Origin: Eremomyces bilateralis CBS 781.70
Taxonomy: Eukaryota; Ascomycota; Dothideomycetes; Eremomycetales; Eremomycetaceae
NCBI RefSeq assembly: GCF_010015585.1
Contig: NW_022985067.1
Location: forward strand, 1,400,526 to 1,464,525
Length of the DNA: 64,000 nucleotides
Direction: 5' to 3'
Shown: piece by piece, positions 1 through 64,000 of the stretch
How the letters are laid out: each line of letters begins with the position of its first letter
Numbering within the stretch: position 1 is the stretch's first letter
Position numbers and translations under genes: made by a program
Notes under the pieces: generated by a model
Database searches by the model: none
Told to the model about the DNA's origin: nothing
Seen by the model: only the letters and a program-made list of their open reading frames with translations

Positions 1-685
1 TCCATAATGATCAACTCGCTCTTGCCACGCCTCGATATACAACCCCAGACCATTATCGATATCTCAGCCTTCACATGTTCGCCGTTATGGACTGTATCTT
101 TCTTGAAATGGTCCTCCGGAAGGCAAAAGACCCAACATAGGGGGTGCGGCCGGTTCTGGACGCTTGATTCATCGGAAAACTCGATGTCCTATACGATGAG
201 CGATTAGCGGGGTAAAGCAGGGCTATAGCACAGTTAGACTAGCAATCAATTGCTCGATTTTAGGAAGCCAGTACCTTGCGAATTCGAGCCGTTTACGGGC
301 TCCCTCTTCCGTTAATTGGATCTTCTTACGCATACGCCATTTGCGGTATTATTTGGACCCCCGGAGCGCGGGTTTGACGGTCGACTTGGACGGGGTGCCT
401 TGGTCAATTGTATAGTCGACGGTTGAGGGCGAGCATCCGACCTCACGCGCAATGGCTCGCTTAGACATTAGGCCCGCGTCAACCATTGCAATGATTGCGG
501 ATCGCTGTTCTGGCGTAAGATCTGCATGCTTACGCCGATTGCCGCTAATTTCACCCAAAATTGAGCGTTCCATCATCAAGATTAATGAAGATATTGATCA
601 TCTAAGATCTAGAGTCGTTTTGACGCGTCTCGTGGTTGTTAGGGCCTGTACACGATTTGACCGGATTACTCTGACCCCACACAAG
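1..685 (-). mobile_element. Tc1/mariner-type DNA transposon, broken, runs off the left edge
   Basis: The minus strand from 579 downward encodes a helix-turn-helix DNA-binding domain (LTPEQRSAIIAMVDAG, then REVGCSPSTVDY), typical of the N-terminus of Tc1-like transposases. Further along, in shifted frames, come the linker motif TEEGARKRLEFARYW and catalytic-domain pieces FSDESSV and IMVWGCIS. Tc1/mariner transposases use such DDE domains to cut and paste DNA at TA sites. The coding part contains an in-frame stop just after the HTH and a frame change before FSDE, although an intron ending near position 190 cannot be excluded. The right end probably lies at 685, before a TA at 686-687, because hAT coding sequence resumes there. 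The other end is outside the window. It looks inactive. Confidence 0.72.
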
Positions 686-1155
686 TAAGATGCTACAAAT
701 TGTACAGCGGGACGTCGCTCCTTTATCGGATGTGGACCGGTATTTCGACTCTGGAGTTGCGCAAGTCGATACGGATCATGATGAACAATGACTCTTTAAG
801 TGGTGGGCACGACATGTTGCAGAATATCTGGTCATGAGCGCGGCAGCACGGGATTATCTCGCGATTCTGACATCCAGTGTGGCAGTCGAACGACTCTTCA
901 GCGGAGGGCGGGATATGCTGGATATACGGAGGCATTCTCTAACTGCTGGAACTATGAGGATGCTCGTATTGTTGGATTCCCATTACTCTTCATGTAAATA
1001 GTTATAAATAGTCGATTTTACCTCTTGGCGGATCAGACGGATATCCGCGAATAATCAGATCTATATCCGTATCCGCAACGATTTGACAGATAATTATCCG
1101 GATAGGCCATATCCACGAATGCTCCGCGATATCCGTGTATCCGTGCCGAGCTCTA
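686..1155 (+). mobile_element. hAT transposon relic, 3' part with dimerisation domain
   Basis: The plus strand from about 690 to 960 reads as the C-terminal dimerisation domain of a hAT transposase: RDVAPLSDVDRYF, then FKWWARHVAEYL, ARDYLAILTSSVAVERLFSG and RRHSLTAGTMRMLVLLDS. The (S/A)xxxERLFS and RR-SL motifs are the family hallmark. One in-frame stop lies before the WWARH motif, so this copy is dead. Upstream coding sequence is displaced by the Tc1-type insertion to its left. The relic ends in a cluster of ATATCCG repeats and a terminus that reads, on the minus strand, TAGAGCTCGGCACGG, a plausible terminal inverted repeat. Its partner end is not in the window. Confidence 0.72.
1036..1155. 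repeat. ATATCCG subterminal repeats of the hAT relic
   Basis: Within 120 bp the motif (A/T)TATCCG recurs at least five times in direct or inverted orientation, including GATATCCGCG, TATATCCGTATCCGC, ATTATCCGGATA and GATATCCGTGTATCCG. Clustered short subterminal repeats are the usual transposase-binding architecture at hAT ends. The cluster stops at about 1155, which I take as the element terminus. Confidence 0.6.
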
Positions 1156-1169
1156 GATGCTCTCTATCT

Positions 1170-3625
1170 TTATGCTGCCCGCTCTCCTTTTAAACGCTGC
1201 ATATCGCCTTCTAAGACCCTGATTTTGCTGCGCAACCCAGCGATGGTCTCTCGCAACTCTCCACAATACTCTCCTTTGCATGTGCAAGTCTTTTCCGTGC
1301 TGGCCTCGTAACTGGCATCGTTGCCAATGGGGACGCAGTTATCCTCAATTTCATCCCTTTCATAGTACAATGCATCAGTTGGGCTGGCAGCATTTGACCG
1401 TCCACCACCGGTAGTCAATGACGCGAAAGGTGGCGTATCTTGCGAAGACATGCGTGGAGACTGCCCTGATGACGTGCGACGGTATTTATGTGTGCGGTTG
1501 GATCTTCTCTGGAGAAAAGACGTGTGACGAGTATACCCGGTTTCAGGATCTGAGTCAAGGTCAGTGAGCCAGAGGTCGTCGGATACAGGAGGAGCTTCTG
1601 GAGGACACGCGTCACGGCCGTTATGGAAAGAGACGGTGGTTGACTGCGGTCTGGAAGGAGGTAGAGTTGGCACCAGAGGGCTGTTTCTAGAGCTACTGGC
1701 CTGTGAGACCCGTCGTTCAATGTACGGAGCGAAGAGAGATCGACTACTGCCCTCGCCAGCACCGGCACGCCTTAAATCGGCGAGGATATTGCTAGTCTTC
1801 GAGCTCACACTCGATCCAGAGGGCTGGCTGCTTCCCGAGCTGACATATCTGCCCGGTACGCGGTACGCGAGGGTCCGCTTGCGATTGACCTTGTGAGGTG
1901 GCTTGAGGGGAGAGCCCTTCGCAGGTGTATTTCTGATGGGAGAGGGGATGGGAGAATACTTCAGGTTTGTACCATTTCCGGTAGCTGGACCAAGCGCTAT
2001 TCGATCGGCATTACTTTGGCTCGGCTCGTCTTCGTCCAAAAATGTGGTGCTCGAGATCCGTGGACGCGGACGGGCGCGGCTGCTTCGTTTCGGAGGCGAT
2101 TTCGATTTACGCCGGACGACCTCGCCTTTAACGGGCGAGAAGAGGTCCATGTAATGGTTCCCTGGCATAGGAGGAAGTAAAGCGTGCATGTTCGCACTGG
2201 TAGTGTGTTTGATTGTTGTATTCGGTTCTGGTAACCCAGTGGTTTCGTCTTCTAATCCAGCTGGTGCGGCTGCCTGGAGCTGATGACAGCCAGGAAAGGG
2301 GTTCGAAGATGTATGGGAGCCAGTCGGGGACCGTACTATAGTTCCGAAGCTTTTCGTGTTTTCCGGAGCAACCGTAATGTCGACTATTTCTTCCGCCATG
2401 TTCTGAGCACGTCGTGCCGATCCTGGAGGAACCTTTGCTGACTCCCCCTGGATCCATTCCACATCGATGATCCTGCCGCCATCAGGGTTGATGACCTTCT
2501 CACAAAGACAGTGTCCATCTGAACTGAACAGCAACACCTTCCCATCTTGTCGCCCGACAGCAATCACCATCTTTTCTTGAGACACTCCATCACCGATGGT
2601 CCTCGAGCCTGTTCTCCGAGTCGAAGCTGCCAAGTGCCTTTTCTCGTCCCACTTCTCCGGGAGGAGTGACAGCGACGTCCCCGGTCCCTGCACATGCCAG
2701 GTCTTCAATATCTTCCCACCGTAATCGAAATTCACTATCCTGCATTTTCCATCGCAGCCGACCGTTACCGCACGACTCCGATGCCCCGGTAAGAACTTCA
2801 CGCCCACGATACCGGAGAGCGCACTCCCATGCCGTGCGACAGTGTGCAGCTGGGCAAACCGGCCAATCTCTCCTCCACGTCCTTGCTTGGCTATATGAGA
2901 CTGCGCGGATGCGCGGGCATCCATGCGGACTAACCGGGAAGCGTCATATGCCGCCAACGAGCCGTCTTTGAAGGAAAGGAGGAACACCTGCGGCCGCTCA
3001 GGGTGGAATGACGCGGTGGAAACCGGAGTATCTGATACACCGGGCTGAAATAGGAAAGGCCGTCCTCCAAGGAGTAGGTTCTGCAGGTATATCGTCGGCG
3101 GAGACTCGGATGCCGATAGCAGGAGCTGGGAATTCCGCGACAGCGCGAGGACGGTCGGCGGGGACGGATGGGTATGCGCAGGGGCCAGCAATCGCGACTC
3201 CTGGATTGAATAGCACTCCACCGCATTATGAAGATTCGTCGTGAAGTAAAGCTGTCTTGAATTTTCCGCAAATTCTAGTAGACGGATATTGCCCTGCCCA
3301 ACTATTAGTCAAACTGGCCTTTCTAGTTATGATAATGTGCTCGACATGCCTCTATCCCTTTTGGCCGATAACTGCGCTCCGTCTGCAATACCAGTGACTG
3401 GCCGTCAGCGACCGCAAGCGTCCCACTTCCATCTCGCACTTCCTTGGCCGCGAAGATCCCCGAAGATTCGGATTGGAAGATGCTGTTGATGCCATCGCTG
3501 TCCCAGGAGAGCACGTTCCGCTGCGTGGTGATGACAAGGTGGGCATTCGAAGGGAACTGGAAGGCTGACCGGGGGTCGGCGTGGTCGGGCGAAGGGTCGC
3601 CATGCGCAATGCGCGAGGATGGCAT
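1170..3625 (-). CDS. WD40-repeat protein with C-terminal coiled coil
   Basis: Two exons (3625-3350 and 3251-1170) give a 785-residue protein. The N-terminal third has WD40-like blades (for example LVITTQRNVLSWDSDG, VKFLPGHRSRAVTVGCDGKCRIVNF and MVIAVGRQDGKVLLF). A long Ser/Pro/Arg-rich disordered middle follows, and the last 40 residues form a heptad-like coiled coil (ELRETIAGLRSKIRVLEGDM). That layout resembles NEDD1/GCP-WD, the gamma-tubulin complex targeting factor, but I cannot prove the assignment. The intron at 3252-3349 is read as GC-AG, because donor GCATGT joins KGIE to LYFTTNLHNAVE in frame. In-frame coding (IYDLLEPRQF) extends upstream of 3625 to a stop near 3667, so the true start may lie in a small extra exon (ATG at 3775 is one option). 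The stop codon lies 15 bp from the hAT relic. Confidence 0.75.
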
Positions 3626-3775
3626 GAATTGTCGAGGCTCAAGGAGGTCATATATGGTAGGGGCTGCTCATTGGAAATGTACTGCATAGGCTACGCAACT
3701 TAAAACTTGATGTTGGAGGAGTTCGCATTTGTTGTTAAACAGAGGTTGGCAGGGGATCAATGAAGTACGAGTCAT

Positions 3776-4510
3776 GGATAAGGTATCGGGAGGGGTCCGA
3801 CGAGTCAGTCAGACCTCTCCCATTTAATGGTACGGAGAATGACGGTCAATGGCACTATCAATTGGGGGCACTAGGTACTGATGATCCTCCATGGAGGATT
3901 ATCGAGTGCCAGACTTATGCTTGGTCCTAATTACTAGGCTCCTGTTCAACCACTTTTCACACTTGCATGGTTCTCACTCATCCAGTCAGGTACGATTTTC
4001 ATTCTATAAGTGACGAAAGCAAAAAGTTGAGGATTTCGCTCTGGATAGGACGATTGAAAAAAAAAAGGAATGATCAATTTTGATATGGATTCACCGTATG
4101 GCCCCTTTGACCATTAAATATCCTGCCTGCCCCTTCCTTTCAGCGTCACACGGTGTCAGCGAACGGTCCTCCATTGCGGCAGAGGTATAGGAGATTCGAC
4201 CAGTCATGCATCTGGAACAAACGGATGACACAGATGATGCAGATGATCAGGTCTAAGTCTTGGACGTATGCGATAGGCGTGCCTCAATGCAGTGCCTCCG
4301 TGGCTCTTATGTGTCGGCACGTTAAATCTATCCGGCTCCTCGTAAGGTACTGATCTGGCTGGCATCGAAGTTGAAGCATCCGGATGGAACGCGATTTGTT
4401 CAACAGCCTATAGCCGTGGGCAGTGCGTAAACGCCCTGAAGCGAAAATGGTCCATTCGAATAAAGTGTTTCGGATCCGAGACAACACATGTTGCCTCTTT
4501 CGGGGCGCGA
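3776..4510. other. Intergenic, no gene seen
   Basis: This separates the 5' end of the WD40 gene from the 3' end of the PIN-domain gene. It contains an A-rich run near 4048-4062 and no reading frame with recognisable motifs. It presumably holds the WD40 promoter and the PIN gene 3' UTR. Confidence 0.6.
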
Positions 4511-5827
4511 TTAACTGGGATCCCAAAGCAATTGTCGTCCACCGCGACCGGTACGTCCGGTGGGACGCGGTCGTGCATATGATTCGGGGTCGATCGGCTT
4601 GGTCAAATCCGTGGGAGCAGGGGGCCCGGAACGAGAATGTGGACGAGACGAGAATCCACTGTGATTCCGTCCTGCTCCGCGACCGCCGCGGCCACCGCGA
4701 GATGGCTGGGGCGCGCGAACAAATGCGTTCGGATCGAAAACGCGGGTATTATTGCCGTTGGATTGTTGCGATTTCGGCCGTTTGAAGAGCACGACCTCTT
4801 CATCGTCATCGACGGCTGGCTCCATTTTCGCGGGCACTTTCGGTTTTGCGGGAGTTCGTGGCAGTTTGTTCTCCTTCTTGTACAAGGCGAGACGGTTCTT
4901 GTAGTCTCGATCCTCCCGACCGATGACTTCGCGAAGCTGTTCAAGGCGCTTGGCGCGGATGCCGAAGCGCTGTGCGAAGTGAATCTTTTGTGCATCGTTG
5001 GTAAGCAGGATGTAGTTCGCGAGCGCTTCGTCGGGGTTGCTTTCTCTGTGGATGCGCCAGAGGGCGTGGTTGAAGAGGGGTCGGAGGCGATATGGGATGG
5101 TCGACTTGTAGTTGTACTTGCGAGGCGTCACTGTTCGCTTTGGGATGTCCGCATCCGCCAATGGTGACACTGAGTCGTGCTTCGTTGGCGCCTCCTGGTG
5201 AGGTGAGGCATATTGGACCTCTGGGCTCGTGGAGGAATACTGGGACTTGATTGAAGGCGTCTTCGAGCGCTGGCCTGCGCTCAAGACAGAGCTATCGTAC
5301 TCCTGCTCAGACACGCCATCAAGTCTCAGGCCGTCCACATCCGATGTGAGCACGTCCGAGTCATAATCTTCTTCCTCAGTTGAGAGGAGCGTTTGCGGCA
5401 GCAGGAAATTCTCCACTTCCGACCATCGTTCGAATACTTCGAATCCACCTGATTGTGTCAGCCCCCGAAACCTCAACACATCTGCAGCCCAGTTGTACCT
5501 TGTAGTTGGACGGAGCCCGATGTTTGCACAGAGGGAGCGGAAGTGATCTCGTCGAGCCAAACGAGGGTATCCTTAGCGGCGACCGCAATCCTACCGTTCT
5601 TCTTCTTCAGCTGGTCGAGAATTCCCAATGCTGTCACTGTCAGTTAGCGAAACGCACGGCCATCATCAGCCAGCGAGCGTACTGTGAAGTGGCACATAGA
5701 GTCGGATTGCGCCGATGCTGATCCATCGCTGTATTCCATCTCGAGTGCCTTTCTTGACGCCGGCAAGTAGAGCGGTATCATCGACGATGCAATTGAAGAC
5801 CTTACGCTCGGGGAGTTTTACATCCAT
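4511..5827 (-). CDS. PIN-domain protein, fungal
   Basis: Three exons (5827-5683, 5630-5499, 5448-4511) encode 404 residues. The N-terminus, VFNCIVDDTALLAGVKKG followed by WISIGAIRLYVPLH, LGILDQLKKKNG and AKDTLVWLDEIT, has the beta-strand/acidic pattern of PIN-like nuclease folds: an early Asp pair (VDDTAL) and a strand-helix ending at LDQLKK. The middle is acidic and Ser-rich; a conserved helical block (YRLRPLFNHALWRIHRES, then KIHFAQRFGIRAKRLEQL) follows. The tail is RG-rich (RGGRGGRGAGR), suggesting RNA binding. Intron 2 (5449-5498, 50 nt) has a clear CTGAC branch site. Intron 1 ends at a doubled acceptor (TGACAG TGACAG), so six nucleotides may be included or not. Start at 5827 was chosen because the conserved block begins there; the frame stays open to 6010. 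Substrate unknown. Confidence 0.7.
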
Positions 5828-6593
5828 GATGAGGTGCGGGTGAGATCTTCCGTCGTGTGGTGTCCGAAGGCGGTCGAGGTCGAGCGGGGAAGTGTTATCG
5901 CGGTGTTCTGCGAACAATGAGTTTTCGAGCCGAAGAAGCGATACGAGCGAATATTGGTTTCCATACCGTTGTTCTTCTGGGAAATAATTCGAATATTCAC
6001 TGGCTCGCATTGTCTATCGCAAAGCGAGCGTGTAGGAACCGTTCAGCGCAGGCTGTCAGCGCCGACGGAGTGAAACGGTGCAAGAAGCGCTTCGCTCATT
6101 GTTCCCGAGATGTTGATGAGAGACTTAGAAGGATAAACGCCGGTCATAGTCTGACGGGCAAGGTGAAAGTTGGTAAATTCACTGAGGTGGTCGTTGTGTG
6201 GGTGAACCGGAAGATTTCACCATCAAGGGCTGGTGGTGGAACTCCCCAACCAGAATGCCATCATCAGCAGCGATATTCGGTCAGGTGTGGTGGGGGATGT
6301 GTACCGCACCAAACAAGCCCTGCACAATATGATATTAGGATTCCATTCGTCCGACTTAATCGATCATATATCCTTGATATTTATACACAAAGTACCCAGG
6401 CGGCCAGGCTGCAAGAAATAAGAATGTTACCTATTCAGAGTGTCTTTCCCATTGCAAGATCCCACAGCCTTGTTTCCCGTACCAAGACCTGTAGTGGTCC
6501 ATACCATTGCGGCTATGCGCACCATCATCCTCATTCAGAGTTCAGCAGCATCTGCTGAAAGGCTGGAAGAATAATCTCGAAACATGATAGGGC
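5828..6593. other. Intergenic, promoter of the PIN gene and 3' end of TSNAX
   Basis: A 233-codon open frame on the plus strand spans part of this and the PIN first exon, but it has low-complexity, unrecognisable content and is antisense to real coding, so I do not call it. No RNA gene or repeat seen. Confidence 0.55.
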
Positions 6594-7588
6594 TTAACCT
6601 CGATTCTCCAACCTTTCGGCCTCATTGATGTCTGGCATCCATCCTGTAGGCCTTTCTGCTCCCCTCACAACGAGCCCGTACAAGGACTTCTCGACCTTCT
6701 CCACACATGTTTGCATCACTCCCATCTTCTTTCGAACCTGGTTCTCGAGCCACGACTTCCTCGGAACATCTAGTGCCTCTAGAGCGACTCGGAGCTGTCG
6801 GAGGTCCGAGAGGACATTCCCTTCCTGCTCATTATCTCCGACATCATCTCCGGCACCATCGTCTACATCCATCCGATCGGAATGCTGCAGCGTGTTCTTG
6901 CTAGTCGATCGTCGAGGTTTTGATCGGGCTGGAAGTTTTCCTGTCGATGCCATTGCCGTAATACAGAATCTCATCAATTCGCCGACCATATCGAATATGC
7001 CCAGGATGTAGTCGTCGACGGTTAATGTGATCTTGTTTGCCCCTTCGACCAAGGAGTTGAGGCTGGACACCGCCGTTTCATAAGGGATCAAAGCTTGGTT
7101 CTCGAGATAGTATTGGAAGGATAATGCCTCCATAAACTCCTGATGGCCTCCTGATATATTTGATTGATATCGATAGGCATTGAGTCCTTGGAGGTCTGAA
7201 CAGATACCATTGTATTGGGCCTTGATATTGTCCAGGTGCGGGTCAATGGTCTTCTTGATTGGGGGAGAGATCGGTTGGTCCAATTCCCGTGTTCTTCAAT
7301 CGTCAGACTGTATCTCAAACGGAGAGATAAAGACTGCCGCTGTAGAGGCATACCTTTGTAATGAGAATATACTAAGTTCAGTGTCAGCGCCTGTACCAGG
7401 GCTTAGAGAAAGGCAACATCTTACATCTTCTTACTCGCTGCAGTAACATCTCTGGAAGCTTTAATCACTCGTTCTCGGCGCGCATGGTGCTCGTCTAGTT
7501 CGACTCTGAATGTCTCGAACATGGACTGGAATGGGCCGTCAGATGTTGAATCCATGCCGGCTTCGTCACGCGATCGCTTGTTCGACAT
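6594..7588 (-). CDS. Translin-associated factor X (TRAX)
   Basis: Three exons (7588-7425, 7371-7354, 7293-6594) give 293 residues, the usual TRAX length. Hallmarks are FQSMFETFRVELDEHHARRERVIKASRD at the start, YRYQSNISGGHQEFMEALSF in the middle, and SDLRQLRVALEALDVPRKSW near the end. The N-terminal KRSRD could be a nuclear-import signal. TRAX pairs with translin to form C3PO, an RNase that trims small RNAs and tRNA fragments; the catalytic residues are carried by the TRAX subunit in characterised complexes. The middle exon is only 18 nt (IIFSLQ), needed to join ASKK to RTRELDQPISPP in frame. Start at 7588 (MSNKRSRDE) is preferred over the in-frame ATG at 7606. The gene is divergent from the next gene to the right. 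Confidence 0.88.
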
Positions 7589-8238
7589 GGAAAGTGCCTG
7601 AAACAATTTGCTTTACTGAAGGATGTAGAAATGAGAAACCCGGGATTTAATTGATCGTAAACGCTCCGAGATGAAATGAATCTGTTGGAGAAACCGAATC
7701 AAGCTCACGAGGAACTGATGTATTCACGTGTGGCGCTCGATAGAGAGCTGGAGTGCCACCTCAGGTGGTTCAACAGTATGGCCTGGAGCCGATTTTCTCC
7801 CAAACACCTGACCACGGTTGCAATTGTTGAATTCAATGCTGATAGTATGAACAGTACCTTCGAGAGATGGCCGACCTCAAACGAAACAATTCCAGACAAG
7901 GAGGTGGATACGATACGGGAGGCCTCAGGCAGCCTTGACCTTATTTCAACGTCAACAGAACTCGGTTCTTTTTCTATTATTTCTTTCGAGTATCGACATC
8001 TTTGGGTGGGAATACTGTATATCGACACCTATATAAGCGGTGTAGAATCATTCATCCGAAGGATAAGTAGCATCTAGCTGCAAGATCCAGCCACTGGGCT
8101 TGCAGTGTCTCTGTGGAACTAACCCTCTGGTATGGCACAATGAAGCCTTGGGTTGTTTAAGTCACCTTCCTTTGTCTCAGTCCCTCCAGCTTTCAAGATG
8201 TTCATGCATTGCTGTTAAGATTATGCAAGGAGAGTGGA
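7589..8238. other. Divergent intergenic region
   Basis: This 650 bp stretch lies between the TRAX start and the first in-frame ATG of the XPF-like gene. A 133-codon plus-strand frame at 7676-8077 shows no recognisable motif and I treat it as chance. The coding frame of the right-hand gene is open back to 8161 without an ATG, so an upstream exon may begin in here. Confidence 0.45.
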
Positions 8239-11042
8239 ATGGCGCCTGGAATGTTTGAAAGCGTTGTTGCCGCTCGACAATATGCTCAATCAATCGGAAT
8301 CACCAAGGACTTTGCTCATGAGAGAATCTCTGAGGCTCGATATCTCCCGTCTCCCTCGGAACGCGAACTTCAAATGCCAATTAATGGGCCCACATTCGAC
8401 GAGCTATGCAGCAATGGTACCCTCAAGGAACGCATATCCTGGGACAAAGACTCCCTTGCAATGTTCAGAGACTCGATTCATCAACCAGATCAACCCAGCG
8501 AAATGATCCTTTCGCGACCTCAGCACAGCATCTTTCAGCAATTGATGTTTGAGTTGCCCTTACTAACAACCGACAATGACCATGATATGCTATGTTTTTC
8601 CAGAAAAACGGATCCGGCCTTCTCGGAACTCGATTACCCACGGCGACCGAAGGATGACTGCCAGGATATGCCTGAAGACATCGATCCGGAGTCCAAGGCG
8701 AAGCAGACGGTTTCGAAGATTATGAATGAGAAGTTGGTGGTCGACAAAACTGATTTTCTTGCATTGAGAACATATGTCAGCAAGGAGCCCTGGAGGCCAA
8801 ATGAGGAACCTTTCGATGTCCAGCGATCAACCATGGTAAGAGGGAATCAAGGTTAATTCAATGACCAGCTAACATGTGGTTAAAAGGGATTGAAAAGCCC
8901 TCTAACTCCGCCACTCTTGCCGCTCAGTCGATCCCCTTCGCCATATGTACCGTCATCTCCTGCACGCGATGTCCCCATTCCGTCTGAGCATAGCACCAAT
9001 TCTGCGGCAGAAGATGCGCGAATGATTGAGGAGCAGATTCTGCTGAACGACACGATCCTTCCAATGACGCCTGAGAATCAATTTCTCAAGTTCAAAGCCT
9101 CGAAGGCAAATGATGGACCTGAAGAGCTGGACTGTGATCCATCATCTTTCGGGCTCTTAAGCTCTCCGGCTGCGAAAAGAACGAGAAACGACTTATTGAT
9201 GGAAGTACCTCTGACTCCTGGATTCTCCTCAGAACGATCACCAAAGAGACTCAAACAGATCACTCTTGCAGACGTCGTTCCTAACCCAGATTTGAAGTTG
9301 CCGTCAGCAGCGATAAGTCCTATGGTCGCTTCTGACGAATCACCATTTGAAGCAATTCTGAACGAGCAATTTCAATCCATAGCCGACGATGCGAAAAGGA
9401 TGACTGAAAATGAGCGGCTTATCGAAGCCGATTCGACGAATAGGATGTCCGTTCCCATAGTTCACGATGGGAAGCACTGTGCCCCTTGGGAGGAGTACGG
9501 CCTGCGCAGTTGCAGAACAGGCGAAGCTTCCGAGCTTGCTGCACAATCGAAGCTGCTCAAAAGCATCCAAAAACAAGCTCCTGAGGTGTTGAATCCTTGG
9601 CACGGTGCACATCTCACGGAGACAAGGCTGAAATGGATACCATTTCTAGGCAGAGCCTCAAAAGTGACAATCGACGAGGGAATCACTAGCAAAGTGAATA
9701 TTGAGAACTACTTGCGACAGCTAACGCTTGGTTCTGCCTGTACGAGCGAAGAGTGTACCTGGAAACCAGAAGTGCCAAGTTTGCTTGCAATGAGCTGGGG
9801 AGATGAAAACGTCTTGGATCGTTGCCAATGGGCTGCAGAAGATGACATCAATTGTCTGACATCGCAACGTAAAGTGGAACTTGATGGACGCCATCAGGAC
9901 CATGACAGCAGGAAAGGTATCGACAATGTCGGAAAGTCTGCTACGGGAACGGATCGTCGGAACTCCGGGATTCGAAATTCTCAAAAGAACATGAAAACTA
10001 CGATACACTCGATGTCTACGAGAAACTCCGCCAATAATTATTTCCAGTCACTTGGGGTCTCCATCCCGATCTCTGCAGCTGAAGTAGAAGCTCAAAGTTC
10101 GCCGAAAACGCGTGGTGGCGATGCGTGGCCACTGGGTTTTCAAGAGGATGAAAACAGAGCGTTTCATGGGGATAGCGAGCTGGGTTATCAGTCACTGCAC
10201 GATCCCCCTACTCCTTCGGAGCCTCGCGCTGTCATCGTTTCATCAATCCTCTTGTCAAAGCGAGGCCTAGTTCGTTCGATCCGAACCCTTTATCCGTCTC
10301 TGGTCATGGTCCAGCGCGATTGGTCCTCACACTTGACCTTGCTTGACCGCGACCTTCTCTCCTCATCGTCACCAGTTCGGCTCTCCGACGAAGCCGACAT
10401 AATCTATGGTGCAAATAGAGCCGTGATTCTATCCACTGTGCTTGAGATCAGTCAACGAGCGTTGCCCGGCGCCGAGCTTACTAGCCGGGAATCTGGCATC
10501 CATGGTCGGATCTCAAGAGTAGCTACCCGATATGCCGAAGGTGAGCTTGTGGTTCTAGTGCATGAGACGATCCACACTCGGTCGACCAACGAGCCCCAGG
10601 AGCTGGTTCGGTTGCGGAAATGGGCAGTGCAAGAGCAGAGAGGCATTGGTACTCGGATTTCCATTGCCTGGATCTGCGGAAGCAATGATGACGATACCGC
10701 CAGAGCGATAATAGGCGAGGTAATCAAGACTAATGATGATTGTCGAAACATACCTATCCGGAAATTGGAAGAAGAATCAGAGGTAAGAGCAGCTTAATCT
10801 GTTATTGAATTTAGGAAGTACTTATCGCACACCAGGGAGAACTCGTCCTTCGTCGTGCCGGAATCAACGCCCTTGCCGCTCTCTCCATCCTGAACATCCT
10901 ACAAGAACGCGATACGACATGCGCGTCGGACGACATTGCTCTCGACACACTAGCACGAATGGGCCATCACGAACGCCTACGTGTCTTCGGTCACCTCGTC
11001 GGCGCCCAGGCACTAGACAAACTGAGACTATATTTCGGATAA
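8239..11042 (+). CDS. Large protein with XPF-like nuclease/HhH C-terminus, possibly Zip2/SHOC1-like
   Basis: Exons 8239-8835, 8887-10782 and 10836-11042 give about 899 residues. The N-terminal 600 residues are Ser/Pro-rich with scattered motifs (SPAAKRTRND, SSERSPKRLKQITLADV). The C-terminal 280 residues look like a degenerate XPF-family nuclease fold: AVIVSSILLSKRGLVRSIR, YPSLVMVQRDW, then EADIIYGANRAVIL and RYAEGELVVLVHE. They end in helix-hairpin-helix-like segments (LRRAGINALAALSIL; MGHHERLRVFGHLVGAQALDKLRLYFG). This arrangement resembles Zip2/SHOC1, meiotic crossover factors with inactive XPF domains, but the assignment is inferred from pattern only. The last intron has two frame-compatible acceptors (10814 and 10835); the longer intron (53 nt) is the more usual size. 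The exact start is uncertain. Confidence 0.6.
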
Positions 11043-11160
11043 AAAGCAGACGTAGGACCACCCATATTCTAAACGCACAGGAAAATGACCGACCTTTCCA
11101 ACCACATAAATCGTAGACTCCTAGAAACAAGTGCTCTAATCCGCGGACGACGCCGAAAAC

Positions 11161-13323
11161 CTAAATCCCCGGAACCCTCCCCCCTAGCCCAGCATGCGCG
11201 TGGTACGAACACCCACCTACGGCCAACTTTTCCCACACCTTCCGCTGCGCGTTGTCGACGGACAAGCCGTTGTCCTGCCAGTCGACTCGGGAGCGCGACT
11301 TCGTCCCGCAGGTACAATAATCGTTGTGATGGTTGCTGAGGAAATTCGGTTCCGAGAGTAACTGTGGGTCGGACGAGTGGTCGTTCGCAGGAAGCGGTGT
11401 ATGATTAGTCAGGAATGCTGCGTTCGATGGCCCTGGAGCGTGGTGGTGGGGGATATCGGGTGTGGTCGTGAGGGTTGGGAACGAGAGCCCGTGCTCCTCT
11501 TCGTCCAGAGGGTCGCTCTCCGTGTCGTAATGTACGCTGGAATTCTCGTCGTCAATGCCGTTGCTCTGATCGTCAGTTTCATACGAATCGTTATCATAAT
11601 CGTCATCCGTGAGCTCGTCGTCGGTGCTGTCATCCGAGCTGACCAACATCCACCCATTGGGCGCAAATATTCCATTGCCCCATGTACCCAGATCGTCCTC
11701 CGGGTCGCTGATGTCAAAGCCGCGATGGGTCGCATCCCAATTATGCGCATAGTCGATGCGCCGGAGCGAACACCATTTGAGATGCTCCATATTACAGCGA
11801 AGGTACTGTAGAATGAACTCCCACTTCGTATCGTCAGACTTCGTATCGAATGGCTGTTTGTCGCGCTGCCTGAATTGATCCTCGTATGTCGGGGTGTAAG
11901 ATGGCGTGTAGGATGGTGTGATGCCCGCTGATCCCTGCACCACTTCATCCAGCTGTTGGCGAGGCCTCATGAGCAGCACATCGCGGAGTCGAAGACCCTT
12001 CAGACGTGGATGTCGAGCCGCGAAGTCGCGAATCTCATGCGAGTGCAATTTCCAACTCTGGATCCCAAACGCGATGAGGTCGGGCCACGTTACATTATGA
12101 AATACTGACTCTAGGGCTATCGTGAGCGGCCTTGTCGAGGGAAACCCCAGATGTATGGCGCGCATCGCCGTCGCTGCGTGGAAGAAGTTCTTGAATAGTT
12201 TCGAAAGGTGCTCGATCTTGGCATCCAAATCCAATGGGAAATGCACGGGTTGTCCGTTCGGCACATCGGGAGTCGAAGTGACGTCGGTTGCGTCGAAGTG
12301 CAATTCAAGACTGGTCAGTCGACTCAGTAACTGCCCAAGATCTTCGGGGACGCTCATGTTGGTCGGGTCTTCGCCAACATATTGAGACAGAGAGATGGCA
12401 CTTTGCGGACTCAGCATCGGACTGCTCAGTGTTGAACACGGGTTCTTTGTTGCGATCAGAGCCGCGCCAATGGTCTGCGTTGAGTGCGAGCAGGCTTCTG
12501 CCCAACGTAGACCGATGTTCAATTGGGGATGCGCAGTCTGTCCATGGATGCCGTTGAGCCCATTGGGCGGTCCGTTGATTCCTAAAGGTGGCCCGTTTTG
12601 AGCACTCCGGAGTCGAGCCATGAGGTTCCGATCGACCTGATCCTGAACGCGCAATATTTGGATCTGCTGCAGGCTCCTAAAGTTATCCATTGCCGTACGA
12701 AGCACATACTCGTCTCGTCTGGAGTCAATGATGTTCCGTTGCTCCTTTAGTCTCGTCAAAAACGGTTCGGTTGCGATGTCACCTAGATCAAAGACGTTCC
12801 CTGCGCCATCCACTTGGGTTGCGAGGGATGAGCGCGATAATTCAGAGCTTGGGTTGGAAGAATCTAACAGAGAACATTTAGTCTCATGGTTGTGATAATC
12901 GCATTATCTGCGTCAGGGAAAGTGAATGCATTACACACCGAATACATAGAAGTATGGGACCATATAACTGAACTTGATGACATGTTTGGCGACATTAGGG
13001 CTCCGCGCAATGGCTTCCAGGCGATTGAAACCCGCTACGGTGAACCTGGTCGTCACACGGGCATACTGACGGACCGCACCTAGTTCGGAGAAGCGCCTAC
13101 AAGTGAGCCGAAATGCAGCTAATGTAGTAAGCGCATCGGGCTCCCGTGGCGGCGGGTGACTGAACGACTCCTGCGACAGGTATGCTCGCTTATCGAGCTC
13201 GATAAGCCGGGGGCGGTCTGATGCAAGAAAGTCCAAGATGTGGTCCAAAAGCTCCGTCGACAGCCGTAGGACGGGCGCTGGATCGTCATGGTTATCCAGA
13301 GCTTCGAGAGCGCGATCCTTCAT
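11161..13323 (-). CDS. F-box protein
   Basis: Two exons (13323-12939 and 12863-11161) encode 695 residues. Residues about 18-75 form an F-box: VLRLSTELLDHILDFLAS, then TLAAFRLTCRRFSELGAVRQYA. F-box proteins link a substrate to the SCF ubiquitin ligase through Skp1. The rest follows the pattern of the large fungal F-box/LRR-like group: a leucine-rich middle (LKGLRLRDVLLMRPRQQL, WCSLRRIDYAHNW) and an acidic segment (SSDDSTDDELTDDDYDND). The C-terminus is Cys-containing (DYCTCGTKSRSRVDW). The intron at 12940-12862 joins FYVFG to DSSNPSSELS in frame. Its 3' end lies about 120 bp from the end of the preceding gene in tail-to-tail orientation. The substrate cannot be inferred. Confidence 0.78.
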
Positions 13324-15879
13324 ATTGAATCAAGTGTAGGTCAATCAAGTCCAGACCATGGATCCAGGGATATCACCAGGAGTTGGAGATATTCTGAAGC
13401 GAGTGACTGGGAGAGGACCAAAATCGGAGGAAATAGGCAATCCAGCGAGGAAGCAAACTCGAGGTCCGAATCGAATCTTTCGTTGCGGGGAAGAAAACCG
13501 TCACGATGATCGAGTTCCGCGGAAGGGTTGTAATAATCGATACTCGAGATCAGTCGGAAAGCCCGTGGAACCGCCGCGCAAACAGCGCTGATGCCAATGT
13601 TGTACAAAATCTCGGTAGGGCACAAACCATGCTATGTGGCATAGCGACCTGACACTGTCGGAATCACTGTCATCTCAAGACACTGAAACAAAATCGCACA
13701 GTCCGGGCCCGATGCTGCTGGTGGGACCAAAAGATTCTCGTCAGCGGCTGGATCAGTGCAGACACCAGATTCGAAGGTTGGAAACAAGGCAAATCTTACA
13801 AAGAAGCTAGCCTCCCGAACATGTCATACTTTCAGGTGGACATTCGCAACGTGGAAGCTCCGTTGCCAGGATCCCCTTAGGCACAGGAGGCACAGCTATG
13901 TGTATGGGCAACAACGGAGGGCGAGAATCGGGGCAATCAGACAGACGACACGTGTTGGTGGCGTTCCCAATGGCCCAGCGTCGCAAACGGACATTAAACT
14001 CCTGGCCTTCTCAGTTGCTCGAGAAAATGGACAAGAAAGCAAGGTCAAGTGGGAGAGGGTCGAGAAGAGGGGAAGATGGCTCCCGTGCGAACTGATGCTA
14101 GGCACGGAGAGGGGATAAAGAGGTGTTGAGATTCGATTTGCAGGCCTTTCGCGTGCCAATCAGGACAATGCCTCTAATCACATGATTGTTCCCGTATGCG
14201 TGTATGAGCGGGAGGGCCTGGCCGTTCCGCAAGAGCCACTGGACAAAGAGTCTTGGATGAATTTGAGTGGTGCAGTACATCAACGTACAGACAGGGGTTT
14301 CATCCAACGGGGAACAGCCGGTGGATGGGCCGAGAGGGATAGTGTGATGTCGTCGTGCCAGCGCCGGGTTGCTGCTAGACCGGTTAGAGATGCATCGATC
14401 CGCTAGAATGGACAGCGATGAGCGAACGAGAGGATTTCACGGGCCATTGCCTCTGGAGGGCGCAAAAGGATGGGAATGCGAGGAGTTGATGACGAATTTG
14501 TTGAAGAAGAAACATGCCCTCGACCCCTCAGTCCCCTGCAAGACCGTAACTGTATGGCGGGGATCGTCGCCCGAGATGGGCCACGCGGGTTGATCGACTG
14601 ACCTTAATCCATCCTCTTAATTCCGATGCCAGCCATTTGTGAGCGATTTGACCGCCGTTATCGTCCTCCATCTTCACTCCATCCCACCACCTGCGAGGGG
14701 ATATTGGCCGTTGCTTGCTTTTTAGCATCCACGAATGGTGGTGGCCGAAACCGCGAATTCCAGCTCTTGACCTCTCCGATCCCGTCGCCCCAAGCCGCGA
14801 AGGATATATTTTTCGGAAAGCAGTGCAGCAGCACGTCATGCACTTCCACCCAAACTTGCAGATACTATTGCTCAGAACTAACGGGTTGGCTGCATATGCC
14901 AGTCTGATTCCCGTGGTGCCATCGTCTCTCTCGATTTCCAGGTGAGCCGTCCCAAGTGAGCCGTCCCAGGTAATCATTCTTCATTCTTGAGAGACGGTGA
15001 GCGGTCGCCGAATGGGCCGGCGGCGAGCATTTTGCTGCTCCCTGGCTGCACCGCTTCCGTGGCAGCTTCTTCTCCAATCGTGAGAGTTGGCTAAGGATGC
15101 TTTGGTGGACTGGGGTCGCCTTGGGCGGCATGGTCGATTGTAGATTGGGTGCTGATTGGCTATAAAGATGCGCATCCGCTGATAGTCCGATGATGAGAGA
15201 TCGATGTGTCGGATGGAGGACAATGGCAATCTCATCAATTACATGGCTCCACGAGAACTATTGGAGATTTGCAGGAATCGTTGTGCTGGTGACTGACGGG
15301 TGTGAAACGTGACAAGTTTGACATCTAATCGGATACGTAAACAGCTTCAACTTGTCACTGGTGGTTGCACAGTACCGTATTCGGTGCTGTATTATTAAAT
15401 AATAGGTCATTTAGGTGCTGTATCAAGTCCCCTCTATAAGGAATGGTCTGGTCTGGTCGGCCGAACTCGCTTATTGCGGCCTTGTCGCCCGAGGAAGTGG
15501 TAATTGTTGCCTTAGACTGCATTTCCTGCATTCCCATGCTTCCCCGATGCTTTGATTCCCAGCTGTTGAGCGTCGGCACATCCTTCAGTTCCATCCAGAA
15601 CATCCTCCTGCGAGGCTAAGGATGTAGGTACTCAACCAAAGTACCACCATGCAACTTCGTGTACGCTTATGTCCCGACTCCACAGTGAAACGAGAACTCT
15701 CGAATGCCTCGGCCGCCCCCATTCAACAGTCCATCCCAGCCAGATGACATACCGCATTGCTCCTCTTGCTCGCTCTGTTGGGAAAGATACACCATGCCAC
15801 CACCTATTTCGGCAACTCAGCATCGTATCTAGTGGAATGACCGATCAATTGTGTGCGTTCCCATCCCAGCTACTGTAGG
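13324..15879. other. Gene-poor interval, 2.5 kb
   Basis: I find no frame with recognisable motifs here. The longest (150 codons, minus strand, 14528-14977) and several shorter ones lack coding character. A short tandem duplication (GTGAGCCGTCCCA, two copies) lies near 14943-14971. The interval holds the F-box gene promoter and the 3' flank of the PPAT gene. Confidence 0.5.
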
Positions 15880-17193
15880 CTATACCTTGCTCCTCCCCCT
15901 CGTCGCCCTCTCCTTTCGTATCTCGGTGCTACTCAGCTTCCCCTCAAAGCTCGCCCGCATATCTCTCCCGCTCGCATCCTTATGTCGCCCATCATCTTCA
16001 ACCTCCCCCGAGTCCAACACATCCACCTCGAGCACCTCCATGTCCGCCCACCCCTTCTCCCGTCGTTTCTGGTTGACGGCCGCACCTCCCGACCGCGTCT
16101 CGGCAGAGATCACCAGCACGCTCACGCCCGGCTCGGTGATTGTGGGACCGAAAGGATCGCCGATCTCCACGAGTTTCAAGGTGATGTCTCCAGCGGGTTG
16201 GGCTGCGTGGGTTGGGGCGACGAGAGTGACGTTCCATGCGTGGCCGTTCGGTCCGGGTTGATTGATATGTTGGACGTGTAAATCGCTGGGCGACTCCGAT
16301 AAGAGCGATGCTGGTGATGTCGGCCGATAGTCCATGATGCCGATGAGGAACCGTTCCACCGCGACCCGTCGGGCATCCCAGCTCTGTAATAGCTCTGCGT
16401 ACTTCTTGTTCGCCAGCAGCGCATCATTAGTGATGCCGATCGTAACGCTCCTCTCGGTCTGTTGATCGGTATCGAGCTCGTCGACCATGAACGCGGTCAT
16501 GGTCAGTAGAAGCTTGTGTCCGATATGAATATGATCGAATGTTCCCCCAACAACGGACGCATAGTGCTTCCGTCGTTCGCCCAACCCAACTCTTGGAGCC
16601 TCCGCTTCACCCGTGGATGCAACTTGTACTATCCCCCCCCCAACTCTTCTCACGGCAAATCTGGAGAGCTCCCTCCTCTTCTCAACAAACCGGCGCAATA
16701 TCGTCTCTCCATCCTCGCCATCAACTCCCCAAACCACTTCCCACCGCCTTCCACTGCGCGCCAGAGTCTCCAACTCCACCACTACCCCAACCTCCCCAAA
16801 CCACCCACCCTGATCCCTCGGCCCCGTTCGTCTCGGCTCCGCAACCAGCAATATCCGCACATCCACTCCCCCCTGCCCCTCCCCATCGCCATCCACATCC
16901 GGATTGATATCCACCCCTTCCTGTGCCGCAGCCACCACGATCAGCTTGTAGAGCCCCGCCACCGCATCCTGCGTCTGCCGATACAGCACCGAGCGTGGCG
17001 TCCGCGACGCGCCGTAGAGGAAGGGGAGGGGTAGCGCGATGTCGAGAGTGGAGGTGCGGGATGGGGAGTTGACAGAGCGGAGGACTGATTTGAGGGACGT
17101 CTCGTAGGTGGCGCGGAGAGACTGGAAACTTGGTGGTTGAGGGGGAGGGGGGAGGAGGAGTATGGAGTCGCGTGCGGGGAAGGCTGGGGCCAT
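15880..17193 (-). CDS. Phosphopantetheine adenylyltransferase (PPAT)
   Basis: A single exon of 437 residues. It transfers AMP from ATP to 4'-phosphopantetheine, giving dephospho-CoA, the penultimate step of CoA synthesis. The nucleotidyltransferase signature is VVGGTFDHIHIGHKLLL (HIGH-type motif), starting near residue 215. The ISSTEIRK-type C-terminal motif is present as KLSSTEIRKERATRG. The N-terminal 200 residues form the extension seen in fungal enzymes (Cab4 type), with an unusually Pro-rich start (LLLPPPPQPPSF). Eukaryotic fungal PPATs are separate from dephospho-CoA kinase, and no kinase P-loop is visible here, in agreement. Start at 17193 is the first ATG of the open frame. Confidence 0.9.
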   Translation of the reverse strand: MAPAFPARDSILLLPPPPQPPSFQSLRATYETSLKSVLRSVNSPSRTSTLDIALPLPFLYGASRTPRSVLYRQTQDAVAGLYKLIVVAAAQEGVDINPDVDGDGEGQGGVDVRILLVAEPRRTGPRDQGGWFGEVGVVVELETLARSGRRWEVVWGVDGEDGETILRRFVEKRRELSRFAVRRVGGGIVQVASTGEAEAPRVGLGERRKHYASVVGGTFDHIHIGHKLLLTMTAFMVDELDTDQQTERSVTIGITNDALLANKKYAELLQSWDARRVAVERFLIGIMDYRPTSPASLLSESPSDLHVQHINQPGPNGHAWNVTLVAPTHAAQPAGDITLKLVEIGDPFGPTITEPGVSVLVISAETRSGGAAVNQKRREKGWADMEVLEVDVLDSGEVEDDGRHKDASGRDMRASFEGKLSSTEIRKERATRGRSKV

Positions 17194-17713
17194 TGGATTG
17201 TGGTGGGGACCGCTTCACGATTTCGGGTTGATTTAAATCGTGAGGTCGACTTGCGTGCCCTCTTTTACGTTTAGGCGAGGACTATGGCTGTTGAATAACC
17301 ACAATCAAGATATTCTGTTCTTTGTTTACACAGTACAAACTGAAGACCGAAAGATTGGCTGGATCCTCGGCCCGTTCACATCACCCCGCGGATTGGGGGA
17401 GCCGGGAGACTCCTTGGGATGACTAAGAACCTCTTCTGTCTCTCCGAACACTACTTCATGATATCTATTTCATGATATCTACTAACTAGTATATATCGAT
17501 AATTAATTCAATTAGTAATTGGTCGATGACGTTTGACACGGGCTAATATGATATGGTGAGAATGCGATGTTCATTTAAGGTTTCAAGTCTAAGAGTACGG
17601 CTAAACTTCAGTAGAGCTTCTGGCATTGACATATACTATCTGAGAGAGGTAGAGACTGAACGCGTTTTTAAGAGAAGGATATTCAAGTCATTATTTCCCC
17701 TCCGTTCTTCAAC
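17194..17713. promoter_or_regulatory. Divergent promoter region between PPAT and the AhpD-like gene
   Basis: This 520 bp intergenic stretch becomes AT-rich toward the right. It contains a direct repeat of the 13-mer TTCATGATATCTA at 17455-17467 and 17469-17481. No defined factor site is recognised. Confidence 0.45.
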
Positions 17714-18755
17714 ATGTCCAAACTCTCTCCCGCCCTTCGGACATTGATCAACGCGCCCCATGCCCGACCAAACATCATCCCCGCCCCGTCCCATATCCGC
17801 TCCGTTTACGAAGACATTGCGCGCGATGCGGCGCGAAAAAACGTGGGTCGGCCATCGTGGCTGGCGCTTGCAGTGAGTCTCCGTGTTTCAATATATGCAG
17901 TTCCGCATGTGGTTGGGCTGTTGGGGCTAAGAGGGGCTGCGCGATGGTAGACCGCGGCGACCATGACGATGAACTCCCCTGAGAGTTTGACCGCACTGTT
18001 CGAAGTGGCGACGGAGCAGTCGCCGAGCTCCGTAAAGGATAAAGTCAACACCGCGGAGTTCATGCGGGAAGTCGGTCTTAAATGCATATCCTTCAATGGA
18101 GTAAGTCTCCTCATACTGTCGATTAATCGACGCGGTGGACGCATTTAAAGGACGTTCTCTAACCGAGTCCTAGATTCCACGGACAATTAACTTACTAAAC
18201 TACTTCCACGACTTCCTCCCGGACCAAATCTTATCTCAAATGACCACGTCGTCTTCCCGCACCCCAACGTCTTCCAACATCGAGCAGATTCGCGCGCGAG
18301 GCCTTGCCCTCTGGTCCAGCATCTACGCCGAGCTCGACAAGAGGCTCCTCGACAAGCTTGCTGCCTCCCATCCGGACCTCCCCGTCCACATCATCAACAG
18401 CCACTACGGAGCCCTGCTGAACGACCCGCCCTTGGAAGGTAGAGCCGGCCTCGGGCGCGTGGGACGAATGGCCACGTCCATCGTTGCAATTGCGGCATTG
18501 AGAGCACAGGGAGGAGTGGCGCCGCAGGTGATTAGCCACCTGTTTGGACTTCGGAAAGGGTGGGTTGATGGGACGTGGAAGGGTGACTTGCAGTTAGCGG
18601 GGGAAGGGGATAAAGCGGAGGCAGAGAGGCGGACGAAAGGGGTCGAGTGGCTGGCGAGTGATGAGGGCAATATCTGGGTGTTGGATCGCGTGGATCAAGT
18701 CGTGAAGGCGATTCGAGATACCCCAAGTGGTAGTCAACCGCGGCCACGTTTGTGA
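17714..18755 (+). CDS. AhpD-like fold conserved fungal protein
   Basis: Three exons (17714-17872, 17951-18100, 18174-18755) give 296 residues. The central block, [22 protein letters not shown], resembles the helical core of alkylhydroperoxidase D/carboxymuconolactone decarboxylase-like proteins, and the protein appears conserved in filamentous fungi. Other conserved-looking stretches are HPDLPVHIINSHYGALLNDPP, RVGRMATSIVAIAALRAQ, VISHLFGLRKGW and WLASDEGNIWVLDRVD. The classic redox CxxC of AhpD is not evident, so a peroxidase activity should not be assumed. Both introns have clear GTGAGT/GTAAGT donors, and intron 2 has a CTAAC branch. The N-terminus (LRTLINAPHARP) lacks an obvious signal peptide. 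Confidence 0.65.
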
Positions 18756-19208
18756 AACCATCGATTTATGCACAAGCCATCTAAACATCTAGTTATACTT
18801 CTAATTTGCTAGACGCTCCAAGTAGCAACAGGGAGCGCAAGTGAGCTCCCAAGCGTTGGTATTGCTACGCGTTTCGCGATGATCAACACCATTTTACACG
18901 TGTCACAGGCTATGGATGTTTGCGCTTTGGAAATACGCGTATTGACGGATGTATTTGGGAACTTCTTAATGAATAGAATATTGCAATGAGCTTGGAAGGT
19001 CGAACTGGGCAGTCTCAAAGGTTGGTCTATGACAAGGATCTGGCCAATCACAGCGCGCGATTTTGAACTCCCATCAAAGTCGTCACTCCAACCCGCAGCT
19101 TGAATTATTTCCCTTCACATACTGCTTCACTTCCAATACCCTTATTACAACAAATAAGATTTCCGTCGCTGCGAAAAGTCAACCGAATAATCCCTCCGGG
19201 TTGAAACC
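18756..19208. other. Intergenic, promoter of PRP46
   Basis: A 450 bp spacer between two genes in the same orientation. No gene, repeat or RNA structure recognised. The last 150 bp before 19209 is pyrimidine/A-rich, as usual for a fungal 5' UTR. Confidence 0.5.
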
Positions 19209-20666
19209 ATGGCCGACGTCGACGTCCTCATCAAAACATCCGCGAAGCGTACCCGCGAACTCTTCGCCTCAGACTTCGCATCCACCTCCCAACTCGCCTC
19301 CTCCCTTCCCACCCCCTACTCCGTCGCTCCCATCATCCCTAGCGCACAAGAGCAAGCCGACAAGCTCTCCATCACCTCGAGAATACGGTCCGAATATGCC
19401 AATGCGAAAGAACTCCCTCCCGCGCTCGCCGCGAAGCAAGCCAGCGCTGCATCAGTCCGAAGAAAGAAGCCGAAGACGCAGGCTGGCGAGGGCGTGCCGT
19501 CGGACCCCAAAATGGCGCAGATGATCGAGGGGATTACGGAGCGGGACGAGAAGGTATCGGGGAGCGCGTCGAACGCGTTGATAGTGAGGCAAGGCGGCAA
19601 CCGACCGAATATCGCGGGTGGTTTACCGACCCGGGACGCGCCGTCGTCGAGCTTGATTCGGCGGGAGAATATCCGTCAACCGAAACCGGAGTGGCATGCG
19701 CCGTGGAAGCTAAAGCGCGTGGTGTCGGGGCATCTGGGATGGGTGCGGGCGCTGGCGGTGGAGCCGGGCAACAAGTGGTTCTGTTCGGGGGCGGGGGATC
19801 GGACGATCAAGTTATGGGATCTGGCGAGCGGGACGCTGAAGCTCACGTTGACGGGGCATATTTCGACGGTGCGCGGGCTGGCGGTATCGCCGAGACATCC
19901 GTATCTGTTCTCGTGCGGAGAGGACAAGAAGGTGCTGAACTGGGACCTGGAGACGAATAAGGTGATCCGCCACTTCCACGGGCATCTCAGCGGCGTCTAT
20001 ACCCTCGCGCTCCATCCGACCCTCGACGTTCTCATCACCGGCGGACGAGATGGCGTGGCACGAGTATGGGACATGCGCAGCCGCTCGAACATCCACGTGC
20101 TCTCCGGCCACAAGGGCACGGTCTCCAACATCCAAGCGCAAGAAGCCGACCCCCAGATCATCACCTCTTCGCTCGACTCGACCGTCCGCCTCTGGGATCT
20201 CGCGGCTGGGAAAACCATGGGCGTCCTGACGCACCACAAGAAAGGTGTGCGCGCCCTTACCACGCACCCCGAGGAATTCACCTTCGCCAGCGCCAGCACC
20301 GGCAGCATCAAGCAGTGGAAGTGTCCCGAGGGCGCGTTCATGCAGAACTTTGAGGCGCCAAACTGCGTCATCAATACGCTGGCCGTCAACCAGGACAACG
20401 TGATGGTCGCGGGCGGCGACGACGGGTCCATGTCGTTCTTCGATTGGAAGACGGGCCATCGGTTTCAGTCTGAGGACAGCATCGCGCAGCCGGGATCGTT
20501 GGCGGCGGAGGCGGGGATCATGTGCGCGACGTTCGACCGGACGGGGGCGCGGTTGATTACGGGTGAGGCGGATAAGACGATTAAAGTGTGGGCGCCCGAT
20601 ACGACGGCGACGGAGGAGACGCATCCGATGGACTGGACGCCGACGTTGGGGAGGCAGAAGTTCTGA
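19209..20666 (+). CDS. prp46: Pre-mRNA-splicing factor Prp46/PLRG1, WD40
   Basis: A single exon of 485 residues. The N-terminal 155 residues are the charged extension of PRL1/PLRG1 proteins. Seven WD40 repeats follow from [19 protein letters not shown], with blades such as [56 protein letters not shown] and [19 protein letters not shown]. The run [14 protein letters not shown] and the C-terminal [13 protein letters not shown] are characteristic. Prp46 is a core component of the NineTeen-related complex, which activates the spliceosome together with Prp19 and Cdc5. The absence of introns is notable given its role but not unusual. Start at 19209 (MADVDVL) is the first ATG of the frame. Convergent with ORC1, 199 bp apart. 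Confidence 0.92.
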
Positions 20667-20865
20667 TTCCATCATGGGCTTTCGGGCAGACGAATTCATA
20701 TTTGGCAAAATCGGCGTCGCAGGAACAGCGCTTCGGGTATATTTGGGGCTCAGGATTGATGAACTGTATACAACTAGCCCATCCAACATCCAACAATAGG
20801 CCAAGGGGCTTATTCACTTGTACACTAAGATACCCGATTCTGAAACAATCCACCACCATCCAGAT

Positions 20866-23241
20866 TTAAAAACCAAACCCCCTCACCTCCTCATCGTTAT
20901 GCAACGCCAACTTAATCTCCTCATCCCCCACCCCCAACCGTATCCTTCCCACCCTCTCCCCCCGCTTCGCCTCCAAACCCACGATCCCCGCCTCCAACAA
21001 CTCGTTCGCGGCGTACTTTATCCCATGCATCCGCGCCGCCTTCCCATTCCTATCCGGCTTCTCCAGCTGCCGCGGCCGCCCCCCTCGCTTCCAGTTCGGC
21101 CCCTCGTCGTCCGGCTCGAACCGCTCCTCCGCCAACAAATACTTGTCGACGGGCGCCACTTGGTTCATGAGCCCGAGATTGCGCGCTTCGTCGAGCACGT
21201 CGCCGAGCACGGCTTCGTTGATCCCCGTCCGCCGAATGCGCGCCAGCAGCGCGGCGAGGAACACCTTCGCGGCGAGGGGCAGCGAGCGGAGGTATTGTTG
21301 CAGCGGACTGCTGGTGGCTTCGCTGATGGCTTGCTTGATCGTCGCGATGGTGACAATCGCCGTTTTCGTCGCTGCCGCGGTGTGTTTCTTCAATGGCGAG
21401 CCACCTACGGCGCTGCCGTTCGTCTCCCTGCCTCGTTTCCGGCCCGTCTTACTGGGTGTATCCGGCGCTTCGGAGTCGTCCTCCTGCACCCGCGCCAGCT
21501 GCTCTGCCTCTGCGAGCTCGACCGCCCGCCGGCAGATATCCAGCGCCCGTCGCGCGTCGCCGCTCACCGCCGCGACCTTCCGCGACGCGAACTGGATGGC
21601 GTCCGGGTGCACGATCTTCCCCGGGACGTTCGCGAGGCGCGACTCGACGATCTGCATGAGCTGATCGTGGGTGTACCCCTTGAAGGTGATCCGATGCAGG
21701 CCGAGGCGGCTGCTGATCTTGTTACTTAGGGTCCGCTCCGGAAGGTCCATCGTGTTGGCGACGGCGAGGACGATGAGCCGGCTGTGGCGTAGGCCGGGCC
21801 AGTTAAAGAAATTGTACATGACGCTCTGGTTCTTCGTGACGAGTTGGTCGAGCTCGTCCATGAGCACGACGCACGGGACGCGTCGCGGGCTGGGACTGCT
21901 GAATTCTCGCTCGAGCAGCTCCAACGCATGAGACGGGCTGACTCGGTCGCCTCGCAGCGCCTCCCAGAGAAGCGCATACGATTGGTGCGGATCGGTCACT
22001 TTCATACCGTTGATCTCCACGAATATGAAGTCGTCGAGCTCCTCGGCGAGCACCGACGCATTGAGTTGGGCGACCACTTCCCGAACCGTCGCCGTCTTTC
22101 CGGTGCCCGGCGTTCCGGCGATGTAGATGCAGGACCCGGTGCCTTCAGTGATGGCTTTCTCGAGATGGGTGTACACTTCGGCGAATTCCTCTTCGCGGCA
22201 GGGGAGGGAGGCGGGGACGGAGGAGACGTGCAGTTGGTTGCGGGCGAGTTGGAAGGGGGAGGAGAGGACGTGGGGGGAGAGGACGCGGGTTCCCAAGGGA
22301 GTGAATTCAAGGGGTCGCTTGATGACGATTCGCTTGGATCCGGGGGTGAATAGTTTGCGAGGTGTCAGTTCCTTCTTTCTGGAGCCTGGCGTGCTGAGAT
22401 CCGTGTTCTTCTTCCTCCTCTTAGGGGTTCGAGGATCGTGGTCATCTCCATCGTGATCCACAACGAATTCGTCGAGATCGTGCTCTGCTTTTCCTTTGCC
22501 CCTTGTACGGGTCGCCTTGGTCTGGCTCTGAATTACGTGGATTAGGTCGCCGATATCTGTTGCACCCTTGTAGATATCTTCCCATACGAACTCTTCCGTG
22601 TATGTCGCTGTCCGAGTGTTGCACCCTCGACGACAGACGAACACTTTGCCGTATTCTTTCGCATTTCGTGGGATTTTGCCAGTAGGATATCGCTTATCGT
22701 ATGCGCTTTTCGACAGGACGGTAGCTTTGCCATTGATCGTACTGAGAGGATTGTCGTCCCATGACGGAGTGAGGTAGATTTCATTCTGGACCTTGTTAGA
22801 TTGCCTCGACCGCTGGAGAGGGATACTGCTTACCTCGAGCGCATCCGTCCTTCTCTTCAATTTATTCCTTATCTCCTTCGGCGTGGAAAACCACATGAAA
22901 TTTGCCATCTTCTCGTCCTCCTCTTCATCATAATGGAGGTCGCAAATGAGCCCAACCCACGCCTCGTTCCCCTCGGCTTTCAGCAACACCATATCGCCCA
23001 CGAAGCACTCAAACTGGCCCATCCGCGCTCCGATGATTTCCGGTCCATCATCGATCGCCGAATGCTTTCGCTTCCGCGGGTTGTCCCGCTTGTCATCATC
23101 ATCCTTCGACTCGCCGTATATCCATTCCCAGGGGTAGTCTTCGACGCCCAACTCATCGTCAGAATCTTCGCGGACGACACTCCCGCCCTGCAGGAATTGC
23201 TTGACCTTTTCGATCTTGCTCCGTTTTGGTTTTGGTGCCAT
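20866..23241 (-). CDS. orc1: Origin recognition complex subunit 1 (ORC1)
   Basis: ORC1 binds replication origins as part of the six-subunit ORC and loads Cdc6 and MCM. After a basic start (MAPKPKRSKIEK), a BAH domain spans roughly residues 60-230 (FECFVGDMVLLKAEG, VGLICDLHYDEEED, KVFVCRRGCNTRT). A disordered basic linker follows, then the AAA+ module with Walker A GTPGTGKT near residue 362 and Walker B VVLMDELDQL near 448. A winged-helix C-terminus follows (LSKAAKVFLAALLARIRRTG type, here SLPLAAKVFLAALLARIRR). I treat 22792-22833 (42 nt, GTAAGC...CTAACAAG) as an intron. It is in frame and open, but removing it joins TDALE to VQNEIYLTPSWDDNPLS, which matches the family; the spliced product is 777 residues. 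An in-frame ATG at 23286 could add 15 residues. Confidence 0.93.
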   Translation of the reverse strand: MAPKPKRSKIEKVKQFLQGGSVVREDSDDELGVEDYPWEWIYGESKDDDDKRDNPRKRKHSAIDDGPEIIGARMGQFECFVGDMVLLKAEGNEAWVGLICDLHYDEEEDEKMANFMWFSTPKEIRNKLKRRTDALEVSSIPLQRSRQSNKVQNEIYLTPSWDDNPLSTINGKATVLSKSAYDKRYPTGKIPRNAKEYGKVFVCRRGCNTRTATYTEEFVWEDIYKGATDIGDLIHVIQSQTKATRTRGKGKAEHDLDEFVVDHDGDDHDPRTPKRRKKNTDLSTPGSRKKELTPRKLFTPGSKRIVIKRPLEFTPLGTRVLSPHVLSSPFQLARNQLHVSSVPASLPCREEEFAEVYTHLEKAITEGTGSCIYIAGTPGTGKTATVREVVAQLNASVLAEELDDFIFVEINGMKVTDPHQSYALLWEALRGDRVSPSHALELLEREFSSPSPRRVPCVVLMDELDQLVTKNQSVMYNFFNWPGLRHSRLIVLAVANTMDLPERTLSNKISSRLGLHRITFKGYTHDQLMQIVESRLANVPGKIVHPDAIQFASRKVAAVSGDARRALDICRRAVELAEAEQLARVQEDDSEAPDTPSKTGRKRGRETNGSAVGGSPLKKHTAAATKTAIVTIATIKQAISEATSSPLQQYLRSLPLAAKVFLAALLARIRRTGINEAVLGDVLDEARNLGLMNQVAPVDKYLLAEERFEPDDEGPNWKRGGRPRQLEKPDRNGKAARMHGIKYAANELLEAGIVGLEAKRGERVGRIRLGVGDEEIKLALHNDEEVRGFGF

Positions 23242-23331
23242 TTTTGATGGTGTGGTGGCTTTGGAAGTGGGTAACGTAGGCTGCAATTAACACTATTGTT
23301 GAAAATTTCCGGATGTCGTCAAGGAGAGCCG

Positions 23332-23349
23332 ACGCGTTATTTGACGCGT
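23332..23349. promoter_or_regulatory. Two ACGCGT (MCB) boxes in the ORC1-REV7 divergent promoter
   Basis: ACGCGT occurs at 23332-23337 and 23344-23349, with a further ACGCGA at 23361-23366, all within the 349 bp between the ORC1 and REV7 start codons. ACGCGT is the MluI cell-cycle box bound by MBF (Mbp1-Swi6 type) in yeasts, which drives G1/S transcription of replication genes. Binding here is inferred from sequence only. Confidence 0.6.
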
Positions 23350-23590
23350 TTCGGGGGATGACGCGAGCTCCCAAAGCGGAAGTCTAATTGAATTTCCACA
23401 TCCCCCGCCTTTCCGATGCCATACGGAGTACACATAACACAATACACCTTCACCAAGCCTACTATACCGTCCTTACCGTACTGAGGTATGTAGGTACACT
23501 TTCTTGCAATCATATAGCAATCAAAATATTGCCTTAATGACCTACACTAGTCATCTATCAGCCAGCTAATCCAGCCCCCTCTCATCTCCA

Positions 23591-24361
23591 ATGCCAACCC
23601 CCTCCTCCCTCTCCTCCCTTACTACCTCTCACGGCCTCATCTCCTCCTTCTCTACCTTCCTCACCATCGCCATCCACACCATCCTCTCCGCCCGTGCCGT
23701 CTACCCCCCCGCCTCCTTCCTCGCCGCCCGCGCCTACAACCACCCCGTCCGCCAGAACCGCCACCCGCGTGTCTGCGCCTGGATCACCGACGCCGTGCGC
23801 GCCGTCGAGGTGCAGCTGCGCACCGGCGACGTCGCCCGCGTGGTCGTCGTGCTGTTCGCGCCGCCGGGAAGTGGCAGGAGGCAGAGGGCGCTAGAGCGGT
23901 TCGTGTTTGATGTGGGGAGGTTGCCAGTTGTGTCGGCGGGGAAGGGAGATGCGGTGATTGTGCGGGAGGGAGAGGAGATGGGAGACGGGGAGGAGCGAGA
24001 TGACGGGGCGGAGAGGCGGATGATGGCGGATCTGGAAGAGGAGTTCCGGGCGGTGATGGGGAGGTTGATGGGCTGCGGTCAGCGATTGGCGCCGATTCCT
24101 GAGGGGTGCACGTTTACGGTGGCGATGGAGTTGAAGACGGATGGGAAGGCGCCGGTTGGGCATCCGCAGGCGTGGATACCGGCGGAGGGGCCGCTGCAGG
24201 CGAGAAGAGAAGGGGAGGCGGGCGGTGGGGAGGATGGAAGGGTGGTGAGAGGGGGGGATTTGGAAGGGCAGAAGGTTACGGCGGTGAGAACGGTGGATGT
24301 GGGGGAGATGGCATTTGAGATGTGGATAGAGGAAGGGAAGGCGAAGTGGGACGACGGATAG
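23591..24361 (+). CDS. rev7: Rev7/MAD2B, HORMA-domain subunit of DNA polymerase zeta
   Basis: A single exon of 256 residues, mostly one HORMA domain. The diagnostic early part reads LISSFSTFLTIAIHTILSARAVYPPASFLAARAYN, then PVRQNRHPRVCAWITDAV; the conserved block LERFVFDVGRLP and the late FTVAMELKTDGKAP follow. Rev7 bridges Rev3 and Rev1 in translesion synthesis and closes around short Rev3 peptides through its HORMA seatbelt. The middle (residues 125-145) carries a Glu/Asp-rich insertion, and the 190-225 region a Gly/Glu-rich one; both are likely disordered loops. It shares its promoter with ORC1 and is convergent with the protein kinase C gene, 309 bp between the stop codons. Confidence 0.9.
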   Translation: MPTPSSLSSLTTSHGLISSFSTFLTIAIHTILSARAVYPPASFLAARAYNHPVRQNRHPRVCAWITDAVRAVEVQLRTGDVARVVVVLFAPPGSGRRQRALERFVFDVGRLPVVSAGKGDAVIVREGEEMGDGEERDDGAERRMMADLEEEFRAVMGRLMGCGQRLAPIPEGCTFTVAMELKTDGKAPVGHPQAWIPAEGPLQARREGEAGGGEDGRVVRGGDLEGQKVTAVRTVDVGEMAFEMWIEEGKAKWDDG

Positions 24362-24670
24362 GCACTCGACCAGGCCATCAGAGCAAGGGTCGATTCGGAC
24401 AATGAACCAAGCAAAGGTGGGTAACAAGTTCCCATGCACCGGTTTTCTCGAACAGGATATCCTTCTTTTTATTAAGGTTGTCTGTTTTCTGTGGCATTGG
24501 CCAACAACTAAACGGTATATCAGATCTTCCGCCTCTACCGAAACACGGTATTATGAAAAATCCATGACCTCCTGCCGCGCCAAAGGGGACGTGCAATGCT
24601 CCAACCAGAACATATGACGGCGGGAACAGCCCGCGGGAACCGATCGCGGAGATATCTCGCGGCGCAGCGC
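24362..24670. other. Convergent 3' flanks of REV7 and pkcA
   Basis: Short AT-richer spacer with the two 3' UTRs. A minus-strand frame stays open across it in continuation of an alternative last exon of the kinase gene (see findings). Confidence 0.5.
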
Positions 24671-27600
24671 TCAGGTGAAATCGGCGCAGTACGAGAACCC
24701 ACGGAACTCCTCTTGCATGGCCTGGGTAAGGACTAGAGCAAACGAAGTCAGCACAGCGACCCTGTTCGCGGAACGGATGAAACATACCTGATTGCACCGG
24801 GGTCAACACCGGGGTCACGCTCGTGAACTCCTGATCGAAGTTCGATGTGTCCGTCGCCGACGAGATCTGCGGCATGAACGGCGCGGGGATGCGTTTCTGA
24901 TACACATCGTCCCAGTTGATGTTGCGGAAGAACGCGTGGCTCATGATCTCCTGCGCGTCCGTGGGGCCGCTACCGAGCCGCAGCTCGGGCTCGCGCGTCA
25001 GCAGCTTCTGGAGGATCGAGACCGAGTCGCGCGGCATGTGGATCGGGTAGAGCGGCTCGTCGGCGAGGATGGCGTCGTAGATCTCGTCTTCGTCTTCGCC
25101 GCGGAAGGGGGATTGCTGGAGGAGCATTTGGTAGATGAGGACGCCGAAGGCCCACCAGTCGACGGCGCGGCCGTACTTCTTGTCGAGAAGAATCTATGCC
25201 GAAAAGATTAGCGAAATGGAGCGGAATAGAGTAGGAATAGAACTACATACTTCCGGAGCCATGAACTCAGGAGTACCGCAAAAGGTGCTCGTCGTCGAGC
25301 CGTACCACATATCCTCCTTGCAAAGACCGTAATCTGCAATCTTGATGTGCCCATCGAGTGTCAGCAGGATATTGTCCAGCTTCAAATCGCGGTAGATGAC
25401 GCCATTTTCATGGAAGTACTTCAACGCCAGGCACACCTCCGCGGCGTAGAACTGCGCGCGCTTCGTGCCGAACTGGCCGCGCTGGATGTGCAGCATCAGA
25501 TCGCCGCCGCTGATGTACTCCATGACGAAGTACACCCGCGTCTCCGTCTGGAAGCAGGCGTGCAGGTTCAGCAGGAAGGGGTGCTGCTCCTTGTTCGCGA
25601 TGAGGAACACCCGCTTCTCCGACCGGATGCTCTCCACCTCGTCATTCTCGATGATGAACTCCTTCTTCAGCACCTTGATCGCGTACAGCTGCTTCGACGC
25701 CTTGGTTTCCGCGAGCATGACCTTGCCGAAGTTCCCCTTGCCCAGCACGGCCAGGAAGTTGAAGTGGTCCAACCCGATCCGTCGACCGTTGCCAGCCGTG
25801 TTGGCGGGGGGAGGACCTTTCTGTTCGTGTGGCTGGGGTGCCTGTCCGACAATCTGTTGGCCTGGTGGCTGTTGATGTTGTGGTGGCACCGGAACCTGCA
25901 CCTGAACGGCCGGAACTTGGACTTGGGGCTGAGTGTAGGGTGCGCCTTTCGGTGGTGGCGTAGGTGCTCCCGTTTGTTGCGGCGGATACGGCGCCTGGGC
26001 ACCATACCCGGAGACGTTGGCATATCGCGAGGGATCATAGGGTTGATGCTGAGATAGCTGCTGTTGTGGAGGCCGCGCCTGAGTGGGAGACTCGGGATAT
26101 CCGGCATCCGATGGCTGTCCGTACTTCTGGTCCTGGCCTGACGCCGGCCCGAAATCGGTCGATGTTCGCCCGTATCCCGCGCCGCCGGCTGGAACGTTCG
26201 CTTTGCCAGCGAGTGCTGCCGTTGCCGCGGCCGCGGCAGATTGTGACCCCTGTCCCCGATGACCTGGTGGAGGTCGACCTTGGTCGGGTCCCGGCATACC
26301 GGGCTGAGCAGCGCTGTACGCAGCGGTAGCGGCGTCCACAGAATGTCCAGGAGCGCCATGGGGGGGAGGCCGTTGGCCTTGATCATAGCCCGCCTCCTTT
26401 CCATAAGAGTAGCGCTGATCAGGTTGAGGTCTATCAGTCGGCGGCCCATAACCTGCGGTTGCAGGAGGCGTTGGTCGTCCACCCGGACGCAAAGTACGGG
26501 AACTCATGGACGAGATGGACGCAGGTTGGCGTTTCTTTGCGTTCTTAATTTCGGCGAGGATTTGATTTGCGGCTTCCATCGACATGCCACAGAAGTCTGG
26601 GACGAAGTGTAAACATTGAACATGGCAGGTGAGGGAGCACTCTGGACGGGGAATTAGTGAACTGAAAATTTGAAATCGCGCAACAATAGCCATACCTGCG
26701 CATTTGCGCGACGCTTTCCTTCCCAGTGGAAGCATGTATCCACAGTGGCAACACCAGTTCGCTCCCATATTCGAGAAGCCCTCGAAACGGTGAGGAATGC
26801 GATGGTTGAGCTTCGCTTCATCCGGATCGGTCTCCGCGTTCGATTGCGTGATGCATTTCGTGACGACCTTTGGATAGCATTTCTTGTGGCAGGTGTATCT
26901 GCAATCGGAACATTGCATGCCGGCCGCGTACTTGAGGAAATCTCCACACAGCGCGCAGCGCATGATGTTGTAGAACTGCTGCTGCACAAACTTGTGGCCG
27001 TATTGTTCGTGAACATCCTCCTTTCGTTGACGAATCGCACCCTTTCGGCCCAGACCGACGTCGAATGGTCGCTTGTCGTTCGCGGTTTTGGCTAGGCGTC
27101 GTCAACATATTGTTCCACCAAACAGATTTGAATGTAAACATACCAAAGCCAATTGTGAGCTTAATACGACCCACAGGCTCAAGTGCGAACCAGGTATCGA
27201 TGAAGATCGGACCGGTCTGAGGCATGCCTCCATGAGGGTTCACAGGTTGAGCTGCGGATGGTCCTCCATGACCGCCTTGGGTCGGCGGTGGGTTAAATTG
27301 TAGATCGGGCTGAATTTGCCCTTGCCCTCCGGTGCCCATTCGATCGGCAGAGACCCATCCAGATTGATTGAATTCCGCCTCGATCTTCTTTCGGCGCATC
27401 TCCTCAGCGATGTCGGCAATCCGAACCCATAACATTCCTATAGGCATGGGATGGTCGCTGCTTCGGTCATATACTGTCAATTCGATCTCATTCGCCTTGT
27501 CAATGTCGAACTCATGTGCTTCGTCGGTCCATCTATCGGTCCTGGTGGCTCTGGAGCGGCCCTTTATCACGTCTTCGACTTTGATGATCACGAATGTGTC

Positions 27601-28580
27601 GGGTCCTCGGCTGAAACGGCCCGATGCCGCATGGTCAACATCAGCAACAGCATGAATCCGAATGCTGAGGTGCCCCGTCAAGGGTTTGCGGGCTCCAGTA
27701 ACGTTCAAGCTTTCGTCTGAGGAGGCATGCACGGTTAGCAATCTACAACGAAGTGCGCGGAGTTCCGTCTGCCTTACCATCTCCTCCATCCGCCCCTTCG
27801 ATATCAACATGTAGGTCTTCATATCTCTTCAGTGCCTGCTTGAGTAGCTGGATCTTTTGGTTGCTCTCCACTCTCCTGGCTTCGGCATCGCTTTTGCTCT
27901 TCCGATCCCCTTCAATCTGATAGAGCCGGACCATCTTCTCGATCCCATCTTTGTATTGCTTCTCCACGCTAAGTTTGAACTCTAGCTGCGATAGCATGAG
28001 CTGGATGCGGGGGCCAAGGTGAGGGGTATCGTATTTGATCAGATCTAGATAAAAAGTGTTGCGTCAGCTTCTGGGCGATCGGTAATCCGCCGGCGACAAA
28101 CATACCGAGTTTGCTATAATTCGGCCGAGCCTTCGGCGTCCCCGTCGCCGGACCGGGGCGAGAATAGGGAGCAGATGGCGGCATAAGTACGTCCCCTCCG
28201 CTCAGTTGACTATAGTCGCCCGGTGCATCCCCATACCCACCACCTTGTGGATGTCCGGGAGGACCTTGCTGTCCAGGCCCTCCTCGCGGGTCGGCATACT
28301 GATTCGGTCCTTGACCATCGCGACCGCCCTCTCGGTTCATGGACAAGTTGTCCATATCGGTGCCCATTTTCCTCATCTGCAGCTCGCGCATGCGACCCTC
28401 GAGGTACTCGATGTTCCTCCGGCCATCGCGGATCTGCGCGTCGAGTCGGGAGAGCACGGATGGATTGTTGGTGGACTGGCGGATGGTGTTCGCGCCCTTG
28501 ATGAGCGCCTTTTCTCGGTCTATCTTCCTTATCACCTCCGCCATGACCGCATCGTCGCGATCGCCCTGGTGGTCGCCCAT
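24671..28580 (-). CDS. pkcA: Protein kinase C, fungal cell-wall-integrity type
   Basis: Seven exons (28580-28106, 28044-27778, 27716-27144, 27091-26696, 26641-25251, 25193-24788, 24732-24671) encode 1189 residues. Domain order is the fungal Pkc1 pattern: two HR1 Rho-binding coiled coils (residues about 8-70 and 160-235) and a C2 domain (about 255-380, [16 protein letters not shown]). Two C1 zinc fingers follow ([20 protein letters not shown] and [18 protein letters not shown]), then a long Pro/Gln/Gly-rich linker. The AGC kinase domain runs from about 862 ([34 protein letters not shown]), and the protein ends with a hydrophobic-motif tail ([12 protein letters not shown]). The DYG in place of DFG is usual for fungal PKC. 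Pkc1 receives Rho1-GTP and starts the cell-wall MAP kinase cascade. All exon phases agree. Confidence 0.95.
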
Positions 28581-30920
28581 GGTGGTAGATTGCGGCGTGG
28601 AGGCCGTCTAGCTTCCGGGCGGGATTTGATATGGGTTGGAAAGGTTAGGCCTAATAGGCGGTGGTGGAGCCTCGCGTGCTGGAGTCGGGATATCTGTTGT
28701 GCGGCACACACGACAACGCTTCGATCGCTTCGACCGGGTGCGAAGCGATACTGTCGGCTTGCAATCGCAGAGGCCGCAGCAAGGACAACTGGAAGGTTAT
28801 TCACACACGTGCCACGACTTCAAAGGTCGCTGAAGGGTTTGGCTATGCCACGCGTGAATGGCGAACGGTAGTGTGAGAGGGTCAAGCTATCAATTGGAGG
28901 AGGGTGGGATACGGTCCACGGTTCCGAAAGTGATGCAACCCCGATGCAGCTCCGCCACCATACAGTGTAGGGCTCTCCTCCTAGTGACCGAGAAAGTGGG
29001 GCTGCCCCTAAATGTTGCAGACACAGGCGGTCAAAAGCGAGAGAACGAAACCAAATATACCGGAACAGGTAGCCTGGATAGTAGGAGAGGGAGGACGGAG
29101 AATAGTGCAGGCGTTGTTGGTAGTAGGAAGAGACTGGAGAGCCCAGGGAAAGCGAAGTGGGTGAGGGACGATAGTGCTCACTAACTACTCCGCCGCTCCG
29201 GTGATGTGCGTGTGCGGGACGGATACTAAGATTTTGGCGGGGAAGGAAATCTTAGATGCTTAGTATGCCCACCACGCTCAGCTTGCTATGGTATGTAAGT
29301 AAGCCAGCAATGGGGATTCGTCCATCTAACATAAATACACAGGTTCCAGATATCCTGTGGGCGTATGTGCTACAGGCAGCGCTGCTCGAAGCTTTCACTT
29401 GAATGCTCCTTGTGTAGCGAGGCATTGTCTTGATACTCGTCGGAGCCTATTATGCCTAAAAGACACCGGAATGCAGCCTCGCATATTGATAACTGTTGAT
29501 CATCATCACGCCATTGTTATCTTCGGTCTGTTTCCCTCCCTTTAAAGTCGAAAAGTCAGTCATCATAGACCACTTCGAATGATTCTAATCGGATGGGACG
29601 ACAGGTTTGGTGGTGCACGCACAGGTCGTTGAGCCTGCGATCCGACGAGGTAACTACGAGTCATCAATCCGTCCCTCATGCATGCATTTAAAACTGTTAT
29701 TTTCTCTTTGAAATGTCGGCGCCATATTTTCATCCCATCCTATTCGTCATTTCAGGGTGACAATCAAGGCATAGTTTGAAACAGCCCGGTTCACAAAGTC
29801 CTTTCCTCCATCAACATATACCCGAGACAGCGGTTCATGCCTTGCACAAGGAAATCCTGTGTTTTGATTTTCTACCGCGACTTGTCAAATGATCCAAAAC
29901 TTGAGATAGGCTGTCCGCGACTCATTTACGTCGACAATAGCCTCGTGACCATTCATGGATAAGAAATGGACGGCGTGGATAGATTGGTGGTCGAACGCGC
30001 AGCTCCTCTCCATAGAGATGAGAGAAAAGCGATATGTTCCAGGCTAAATTTCTCATGACATGAGATCTGGTGGGCATATTGAATTCAACGTTGAGTTAAG
30101 CAGTGTGGTAGTTGCTCACCGGAATGCACCTTGTCTGTCGATCCCATGTCGTTTCCCATTATATGTCATGATTGTTGACCCGCTTTTACCATATTCTTCT
30201 TCTCTTCCGTTTTTTATTTTCAGCTGCAGAGCTCCTGTTCGTCAACTGGTTTGGTGTTCTCGGGTCTTTCAAGTGTTGAGGTATAGGATTGGTGGTCGTC
30301 CTCGACAATGGCTATTAATCCGGGGTGGATTGACACCATGGAATGCTATTGTCGCCCAACCGGGCGAGATGAGCAAATGTGTCTGGATTGTGGAAGGTAT
30401 ACGCCACAATATCGGTATCATTAGGAAAGGCTACTCAATCCCAAGTTGTATCTGATGTCTGTCGGATCAAGGAGGATAAGCCATGCTCCACAAGGCTTTC
30501 GAGGAAATCTGAATACGGTCAGCCAGGGCCTATAAGCCGTCATCCTTCCTTTTGGAGATGTTCTCATGATGAATCAAATGGACATCCTAATGTCCTCGGA
30601 AGGCAGGCACTCCCGTTGCGTTGTTGATTTTGTCCAGCTCTGCGTTGGCGTCTGACTGTGTCGTTGCAACCCTTCGCGGCAGGTACATGGAGGAGCAATT
30701 GCCGATGATGTGGTCCTCGGCGTAGCGTCAGCACCGGTAGCATTTGAGCTGTCCACATCATTCACATCGAGCCTACCCATGGGAGGCTGGCTTGGTTGGA
30801 GTCTTGCAGAATTAGAACTATGAAATGCGGAGGTAAGTACTGTTGTTACCAGCCACCTGCGGAGGGGCCGGTACAATTGCGCCACGATATTATTAATGAT
30901 GAAACCTAAACTATGGTACT
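28581..30920. other. Long intergenic region upstream of pkcA
   Basis: About 2.3 kb without a recognisable gene. Several frames of 60-156 codons (for example 30060-30455 plus and 30574-31044 minus) have no motifs. The part near 28581 must hold the pkcA promoter and 5' UTR. Confidence 0.5.
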
Positions 30921-30945
30921 CCAGACGCAAAGGTAGCCTTAGATA

Positions 30946-31009
30946 CCTCAGGCCACCGTTCGGTGGATCCTGGTATCCCCCGAAGGTGATTGGCGGAGCC
31001 AGCCTGAGG
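30946..31009. repeat. Cluster of short inverted repeats before the DUF6589-type gene
   Basis: CCTCAGGC (30946-30953) pairs with GCCTGAGG (31002-31009). GATACC (30942-30947) pairs with GGTATC (30972-30977). CCACCG-TT-CGGTGG (30953-30966) forms a tight hairpin. The GC-rich cluster stands out against the AT-rich surroundings and lies 50-110 bp before the likely start codon. It could be a fold-back end or a promoter structure. Confidence 0.4.
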
Positions 31010-31057
31010 CGGAAAGTCCCGCTTTGGCGAACCTTTCCCGCCACCTTATATGTGGTG

Positions 31058-33906
31058 ATGTATGAAAGTTATCTTGAATTGATTGTTGAGACCAGACATA
31101 TTCACAATACAATACTAATATCATTTGAATCGTTAGATCAAGCTTTACATTATCTATTAGTTTTTGAAGATCATCGAAGATGTCTCCCTCCTCTAGTTGT
31201 GAAACTTCATAACTACAGTATGCCTATCTAACCTTAGAATGATCATACACTAAATGATAAATAGTTTCAGACGCAGACGATACATTATCTGAAGACGAAT
31301 TGATTGAAGAGGCCGAAAATACTCCCTCCAACTTTTCCCTTCCGTTCACCGATGATGGTGCCCTGAATACTACACCGAAAGCTCAAAACAAAGCAACTCA
31401 TACCTGCTATGCCGAAATCATGTCAATGATGAAGAAGGGACATTTTACTAGGAACCAGTTCCTCCTTTTTATGATCGATAAGCATACAGGGCAAAGGCAG
31501 ACTGGGAAGCATCAACTTGTTGAAGGGTTTCTTCTTGATCTTCTCCTTGATCCCGATACGCAACGCCATATCATTAAGCATAGGCCTAAGCGTATTCTTT
31601 CTATTCTTCGACACATCTTTACCTGCATCATCTCAGACGAATTTGAAAGCCTGATGCAAGACGAGTCTCAAGTTTTTGGGGCATGGGATGCTGATAAGGC
31701 CCCTGGGAATGTTGGAAGCATGCATCAGATTGTCCGACATAGGGCACCATTATTCTTCTCTATTATTGAGTCAGTTGCCCAGCCCCTAGGCAAGGCGAAA
31801 AAATCTGGCCAGAAACCTCATCATGGACTTACTACAATGATTGCGTCCTCATTGGCCTTTTCCCGGCATAAAAAGCTATCAAATAATCTTCCTAAGAGAA
31901 TTGGGCTTACATTACAAGCTGCAGGTCTGTCTCGCAAAGGTCTGAAGTATCTCCATGCCTTTGGGATGACTCCTACATATAATACGCTTCGAATTTCTAC
32001 TCAGGAGACAATCGGCACAGAAATGGTATTTTTCTACAATCACGATACTATATTCCAACTTTCTAACTACATCTAGCATAGCCTTAAACAGTTTGCAAAA
32101 TATCCTGGACTGGCCGTTGCAATGGACAATTGTGATGGGCATGAGCGACCATCCCATCAGCGGATTGGGAATACAGGCGAAATGTTCAGCTATACATCTG
32201 GAATTGCAGCAGTCTGTCCTCGGATACCTGAAAATGGCCTTTTACAGACAATGCGGAGACCATTTACCCTCCTGCCTCCAGAACTCTTTAACCATGATGG
32301 AGTCCAATTACCTAATACTTCAGGTATCCAAAAACAGAATGCCTTGTTCCTAATCCGGCAGGCAATTGAATTAGCCTTCCCTGATGTAACTCGACAATTG
32401 AAGGCGAGACGGATTAAACTTCCTGAGTTTCCAATAATCGATCGACTCCCAGCAGAGAAGACAGTGAAGAATAACCTTGGGCCTATACCAGTCAACCAGT
32501 CTACAACAAATGGGAATCACCAAATCCTCGAGAAGATATTCTTAGATTTTTTTAAGTTTAATATCGAGACAGACTTCACTGAACGCCTCTTCCTCGTATA
32601 TGGAGATGTCAAAATAGTCATACTTCTCCGGAGCTGTATTAAAGAGCGTGCCGACTCTGAAAGGCCCTTTGATGCTTATAACTGACTACATCCAGTCCCA
32701 GCCCTTTGGCATACACGTTTGAATTTCCTTTATCTTATTACCCGCGAGTTCTATGGCATTGAAAGCTGCAATTTCCTTACATCTACTCTTTGTCACAGCG
32801 CGACCTTCCTTAACCGACGTGGCTTTTCTCGCGAGAATGCCTCATTCAAGATCATGGAAGAAGTAATTACACATAGCTTTTATGCTAGAGTTATTAGCTT
32901 CGTGATTGAACATGTTACAGGCAGCTTCTACCCCCCTAGCATTGAACAGCTTTCAACACATCTAGGAGGTCTATCACCAGCTCAATTCCAGTCATGTATT
33001 GATATGGTTTACCAACAGCTCTTCAGTGCTGACGCTCGGGCCCAGTCCCAAGTCCTTTCTTACGAATCAGAGACGCAGACACTCCGGAACTGGCTATCCC
33101 CTACAGCATACAAGCCCATCTCGGAAACAATCTCACCCAAGACTTTCAAAAAGTATGCAGGATCCTCACCTCCACAAAAGAAACTCAGCGAGATCGAGCG
33201 TATAAACCACCTTCGATTCATTTCAATAGTTGAGGCCTACCTGACCCTCCGATATGCAATCAAGCTTGGTAATATTGGTCAACTCCGACGAGCACTTACA
33301 CAGTGTGCCATTATCTTTGCAGGAGCTAAGCGAGACCAATACCGATATGAGATGCTGCTCCTCTTTACCCAAACGTGTACTCAAGCCTCCGACAAGGATT
33401 TGCAGGATGCTATCCTAGCTGGGGGCTTGATTAATAATCATGAGAGGAGTCTAAACTCATGCCATGAGTTTGATCTTGACGTGGAGCATTTGAATCGGAA
33501 TATCAAAGACTACCTATTAGCCCATGGGACAACATCGACATTTGGCATAGAGAAGCTTTTCTCCCATGGAGTATGGGCTATGTCTGCCACTCAGAAGATC
33601 TCTAAATACCTAGAAGGCACATTTAAGATCAAGATCAATGACTCCCATTCTATCAGCTCAGTACAGCGGCATATCATCCATCTTGCATTCTCAATCTATA
33701 CTGCTCGGAAAAAGGAGGACAATGATGAACACGATGCTTTATTGCTACCATATGATCCATATAAGATCATTACTCGGAGTGGGTCATATAAAGGGAAGCC
33801 AACGAATAACTTTGTACATGGGCAATACTTTGAAGCAGCGCCACTTCTATCCCTTGGGCGCTATGAACTGTTACCATACTTTGAGGAATTTAATAAAATA
33901 GTTTAA
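31058..33906 (+). CDS. DUF6589-type protein, one internal TGA
   Basis: Exons 31058-31217, 31271-32025 and 32077-33906 would encode about 914 codons. Both introns (53 and 51 nt) have good donors, and the second has a TTCTAAC branch. Recognisable family features are TLRISTQETIGTEM before the second intron, then VAMDNCDGHERPSHQRIGNTGEM, the GD motif in FLVYGDVKIVILLR, and HPVPALWHTRLNFLYLITREFYG. I recognise these as the pattern of the fungal DUF6589 family, whose function is unknown to me. The spaced Asp residues (MDN, GD) make an RNase H-like (DDE-type) fold conceivable, but that is inference. One in-frame TGA (32683-32685) stands where a tryptophan is expected before LHPVPALWH. The frame then stays open for 407 codons. 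Next genes are convergent. Confidence 0.62.
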
Positions 33907-34030
33907 GTAAACTGAAGAATTAACTAAAGAAGCTATTGTCTAATGGCTTATATATGAATCACATTCATCGTCATATGGTCAGGTAAGAAGTAATATCAAG
34001 ATACTATCCCTAAGCATATAAATTGGACTG

Positions 34031-34947
34031 CTAGGGCTGCCTGCTTGCTTTGAATTTCTCAGTCGGCTTATGACTTCGCTTCCCATAAGCCCTTACTATC
34101 TCTTCATGCTTTGCTGGAGTCTCATCATGTTGATATTGATCACCCCTATTTCGTCGGAGAGGGAGGATAGTATGATCTGTAGTCATCGGCTATAAAGGCA
34201 CTGGTTGGTTTACCAACTTCTGCCCTTGCTGCCGTCGCTTAGTTGGTGTCAGATCATCATCACCAATAGCAGGCATTGGCATTGGAAGTTTAAGGGGGCT
34301 GCTACCCTCAGGGAGGTTCGAAATATCTGGAAGAGTATGCAGCTTTTGTACTTGTGTAACTTGACGTCGTTTCGGGGATTTTGGGTAAGCACTAGTACCT
34401 TGTGGAACTGGAGGTTGCTGATGCTCTTGTATAGGCTGAGGAGCATCATCGACAGCTGGGCAAGGCTTTAAATGGGGCGTAAAGGTTTGATTTCCAGCAT
34501 CAAACAATAAGGATAGGTCAATCACTCTATCTTGTGACCTTTCCTGCTCTTGAGCTTCCTTTGCCAAAGCCTGCCTCCTTTTTTCTTGGATCTTGCGCTG
34601 TTTCTCCTCTTTTAGTTGGTACTGAGCATGTTCATAGCTCTCCAATGCTTTGCCTAGGCTTATCAAATGTCCATCGTCACATATCCATTGGTTTTGTGGT
34701 AAAGCCTTACGAATTTCTAGCAAATCTCCAAAAAGAAGGATATAATATCCATCTGGTTTCTGTTCCTTTGGTATCCTCTCCTGAAGCTGATTGTATGTGT
34801 TTGCAAGTATTGATAGTTCCTCACGGAAGATCAACCATTGCCAATCTGGTGCATAACACCTGTCCATAGTTTGATATTCCCTTTGCGCCTCTTTATAGAA
34901 GTAGAGTTTAAAGGATCAACTAATGGTCGAAGCCTCTTTGTAGCCAT
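34031..34947 (-). CDS. Coiled-coil, basic protein of the island, interrupted
   Basis: Unrecognised. The longest uninterrupted part (34867-34190, 225 codons) begins DRCYAPDWQWLIFREELSIL, has a Lys/Glu/Gln helix likely to form a coiled coil (YQLKEEKQRKIQEKRRQALAKE), and ends in a Pro-rich basic tail (SPKRRQVTQVQKL, PTKRRQQGQKL). Coding character extends both ways. Upstream, MATKRLRPLVDP at 34947 and LYFYKEAQREYQ lie in frames differing by one nucleotide. Downstream, after a TAG, the same frame reads PMTTDHTILPLRRN to KPTEKFKASRQP before a final stop at 34031. It follows the helicase on the same strand 48 bp away, so the two may be functionally linked. The basic, proline-rich, coiled-coil make-up suggests nucleic-acid or protein binding. 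Confidence 0.45.
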
Positions 34948-34995
34948 TGCTTTGCTCTGGCTAGTCTTGGTTTGTGTATCCAAAGTAGATAGGAG

Positions 34996-36690
34996 TTAAG
35001 GGTTACAACTTCCACAGCATGTTATAGGGTCGCGTTCTAGTGTTGTGCAATCGTAGTGTGTATTAATTAACTCCCGGATACACCGTTCACCATTGGTATT
35101 GCAGAGCTGGTAAATGATGTTAGGGAGAAGTCCACGTCTCTCTGCCTCTGATGGTCTTGCTTTCGATTTCTGGCCTTTGGGGGTCTAGCTCAAATGGTCT
35201 TCGCGAGATGAGGATCCTTTAGCTCCTTGTCCTATTAAAGGCTCTTCCTCGTCATCGTTATCATCTGAAGTAGATAAATTGAGGTCTCCTGGATCTCCTC
35301 CTTGGGGCAAACCCCCCTGAGTAGTCTGGTGTTGATGCTCCTTTTGTATATCTTTTGCACGAGTTCGGTGCCCTTGGTAAGGCTGTTGGAAGAAAAGGAT
35401 GGCAGTCCCAGCTGGCACGCTTCGAGCAGCACGCCCAAACCGTTGTAGGATGAGGTTGATCAGATTATCAGGGGGGATTTTCCATACAATAGATCTTGTA
35501 ATATCTGGAACATCGCAACCATGTGCAAGTGCATCTGTTGAAAGGAGGATCCTAATAGGGGAATAGTAGAATTTTGAGTATATCCCTTGTTTCTCATGTT
35601 CGCTTAGGTCAGCATGGTACTGTGCCACTGTATCATTCGCTAAAACCTTAGAATATCCGTATTCTTGGAACCATGAACGGATTATCTTAGTGCAATCCCG
35701 GATTTCGCGCTTTGCCTTAAAAAAGATGATGGTTTTATCAATTTGCTCAGGCGTAGGTATAAACCCCTTCCCTTGACAATGGCAAGCACCACCACATCCT
35801 CCTGATAGGTCTTGTTCCCTGTTTGCACAATGTCGAAAGGCACCTTCGAGCAGGAAATTTAACCCGAGAAATGACTTCTGTGTATGTATAGGGATCTGCT
35901 TGACGATATAGGTAAGGTCCTCTTGGTTGGTGTCTGTTTGGATAACCTGGACATGGTCTGACAATTCTAGAAGCCCCCGGACATAGGATAATGTTAACCG
36001 GTCCAGAGTTGCGGTGGTTCCAAACCATGGAATGTCTTCAAGCTCCCGTCGGACAATACGCAGTTCTGTATAGGAATGGCGGAACTTATCACCCCAGTCA
36101 AAAACTAGGTGAAGCTCGTCAATGCAAATAGAAAGCAGATGGGACCGAAATAGCCGATCCTGGATAAGGATACGGAACCTCTTGCCAATCAATTGCTCTG
36201 GTGAGGTAATAATGTGAGTGTAAGCACCTTTCTGTACTTCTTGAATCGCTCCATCATTCATGTTTGATGCATTTAAGAAGATAGGTCGGGTTCTAGGGAT
36301 CGATGAGATCTTCTTTTCTTGCTCTTTACCAAGTGCATCAAGGGGGACGATCACAATGACAACAGATCCTCTAGAAAGGCATGGCAGTGCTTGATGGATT
36401 AAGCTCTTGCCAAAGGATGTCTTTGCCGTTAAGATCAGGTCTCTCTGTTTGAAAAGGAGGTGTGCAATACACCGTGCCTGGTCATCCTTTGCTTCGAACT
36501 CAAAGAAGGACTGGATTCCTTCCTTAACCACCAATATTTGATCCTGCCATTGTGCCTCCATACACCGTTCCACTTTCCTTTGTATATCCTGCAGCTCCTG
36601 CTTCTTAATTGGGTCGACTTCAGAAAATAGATTGATGTTGGTTCGCCAGTCTTGCTTTGGTTTAGGCCCACGTTTCTGCTTTGGTGGCAT
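34996..36690 (-). CDS. RecQ-like DEAD/H-box helicase of the island, one internal TAG
   Basis: A superfamily 2 helicase. The first 501 codons carry Walker A AKTSFGKS (residues 89-96), the DELH box (191-194), motif III GTTATLD (224-230), a RecQ-type YHADLS (358-363), motif V LLSTDALAHGCDVPD and motif VI QRFGRAAR (416-423). A Cys/His cluster GGCGGACHCQG (298-308) sits inside the second half and may bind zinc. After a TAG at 35185-35187 the same frame continues for 62 codons with LPNIIYQLCNTNGERCIREL and ITCCGSCNP. This matches the zinc-binding tail of RecQ proteins (CIREx..CCxxC), so the true end was probably at 34996. It lies 48 bp before the coiled-coil gene on the same strand. Such helicases unwind DNA; a role in element replication or excision is inference. 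Confidence 0.72.
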
Positions 36691-38214
36691 GAAGAGAATG
36701 TACTATACTGTATAAGGACTCTGGATAATAGGGGGATTGACTTTGATGGAATATGTATTATAATTTAAGGATTATTGGAGCAAGTTTGCTAGCGTTTGAA
36801 GGAATAGAATAGGGATAGTTCAGCTAAACTCGAGTTAATCTCGATATCCAAAAGGGGGAATTGTTTTATACGTAGATATCCTTACAGAGAATGATTGAAA
36901 GTATACTTTATATATGTTTTGGATGGATATATGGATCTTAATGGTGTATATTGTGCATCGGGAGTCGAGATGGATGGAGATATGCTGAGAATCCTTAATA
37001 GCCACTAGTGCAACTTGACTGCAATTGATCTCAGCCCCTAGGATGTAGGGACACTTTAAAAATAGATAGTCTGAAAGGGAGTAATCAAAAGTATAGTATC
37101 TATATGTTTTCAAAGGCCAATTGGTTGTTGAAAAGCAGCAGTATGGCCTTCAATATGTTCGCTATCGTGATTTTGGTTGGGAAAGCTTCACTAAACCCTG
37201 ATATTTTGGCTCAGACGCTGTTGGTAGTGGCGCCAAGTCTTCGGATCTTCCTTGTCACGTGCCTGTCAGTGGCTGGGGTATCTGAGACTACGTAAAGGCA
37301 TGAATCAGGAATTCGGCATAACTACAGTGATTACCTACGGTAGTTAATAGAACTGTGATTACCAAGCAGAACAAGGCGTACCTCCAGTTGAGCAGATTCC
37401 ACGTCAACTATAATATCCGTACTATCTAAATGGAATAATAATACCAGTGCCAGACGCGTAACTCCGAAGGGATGCAGTTCCTTGTGCGTTTCACAAGTTT
37501 CCTAATTACCTACCTACTCTGTTTTCTGCTCTTATTACCGCCCAAGACTTGGTAATAACAGCTAACAATGGCACCATGAACCAGTTGTCATTACCAATAA
37601 AGGTTTTGTAAGCACCCCCTTCCAGATGTGATCTCGGTTTAGCAAAGATCCCAACTGTTGCAGGGCTAATTTCCCATACCTGCCCCTATGATTATCACGA
37701 ATCAATATTAATAATACCAGCTTACCTGTTATTCCCCTTGCGCGGACCATTGGAAGGAATCTCACGATGGCCATCTTGGCAACTTCGGACCGAAGCGCCT
37801 AACACCGCCCATCATCACTTTCGCCAATATCTCGGCTCGCTCACTCGGACGAATTGTAACGGCCGCCATGGAGCCCACTTGATATCGTGGCTTCATGGCG
37901 CAATCCCCTTACTCGGGTACATACACCGAGGAGGGGGAGCGGTGCCGACGAGCATACAGCTATGTACGGGAAGTAATGTAATCAGTCTCCTTTGTCTACC
38001 ACATCCTTCCAATTAGTTAGCGGGGCAAGCCACTACGCAACGGTGTTCTTCAATGTCGGATCTTCTCCTCTCTGTCTTACCCCTCTCTGGTCGATTGCCG
38101 GGACTTTGAGAACTATATATTGCGGCTTGATCCTCGCGATATCCTCCTCGTCAGACGTCAATCCACCCTATCTAAACATCAAACAAATACTTACATCTTC
38201 ACACTAAAGCCGCC
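36691..38214. other. Intergenic, right flank of the island
   Basis: About 1.5 kb, very AT-rich up to about 37100 and closer to average afterward. No motif-bearing frame is visible. The island should end somewhere in here. The last 200 bp holds the promoter of the hydrolase, with CTATATATTG at about 38112-38121 as a possible TATA element. Confidence 0.5.
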
Positions 38215-39291
38215 ATGCCTCCAACACTGCCAGGCCGTCTGGGTGACTCCAATCTGTCTCCCAAGACCGACCCTCGCACACATGCCCGAATCGTCGAAAT
38301 ATTGGGCCCATTTGGGGCCTGCGACCTCCCTCCTCCGGTTCCTAAAATGGACATCAATGATCCGAAATCCTACGCCGAATGGATGGTTCAGTCGGAGGCG
38401 GGACTGAAGCTGGTATACAACTCCCCTAAATCGCTCTCCGTCGAGCTTCCCCCTGTCGAGTCCTCCTCGGTCACGATCAAGGGGCGCAAGGGCAATGACA
38501 TCGCACTGCACATCCAGCGGCCAAAGGGCGTCTCGGGACCTCTACCAGCGGTGACCTATATCCATGGAGGCGGTATGGTCATCAATGAAGCCATGCTAGA
38601 CCCTCATGTGGACTGGGCGAAAGCCATCGCGGCTTCTGGTGCCATTTCCATCATCGTGGATTTTCGAAATGCCCTCCCACTGGATCCTTCCACCTCGTTC
38701 CCTGCCGGACTGCATGATAGCGTGGATGCCATCTTATATCTCCACTCGCAGCGAAAAGAGCTCGGGATCAGCAAACTCATCGCACAGGGAGAGAGTGGAG
38801 GCGCCAACCTCACCATCGCTGCCGCCCTGTCCCTGAAGCAGGAGGGCAAGACCGACGTGCTGGACGGGTTCTATGCCCTCGTGCCGTACATCTCGGGCGC
38901 GTACGGCAAGTCCGATGAATGGAAGCTAAAGCATCTCCCCAGCCTGGTGGAGTGCGACGGATACATGCTTGCCAACGACGGGATGGCGTACATGGCGAGG
39001 GCCTACGAGCCCACCGGAACAGCGGAGGAAAACCCGTTGGCGTGGCCGTGGTGGGCGACGGAGGAGGATCTGAAGGGGCTTCCGCCCGCCGTGATTAACG
39101 TGGCCGAGTTGGACCCGCTCCGAGATGAGGGTCTGGATTTCTCGAGGAAGTTGCGGAGAGCCGGGGTCAATGTCGAGGCGAATATCAAAGTAGGACTGAT
39201 GCACGGAACGGAGATTCTGGCGCGCGACGTGCTGGAGACGGAGCATCTGGCAGCTGCGAGAGATATCGTTAGGTTTGCGAATGCGCTTTAG
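38215..39291 (+). CDS. Alpha/beta hydrolase, HSL/GDXG esterase family
   Basis: A single exon of 358 residues. The oxyanion-hole motif HGGG is at 117-120, the nucleophile Ser194 is in GESGG, the acid is Asp300 in ELDPLRDEG and His330 is in MHGTE. This arrangement is that of hormone-sensitive-lipase-like carboxylesterases, which hydrolyse short-chain or small aromatic esters. The N-terminal 60 residues form the cap region (DPRTHARIVEILGPFG). There is no signal peptide or membrane segment, so it is probably cytosolic. In fungi such enzymes often serve detoxification or secondary metabolism, but no biosynthetic core gene is adjacent, so the substrate is unknown. Start at 38215 is supported by a pyrimidine/adenine-rich leader with CACTAAAGCCGCC before ATG. 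Confidence 0.87.
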   Translation: MPPTLPGRLGDSNLSPKTDPRTHARIVEILGPFGACDLPPPVPKMDINDPKSYAEWMVQSEAGLKLVYNSPKSLSVELPPVESSSVTIKGRKGNDIALHIQRPKGVSGPLPAVTYIHGGGMVINEAMLDPHVDWAKAIAASGAISIIVDFRNALPLDPSTSFPAGLHDSVDAILYLHSQRKELGISKLIAQGESGGANLTIAAALSLKQEGKTDVLDGFYALVPYISGAYGKSDEWKLKHLPSLVECDGYMLANDGMAYMARAYEPTGTAEENPLAWPWWATEEDLKGLPPAVINVAELDPLRDEGLDFSRKLRRAGVNVEANIKVGLMHGTEILARDVLETEHLAAARDIVRFANAL

Positions 39292-39781
39292 GCCCTTCGT
39301 CTAGATTATTCGGATTGCAATAATGTTGGATATCTTTACTCAACACCCCTGCACTAGTTAGTGATATATCGTTCATACTACCTTAACTGGGACTGGTCAT
39401 CTCGAGACACCACATACTAGGCTCGGTGCGGTACGCTGGTCTCACCGTCAACTGTAGTGAACACAATGTTGTGGTGATTGGTGAACACGATAAGTTAATT
39501 AAAGGGGTGTGATGAAATATGACAAGACACTTCTCGTGCTACTGAATGTTTTAGTGTTGCTCGGAGGAGCAGACGTGATTTCATGCTGCGCCACTGTCCC
39601 TGAGACCTCCAGACGGTCAGCCACAATATCAATTTGAGGTGACGAGACCTGGAAACGCGCTCTGGAACTCGACAAGTTGCAACCCCCAGATCACTCTCTT
39701 ATCTCCCCTTACGGCGACGACTCTTACTCTTGCCAAAAACATGAGTATTCCCATATTGCGACTGCAGAATCACCGCGGAAA
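39292..39781. other. Intergenic, promoter of HIR1
   Basis: 490 bp without a gene. A single ACGCGC lies near 39655. No repeats or RNA structure recognised. Confidence 0.45.
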
Positions 39782-42700
39782 ATGCATCTCGTGAAGCCAT
39801 TATGGCTTACCCATGGAGGTGATACCCCCGATCTCTCCGCAACGGACATGAACCCTTTTGTTCGCGCGTTGATGGCTGACCCCCAATCTAGGCGAACTCA
39901 AAGATTTCGAAGTCTACAGCTGCCATGTCTCTGCTGATGGCAAACGGCTGGTAACAGCCGCCGGAGGTACGCGTTGTTGTGCCTCACTTATAGAGGTCCC
40001 GCTAACCACGACTATATAGACGGCTTTGTGCGAATCTGGTCGACGGATGCGGTCTACAAGGTCTCAGATCCAGAATATACCGGGCCCAAACAACTCGCAG
40101 CGATCAGCAATCACACGGGGACTATCCATACCGTCCGCTTCTCGGGGAACAACAGGTATCTTGCGTCCGGCGCAGACGATCGCATCGTCTGCGTTTATAC
40201 TTTGGATCCGAATCCTCCTCCAGCGGCATTTGGTACGTTAGAAAGGCTTGGTGCAGTCCACAACCAGAACGGTGGATTGCTTATCAAATTGGACCGCCGT
40301 GTTCGTTATCAAGATTGCATTCACTAACGCATGGTAGGGTCAAGCGAAGAACCACCCGTGGAGAATTGGCGCGTCTTTCGCCGATTGATCGGACACGACA
40401 ACGATGTACAGGACCTCGGTTGGTCCTACGATTCCTCGATTCTTGTCTCGGTCGGACTCGACTCCAAGGTGGTGGTTTGGTCCGGACACACGTTTGAGAA
40501 GCTGAAAACGTTGGTACAACATCAGAGTCACGTCAAAGGGATCACATTTGATCCCGCAAACAAATACTTCGCAACTGCTAGCGACGACCGAACAGTCAAA
40601 ATCTACCGATTTACCTCCCCAACTCCGAACTCGACTGCTCAAGACCAAGTCAATAACTTCGTTCTCGAGCATTCAGTTTCAACACCCTTCATCTCCTCCC
40701 CTCTTACGACATATTTCCGAAGATGTTCTTGGTCACCAGACGGGAACCACATTGCGGCAGCGAACGCGGTGAACGGCCCAGTGAGCTCAGTTGCCATCGT
40801 CAATCGCGGTAGTTGGGACAGCGATATCAACTTGATTGGCCATGAGCGTCCCGTGGAGGTGTGCGCATTCTCGCCTCGAATGTTCTACCGAGAGCCTTGG
40901 ACTGCCGAGCAAACCGCACAAGGAAGTGCTCCACCAGCAGTGACAGTGATTGCTTGCGCAGGTCAAGACAAGACGCTGAGCATTTGGAACACGAGCTTCG
41001 CACGGCCCTTTGTCATTACCCATGAGCTCACGCAAAAAGCCATTTCAGACGTCGCCTGGGCTCCGGACGGGGAAACTCTGTTTCTGACAAGCCTTGACGG
41101 CAGCATTCTCGTTGCGATGTTTGAGCCCGGTGAGCTGGGATTCGCCGCGCCACTCACAGAAATCGAAAAGAGCCTTTCCAAATTCGGGGCTGGCCGAAAA
41201 GCTGGAGTCAGCGAGGGTCCCGAAGCTCTTCGTCTGGAAGAAAGCAGCAAGGCTGGGGAACTCAAGGGTGCCCAGGGCCGAATGGGAGAACTCATGGGTG
41301 ACCCGGGATCCCATGTGCCCCAAACAAACGGCGTGAACGGCGTGGCTAAGACGAATGGCATCACTATCGCCAACACACCCGGACCGAGCACAGGCTCACC
41401 TGCGCCACAGCAACCTCCTCAGGATCCTCGTATCGAGGATCTAAAAAGCCGGATCACATACACCAAGGAGGGCAGAAAGAAGATTCGACCGATGCTGATA
41501 TCAACCTCCTCTTCCCTAGCCGAATCCTCTCTCCCACAGACTCAACTAGTATCAGGCTCAGCCCAGAACGCCAGGAGTGACGCCCCGCATCAGATCCTCG
41601 ACCTATCCAAAGCATATGATGGATTCCCCAAAGGTGGATTGACCGGTTTGCTCGTCGGCAACAAGCGCAAGTTTGCCGAGATCGAAGGGGATGAGGAACG
41701 AAGAGTGGAAAAGCGGCTGGCAGGCGCTGTGCGGGATGGAGGGGCGCCAGTTGTTATGAACAGTGGCGACGGATTAATTCCACCTAGTCTTGCGACTCAG
41801 GCGGCAGGCTCCATTGCCCCTGGCGTCCTTCGGCCGGCCATGATGAATCCAAGCTTGTCTGTCAGCCAAATCAGACTTGCTGTTCCACAAGTTCGCGCGT
41901 CAATAGTAAGGACAATGGACGGCGCCGATCCCACAGCTACAGAGGGCGCAAAACCTGCGGATGATTCTGTCAGGTTGGAAGTCAAGAACTCGTTTGCGCC
42001 TTCACGGACGGGCAGGGCACAAGATCGAGATCCAGCTCGGGTGGCCTGCACGAAATCCGACCAAGCACTCTGGCAAGACTATTTACCTAAACAAGCTCTC
42101 CTCACCACCGGAAACCCGAACTTCTGGGCCGTAGCATGCGAGGATGGATCAATCTACATCTGGACTCCCGCAGGACGCCGGCTATTGAACGCACTAGTGC
42201 TCGAGTCGCAACCAGTCATCCTAGATTGCCGCGGTTGGCACTTGATGTGCATCAGCGCAGTTGGTCTCGCGTATGTATGGAACATCAAGACTCTCTCCGC
42301 CCCTCACCCTCCCGTATCCCTCGCGCCCGTTCTCGACTGTGCCATCCAGTCCCAAGGACCTCATCTCACGGGTTCCCCTGGCATCATCTTCGCACGACTG
42401 AACTCCGAAGGCCGGCTTGTTGTCGCTCTCTCAAACGGGGATGGCTACACATACTCTCCCGCAATGTTTGTCTGGCAACGTCTTAGCGAGTCTTGGTGGG
42501 CAGTCACTAGTCAATATTGGAACACCACCGATTCGTCCATTGGCAAGTTGCAATCGTCCTCGCCCTCGAACGGTCAGGCGAAGAACGCCGAGTCATCGGA
42601 TATGTTGGCTCCTGAAAATTTGTCGGCAGGTATCATTCCACTTCTAGAGCGGAATACTACGAATCACACATTGTTGCGTGGCCGCGCATTCTTCCTCCAG

Positions 42701-43212
42701 CGGTTGATCAAGGCTTTACTTGTCGCAGAAGGCTTCGAGGGCTTCGAGGCAAGCGCTTCAGTCGCACATCTAGAGAATCGCGTTGCCGCTGCTCTGTCGC
42801 TCGGTGCTAAGGACGAGTTCCGAGTCTATCTTCTCATGTATGCACGGCGGTTGGGCGCCGAGGGGCTAAAAATCAAGGTACAGGAGCTCCTTGGCAGCTT
42901 ACTCGGGGATGGCATCGATGATCTCGACCCAAACGATGTGGATATGGCTCAACCAGCCGAGAAAGAGAAAGGGTGGTTCAGCACGGAGCAAGAGATCTGC
43001 GGATGGAACCGGCGGCAATTGCTGAAGGAGGTAGTCTTGGTTCTGGGTAAGTTGACCTATCCCATTTTAATGACCGTTTGAAACTAACATGCATGATAGG
43101 CAAGCATCGTGACTTGCAACGGACGACTGTTCCATTTGCCCGACTGTTAGGCGTTATCGATGAACAGGCTCCAGCATCGGACGAGGCGATGGCTGTGGAT
43201 ACTACGACATAA
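39782..43212 (+). CDS. hir1: Histone chaperone HIR1/HIRA
   Basis: Five exons (39782-39818, 39892-39966, 40020-40232, 40338-43046, 43100-43212) give 1048 residues. The N-terminal WD40 propeller starts at the initiator (MHLVKPLWLTHGGELKDFEV) and includes LVTAAGDGFVRIWSTD, YLASGADDRIVCVYTLDP, ILVSVGLDSKVVVWSG and YFATASDDRTVKIYRF. A basic linker (KSRITYTKEGRKKIRPMLIS, the HIRA B domain that binds Asf1) follows, then the C-terminal HIRA domain (QALLTTGNPNFWAVACEDGSIYIWTPAG to the end). HIR1 is part of the HIR complex that deposits H3/H4 outside S phase and represses histone genes. Exon 1 is only 37 nt. All intron phases agree, and acceptors have CTAAC-type branch sites. 3' end set by TAA at 43212. 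Confidence 0.93.
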
Positions 43213-43826
43213 TGGTGTATAACTCGGCTAGGGGTGTTTGTTGAATTTGCTTTGGGTATTAGCAGGTGCACAGGGTGTCGACAGCGTCATCCAGGGCGTA
43301 TACTCTATTCTGTTCATGTAATCCTAACTCATAGACAATGGATCTAGTCGAGTCTGTAGCCGACAGGCCAACTAATTAACACACACACGGTGACGAGCCG
43401 TTGCAAACCCCCAGGGTCAAACCCCCTAGAATCATTCTCTCGGCCTACCTTTCCCCTAGACAATCCCAGCCGCACGGCTCCTTACGAAATATTATCTGCT
43501 TGGACATTTCAACTTCGTACTTGTGCAGCTAACGTTAAGTGATTGCCTTACGGGGGAATTGCCCATAGATCGCTTACAAGAATGGTTGATTCAGAGAATA
43601 GTACCAGGGATCGAAAACCGAACTACGACTGACAATGCCGTCGACCACGGTACGACACGTCGTGCTGCAATACGGTGCTTCAATGGTACTACTCGATCTT
43701 CATTTCCAAGTCTTCATTTCTATTCCTTATAAAAGCGACGAGCATGGATTTGAGTTTGCGAATCTTTTTAATTCTCAATTTGAATCACGGTGAATTGCAT
43801 GACTGTTATTGAAGCTTATCATCACG
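43213..43826. other. Intergenic
   Basis: 614 bp with a short CA run near 43379. No gene-like frame. AT-rich toward the F-box gene. Confidence 0.45.
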
Positions 43827-44558
43827 ATGAACCAAAACAAGGTGGATATGATCCCTTTCAATATTAAAAATACTCTCTCACGCTCAACCTAGCTGAATCT
43901 AGAAGATTTGAACGACGACGTGCTTTGCGTGGTCGCCGATCACCTTTCCGGCAATGACTTGGCTACCCTCCGCTACACCTCTCGTCGCCTTGCTGCCGGA
44001 ACCGCTCGTTCCTTCAGGGCTCGTTTCGTTGTCCATCGACGGCTGGTTTTCAGCGAATACCCTTTACAGCGCGAAGTCCTCCGCTTAATCAGCAGGCCGT
44101 ATCTAAGAAAGCAAGTTCGTACGCTCACCATTCAATCCCATCACTGTTGGTGCATCACAGCCTGGTACACCCAGACTATGCCGTCCCTGGTGGCGCTGTT
44201 GGAGCTTGTAAACCCTCGTACGATCCGGATTCAGCTCGAACCATCGCGATCCGAGTGTCCGCTGCTGTACACTTTATCACAGGAATGGGAAGTAGGGGTC
44301 AAGCTCCTGAAGGCAGCCGTTAAGGAGGCCAGCGGTTGCCAGTCAACAGAAGTAATTGTGGAAGAACCGTATATGCCCCTATTTGATTACAATACCCGCT
44401 ATGCCGAATACTGACTACCAAATAGGGATTGGAAGAATATTATTCAACCTAGGTAAGCCGGACGACCGCTTCGGACCTCGAAGTGTATAGGACTGACAAA
44501 TAGGCTAGATGGACGCGCCCTAGGCCCGGGATGTCTCTCCTATCTGGTTTTGCTCTAA
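43827..44558 (+). CDS. Small F-box protein
   Basis: Four exons proposed (43827-43841, 43893-44368, 44426-44452, 44504-44558), 190 residues. The F-box reads LEDLNDDVLCVVADHLSGNDL then TLRYTSRRLAAGTARSFRARFVVH, typical of fungal F-box proteins near the N-terminus. The C-terminal part (PYLRKQVRTLTIQSHHC, then LALLELVNPRTIRIQLE-like) is the start of the LRR-like region found in longer relatives, so the protein looks shortened. The first donor (GTGGAT) is weak, but splicing there joins MNQNK to LNLED in frame and supplies an initiator. Introns 2 and 3 have CTGAC branch sites just before AATAG acceptors. If intron 2 is retained, the protein ends at a TGA at 44412. Substrate unknown. Confidence 0.55.
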
Positions 44559-46116
44559 CCTGGTTCTTCAGGTACGGATTTTCTTAAATTCACTACAATT
44601 CTCTAATCAATTTTTGCCTAGCAAACAGTGGGAGGAATCCATCGAGCTGAGGGGCAGAGATCACCTGTCTTGAGTCGATTGTTTCTACCTAGCGTCCGGT
44701 TGTAATCGCGGCTTTTATGGATATCGGTTTAAGAGCGGCTTAATTTCTCATTCATTTTCTGCCGCATACCATCATACTTCAGTGGTAACTGGCAGACGCC
44801 ACAAGAATCGCTCAAGTTGTAAGAATTATGGCACCAAGTCCTTTCCATAGCTGCCGAGCCAGTTAACAAATACCACAATTAGGATTGAATACTATTGTCG
44901 CCGTAATCTATGCCCGCATGGGTTGAAGCCATTTCAACAGAACATGAATACGATGCCTCAACTGCCTACCGTCCATTGTTCCTGGACAAGACGAGCACAA
45001 AACAAACCCCGAAACCAGTCCAAATTGTCCAAGCCGCAGTTCAGTGGAAGGTGTTTGTTCACAGGACCACAGACATTAATATTATTGCGTGTCTGAAGGT
45101 TTGCTGGGTGAGCAATGCGCATTTGCCACTGAAGGAAACTTCATTGATATACTATGATGTTTCCTGTACGCGTCAGTTACGCCGATTCAGCATTCTTCCA
45201 TCCTGGACAGCAGCACTCGCCTTCGGTATAAATCAAGCTTCAGGTCCTCGGAAATACCTCGAGATCTTTCTCTTTCTCCAAGTCTGCAATCATGAACTTT
45301 AATTCTCCCCTCGTCCTCCGCCTTGGTTACAGCCACAGAAAGTTATACTCGGCAAATTTGACTGTTCATCCGCTCGATAGCGCTTCTCAATAATTCCACT
45401 GGTGAAGCCGGACTCAGCCTCCGCGCCGGTATATTGCCAAAGATTATTTCGCGAATTTATGCATGCGCTATTATAACAATTGTCTATGTCAACAAATACG
45501 TGGCCACCCGTACCACTTGGTTCGGCAAAAATTTAGTTGAGAACAAGATCAGAGTCTGGGCAGCGCAGCACATCCTTCGAAATCGTATCGGAACCCCCCA
45601 TCCTAACCACCCATGCGGACAATTGCCCGGAGGAAGATATAGAGGCAGTGCAAGAGAAGTGCAACGACTACTAGTACCGGCATCTCCCAAAAAGATACAC
45701 TAAAGAGTAGATCGGGGGTGCCAGCAGCATGAGGTCCAGAGGTGAATGCGATATCTTGAGGAGCGGATAATCCTCCAGAAGAGGGACCAAGCCCTCGTTG
45801 TTTCGGCACCGTAAGTCTGGAACCAATGGAAGGTTATCATAATGATTACTAAACTGCATATTAGGGATTCGGAAGCGCTTCTGGAGGGTGCAACTGGTGG
45901 ACGCACTGATATGACGTGGTTTTCCTTGCAGCATATGGCCTTTGAACGCAAAGCACCCTTGGTTTACTGTAATAATCTAGAGAGTTCCGCCTACAATCTG
46001 TACATTGCAAAGTGCCGAGACTCAGATACGAACAGTTCTGATATTGCGCTAAAGGTAATTGGGTTGTTGTCGCCAAAATGCTGCCTTCAACAGGAACGGA
46101 ACCTGTGCCACTCCCT
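44559..46116. other. Gene-poor interval
   Basis: 1.56 kb. A 130-codon plus frame at 44910-45302 and an 89-codon one at 45434-45703 have no recognisable motifs; I do not call them. No repeats seen. Confidence 0.45.
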
Positions 46117-47944
46117 TCAGACTTTGTCCTCGGGACGGACAACATCATGCGTAATGTCCTCCACGGTGGTCTTCTCTCCCCTTTTCTGAGCCTCAATCAC
46201 CTCCTCAACCTCCCTATCCAGCCTCGAATTGCCCTTGGTGGTCTTCCACGGCTGGGGTCCATCCTTGGAGAAGAGGTGCTCGATTTCCTCGATGGTCTTT
46301 CCACACGTCTCCGGATAAGCAATGAAGAAATGACCCGCTGCGGCGAAGCACAAGACACCGAAGATGATGAACGTCTTCCAGAGAATGTTTCGGAATGCCG
46401 GTGGGATGAACATCCCTAGGGCAAAATTGAATAGCCAGTTGCCTAGGGAAGCGATACCCATCCCGGTGGCTCGAGTACCAAGGGACCAAACCTCAGCCGC
46501 GTAGATCCAGCACACGGGCGCGAGTGTGAGAGCGTAGGCGATGATCAGTAGGTATGAAAAGGCAATCACAGTACTGCTCGCTCCCCCTGAAACCTTCATC
46601 AGAACGTTTAAGTTGCCGCCAACACCCTCGGGAACGTAGGTGTAACGGGCTCCCAGCACACTGCCAACAACAATATGGCAGATACCCATAGCAATTGCGC
46701 CATATACCAATAGCGTACGACGGCCGATCTTATCGACGAAGAAGAACATTATCGAGGTGAAGATGATGAATAGCGCGTATTGGACTCCAGAGGAGATGAG
46801 ATTGATGTTGCCTTCCAATCCAGCCATTTGGAAAACATACACGATGTAGTATGTCATCACGTTCGCCCTTATGAATAGTCAGCATGGGGATATCGACCAT
46901 AAGGACAGATAAGAAAGACACGGATGGATGAATGGAGGGGTTCTGGACGATCAGGCATAACGTCCTAGTTGAATGGGCCAAAATGTGCCCTTGAGGAAAT
47001 TCAATACGTACCCGCTCATCTGTTGCCATGCTTGCACGGTGAAACCGGCAAGAGTACGTTTCCACATCCCGTTCTTGACAAACTTCCGCCACCCGGCTTT
47101 GCCCTCCTCTCTTTCTGCTCGCAGCACGGTCAAGATCTCTTCGAACTCCGCAATCACCAGAGGATCGTCGACACGACCGTTCGCCTGGATCTGGGCCAAA
47201 ACAAAGATCGCCTCCTCAGTTCTGTCCACTTTCGCCAGCCAGCGCGGTGAGCGAGGTAGGAAAGGAAGTCCGATCATGAGCATGATGCAAGGGACGAACT
47301 GCAGCCCCCAAGCAGTGCGGAAGGAGGCTGGTCCATCAATAAAGGAGCAGCCGTAGCCGATGAAGAACATGATGAGAATGCCCCATTCAATAGCCAACTG
47401 CTGGATCATGATGATCGCACCTCGCTTGTCCTTCTTTGCGACCTCAGCGAGGTACACGGGGACTTGAGAGCTGGTGATGCCAACAGTCACTCCATTCAAA
47501 ATGCGACCAGCGATCAACATCCCTTGGTTGGTAGTAGCAACTTGCACGGCAGTGCCGACAAGCCACCATAAACATGCGAACATGATTGAGTCTCGACGGC
47601 CGATCTTGTCAGAGATGGGGCCGGCTATGATGGATCCAAGGACGGAGCCAGCCGCAAGAGCAGATCCAATGGCGCCCTGTTGGACGCCATGCGGGTTGTT
47701 GAAGTAATCGATGTACTGTGGTGTGATGACGATGGCGGACATGGAAGAGATATCGAAACCGAAGCTTAGAAAGGGTCAGTTGAGCATTCACAGAGTATGT
47801 CTTGTGTATTCATACAGCATCCCGCCCATGGTCGCGACACATGCTAGGAAGTAGATATTGTAAATCTTCGGGAACTAGGACGCGTCAGTATACTGATACT
47901 GTGAACGCGTCGGTCCTCCATACACTTGGTAGTTTGACCGCCAT
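46117..47944 (-). CDS. MFS sugar transporter
   Basis: Four exons (47944-47924, 47874-47816, 47764-47012, 46867-46117) encode 527 residues with about 12 membrane segments, the sugar-porter layout. Signatures are GGMLFGFDISSM in TM1, GPISDKIGRRDSIMFAC in loop 2-3, PRSPRWLAKVDRTEEA after TM6, VDKIGRRTLLVYG in loop 8-9 and YPETCGKTIEEIEHLF after TM12. The first exon (21 nt, MAVKLPS) and the second (59 nt) are short but required to join the frame: LPS to FPKIYNIYFLACVATM to LFGFD. It moves a sugar or related polyol/acid by proton symport across the plasma membrane; the substrate cannot be read from sequence. A Zn2Cys6 regulator lies 1.6 kb upstream on the same strand. Confidence 0.9.
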
Positions 47945-49578
47945 CTTGAACCCTTCGACGGCTGCTCGCCTTCTGCTATTACAACTGTTCGATGTTTACT
48001 TCACCTCTGAAGCACAACTTTAGGAAAGTTTAGATTGTAGACTCCGGCAAGACCAATATAAGAAGTCTTCGACTCCTCCACTTCCCCGCGGCTTCTCCAT
48101 GGAATCGTCGCCCCACGTTTGACCCGACGGAATGATTGAAGACGGGCGAGGATCTGCAGAGACAGGCCCTTCTTCATCTTAGACTTTCCAGTAGGATGGT
48201 TCTCCAAAACGATGCAACTCCATCTCCCCCGCATCCCCATGTCCGCGAGTCCCGGAGATGATCCGTTTCTAGGGGATAGCGCTGGCATAGCGAATAGCGG
48301 CGTCCCAAATACTAAAGTGGTTTCCTTAGTGGTTGGTAGTCTTGGTACCCAGCGCCTGTCCTTTCGGCTTTCGGAGACATGCCGACTGCTGTGGATGAAT
48401 GGGCGACGGTCCTACATCAGAAGATTTATGACGTTGCATCGGGCAAGATATCGATAGGGAATTGGTCGAGACTCTAGTGGTGTCCAAGACCAGCGCCGTT
48501 GACCAGCAGACGCTAAAATCGAAAGACATGCAGCCCTAGATTTGGCGTAGCATGCCGAGGCTTTTAGCCGATGATGGAACGGTCCACAAGCTTCCGCCAA
48601 TCAGCCACCGAAATTGCTTTTATTTAATCCCCCAAGAAGGATTGTAGAATACGAGAAAGTCTAGAATACCATACTCGTCAGCCTTATCAGTGTCATAATT
48701 AGAGCATTCAATTGCTCTTAATCAAGAAGCGCTGCGTACTGCAGCCAAGGTCCCTTTCCCACTGACCTAGACACCTAAACGCTTCAGTAGCCTCAAACAA
48801 ATACTTACTACGGGTCAGTCACATGAGGATACTAATTTTCCCGCGAAATATCTCCGTGATGCCGAGCTTGGCACCCTGAATTCCCGATGATCGGCTGACC
48901 CTGGAGATGCTTCCGAAAGTGGAAATTCCGGTGGTCATTTACCCGGAGTGTGGAGACTGTGGAGACTGGGGAGCTGCCGAACTGGGGATGAACTTCTCTC
49001 TACTGAGCTGCAATTCCGAATCCATCACAAGTTCACAATAGTGAATAGCCATTGAAGAGACAGGCATACGTACCACATGTAATTGGCACCATCCATTTCT
49101 TGCAGTGGCGAGGGTACGCTAATGCTATACACTTGATGGGTATCATGCAAGTACCATCAAGATTAAATGGGGTGAACATGAGAGAAGGAGCCTAACCAGC
49201 CCATGAACAATAAGCTTTGACCCTAAACATGCGAGGCTTGCAGCTGCAGCCAGCGAATCCCGAGACCTCTGCAAGCGACTAAATTTGAATCCCTGGGGAC
49301 TGGTGATATAGGCGTAGAGTTTTCGGAAGTGTCGTAGAGGCGTGGGCAAGTTGTAAACAGCCGAGTTAGAAAAGTTCCCGACGTGGCATCTTGTGTATAT
49401 GCCGAAGAGGCCGGTTCGCGGTTGAGCAGCGCTTGCTTCTAATGCCATCTTCCCCAAATCGGAAGACCACCGAAGTCACTGACAGTCGAAATCACAGATA
49501 GGGTGCGTTACGCTGCTTGCAGACGAATGCTGATCGAAATTGATAAGAGGGGTATCTCGAAAAACGCTGGATAGCTCA
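47945..49578. other. Intergenic between the sugar transporter and the Zn2Cys6 gene
   Basis: 1.63 kb with only short motif-free frames. It contains the transporter promoter on its left side and the regulator's 3' UTR on the right. Confidence 0.45.
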
Positions 49579-51914
49579 TCATAAAGCTAGACCGGATCCA
49601 TTGACCGTCCATCGATACGGGGCCAGTATCTCCTGCGCTCGGGTCTGCCCTTCATTCCGTCCGCCGAATCCTCTGACCTGCCGAATCGTCGATCGCATCA
49701 CTTTGCAAAATTTCCTCTACGCCAATATGTTAGTGTCGTTCAACGGCGGCATTTCGGGGCACGTACCTGGTATTCGGTATGCAAGGTCACCACGCACGCC
49801 TCGTGGGCTCTCGTCACCGTCTCACACGCCGTAATCACACTCATGCTGGTGTTGTCTCGAAGTTTGTCCGCGATCAACAGCAATATGAGGCTGCCCTGAA
49901 GCAGCTGGATCCCGAAGAACCACGGCATAAAACTCAGATCCGGATCGTACTGGAGGATCTTCTCGGTCGCCTCCGCCGCCTTGATCCCGTGCGCCGCAGC
50001 GGCGAAAAAAGGCTCGGAGAATACCCACGGATCGGCTCCGTTGAACAATGAGAGTGGATCCCATTTGCCGTTGACAAGGATATGCAACGTGTTCATCACC
50101 TGTGTCCCGTAGGCGATGACCTTCCGCGTGTGCAGATCCGATTCCTTGGATCCTGACTGGTCCCCCTCTTCATCCAGGATGCAGAACCGCTGGGTTTCGA
50201 AGATCTGGAGACTGTCCCCATAGCCTTTCAGCCGCTGGGTGATCTCCTGCGCTTGCTCATCGATACCGGCGCTGGTAAGCCGGGGCATGAACCGCGCGTG
50301 GTTTCGGGCATAGTTGAGGTCGATGATTTCGCCGAGGATGGTCATGAGCGGAAGGAAGAAGCCGAAGATGCTGTGGTCGGTGCAGGAGACCGGAGGGCCT
50401 AGTTCGCGGGGGATGAAGGGCGTGGTATATTCATCGCCACTTTGCCAGATCGTGTCGTCAACAGGCTGGTAGAGAGCGTCGCATTCCGCGTCGAGGAGAA
50501 AGAGGGGCTTGTTGTAACATAGTGATAGATGTCTATCTACGGCAAAGAGAATCCACCAGGTCCGTCGCCGCTCCTCGCGCTCCTCTTCGGTGATGAGCGA
50601 CGACTCGTGTTTCGGCCCATCCTCGACGACTTCCCGGTTCAGGCCGAGTTCCCGTGCGAGAGACCAGGCAACGTTCCACCATCTGATGCTGGATGCCTTG
50701 AACTCGCTGGCGGAAACAACGGTGGCAAGGTGGATATACGTAATCACATCATCCAGTGTGGTATCGGCGAGCGAGCTTATATTCTCCTCCCTCCCTGGCA
50801 CTGGAGAGCTGAGGAAGCCTCCAGGTAACCTCTCCTCAAAGTACGAGCCACTCACCGGGAGTAGGGAAGTCCGGTTTGGTCGCAGAAGCTCTAGAAACAG
50901 GTCTAGCAGCTTCTCTGTGAGTTTTCTTCGCGCATTTGGAGGAGATGATAGCTCGGAGGCATCACTGGTATGCGCGCCGATCCAGAGAAGACTGACTAGC
51001 AGTGCTGGACTGCATGCCCGGGGGTTCATCGGGTGTAGAATTGAGCCTTTGCGGAAGATGTGGGCGATCACATAAGGCGAAGAAGGGTGAAGAAATCGAG
51101 GGGACATGCTTCGGAAGTATTCGTCGAGGAGGTCGCATGCTAGGGTCGCTGTCATGAATGATTGTATAAACGGCCAGCACGGCAATAAGACAGGGTATTT
51201 GAGATGTGGCATATCATGGTCTTGCCGTACACTTCCCATCCCGAATGCATCTTGTGAAAAGGCAAGAGAGATTCCCTGCTGGTCCTGAGGCCACATGGGA
51301 GGAGGTGATGCGTCAAACATGGGGACTTCTGCGGCCTTTTGCCAATCGAGTTGGGCAGGCGGTGATTCAGATGATTCCAACCCATCAGGACCGGAGAAAT
51401 TGTAGAGATTGGCATGGCTGGGTGAGGTAGCTGTCGTGTTGTGGTCCATTAGCTTGGTAGGCGGCGACATTCCACTTCCATTGACAGCAGTCGAATGACC
51501 AGAGATAGACTCTGGGTTGGCGGTTGACGACACAGACGGTGATCGCTGCGGAGATGCTGGCGTAGCAATCGATTGACTTTGGGATGTCGTATGGGCCTGG
51601 CTAAGCTGCTTCTCTTTCTGTGTCCTTCTCCCCCGCTTCTTGGGCTCTCTGTAGTATCCGCACGGCAATGAGAGTTCTTGAATGGTTCCAGATCAGCATG
51701 TTTTCAGGCATAATTGTCAAGTATAATTACCATTGCAGTGCCGGCAGGGAAACTCGCCATCGCATTTTGTTCTTAGACGGTAGCACTCGTCGCATGCCTT
51801 GCTGACCCTCTGCCGCTGGAGGGAATGAGATCTAAACCGGACAGGCTTTTTGATTCCCTGCAATTGTTCCATTGTGGGGGAGGCACTGGAGAAGGTCGAC
51901 GGCCGATCAGTCAA
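49579..51914 (-). CDS. Zn(II)2Cys6 transcription factor, XlnR-like appearance
   Basis: Three exons (51914-51731, 51676-49767, 49716-49579), 743 residues. The binuclear zinc cluster CX2CX6CX5CX2CX6C is at Cys41, 44, 51, 57, 60 and 67 ([17 protein letters not shown], then CRHCNELSLPC). A basic linker [12 protein letters not shown] follows. A fungal-specific regulatory domain follows ([64 protein letters not shown]). The C-terminus, [19 protein letters not shown] to [12 protein letters not shown], recalls the ends of XlnR-type regulators of sugar metabolism. That comparison is from memory and the exact subgroup (for example GalX) is open. Exon 3 would be missed without the GTACGT-TAG intron. It may control the neighbouring sugar transporter. 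Confidence 0.85.
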
Positions 51915-54074
51915 GAGTCAAGACGGATGGGCTGCACGCTGCAAACACATGCGGTACGTAGTTACGCACCGGGAGCGGGAAAATTGGGGAAATCAGGACC
52001 CCGAATGAAAACGAGGAAGTTAAGAATCGACTTAGCACGTTTGCAGGTTCTCCGCACTATGTGGTCCCCACGATATCCCCGCCTGCAATGTTTGGATGAG
52101 ACGGACTGGCGGAGCGTCTAACAGTGGACGGAATAGTGCCGAAATGTCTAGACTCGAGAGGGAATCCGCTTAGGACTTAGGGCGGTCGGGAGTCAGAACG
52201 TCAAGATTCAAGAAACGCGCGGCGAATCGACCCTGACCAAGAAAGAGGGGACATTGGGTACTGTGTCCTAGTGACCACCGGCATCGCTGTCACAATATGC
52301 GTGCATTACTCCCGTCAAGGGTTCATTCGGAGTCAATATGGCATTCAGTATTCATCTTAAGACGCGCAGCGCCTGTTTGTCTCAGATGCCGTGACTCCGT
52401 CCTTACTGCCCAGACGCTACCAGTATTAGTGAGCAAGCCGCTGATCACAATTCCACACGTGAAAAAGTTTAGTGTCCTGGAAGTAATACTCTAGATATCT
52501 GGACATTTGTGAGAATTGAGAGCGTTCAATAGCCGGGCAGATATAGGCAGAAGGAGCCTCGTCCGGAGGAGCCGAACCGTGGTTGTCCACCAATCGTCTG
52601 GTGCGATGAATGAAAAGTTCGATTCTTCGACCTGGACTCCTGGAGCGTCTACCCAGTCATTATCGTCTTTTGGCAATTGGCAAGCAATATCCTTGCTCCC
52701 AGCGAGTAGGCACCTTAGTCGCCGAGCGGGTCGCCTGGGTGAAAATGAAAGTCCTGTATGCATCATGCTGCTTTTGGTATTGAAGGAGGACGCTAGATCC
52801 AGCAGCTTTTCATGATTAAAGATTGGATTAAAGAACTGCAAAGGGAACGTCCACCTCATATCTTCCTCTCATCCTCTTCATCCGTGGTTCGTATCAACGT
52901 TCCTACATCAACCGAGACAGTCGACGGAGAGGCATTGTCGTGCAGCGCTCGTACCTCCTCGAGCTGGACACATTAATATACCATAGACGACGCAGGCGTG
53001 CCTGGCTTGATTGCCCAGAAGGTCCATAACGCTTGAACTTAAAATCTCCCCTTGTGCTCACCGACCAACGAAAAATCCGTGTCTTCGTCGGACATTGGAG
53101 GCTCAGACCTTATTTCGACCACGCCAGGTAACTGAAGGTACTCCCTCCTTATACAAGTTGAGCGACGAAAGAGCCAAAAATGGAAAGCCAGATGATGACC
53201 ATAAAAATCTCATACAAAGCACAGCGGGAGGCTTGTCCAGCTGTGTTGGACGTATTTAGTATTATTGGCTTCGCCCCCCATCCTGAACGTCTCTCGTCGC
53301 GTTTCATTCCTCCTTCAAGTTTCTTGAATATAGTCGTTCATTTCCTAAATCCAAGTCTTGTCTCGGCGTATGAAGACTAATCTTTCCTAGATTTGGACCG
53401 CGAAATAATGCCGAAGAATCATGGACAGTACACCGTCCTTAGAGCTGAGTTGGTCCATTTTGAGTTCGATCCGCCTCGTGAGCCTGCTCACCAGTGCGCC
53501 AAAGCACATCACTTCCTCATCTTCAGGCTACTGATGCTTGCCATTGTCAGAACCTGCGCCTTGATTGCAGCCTTCCGAGTCTTCATTATTGATTGGTCCT
53601 CCGGGCGTTGGGAAACAAACATAAACTGCTTTCATACCGGCTATTTAATCGCGATTGCTTGTAGAACAGTAGAGCGCGTACTTATTGCCGAAAAGGTTGC
53701 TCTTAGCGTATTGCGAATCCCGATGTGTCTTTGAAGAGGGCGGGTGTTTCGTTTGGGGAGATTCCCTTAAAAGCACGGGAAGTAGACTGGCCACACTGGC
53801 CATAATTAGTATTACTAGGACTTGCACCCACAGTTTCCAGGAGGCTGAGAAGGGGACCGGAGCGGCTGGAGGATTCGATCAGGTCGTTTATGCTTTGGAA
53901 CGACGAAATGTATACGTAAGATGAACTATTGACATGAACAAAGCGCCCTTGTGAGCGGAAAACAACAGCATGGAAAGTCCTTCTATTTTGACCGACTACA
54001 GTCCGAAATCTTATAAAGATTTCTAGAAGGGAGATCTAACGCCACCGACGCTGGTACTTCTATTGACAACACTC
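51915..54074. other. Gene-poor interval, 2.2 kb
   Basis: No motif-bearing frame; the longest (122 codons, minus, 52491-52859 and 113 codons, plus, 53393-53734) look like chance. The regulator's promoter lies at its left edge. Confidence 0.45.
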
Positions 54075-55748
54075 TCACGACCATCTAGGTCTAATATTCC
54101 CACCTATCCTCCTCCAAAACTGATTTCTTCCCATCCACCACCCAGCCAACCCCCCCATAGTCAAGCCCGACATCATAACCACTCTCCATAACACCATCCC
54201 TTGCCACTTCGCCCGCGTTTCCACCTCGGAATACCGCATATTCCCAAAACTTACCCTAGCATACTGCGTTGCCCATCCAAGACGTGGCACGTACAAGCTC
54301 AGCCACTCCTCGACGTGCTTCCGGAACAGGTACCAGCGGGATCGGACGTCCGCACGCATTTCTTGGTAGTTGCGAATTGCCAGGTCGTTGATTGCAGCGG
54401 TGTCCGGGTGGCGTTGAGCGGAATAGGCGGCGAGCGCAGTGCTGCGGGCTTGAGCAGAGGAATCGCCCTTCGACGACGAGGCGGGCGTCCCAGTCTGCGA
54501 TGCAGTCGCAGAATATTGATCTAGGATCTCGAAAAGCACGCGTACGTCTTCCATCCCGGTGTTCATACCTTGACCGTAGAATGGGACCATGGCATGAGCT
54601 GCGTCGCCTACAATAACGACGCTGGAGCCGAAGTGGTACGGCGTGCATTTGATCGATATCAATGGCAAATGCGGATTCTCCTTGTACTGCCTCACCGCAT
54701 CCTCTTCCGTGATAAGATCCGGGATGATGCCAGGATAATTCTTCTGGAAGAACGGGATCACTGACCGCGGGTCCTGATCTAATTGTTCGAACTTCTCGGC
54801 CTGGAGGAAAAGCGTGCACGTGAAACTCGTGTCCAGGTTCGGGATCGCGAGGAACATGTGCGACCCGGCCGGCCAAATGTGGAAATGGTTGGGTGAAATC
54901 CGGAATCCGCCCGTCACCGATGGGGGGATCTGAAACTCACACCAAAGGGTGTCAATGTATTCTTGCTGGTAGTTCAATCGCGCGAACTTCATCAGATGAT
55001 ACCGCACGGCGGAATGTGCCCCGTCCGCTCCGATCATGAAGTCAAAATCCACTTCCGCTTCGTCATGCGCTTGGCTCGTCTCGCTGTTCCCGTGTGGAGT
55101 GCGTCGCTCGAACCAGGCCTTGTTCTTCCGAAAATCGGCACCAACGAGTTTGTGGTGGAAGAAGAATTTGACGTTGGGCATCGCCGCAAGGACATCGAGG
55201 AGCCTCTTGTTCAGCGCTCCGCGGTCGATGGCACGCTGGACCTGTTTTCGGTCAGTCGAATTGTTTCGAAACGAGTTTGTAAACCCACCCTCCCGTGGGC
55301 ATCATATGCCTGCGCTTGGGAATACAGCTGGCCTTTGTGCTCTCCATGAATCATTCGGCCCTCAATGGGGATTGTAATATCAAAGATCGACTCCCGTAAA
55401 CCCGGATAATTGGCATTTCGTATTCCATTAATCCCTCGTTCTGATATGGCCAAGTTGATAGATCGTGTGAAATTCAAGGGTATAGTCCGAGAGTCACGGA
55501 GGTCTGGATGAAGGACTCAGAGCTGGAGATGTAGAGGGTAGAGGCATTGAAAACACAATAACATAGATGGACTGAATAAAAACATAACGGAAATTCCTGA
55601 GTCAACAATAGAGTGATTCAATTGCAATGAAAGTATGTAACGACTGACCTCCACGGAGCTCATACACCTCGACGTCCTCTCCTCGTTGAGCGGCATATAT
55701 CGCTGCTAAGGCGCCTACAGGACCGGCGCCAACCACAATCGTCTTCAT
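54075..55748 (-). CDS. bna4: Kynurenine 3-monooxygenase
   Basis: Three exons (55748-55649, 55503-55289, 55241-54075), 493 residues, the normal length. It hydroxylates L-kynurenine to 3-hydroxykynurenine with FAD, NADPH and O2 in de novo NAD synthesis from tryptophan, at the outer mitochondrial membrane. The FAD site is [20 protein letters not shown] at residues 7-26. The class A flavin monooxygenase motifs are [10 protein letters not shown] and [22 protein letters not shown]. Kynurenine-binding [10 protein letters not shown] is present. A hydrophobic C-terminal segment ([21 protein letters not shown]) fits the membrane anchor. Intron 1 is long (145 nt) with donor GTCAGT; intron 2 is 47 nt. 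Joins such as VYELRG to [12 protein letters not shown] and AYDAHGR to VQRAIDRG support the model. Confidence 0.93.
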
Positions 55749-56358
55749 CTTTCAAAGACCTCGACGCTCAGATATTATCGTTGTCACGGATAGATCTACA
55801 AGTCATTCAACAACTTGTAAAAGGAGGAGGAGGCATTGTCGAGGTATGACTCGGTTGACACCATTATCAGCACTTGGTGTGTTGCCTGAGGCACCGAGCG
55901 TCCAAAATCCCAGCCACCTCCAGTCCGATCTCATCCGATCCGGATTCCTCTCCGCGAGTCCGACTGTATATAAATTCTTATGGACCATCGTAAAAGCAGT
56001 TCGATATTGATGAGAGTTATTCATCCGTGTGGAAGAACATTACAATGATTGATTCCATAGCTGTGCGATTTCGTCCCAGATTCGTGTAATGTTTACACAA
56101 TATTATATTACTATATTAGAGCGCATATGCATAGCGGTTCATCAAGGCCGCTCATATGCGGTCATGCCTCATCTCATATCAACAAGGGAGCACATATTCG
56201 GAGCCGGTCGAAGCAGGCGGGCTCCGTAGCAATATCAATGGTCGTGTTCCGCAGCACAGCAGCGTATTCGTGACCAAAGCCTTATTAAACCAGACGCCGC
56301 ATCCCCCCCTTCATTACCATGGATCCCAATGCAGTACATCATGCCACGCTCGTCCAAT
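55749..56358. other. Intergenic, upstream of kynurenine monooxygenase
   Basis: 610 bp between the monooxygenase start (minus) and the 3' end of the next minus-strand gene. TATATAAA occurs at 55967-55974. No gene or repeat recognised. Confidence 0.45.
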
Positions 56359-57300
56359 TCATTCGCCCTGCGTCTCCACCGGCTTTCCTTCATTCACTGG
56401 CGTCTGAATTCTCTGATTCACCGCCGCCAATTCCGCCCCCTGCCCGCTCTGCCCTCGCCTTCTCCCGCCAAACAACGCCGGTAAGTGGCCATGTGCGGAC
56501 GCCGGCCGCGCTTCGTGGTTGGAATGGCTCTCAGTGGTTTCGCCGAACCGGGCGAAGAGCCCTTTTTTCTTCGGCTTCGGCTCGTCGTTGAGCGAAACGT
56601 CTTCGAGGGTGTCTTCGTCTGGTATGGCGGGGTGGGGTCGGCGTGGTTCGTTCGTAGGGGGGCGGGGGACGCGGGGGAAGGAGAGGGTGCGGGAATCGAA
56701 GCTGCGGCGTTCGTTGTTGGGGATGGGGGAGCGGGCGGAGATGTCCTGTACGTCGGCAAATTAGTATGGCGCATTGGGATGAGGATTGGAGGTCGGGGGT
56801 TGCACGTACGAATGATCGTCGGTACGAATCGAAGGATTCTCGGGAGATATTGAACGGCTCCTTCTCGCTGAGCATACTTCGATGGTTGGACGAGGAGGTC
56901 GAGACATTCGAGCGGCTGAGCCAGGATCGTTTCTGATCCGGAGGGGATGGCTACAAAAGGCGAAAGTCAGGATCCATACAGTAGATACAAAACATCTTGC
57001 GATTTGCGCGGGATTGGCTCCTCATACCGGTAGATAGACTCCGCTGTCGTTGATTTCTATCGTGTTGTCAGATCCGCCCACATGCAATTTGGTTCACCCC
57101 GCATCGCAATGGGTAGATTCTTCAACGAACGCAAGGATCGCAGGTGGCATACCGCTCATCTTGTATTCCGTCGGCTTCTTAATGTCCAACGGGTTCGGCG
57201 ACGGGCGCCTGGATTCCGGGTCGCCACCGTCATGCCCAATTGGCTGGTTCTCGTCCTGAATATCGATGGCTGGCCGGCGGAAAGGGTTGCGGATAGGCAT
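56359..57300 (-). CDS. Conserved small fungal protein (MPIRNPFRR family), unknown function
   Basis: Four exons (57300-57153, 57056-57028, 56950-56810, 56745-56359) give 234 residues. I recognise the pattern of a widespread filamentous-fungal protein without assigned function. It has a basic start (MPIRNPFRRPAIDIQDENQ), then PTEYKMSEINDSGVYLPPSPP, NHRSMLSEKEPFNISRESFDSYRRSF, DISARSPIPNNERRSFDSR and KPKKKGLFARFGE, ending in low-complexity tail. It is Ser/Pro/Arg-rich, largely disordered and soluble, with several likely Ser phosphorylation sites. Exon 2 is only 29 nt, and without it the SEINDSGVYLP motif is lost. All introns have GTATG/GTACG donors and phases agree. The long frames on either strand across this gene are shadows. 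Confidence 0.78.
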
Positions 57301-58195
57301 GGCGGGGAAGGGCAGAGACACGCAGTCGTCGATTGAGGTGGTTAAATCGTTCAACGATCCCCTAGAAATGTGCAACGGAGAGCAATGTCGTGTGCGACAG
57401 GACTATGTACACAGTATGGGTGAAATGGCTGAGAGCAGTTTAAACATTGACAGCGCAAGTCGCGAGTCGCTGATTATACGGCGATCAGATGGCGCAGTTC
57501 CTCGATCGGATCAAGATGGGAAGATGCAAGGGCAATCGGAATCATCGGGCACCATTAAGGCTCGGCACCAGTGGAGTACCGCAGTTATTCCCACTTGCCG
57601 CCGGCTCCGGTGGTCCCATGGAACTGAAGGGTTGTGCATCGCCATCAGCATATCGACGTATCGTCAATGTCGGAGATTGCGCCTCGCTGACAGATGTCAA
57701 CAAACTTCAGCAAACTTCAACAAACTCGCCGAGTATTTGTATACCGCAAATAGAGAGTCGCTAGCTGGTGTTTTAGACATTATTTCGTCATATTTCTGCC
57801 GTAGCCCGTATCCCACGAAGGCGCGGCGGCGTGGGTTGGAGTTATGAAAGTGGAGGGAACCTCGGTGATCTACATCCATGATGTCAGGTCGCAAGAGAGA
57901 TCTTCTGCTGCTCCCTCTACATAAAACCGCGTAGTTCCCCTCAAGGAGGAAGTCTTGCGTCATTAATGGGAACGATGTGCACTTCATTGACCATAGCCCA
58001 TCGGAGGAAGATGATCGCTCTACATACACCAGACAGGTCCCCTGAATTGTGATAGAAGATCGCTCAGGTGACACTGATGATGGGCGTCTAATTGAAGGGC
58101 CATAATGTCTGGATTCCAGTGTTGACATACTATAATTCCATCGATGACCGAACCCCTTAGTATCTCCGTACAGGCTAGGCGCGTCACTGTGTATC
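57301..58195. other. Intergenic with a short CAAACTTCA repeat
   Basis: About 900 bp. A 10-bp unit, CAAACTTCAR, is repeated at 57701-57720 with a partial third copy (CAAACTCG). Frames of 193-196 codons (57266-57847 plus, 57697-58287 minus) show no motifs and overlap real coding at their ends. Confidence 0.45.
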
Positions 58196-59197
58196 TCAGT
58201 TCTTCCTCTCTGCTTTATTAGCGACCTTGCGAATCGTCCTGATATGATTGGAGGTGGTCCTACAGCATCCACCGATGCCAGAAGCACCCAGTGCTACCCA
58301 CTCTCTAACGTTCCGACCCCAAGTATCCAAAGTTGCAGCATCATTTTCGATCCAGTGCCTCGACTCTGCGTCCCAGGCTTCCCCTGAATTGGGATACACG
58401 AAGACGTTCTTCGACGTGTTTGGCACGATACTTTTCAGAGCTGAACCCACCTCCTCAGGGGGGATGCAGTTCACGCCAACAGCGATGATCTGTTCGTTCC
58501 GTTCTATTGGCGGGAGAATCTGGTCCCAACATGTGCCGTCTGCGATCATCTCAGGGTGGCCAGGTCTGGTTGTAAAGCTCAGCCAGCATCTTGCCATTGG
58601 AAACTCCGTTTCCAGGAGCCCAAGCACTGCAGTCGCTTCATCCCAGTTTGGAAACGTCTCTAAAGCAAGTAGATCCACTCCGGAATCGAGTAGAGCTGCA
58701 ATACGCGGACGATGGAAGTCCATGAACTCTGGCCATGGCAGTTCATAATCTCCGCGATACTCTGCTCCATTAGCCAAATATGCGCCATATGGACCGACAC
58801 TTCCAGCGACCAGGAGCACAGGTGCAGGTATCCCCGCTGCAGTTAGATGTGTCTGTGCATCTTCTCTTGCCGATTTTGCGAGCTCGGCGCTCTTCGCAAT
58901 CAAGGAAGCGCTTTCTTCTGGTGACAGCCCTTGGTGCTTTGCCAGACCAATTGGCGATGCTTGGTAAGACGCGGTCGTGACAACATTGGCTCCAGCTAGG
59001 TAGGCCTCGAGATGAATCGAGCGGATGAGGTCCGGATGGGACGTGGGGAGGGGTGCTGACCATAGCGGCGTCGATAGTGCGGCAGAACCGAGAGTGCTCT
59101 CCAGGCGGGTGGACAAGGCACCGTCTAGAACAAGAAGTTCGGGGAACGACTCCGGAATCTGTCCACACGTGGACTTAGCTTCGATGTCTCTGTCCAT
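58196..59197 (-). CDS. Homocysteine S-methyltransferase
   Basis: A single exon of 333 residues. It makes methionine from homocysteine using S-methylmethionine or S-adenosylmethionine as methyl donor (Mht1/Sam4 type). The fold is a TIM barrel with zinc ligands in two places: VGVNC near residue 238 and GIGGCCRTTSNHIR near 310. Other family blocks are LLVLDGALSTRLES, WSAPLPTSHPDLIRSIHLEAYLAGANVVTTASYQ, VAGSVGPYGAYLANGAEYRGDY and LLALETFPNWDEA. These give a clear assignment. The start MDRDIEAKSTCGQ is the first ATG of the frame. The neighbouring genes are unrelated. Confidence 0.92.
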   Translation of the reverse strand: MDRDIEAKSTCGQIPESFPELLVLDGALSTRLESTLGSAALSTPLWSAPLPTSHPDLIRSIHLEAYLAGANVVTTASYQASPIGLAKHQGLSPEESASLIAKSAELAKSAREDAQTHLTAAGIPAPVLLVAGSVGPYGAYLANGAEYRGDYELPWPEFMDFHRPRIAALLDSGVDLLALETFPNWDEATAVLGLLETEFPMARCWLSFTTRPGHPEMIADGTCWDQILPPIERNEQIIAVGVNCIPPEEVGSALKSIVPNTSKNVFVYPNSGEAWDAESRHWIENDAATLDTWGRNVREWVALGASGIGGCCRTTSNHIRTIRKVANKAERKN

Positions 59198-60314
59198 GCT
59201 CCGACATCCACATGGCTGTTCGGGCGGTTAGCATGGTTGATCAGAACCCTGGGACCGATCATACGATTTGCAGCAAGTCTGGACCTAATTTGGAGGGGGA
59301 CTGGAAGTCGTAATTTATCAGGTGTGCTGCTTAATATATGGGTACTTGAAGCGCGCCCAGCGGCGAGGAAGACCAAACGACATGAGATGCAGTGGTAATG
59401 ACGAGGCATCGGAAAGCAGGAATCTGACAGAATTTGAAAATGGCAACATTATGAGCGGAAAATTCTCATGACTGTTTGTATATGGCAAGAAAGAGACGTA
59501 GTGAACGATGGAATAGATTCCAAGTGTGCTCTGGAAACTGAGAAATCTCGCGGCTTCATTGCTGGAGAAGATCCTTGTGACATACCTATCCAGGAAGTGG
59601 AAATGTAAGAGGCACAGTCTTAAAATGAGTGCAATATATCGTACATACGTTGAGAGAAAGAATGAAGGATTTGGCGCCGTGGAGATGGTGTTTTCTATCA
59701 AACGGTCAGATCCGAACAAGGGGAGGCTGGAGAACAATTTCACGATGTCTATTATTATTATGCATGAACTTACCTATGAACGAAACATTAGTGAGTACTC
59801 CGTAGTAATAAGGCCCTTGTAGTTTCCTACTGTAGTGTGCGTATAGTTGATTACTACGATTAACTACTCGTACCGCGCAACTACGTGTAGGTATGTATAG
59901 TGTCGTCATTAGGTAATTACAATATTACAGGTATTGGACAGACATGTTGTCGCAGGCCAAGGCATGAGCTCTACAGCTAGGAGTCCAAGGCTACAAACTG
60001 CATTAATAATCTTGCCGTGACTCTCGTAACTATAGATATCTGTAGGGGATCAGGCATTCAGCTAGAACACAGAACTTACACACAACACACTATGGTATAC
60101 AAACAACTTCGCTGCTGGAACAACAGCACCTCACTCCCAACCATTTTAGCACATCACATACGACACATGTTCTTAAAAACACTAGATGGTCTTTGAAAAG
60201 CTTCCTCCAAGTTCTTCCTAGACTATCGACGTGGGCGCGGCATTTCTATCGACTCTTTTCTACTAGTTTGCACAGTGTATCTGGCCATCAGTTCCTACTC
60301 CACAGGATTTTCCC
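59198..60314. other. Intergenic
   Basis: 1.1 kb, AT-rich. Only short motif-free frames. Around 59790-59930 the sequence has several short near-palindromic TACGTA/TAGTA words but no defined repeat. Confidence 0.4.
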
Positions 60315-61830
60315 TCATTCGAAGCAGCCGCAGCAACTGGTGCACTGCTCAGATTCCCCCCAATACCATAAGAGCCCAGCTCGTACTCCAGTCCGAACCA
60401 ACAAGAGACTTCTGGAGTATCTAGTCATCCATCCCAACTGCCAACACCCAAGTCGATGTTCACCTGTTATAACAGGGGCTAGCACTCTCTCAAACGGAAC
60501 CCCTAGATCAATCCAGTTGCGCCAGCTGCTCCCAAGCCATGGCTTATGTCTGACATAGTAATTCGCTCCCAGCGCAAACACATCCAGCTGTTTAGAGCTG
60601 CAGCTTACAACCTTAGGTGAGGACCTTAATTGCCATCTAAGGTCCACCTAGTCGGCGCCCCAAGCCCTCCCAATCTAGGCATTGTGAAGCATCGAGTCAT
60701 CCGACCCAATCCCAAACATATCAATCCTGCCCGGGACACATGAGACAACCGCAGGCCTGCCCTTGAGCTTCCCGCCGATGCTAGCCCATTCCCCGTCCCA
60801 ATGCTGGCCTTCGTTCTCGCCCTACGCTTTATGCGCCATCCCATCCGATACGTTCCGGGCAAATGCGTTGAGCCTCTTCTCGCCCCATGTTGAGACGGCA
60901 GGCGGCGACCCGCAGTTCTCGCCTGAGGTCCACTGCCCGTCCCAGTGCTTGTTTGCACACAGCTTCGTGTACCTCGCACTGTTGCCTTGTTCCCCGAAGA
61001 CATCGAGGCTACCTTGGGCCGAGGACACGGCGACGGGTGGGCAGGTGAACACCCTACCCAGGTCGACCCAGGCCGCGTCCCACCCGCTGGCGTTGCCGGA
61101 CTTTGACGAGCAATTGCTTCGAGCTACTGAGCTTCGAGCTACTGAGCCTGAAGATGGATGTCCGCAGCGTGGAGCTCCAGGACGCCATTGTGGGGACTTG
61201 CGGGCAGATGGTGCCGCGGCAGGTGCTCGGCGGCGATGTAGCATCGGGGGCTGCAATATCGGCGGTGGCGGTCCATGTCACGCTGCTTAACGGGGCTCGA
61301 GAGGTGACCAGGGAACTGGCAAAGATTGAGTTCGATTATTGACGGCTCGATTTTTTTGCAGTATAACTCACCTTGGGCTCGAGTGGTCGCGCCCGGCCCG
61401 CGTCGAATCTGTTCCGCCCACTGCACCTCCGATCGTGCCAGCAACAGCTACGAGGACTAGAAGGGCATTGAGCAACCACAATAGGCGTCTTCGCGACGTA
61501 CCTTTTCCCGTCGTCGGCCGTCGCGATTGTCGCGCGACCATCATGCTGTTCAATGTGATCCACACTTGCAGGTACAGCCTCTGGCAGGTTCAGGAGGGCC
61601 ACCTCTATAGTAACCCTGGATATGAAAATCGCCGTTTGCCGGGGGAATCCTCCATTGCTGCCACGCTGATAAAGGCTGGCAGGGCCAGAAAAAGTGGTAA
61701 GATTGCGATCTCAACCTCATAAACCACAGCAGTACTCCTGGTACTGGACAGCAGAGCGGGATGCAAAACCGCTTCCCCTCCGTCGCGCCACTCAAAAGCT
61801 CATATTCCACATGTCAAAGCCTCACTTTCT
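60315..61830 (-). pseudogene. Decayed lectin-type beta-propeller membrane protein
   Basis: On the minus strand, in several frames, pieces of a fungal PLL-like propeller protein are recognisable. There is a positively charged segment followed by a single membrane span (RRRLLWLLNALLVLVAVAG), then an extracellular part with blades of the pattern LDVFGEQGNSARYTKL-CANKHWDGQW, PPAVSTWGEKRLNAFA and GRIDMFGIGSDDSMLH. Each blade pairs a D-x-F-G/A strand with a HWDGxW strand, as in fungal fucose-lectin-like proteins. A preceding region (ATADDGKRYVAKTP) fits the cytoplasmic part of relatives. The reading frame is broken about six or more times, so no product is expected. A 15-bp tandem duplication lies inside. 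A host gene remnant; age unknown. Confidence 0.55.
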
Positions 61831-62261
61831 GTGTACCCCGGTTTTCGTGCACCTTGACACGGTTGTGAATGATACGGAGTACAAGAACTGCAGTTACCAA
61901 TTCTATTATTCTACACTAGGTATCTAGGAACTGGTATCTTTGCTGAATCATCCTGTGTATTGTGTACTTGGGCAGGTACCAGTTGTAGCCAAGGCCCCGA
62001 ACTGTTGGCTCGTCCGGGCTCTAGCCTCGGTAACCCCCCTACCAGCAGGCACATCCCTCCAGTTTGCATCAAACCCTTCACCATCCTTCCCACTCTTCGG
62101 ATTCATCCAGCGGTTCTACTCGCCTCCGAACCGCTCTTCGCCCCAATGCAATATCGAGATGCCGTATGAATGGCTAAAAAGGTTTGTATACGTATATTTT
62201 CTTTTTCATCAAATCTTATTCGACGAATCAAACGAGGGAAGCCATTCTTTTCCCCTCCTCG

Positions 62262-62306
62262 GACAGATGTTGCAATGACAGATGTTGCAATGACAGATGC
62301 TGCAAC
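62262..62306. repeat. 15-bp minisatellite, three copies
   Basis: GACAGATGTTGCAAT occurs twice exactly (62262-62276, 62277-62291), and a third copy (62292-62306) differs at two positions. No coding role. Confidence 0.8.
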
Positions 62307-62477
62307 GGGATTCATGGCTTCAGCTTATTCTGCATTTAATTGATTGCTCTTATTGGAATGCCAAACCTAGGAAAAGCCAATTGCCCTCCTTGTGCAATAT
62401 TGTGCGTACGGAGTAGAAAAAGACCGGCTGGCGGTTCGAGGCATTCCTACCTTTATAGCTGGCCTGGATAATTATTG

Positions 62478-62486
62478 TATAAAAAG
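62478..62486 (+). promoter_or_regulatory. TATA-like box upstream of GH114 gene
   Basis: TATAAAAAG in an AT-rich stretch, 197 bp before the start codon of the secreted glycosidase. Position is plausible for a regulated fungal promoter; unverified. Confidence 0.35.
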
Positions 62487-62682
62487 CTCATTAGTTCTCT
62501 TCATTGGAGTCTATATCCTCCGTTTCATACTCCAAAAGTACAGCTCCGATTTCCTTCAGTCACTCCTTTCTGATTTGAGCATTGTTCGGAGAACAGTCTC
62601 CTTGCTGCAGGCAGCCATAAGGCCATCGTTCATCGTCATTCCTTATCTGCTGTATTGTTAACAATCCCCCCTGGTATCCACC

Positions 62683-63574
62683 ATGCTAGGCTCTCTGCTA
62701 GTTGCATCTACCCTCCTTCCATTCGTCTTGGCTGGCGAATTATGGCAGCCGATACAGCGATCCCGTTTCCAGATCGTCCTGAACCGGCCTATGAAGGTAG
62801 ACCCTCAAGGAAATGTCTCTCCGGACGCCACAATCTTCGATATCGACCTGTTTGACAACGATCCGACGACGATTGCCACGCTGAAGGGTCAAGGAAAAAA
62901 AACCATCTGCTACTTCTCTGCTGGGACGTACGAGCCGTACCGTCCAGATAGCCGTCAGTTTCAGAGAAATGATATGGGGGCCCGACTCCCGGAGTGGCGG
63001 GATGAGAAGTGGCTCGACGTTAACAGCCAGAATGTCCGCAAGATCATGGCCAACCGTATTCAGCTTGCTGCCGATAAAGGCTGTGATGGGGTTGATCCAG
63101 ATAACATGGGTATGTCTTCCCACGTTTTCCATTACGACTTGGAGATATCTAACTATCACAGATGGCTACACGTATCGCCGCAACGGAGTGAGCCTCCGCA
63201 AAGCCGATACTGTCAAATACATGCGTTTCCTCTCCACAGAAGCCGAGAAGCGTGGCCTCTCCATCGGCCTCAAAAATGCTCTTGACATCGTCGAGGATGT
63301 TTTACCCTTTACCCAGTTCGCCGTGAACGAACAGTGCGCAGAGTACAAGGAGTGCGACGCCTATCAACCGTTTCTCGATGCTGGCAAGCCGGTCTTCCAT
63401 ATCGAATATCCGAAGGCCGCGCCCCGGATCAGTGGGAAGGATGTGCAGAAAGCATGCGAGGATAGATTTACTGGAAGTAGCATGGGAAACTTCTCGACCG
63501 TTTTGAAGAATTGGGATCTTGATGGATGGGCGGCGTTTTGCGATGGGAGTTCCGCCGAGACGGCCGTTTTGTAA
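62683..63574 (+). CDS. Secreted GH114 glycosidase (endo-alpha-1,4-polygalactosaminidase family)
   Basis: Two exons (62683-63109, 63162-63574), 279 residues. An N-terminal signal peptide (MLGSLLVASTLLPFVLAG) directs secretion. The TIM-barrel body shows the family motifs WQPIQRSRFQIVLNRPM, IFDIDLFDNDPTTIATLKGQG, KKTICYFSAGTYEPYRPDSRQF, CDGVDPDNMDGYTYR, GLSIGLKNALDIVEDVL and FAVNEQCAEYKECDAY. Family members cut galactosamine-containing polymers, such as fungal galactosaminogalactan, a cell-wall and biofilm polysaccharide. The acidic residues in DIDLFDND, DPDN and NEQCAEY are likely catalytic or near it. The 52-nt intron (GTATGT...CACAG) splits DPDNM and DGYTY. Substrate is inferred from family only. 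Confidence 0.9.
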
Positions 63575-64000
63575 AGACAATGGTTTGTTTATGTTCTCAT
63601 TCTGTATTATTATCGCCCTTTTCGGACAGACAAACGGATATGATATGAGTAACTAAAAGGCGCACTCGGGAGCAGATATGATATGAATTTCATCGCTGGT
63701 ATTTATCGGTAGCTGGAGTGCTTCGATTTCGAGTGATCTCATTGGATCGTCCCCCGATGCCATGCATCCTTCATCTCAATCCTCCCAAGTCCCAACCCTT
63801 TTCATTCATCTTTCATCATCATTTAATCCAGTCGCCACCGAGACATTTGGGAACAGTATTGATGCTCGCAAGTCCTTCCGATTTAGACATTCTACGCGTC
63901 TAAAATGCTACCGTAAGGCTCATAGACCTTCCCTTATGGCATCCGTTTCAAGCCACATGACGAGGCCTTGCTAAGGCTCTGGCAAGGCTGACCGCTGCGC
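63575..64000. other. Right-edge flank
   Basis: Downstream of the glycosidase to the window edge. Only frames of 60-70 codons, none recognisable. Confidence 0.45.

Follow-up and report, generated by a model that had tools for sequence, protein, structure and literature searches.

Do the DUF6589-type gene and the RecQ-type helicase gene that lie together in a 64,000-nt stretch of the Eremomyces bilateralis CBS 781.70 genome (contig NW_022985067.1; this whole stretch is termed the window) belong to one mobile element, and if so, to what kind of element? The original prediction placed a mobile system at positions 31058–36690. This span is too small. The unit is at positions 30934–37290 and has an 8-bp duplication on each side. 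Its ends are the following:

30926–30933, no strand: left target-site duplication, CGCAAAGG, a 7/8 match to the right flank
30934–37290, no strand: family-A transposon copy of 6357 bp, co-linear with positions 2365–8415 of L023, both ends shared
30934–30954, plus strand: left terminal inverted repeat (TIR), TAGCCTTAGATACCTCAGGCC, where the homology with L023 stops
37270–37290, minus strand: right TIR, which pairs with the left TIR
37291–37298, no strand: right target-site duplication of the window copy, CGTAAAGG

L023 is a second family-A copy. It matches the window element in two aligned pieces with 92–93% identity over the unit, and the unit is therefore above chance. Fifteen of the 18 outermost bases of the left TIR agree with the right end read inward. 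The target duplication of the window copy has one mismatch, and L023 shows no recognisable target duplication at its flanks. The GC content of the window element is 0.434 vs 0.529 in the remaining window.

The unit has two genes. These are convergent and both are interrupted in the window copy, as originally proposed; what the prediction counted as a third, coiled-coil gene belongs to the helicase as its C-terminal part.

31261–32025, plus strand: N-terminal exon of the DUF6589 gene, an open frame; the same frame is present in L023, and the start codon may be the ATG at 31180 followed by a first intron
32026–32076, plus strand: DUF6589 intron of 51 bp, in phase, with GTATTT, CTAAC and TAG (AG 3′ end)
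32077–33906, plus strand: C-terminal exon of the DUF6589 gene (PF20231) with MDN, GD and WH motifs and a premature stop, TGA 32683–32685
34190–36690, minus strand: RecQ-type helicase (PF00270, PF00271), a single gene, with stops at 35185–35187 and 34996–34998 and a frameshift near 34905–34920
34190–34915, minus strand: C-terminal part of the helicase, formerly the coiled-coil gene, which reads on from the helicase tail in L023

The DUF6589 assignment on the plus strand holds, with PF20231 matches of 1.1e-9 (open reading frame 32077–32685) and 3.6e-37 (open reading frame 32686–33906). One of the interruptions ascribed to this gene, the TAG at 32074–32076, is the 3′ end of the intron; the TGA is a true lesion and the sole one in the C-terminal exon. 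Families B, C and D display a frame break where the window intron falls. Between the window and L023 the dN/dS is 0.33 over 175 codons of the N-terminal exon and 0.27 for the C-terminal exon.

The helicase was also correctly recognised, the minus-strand open reading frame of the window having matches to DEAD (9e-14) and Helicase_C (5.3e-13). The helicase of L024, an intact relative, matches TIGR00614 recQ_fam at 2.8e-34, a match that falls below the curated cut-off of that model. On the minus strand past position 35185 the helicase frame continues, i.e. ..REDHLS*TPKGQKSK..CCGSCNP*LLSTLD.., and then shifts into the 34190–34915 open reading frame. In L023 one frame, interrupted by a single TAG, spans the tail of the helicase and the “coiled-coil” part, and in relatives the helicase is one open reading frame of 834–955 aa.

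With lesions in both genes, the copy in the window is a dead member of family A. Repeat-induced point mutation (RIP) was considered as the cause of decay, but the window element shows no RIP signature by the usual cut-offs. Its TA/AT and (CA+TG)/(AC+GT) indices are 0.76 and 1.45, those of L023 are 0.72 and 1.44, and those of the rest of the window are 0.58 and 1.23. The TA/AT index is somewhat above that of the flanking DNA, which leaves room for slight RIP.

Elsewhere in the genome the element is found as a TIR-bounded unit of 6.0–6.7 kb with an 8-bp target duplication, and it falls into at least four families, A to D. Copies are up to 99.98% identical, and there are short, internally deleted derivatives of 0.5–2 kb. 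The predicted co-occurrence of the two genes is seen in this one genome, where 14 of 18 DUF6589 matches have a RecQ match at most 2.3 kb away, a count in which C35 and C44 probably cover a single copy in two overlapping parts. The very low GC content seen in L038 and L039 stems from runs of N and is artefactual. As to the host, the assembly gave no 5.8S rRNA match and a protein-kinase piece pointed to no species; the best chitinase of the genome scores 487 bits against 6igy, 472 bits over 394 residues against 1d2k (Coccidioides immitis) and 468 against 1w9p (Aspergillus fumigatus), and a Coccidioides host was discarded on these scores. No relatives of the element were found in the viral contigs or prokaryote genomes searched. 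The dN/dS values, 0.13–0.42 in nine of ten comparisons, indicate that both genes are under purifying selection; the tenth value, 0.74, is from the C-terminal part of the family-A helicase (window vs L023).

Twenty sampled TIR pairs gave 13 exact 8-bp duplications, two at 7/8, one with a 9-bp match and four with none, i.e. five pairs are without an 8-bp duplication at seven or eight matches. By way of control, 380 mismatched pairings of TIR ends average 2.06 matches out of 8 and one reaches 7. The TIRs start with TTAYCTCAG or TAGYCTCAG. TIR words were counted with up to two mismatches and compared with the reversed word. The first TIR word is found 79 times vs 0 reversed (nine of these being ends of the D-like type, TTATCTCAGCAAGCTCAGAC), the second 53 times vs 3, and the family-A word 13 times vs 5, with just six of the 13 having one mismatch or none.

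A filled and an empty site are both present. A B element is nested in a C copy and is flanked on both sides by GCTATTTG; five uninterrupted C copies (L025 and L030–L033) read CAGGCTATTTGTTCGAGG. The hallmarks of cut-and-paste TIR elements are thus present, i.e. TIRs, a duplication of fixed length, and a single copy of the duplicated word at the uninterrupted site. Together with the common ends and L023, these bear out the prediction of a single mobile unit that decayed after insertion. A Helitron assignment was rejected, as Helitrons by definition are without TIRs and target duplication and the element has both.

Insertions of lineage B/C are located beside one word. RTCACRTG, which we take to be a basic-helix-loop-helix (bHLH) site of the E-box type, is within 60 bp of the insertion at every one of the 13 two-sided sites that were examined, where about 1.4% is expected. 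The effect is missing in family A (0/2) and in D sites with longer flanks (0/5), and three D ends have CACRTG nearby. The clustering concerns lineage B/C and has no bearing on the window copy, which carries the following word inside its right end:

37254–37261, plus strand: GTCACGTG, located 29 bp inward of the right end; L023 has this word at an identical distance from the corresponding end

No description of E-box targeting by a DNA transposon was found among the matches listed for literature on CACGTG and transposon insertion.

Which of the two proteins moves the element? The DUF6589 protein is a putative transposase, and probably is one, on grounds of elimination and motif. Four residues are invariant: D (YDNF/MDN), D (GDQ/GDV), H (FH/WH) and E (YxxEML). 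L036 and L041, which are E copies, also have the YDNF motif. There is no transposase match in Pfam or NCBIfam (the Pfam scan covered seven proteins, five DUF6589 exons and two helicases), and DUF6589 is the sole Pfam match of the C-terminal exon proteins. The DUF6589 profile has no match among solved structures (best E-value 0.17), and a single-sequence structure model of the window protein has a mean pLDDT of 32. A model of this quality is not usable as a test of the fold, and the transposase role is one that we continue to infer. DUF6589 is not mentioned in the paper library searched.

The explanation that we consider likely is a two-gene DNA transposon with DUF6589 as its presumed transposase and the RecQ-type helicase as an accessory. 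The four invariant residues would be candidates for the active site. DUF6589 would attach to the TIRs, make its cuts at TTA or TAG, and link the element to target-strand positions that are 8 bp from each other. The helicase would serve the element as a dedicated accessory, opening or remodelling the DNA either at the gap left by excision or at the donor site. In lineage B/C, a tether to a protein bound at RTCACRTG may set the place of insertion.

The claim that these genes fit no standard transposon family stands in part. RecQ-type helicases are already described in the fungal DNA transposons AcademH and KolobokH; the 8-bp duplication fits neither. These two are the closest described kinds, and they are set apart here by their descriptions. 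AcademH was reportedly described by Kojima in 2020. That the element is an AcademH, with DUF6589 as the fungal Academ-type transposase of a known lineage in which the duplication is a little shorter, has not quite an even chance of being correct. A DEAD/Helicase_C helicase is encoded by AcademH, which is reported from fungi (PMC10799480, in part), fungal Academ annotations include recQ_fam helicases (from a portion of PMC6416283), and the curated Academ elements of bivalves have a mean length of 5.6 kb (an excerpt of PMC10294476), which is near the 6.0–6.7 kb found here. The element shares with AcademH its RecQ-like helicase, and TIRs as would any TIR transposon. However, AcademH duplications are given as 9 or 10 bp in a passage of PMC10045372, whereas the duplication here is exactly 8 bp in 13/20 pairs and 9 bp in 1/20. 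The AcademH reading overlaps the preferred explanation in mechanism and differs from it over novelty. Among the matches listed for literature on RecQ/helicase transposons, telomere-linked helicases and Academ, no description of a DUF6589 transposon was found.

It is unlikely that DUF6589 is itself an accessory, with a transposase encoded elsewhere acting on the element in trans. Neither gene displays a recognised transposase domain, as such a reading would have it, but DUF6589 shows purifying selection in the four families compared, and DUF6589 and RecQ are kept together in 14 of the 18 matches.

Still less probable is an assignment to KolobokH, the RecQ-encoding fungal Kolobok. A RecQ helicase is encoded by KolobokH, an element known from fungi only (extract of PMC9587614), and the element here is likewise a DNA transposon of a fungus that has such a helicase. 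However, Kolobok duplications are TTAA, 4 bp (PMC9587614, in part), and those here are 8 bp and of varied sequence. Furthermore, KolobokH is described with its helicase downstream of the transposase domain, and the helicase here is a separate, convergent gene.

Zisupton and Dileera (KDZ) elements share the 8-bp target duplication (PMC12730594, in part). They differ in that the word “RecQ” is absent from the available PMC12730594 text, and the scanned DUF6589 proteins are without a Pfam transposase match.

Very improbable is a subtelomeric, telomere-linked RecQ helicase repeat with DUF6589 as a chance neighbour: several copies do sit at contig ends and RecQ repeats are known at chromosome ends in several fungi (sections of PMC4522978 and PMC5576322), but the window copy is internal (1.43 Mb into a 2.39 Mb contig), contigs stop inside the helicase of 99.8–99.98% identical copies as expected of collapsed repeats, TIRs and 8-bp target duplications show dispersed insertion, and the assembly contains no (TTAGGG)4, so that chromosome ends cannot be placed. 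The likeness is in the repeated RecQ-type helicase genes. DTX-chim_G199 of Colletotrichum higginsianum, a telomere-linked RecQ repeat, also has HTH and DDE motifs (same sections).

A two-gene transposon with DUF6589 as its probable transposase is the reading that we carry forward. A further step is offered tentatively and may well prove wrong, i.e. that DUF6589 is a eukaryotic transposase superfamily of its own, with 8-bp duplications, TTAYCTCAG/TAGYCTCAG TIRs and a dedicated RecQ, and with one lineage steered to the RTCACRTG E-box.

DUF6589 proteins labelled “unknown” are many in fungi. If the proposal is true, these would be transposases. The two-gene reading by itself gives a family of unknown function a testable job and links a RecQ-type helicase with TIR transposition in which 8 bp are duplicated, and a DNA transposon lineage is seen to choose sites beside one transcription-factor word. 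The helicase aid and the site choice of DNA transposons could both be approached in a compact two-gene element and its 0.5–2 kb derivatives.

The window is a stretch of contig C1 in a 26.6 Mb fungal assembly, and every copy analyzed comes from this one genome.

C1:1400526-1464525, the window
Plus strand, a DUF6589 (Pfam PF20231) gene
Minus strand, a RecQ-type helicase gene, convergent with the DUF6589 gene

The original prediction described a decayed mobile system in which a RecQ-like helicase gene and a coiled-coil gene converge on a DUF6589-type gene. The convergence of helicase and DUF6589 genes is confirmed, however the genes number two and not three. The helicase is a single ORF in related copies, with chain lengths of 834 (locus L025), 946 (L024), 953 (L034) and 955 aa (L026). 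The window helicase frame displays stops at positions 35185–35187 and 34996–34998 and then shifts into the frame of 34190–34915. Thus the predicted helicase and coiled-coil genes are one broken gene. Interruptions are present in the DUF6589 and helicase genes, as predicted, but those of the third gene belong to the helicase, of which the "coiled-coil" is a part. The best known-structure match of the L024 protein is to RecQ helicases (ATP-dependent DNA helicase Q1, 1.7e-16); its match to TIGR00614 (2.8e-34) is below the model cut-off. After the helicase core, L024, L025 and L023 carry a CxxCNP motif, which we take to be a RecQ zinc site.

Eighteen DUF6589 matches are found in the genome. Comparison of the two match lists places a helicase match within 2.3 kb of 14 of these, and the proposed co-occurrence therefore holds in the organism's own genome; the four matches without a nearby helicase are on contigs C12, C3, C24 and C5. 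The copies on C35 and C44 overlap and have the same target duplication, thus the 14 paired matches represent fewer than 14 elements. C35 and C44, and likewise C50 and C20, are probably neighboring contigs because of the target duplications they have in common. With the best 50 candidates scored, the window helicase has at least 44 genome matches, many of them weak and to other helicases. The C-terminal "coiled-coil" part is found at two genomic places, both in its own family.

When 20 fetched loci and a portion of the window were aligned with one another by blastn, the window unit was seen to recur once, in L023 (C1:982365-988415). The two align in two pieces with 92.0 and 92.8% identity, and the homology limits are at window positions 30934 and 37290. 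The terminal inverted repeats (TIRs) of the window element are TAGCCTTAGATACCTCAG and TAGTCTCAGATACCCCAG and its flanking bases are CGCAAAGG and CGTAAAGG; the two flanks of L023 do not match each other.

Element copies grouped by identity
Family A: window, L023
Family B: L024, L027, L028, L029, part of L037
Family C: L025, L030–L033
Family D: L026, L034, L035, L038, L040, L042
Set E, more distant: L036, L041

Identity is 99.8–99.96% among B copies and 99.8–99.98% among C copies, L025 excepted. L025, of 6016 bp, and L026, of 6658 bp, each lie complete on one contig; both have long open reading frames and a perfectly matching 8-bp target duplication. The TIR starts with TTACCTCAGCAAGCTCAGGC in families B and C, TTATCTCAGYTNGGNCTCAG in family D and TAGYCTCAGATACCYCAG in family A. 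Allowing two mismatches, the B/C word occurs 79 times in the genome (nine of these are D-like ends) versus 0 for the reversed word, the D word 53 times versus 3, and the family A word 13 times versus 5. Six of the 13 family A occurrences have at most one mismatch, and four of these six are accounted for by the termini of the window copy and L023.

Contigs C7, C17, C20, C28, C29, C35, C37, C44 and C50 stop inside element copies, probably because the copies are nearly identical. A lone 570-bp C-type DUF6589 piece (L039:4476-5023, 88–89% identity) adjoins an assembly gap. By eye, the E-type copy on the reverse strand of L041 (about 2042–4600) is seemingly broken by a reverse-transcriptase-like sequence (FPQGSTLSPALFILFISDL..). 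An ORF directly adjoining the D element in L034 (5788–6474) has a likely resemblance to pogo/Fot1 transposases, in their C-terminal part.

Target duplications were sampled in a subset of all pairs, i.e. 20 inward-facing TIR pairs (10 with the B/C word, 10 D-like), by comparison of the 20 bp outside each end. An exact 8-bp duplication is present in 13 of 20; two others match at 7/8, one has a 9-bp match and four have none. With mismatched pairings only 1 of 380 reaches 7/8. TIR spacing in 19 of the 20 pairs is 0.5–3.3 kb, which is below the full element length, and 6.4 kb in the remaining pair. The decisive case for mobility is a B element nested within a C copy. The uninserted site reads CCTCAGGCTATTTGTTCGAGGAG in five C copies, and the B element occupies this same site in L037/L028 and in L027, with GCTATTTG at the left (L037) and at the right (L028, L027). 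TIRs, 8-bp duplications and this filled and empty site thus bear out the proposal of a mobile unit. The B-in-C composite, at the same position near the C-type element end, is found in two genomic places with outer flanks GATCAAGG and TGGTTGGC; either it moved as one unit or the same site was struck twice by B.

B/C insertions display a preference in location. All 13 two-sided B/C sites (four from the first loci, the nested site included, and nine of ten further fetched) have the word RTCACRTG within 60 bp, and so do three of the six one-sided B/C sites; none of the five D sites (two two-sided, three one-sided) and neither of the two A sites has it. These long-flank counts leave out at least six B/C pairs (C3, C5, C8, C14, C21, C40). 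The tenth further site, C1:1824815, is without the word and is classed as one-sided because another element forms its left flank. The word occurs 3043 times across the 26.6 Mb genome (versus 1335 times when reversed), which gives an expectation of 1.4% per two-sided site; random window positions give 0.45%. Since CACGTG near B/C insertions was first spotted by eye, an unbiased word count was run on 12 sites, one having been dropped for a repeat in common with another. CACGTG ranks first among hexamers (10/12) and CACGTGA among heptamers (10/12; binomial tail 2e-22 against window background, uncorrected for word number); the reversed control word is in 0/12. All-against-all Blast of 31 flanks finds only three alike (C15, C27, C1:1824815), plus internal repeats in C4 and C17. 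Genome-wide, CACRTG lies 12–42 bp outside 21 B/C ends and only three D ends (Fisher P 1.6e-4, of 63 and 57 ends counted from TIR-word listings). In the window element GTCACGTG is 29 bp inside the right end, and likewise in L023. We take RTCACRTG to be the word bound by a Cbf1-like protein, and B/C insertion may be tethered by a protein bound there.

The DUF6589 gene consists of an N-terminal exon with no convincing match in Pfam, a 51-bp intron and a C-terminal exon that carries the DUF6589 domain. Residues D17, D177, D199, H212 and E425 (P0001 numbering) are invariant in five aligned proteins from four families, and the YDNF motif is found in L036 and L041 as well. As the sole conserved gene beside the helicase in a self-bounded TIR element, DUF6589 would by elimination be the transposase, and the D..D..H..E pattern fits. 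Searches against Pfam and PDB sequences (best E 0.17) give no link to a known transposase, and the single-sequence structure model is unusable (pLDDT 32).

Family A dN/dS values are 0.27 and 0.33 for DUF6589, 0.13 for the helicase N part and 0.74 for its C part. Those of B/C are 0.14 and 0.14 for DUF6589, 0.19 for the helicase and 0.23 for exon 1, and those of D are 0.15 for DUF6589 and 0.42 for the helicase. The low values indicate that selection maintained both proteins, although hardly the family A helicase tail. The dS of B versus C is 0.35 for exon 2 of DUF6589 (L028 vs L030), against 0.86 for the helicase (L024 vs L025) and 0.83 for exon 1 (L025 vs L028); the comparisons used different C copies, and L025 vs L030 has a dS of 0.19. 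The B and C lineages are mosaic in this respect, which suggests recombination or gene conversion between lineages.

Helicase-encoding transposons have been described in fungi. KolobokH is described as encoding RecQ and as found only in fungi (PMC9587614), and Kolobok duplications are TTAA, unlike the 8 bp here. AcademH encodes a helicase and has 9 or 10 bp duplications, whereas AcademX encodes a nuclease and has 3 or 4 bp duplications (PMC10045372); AcademH is listed from Basidiomycota, Ascomycota and Mucoromycota (PMC10799480). The AcademH length is near to 8 bp but does not fit. The element may belong with AcademH or to a superfamily of its own; with an 8-bp duplication that fits neither description, it is placed as a new variant among the helicase-encoding TIR transposons.
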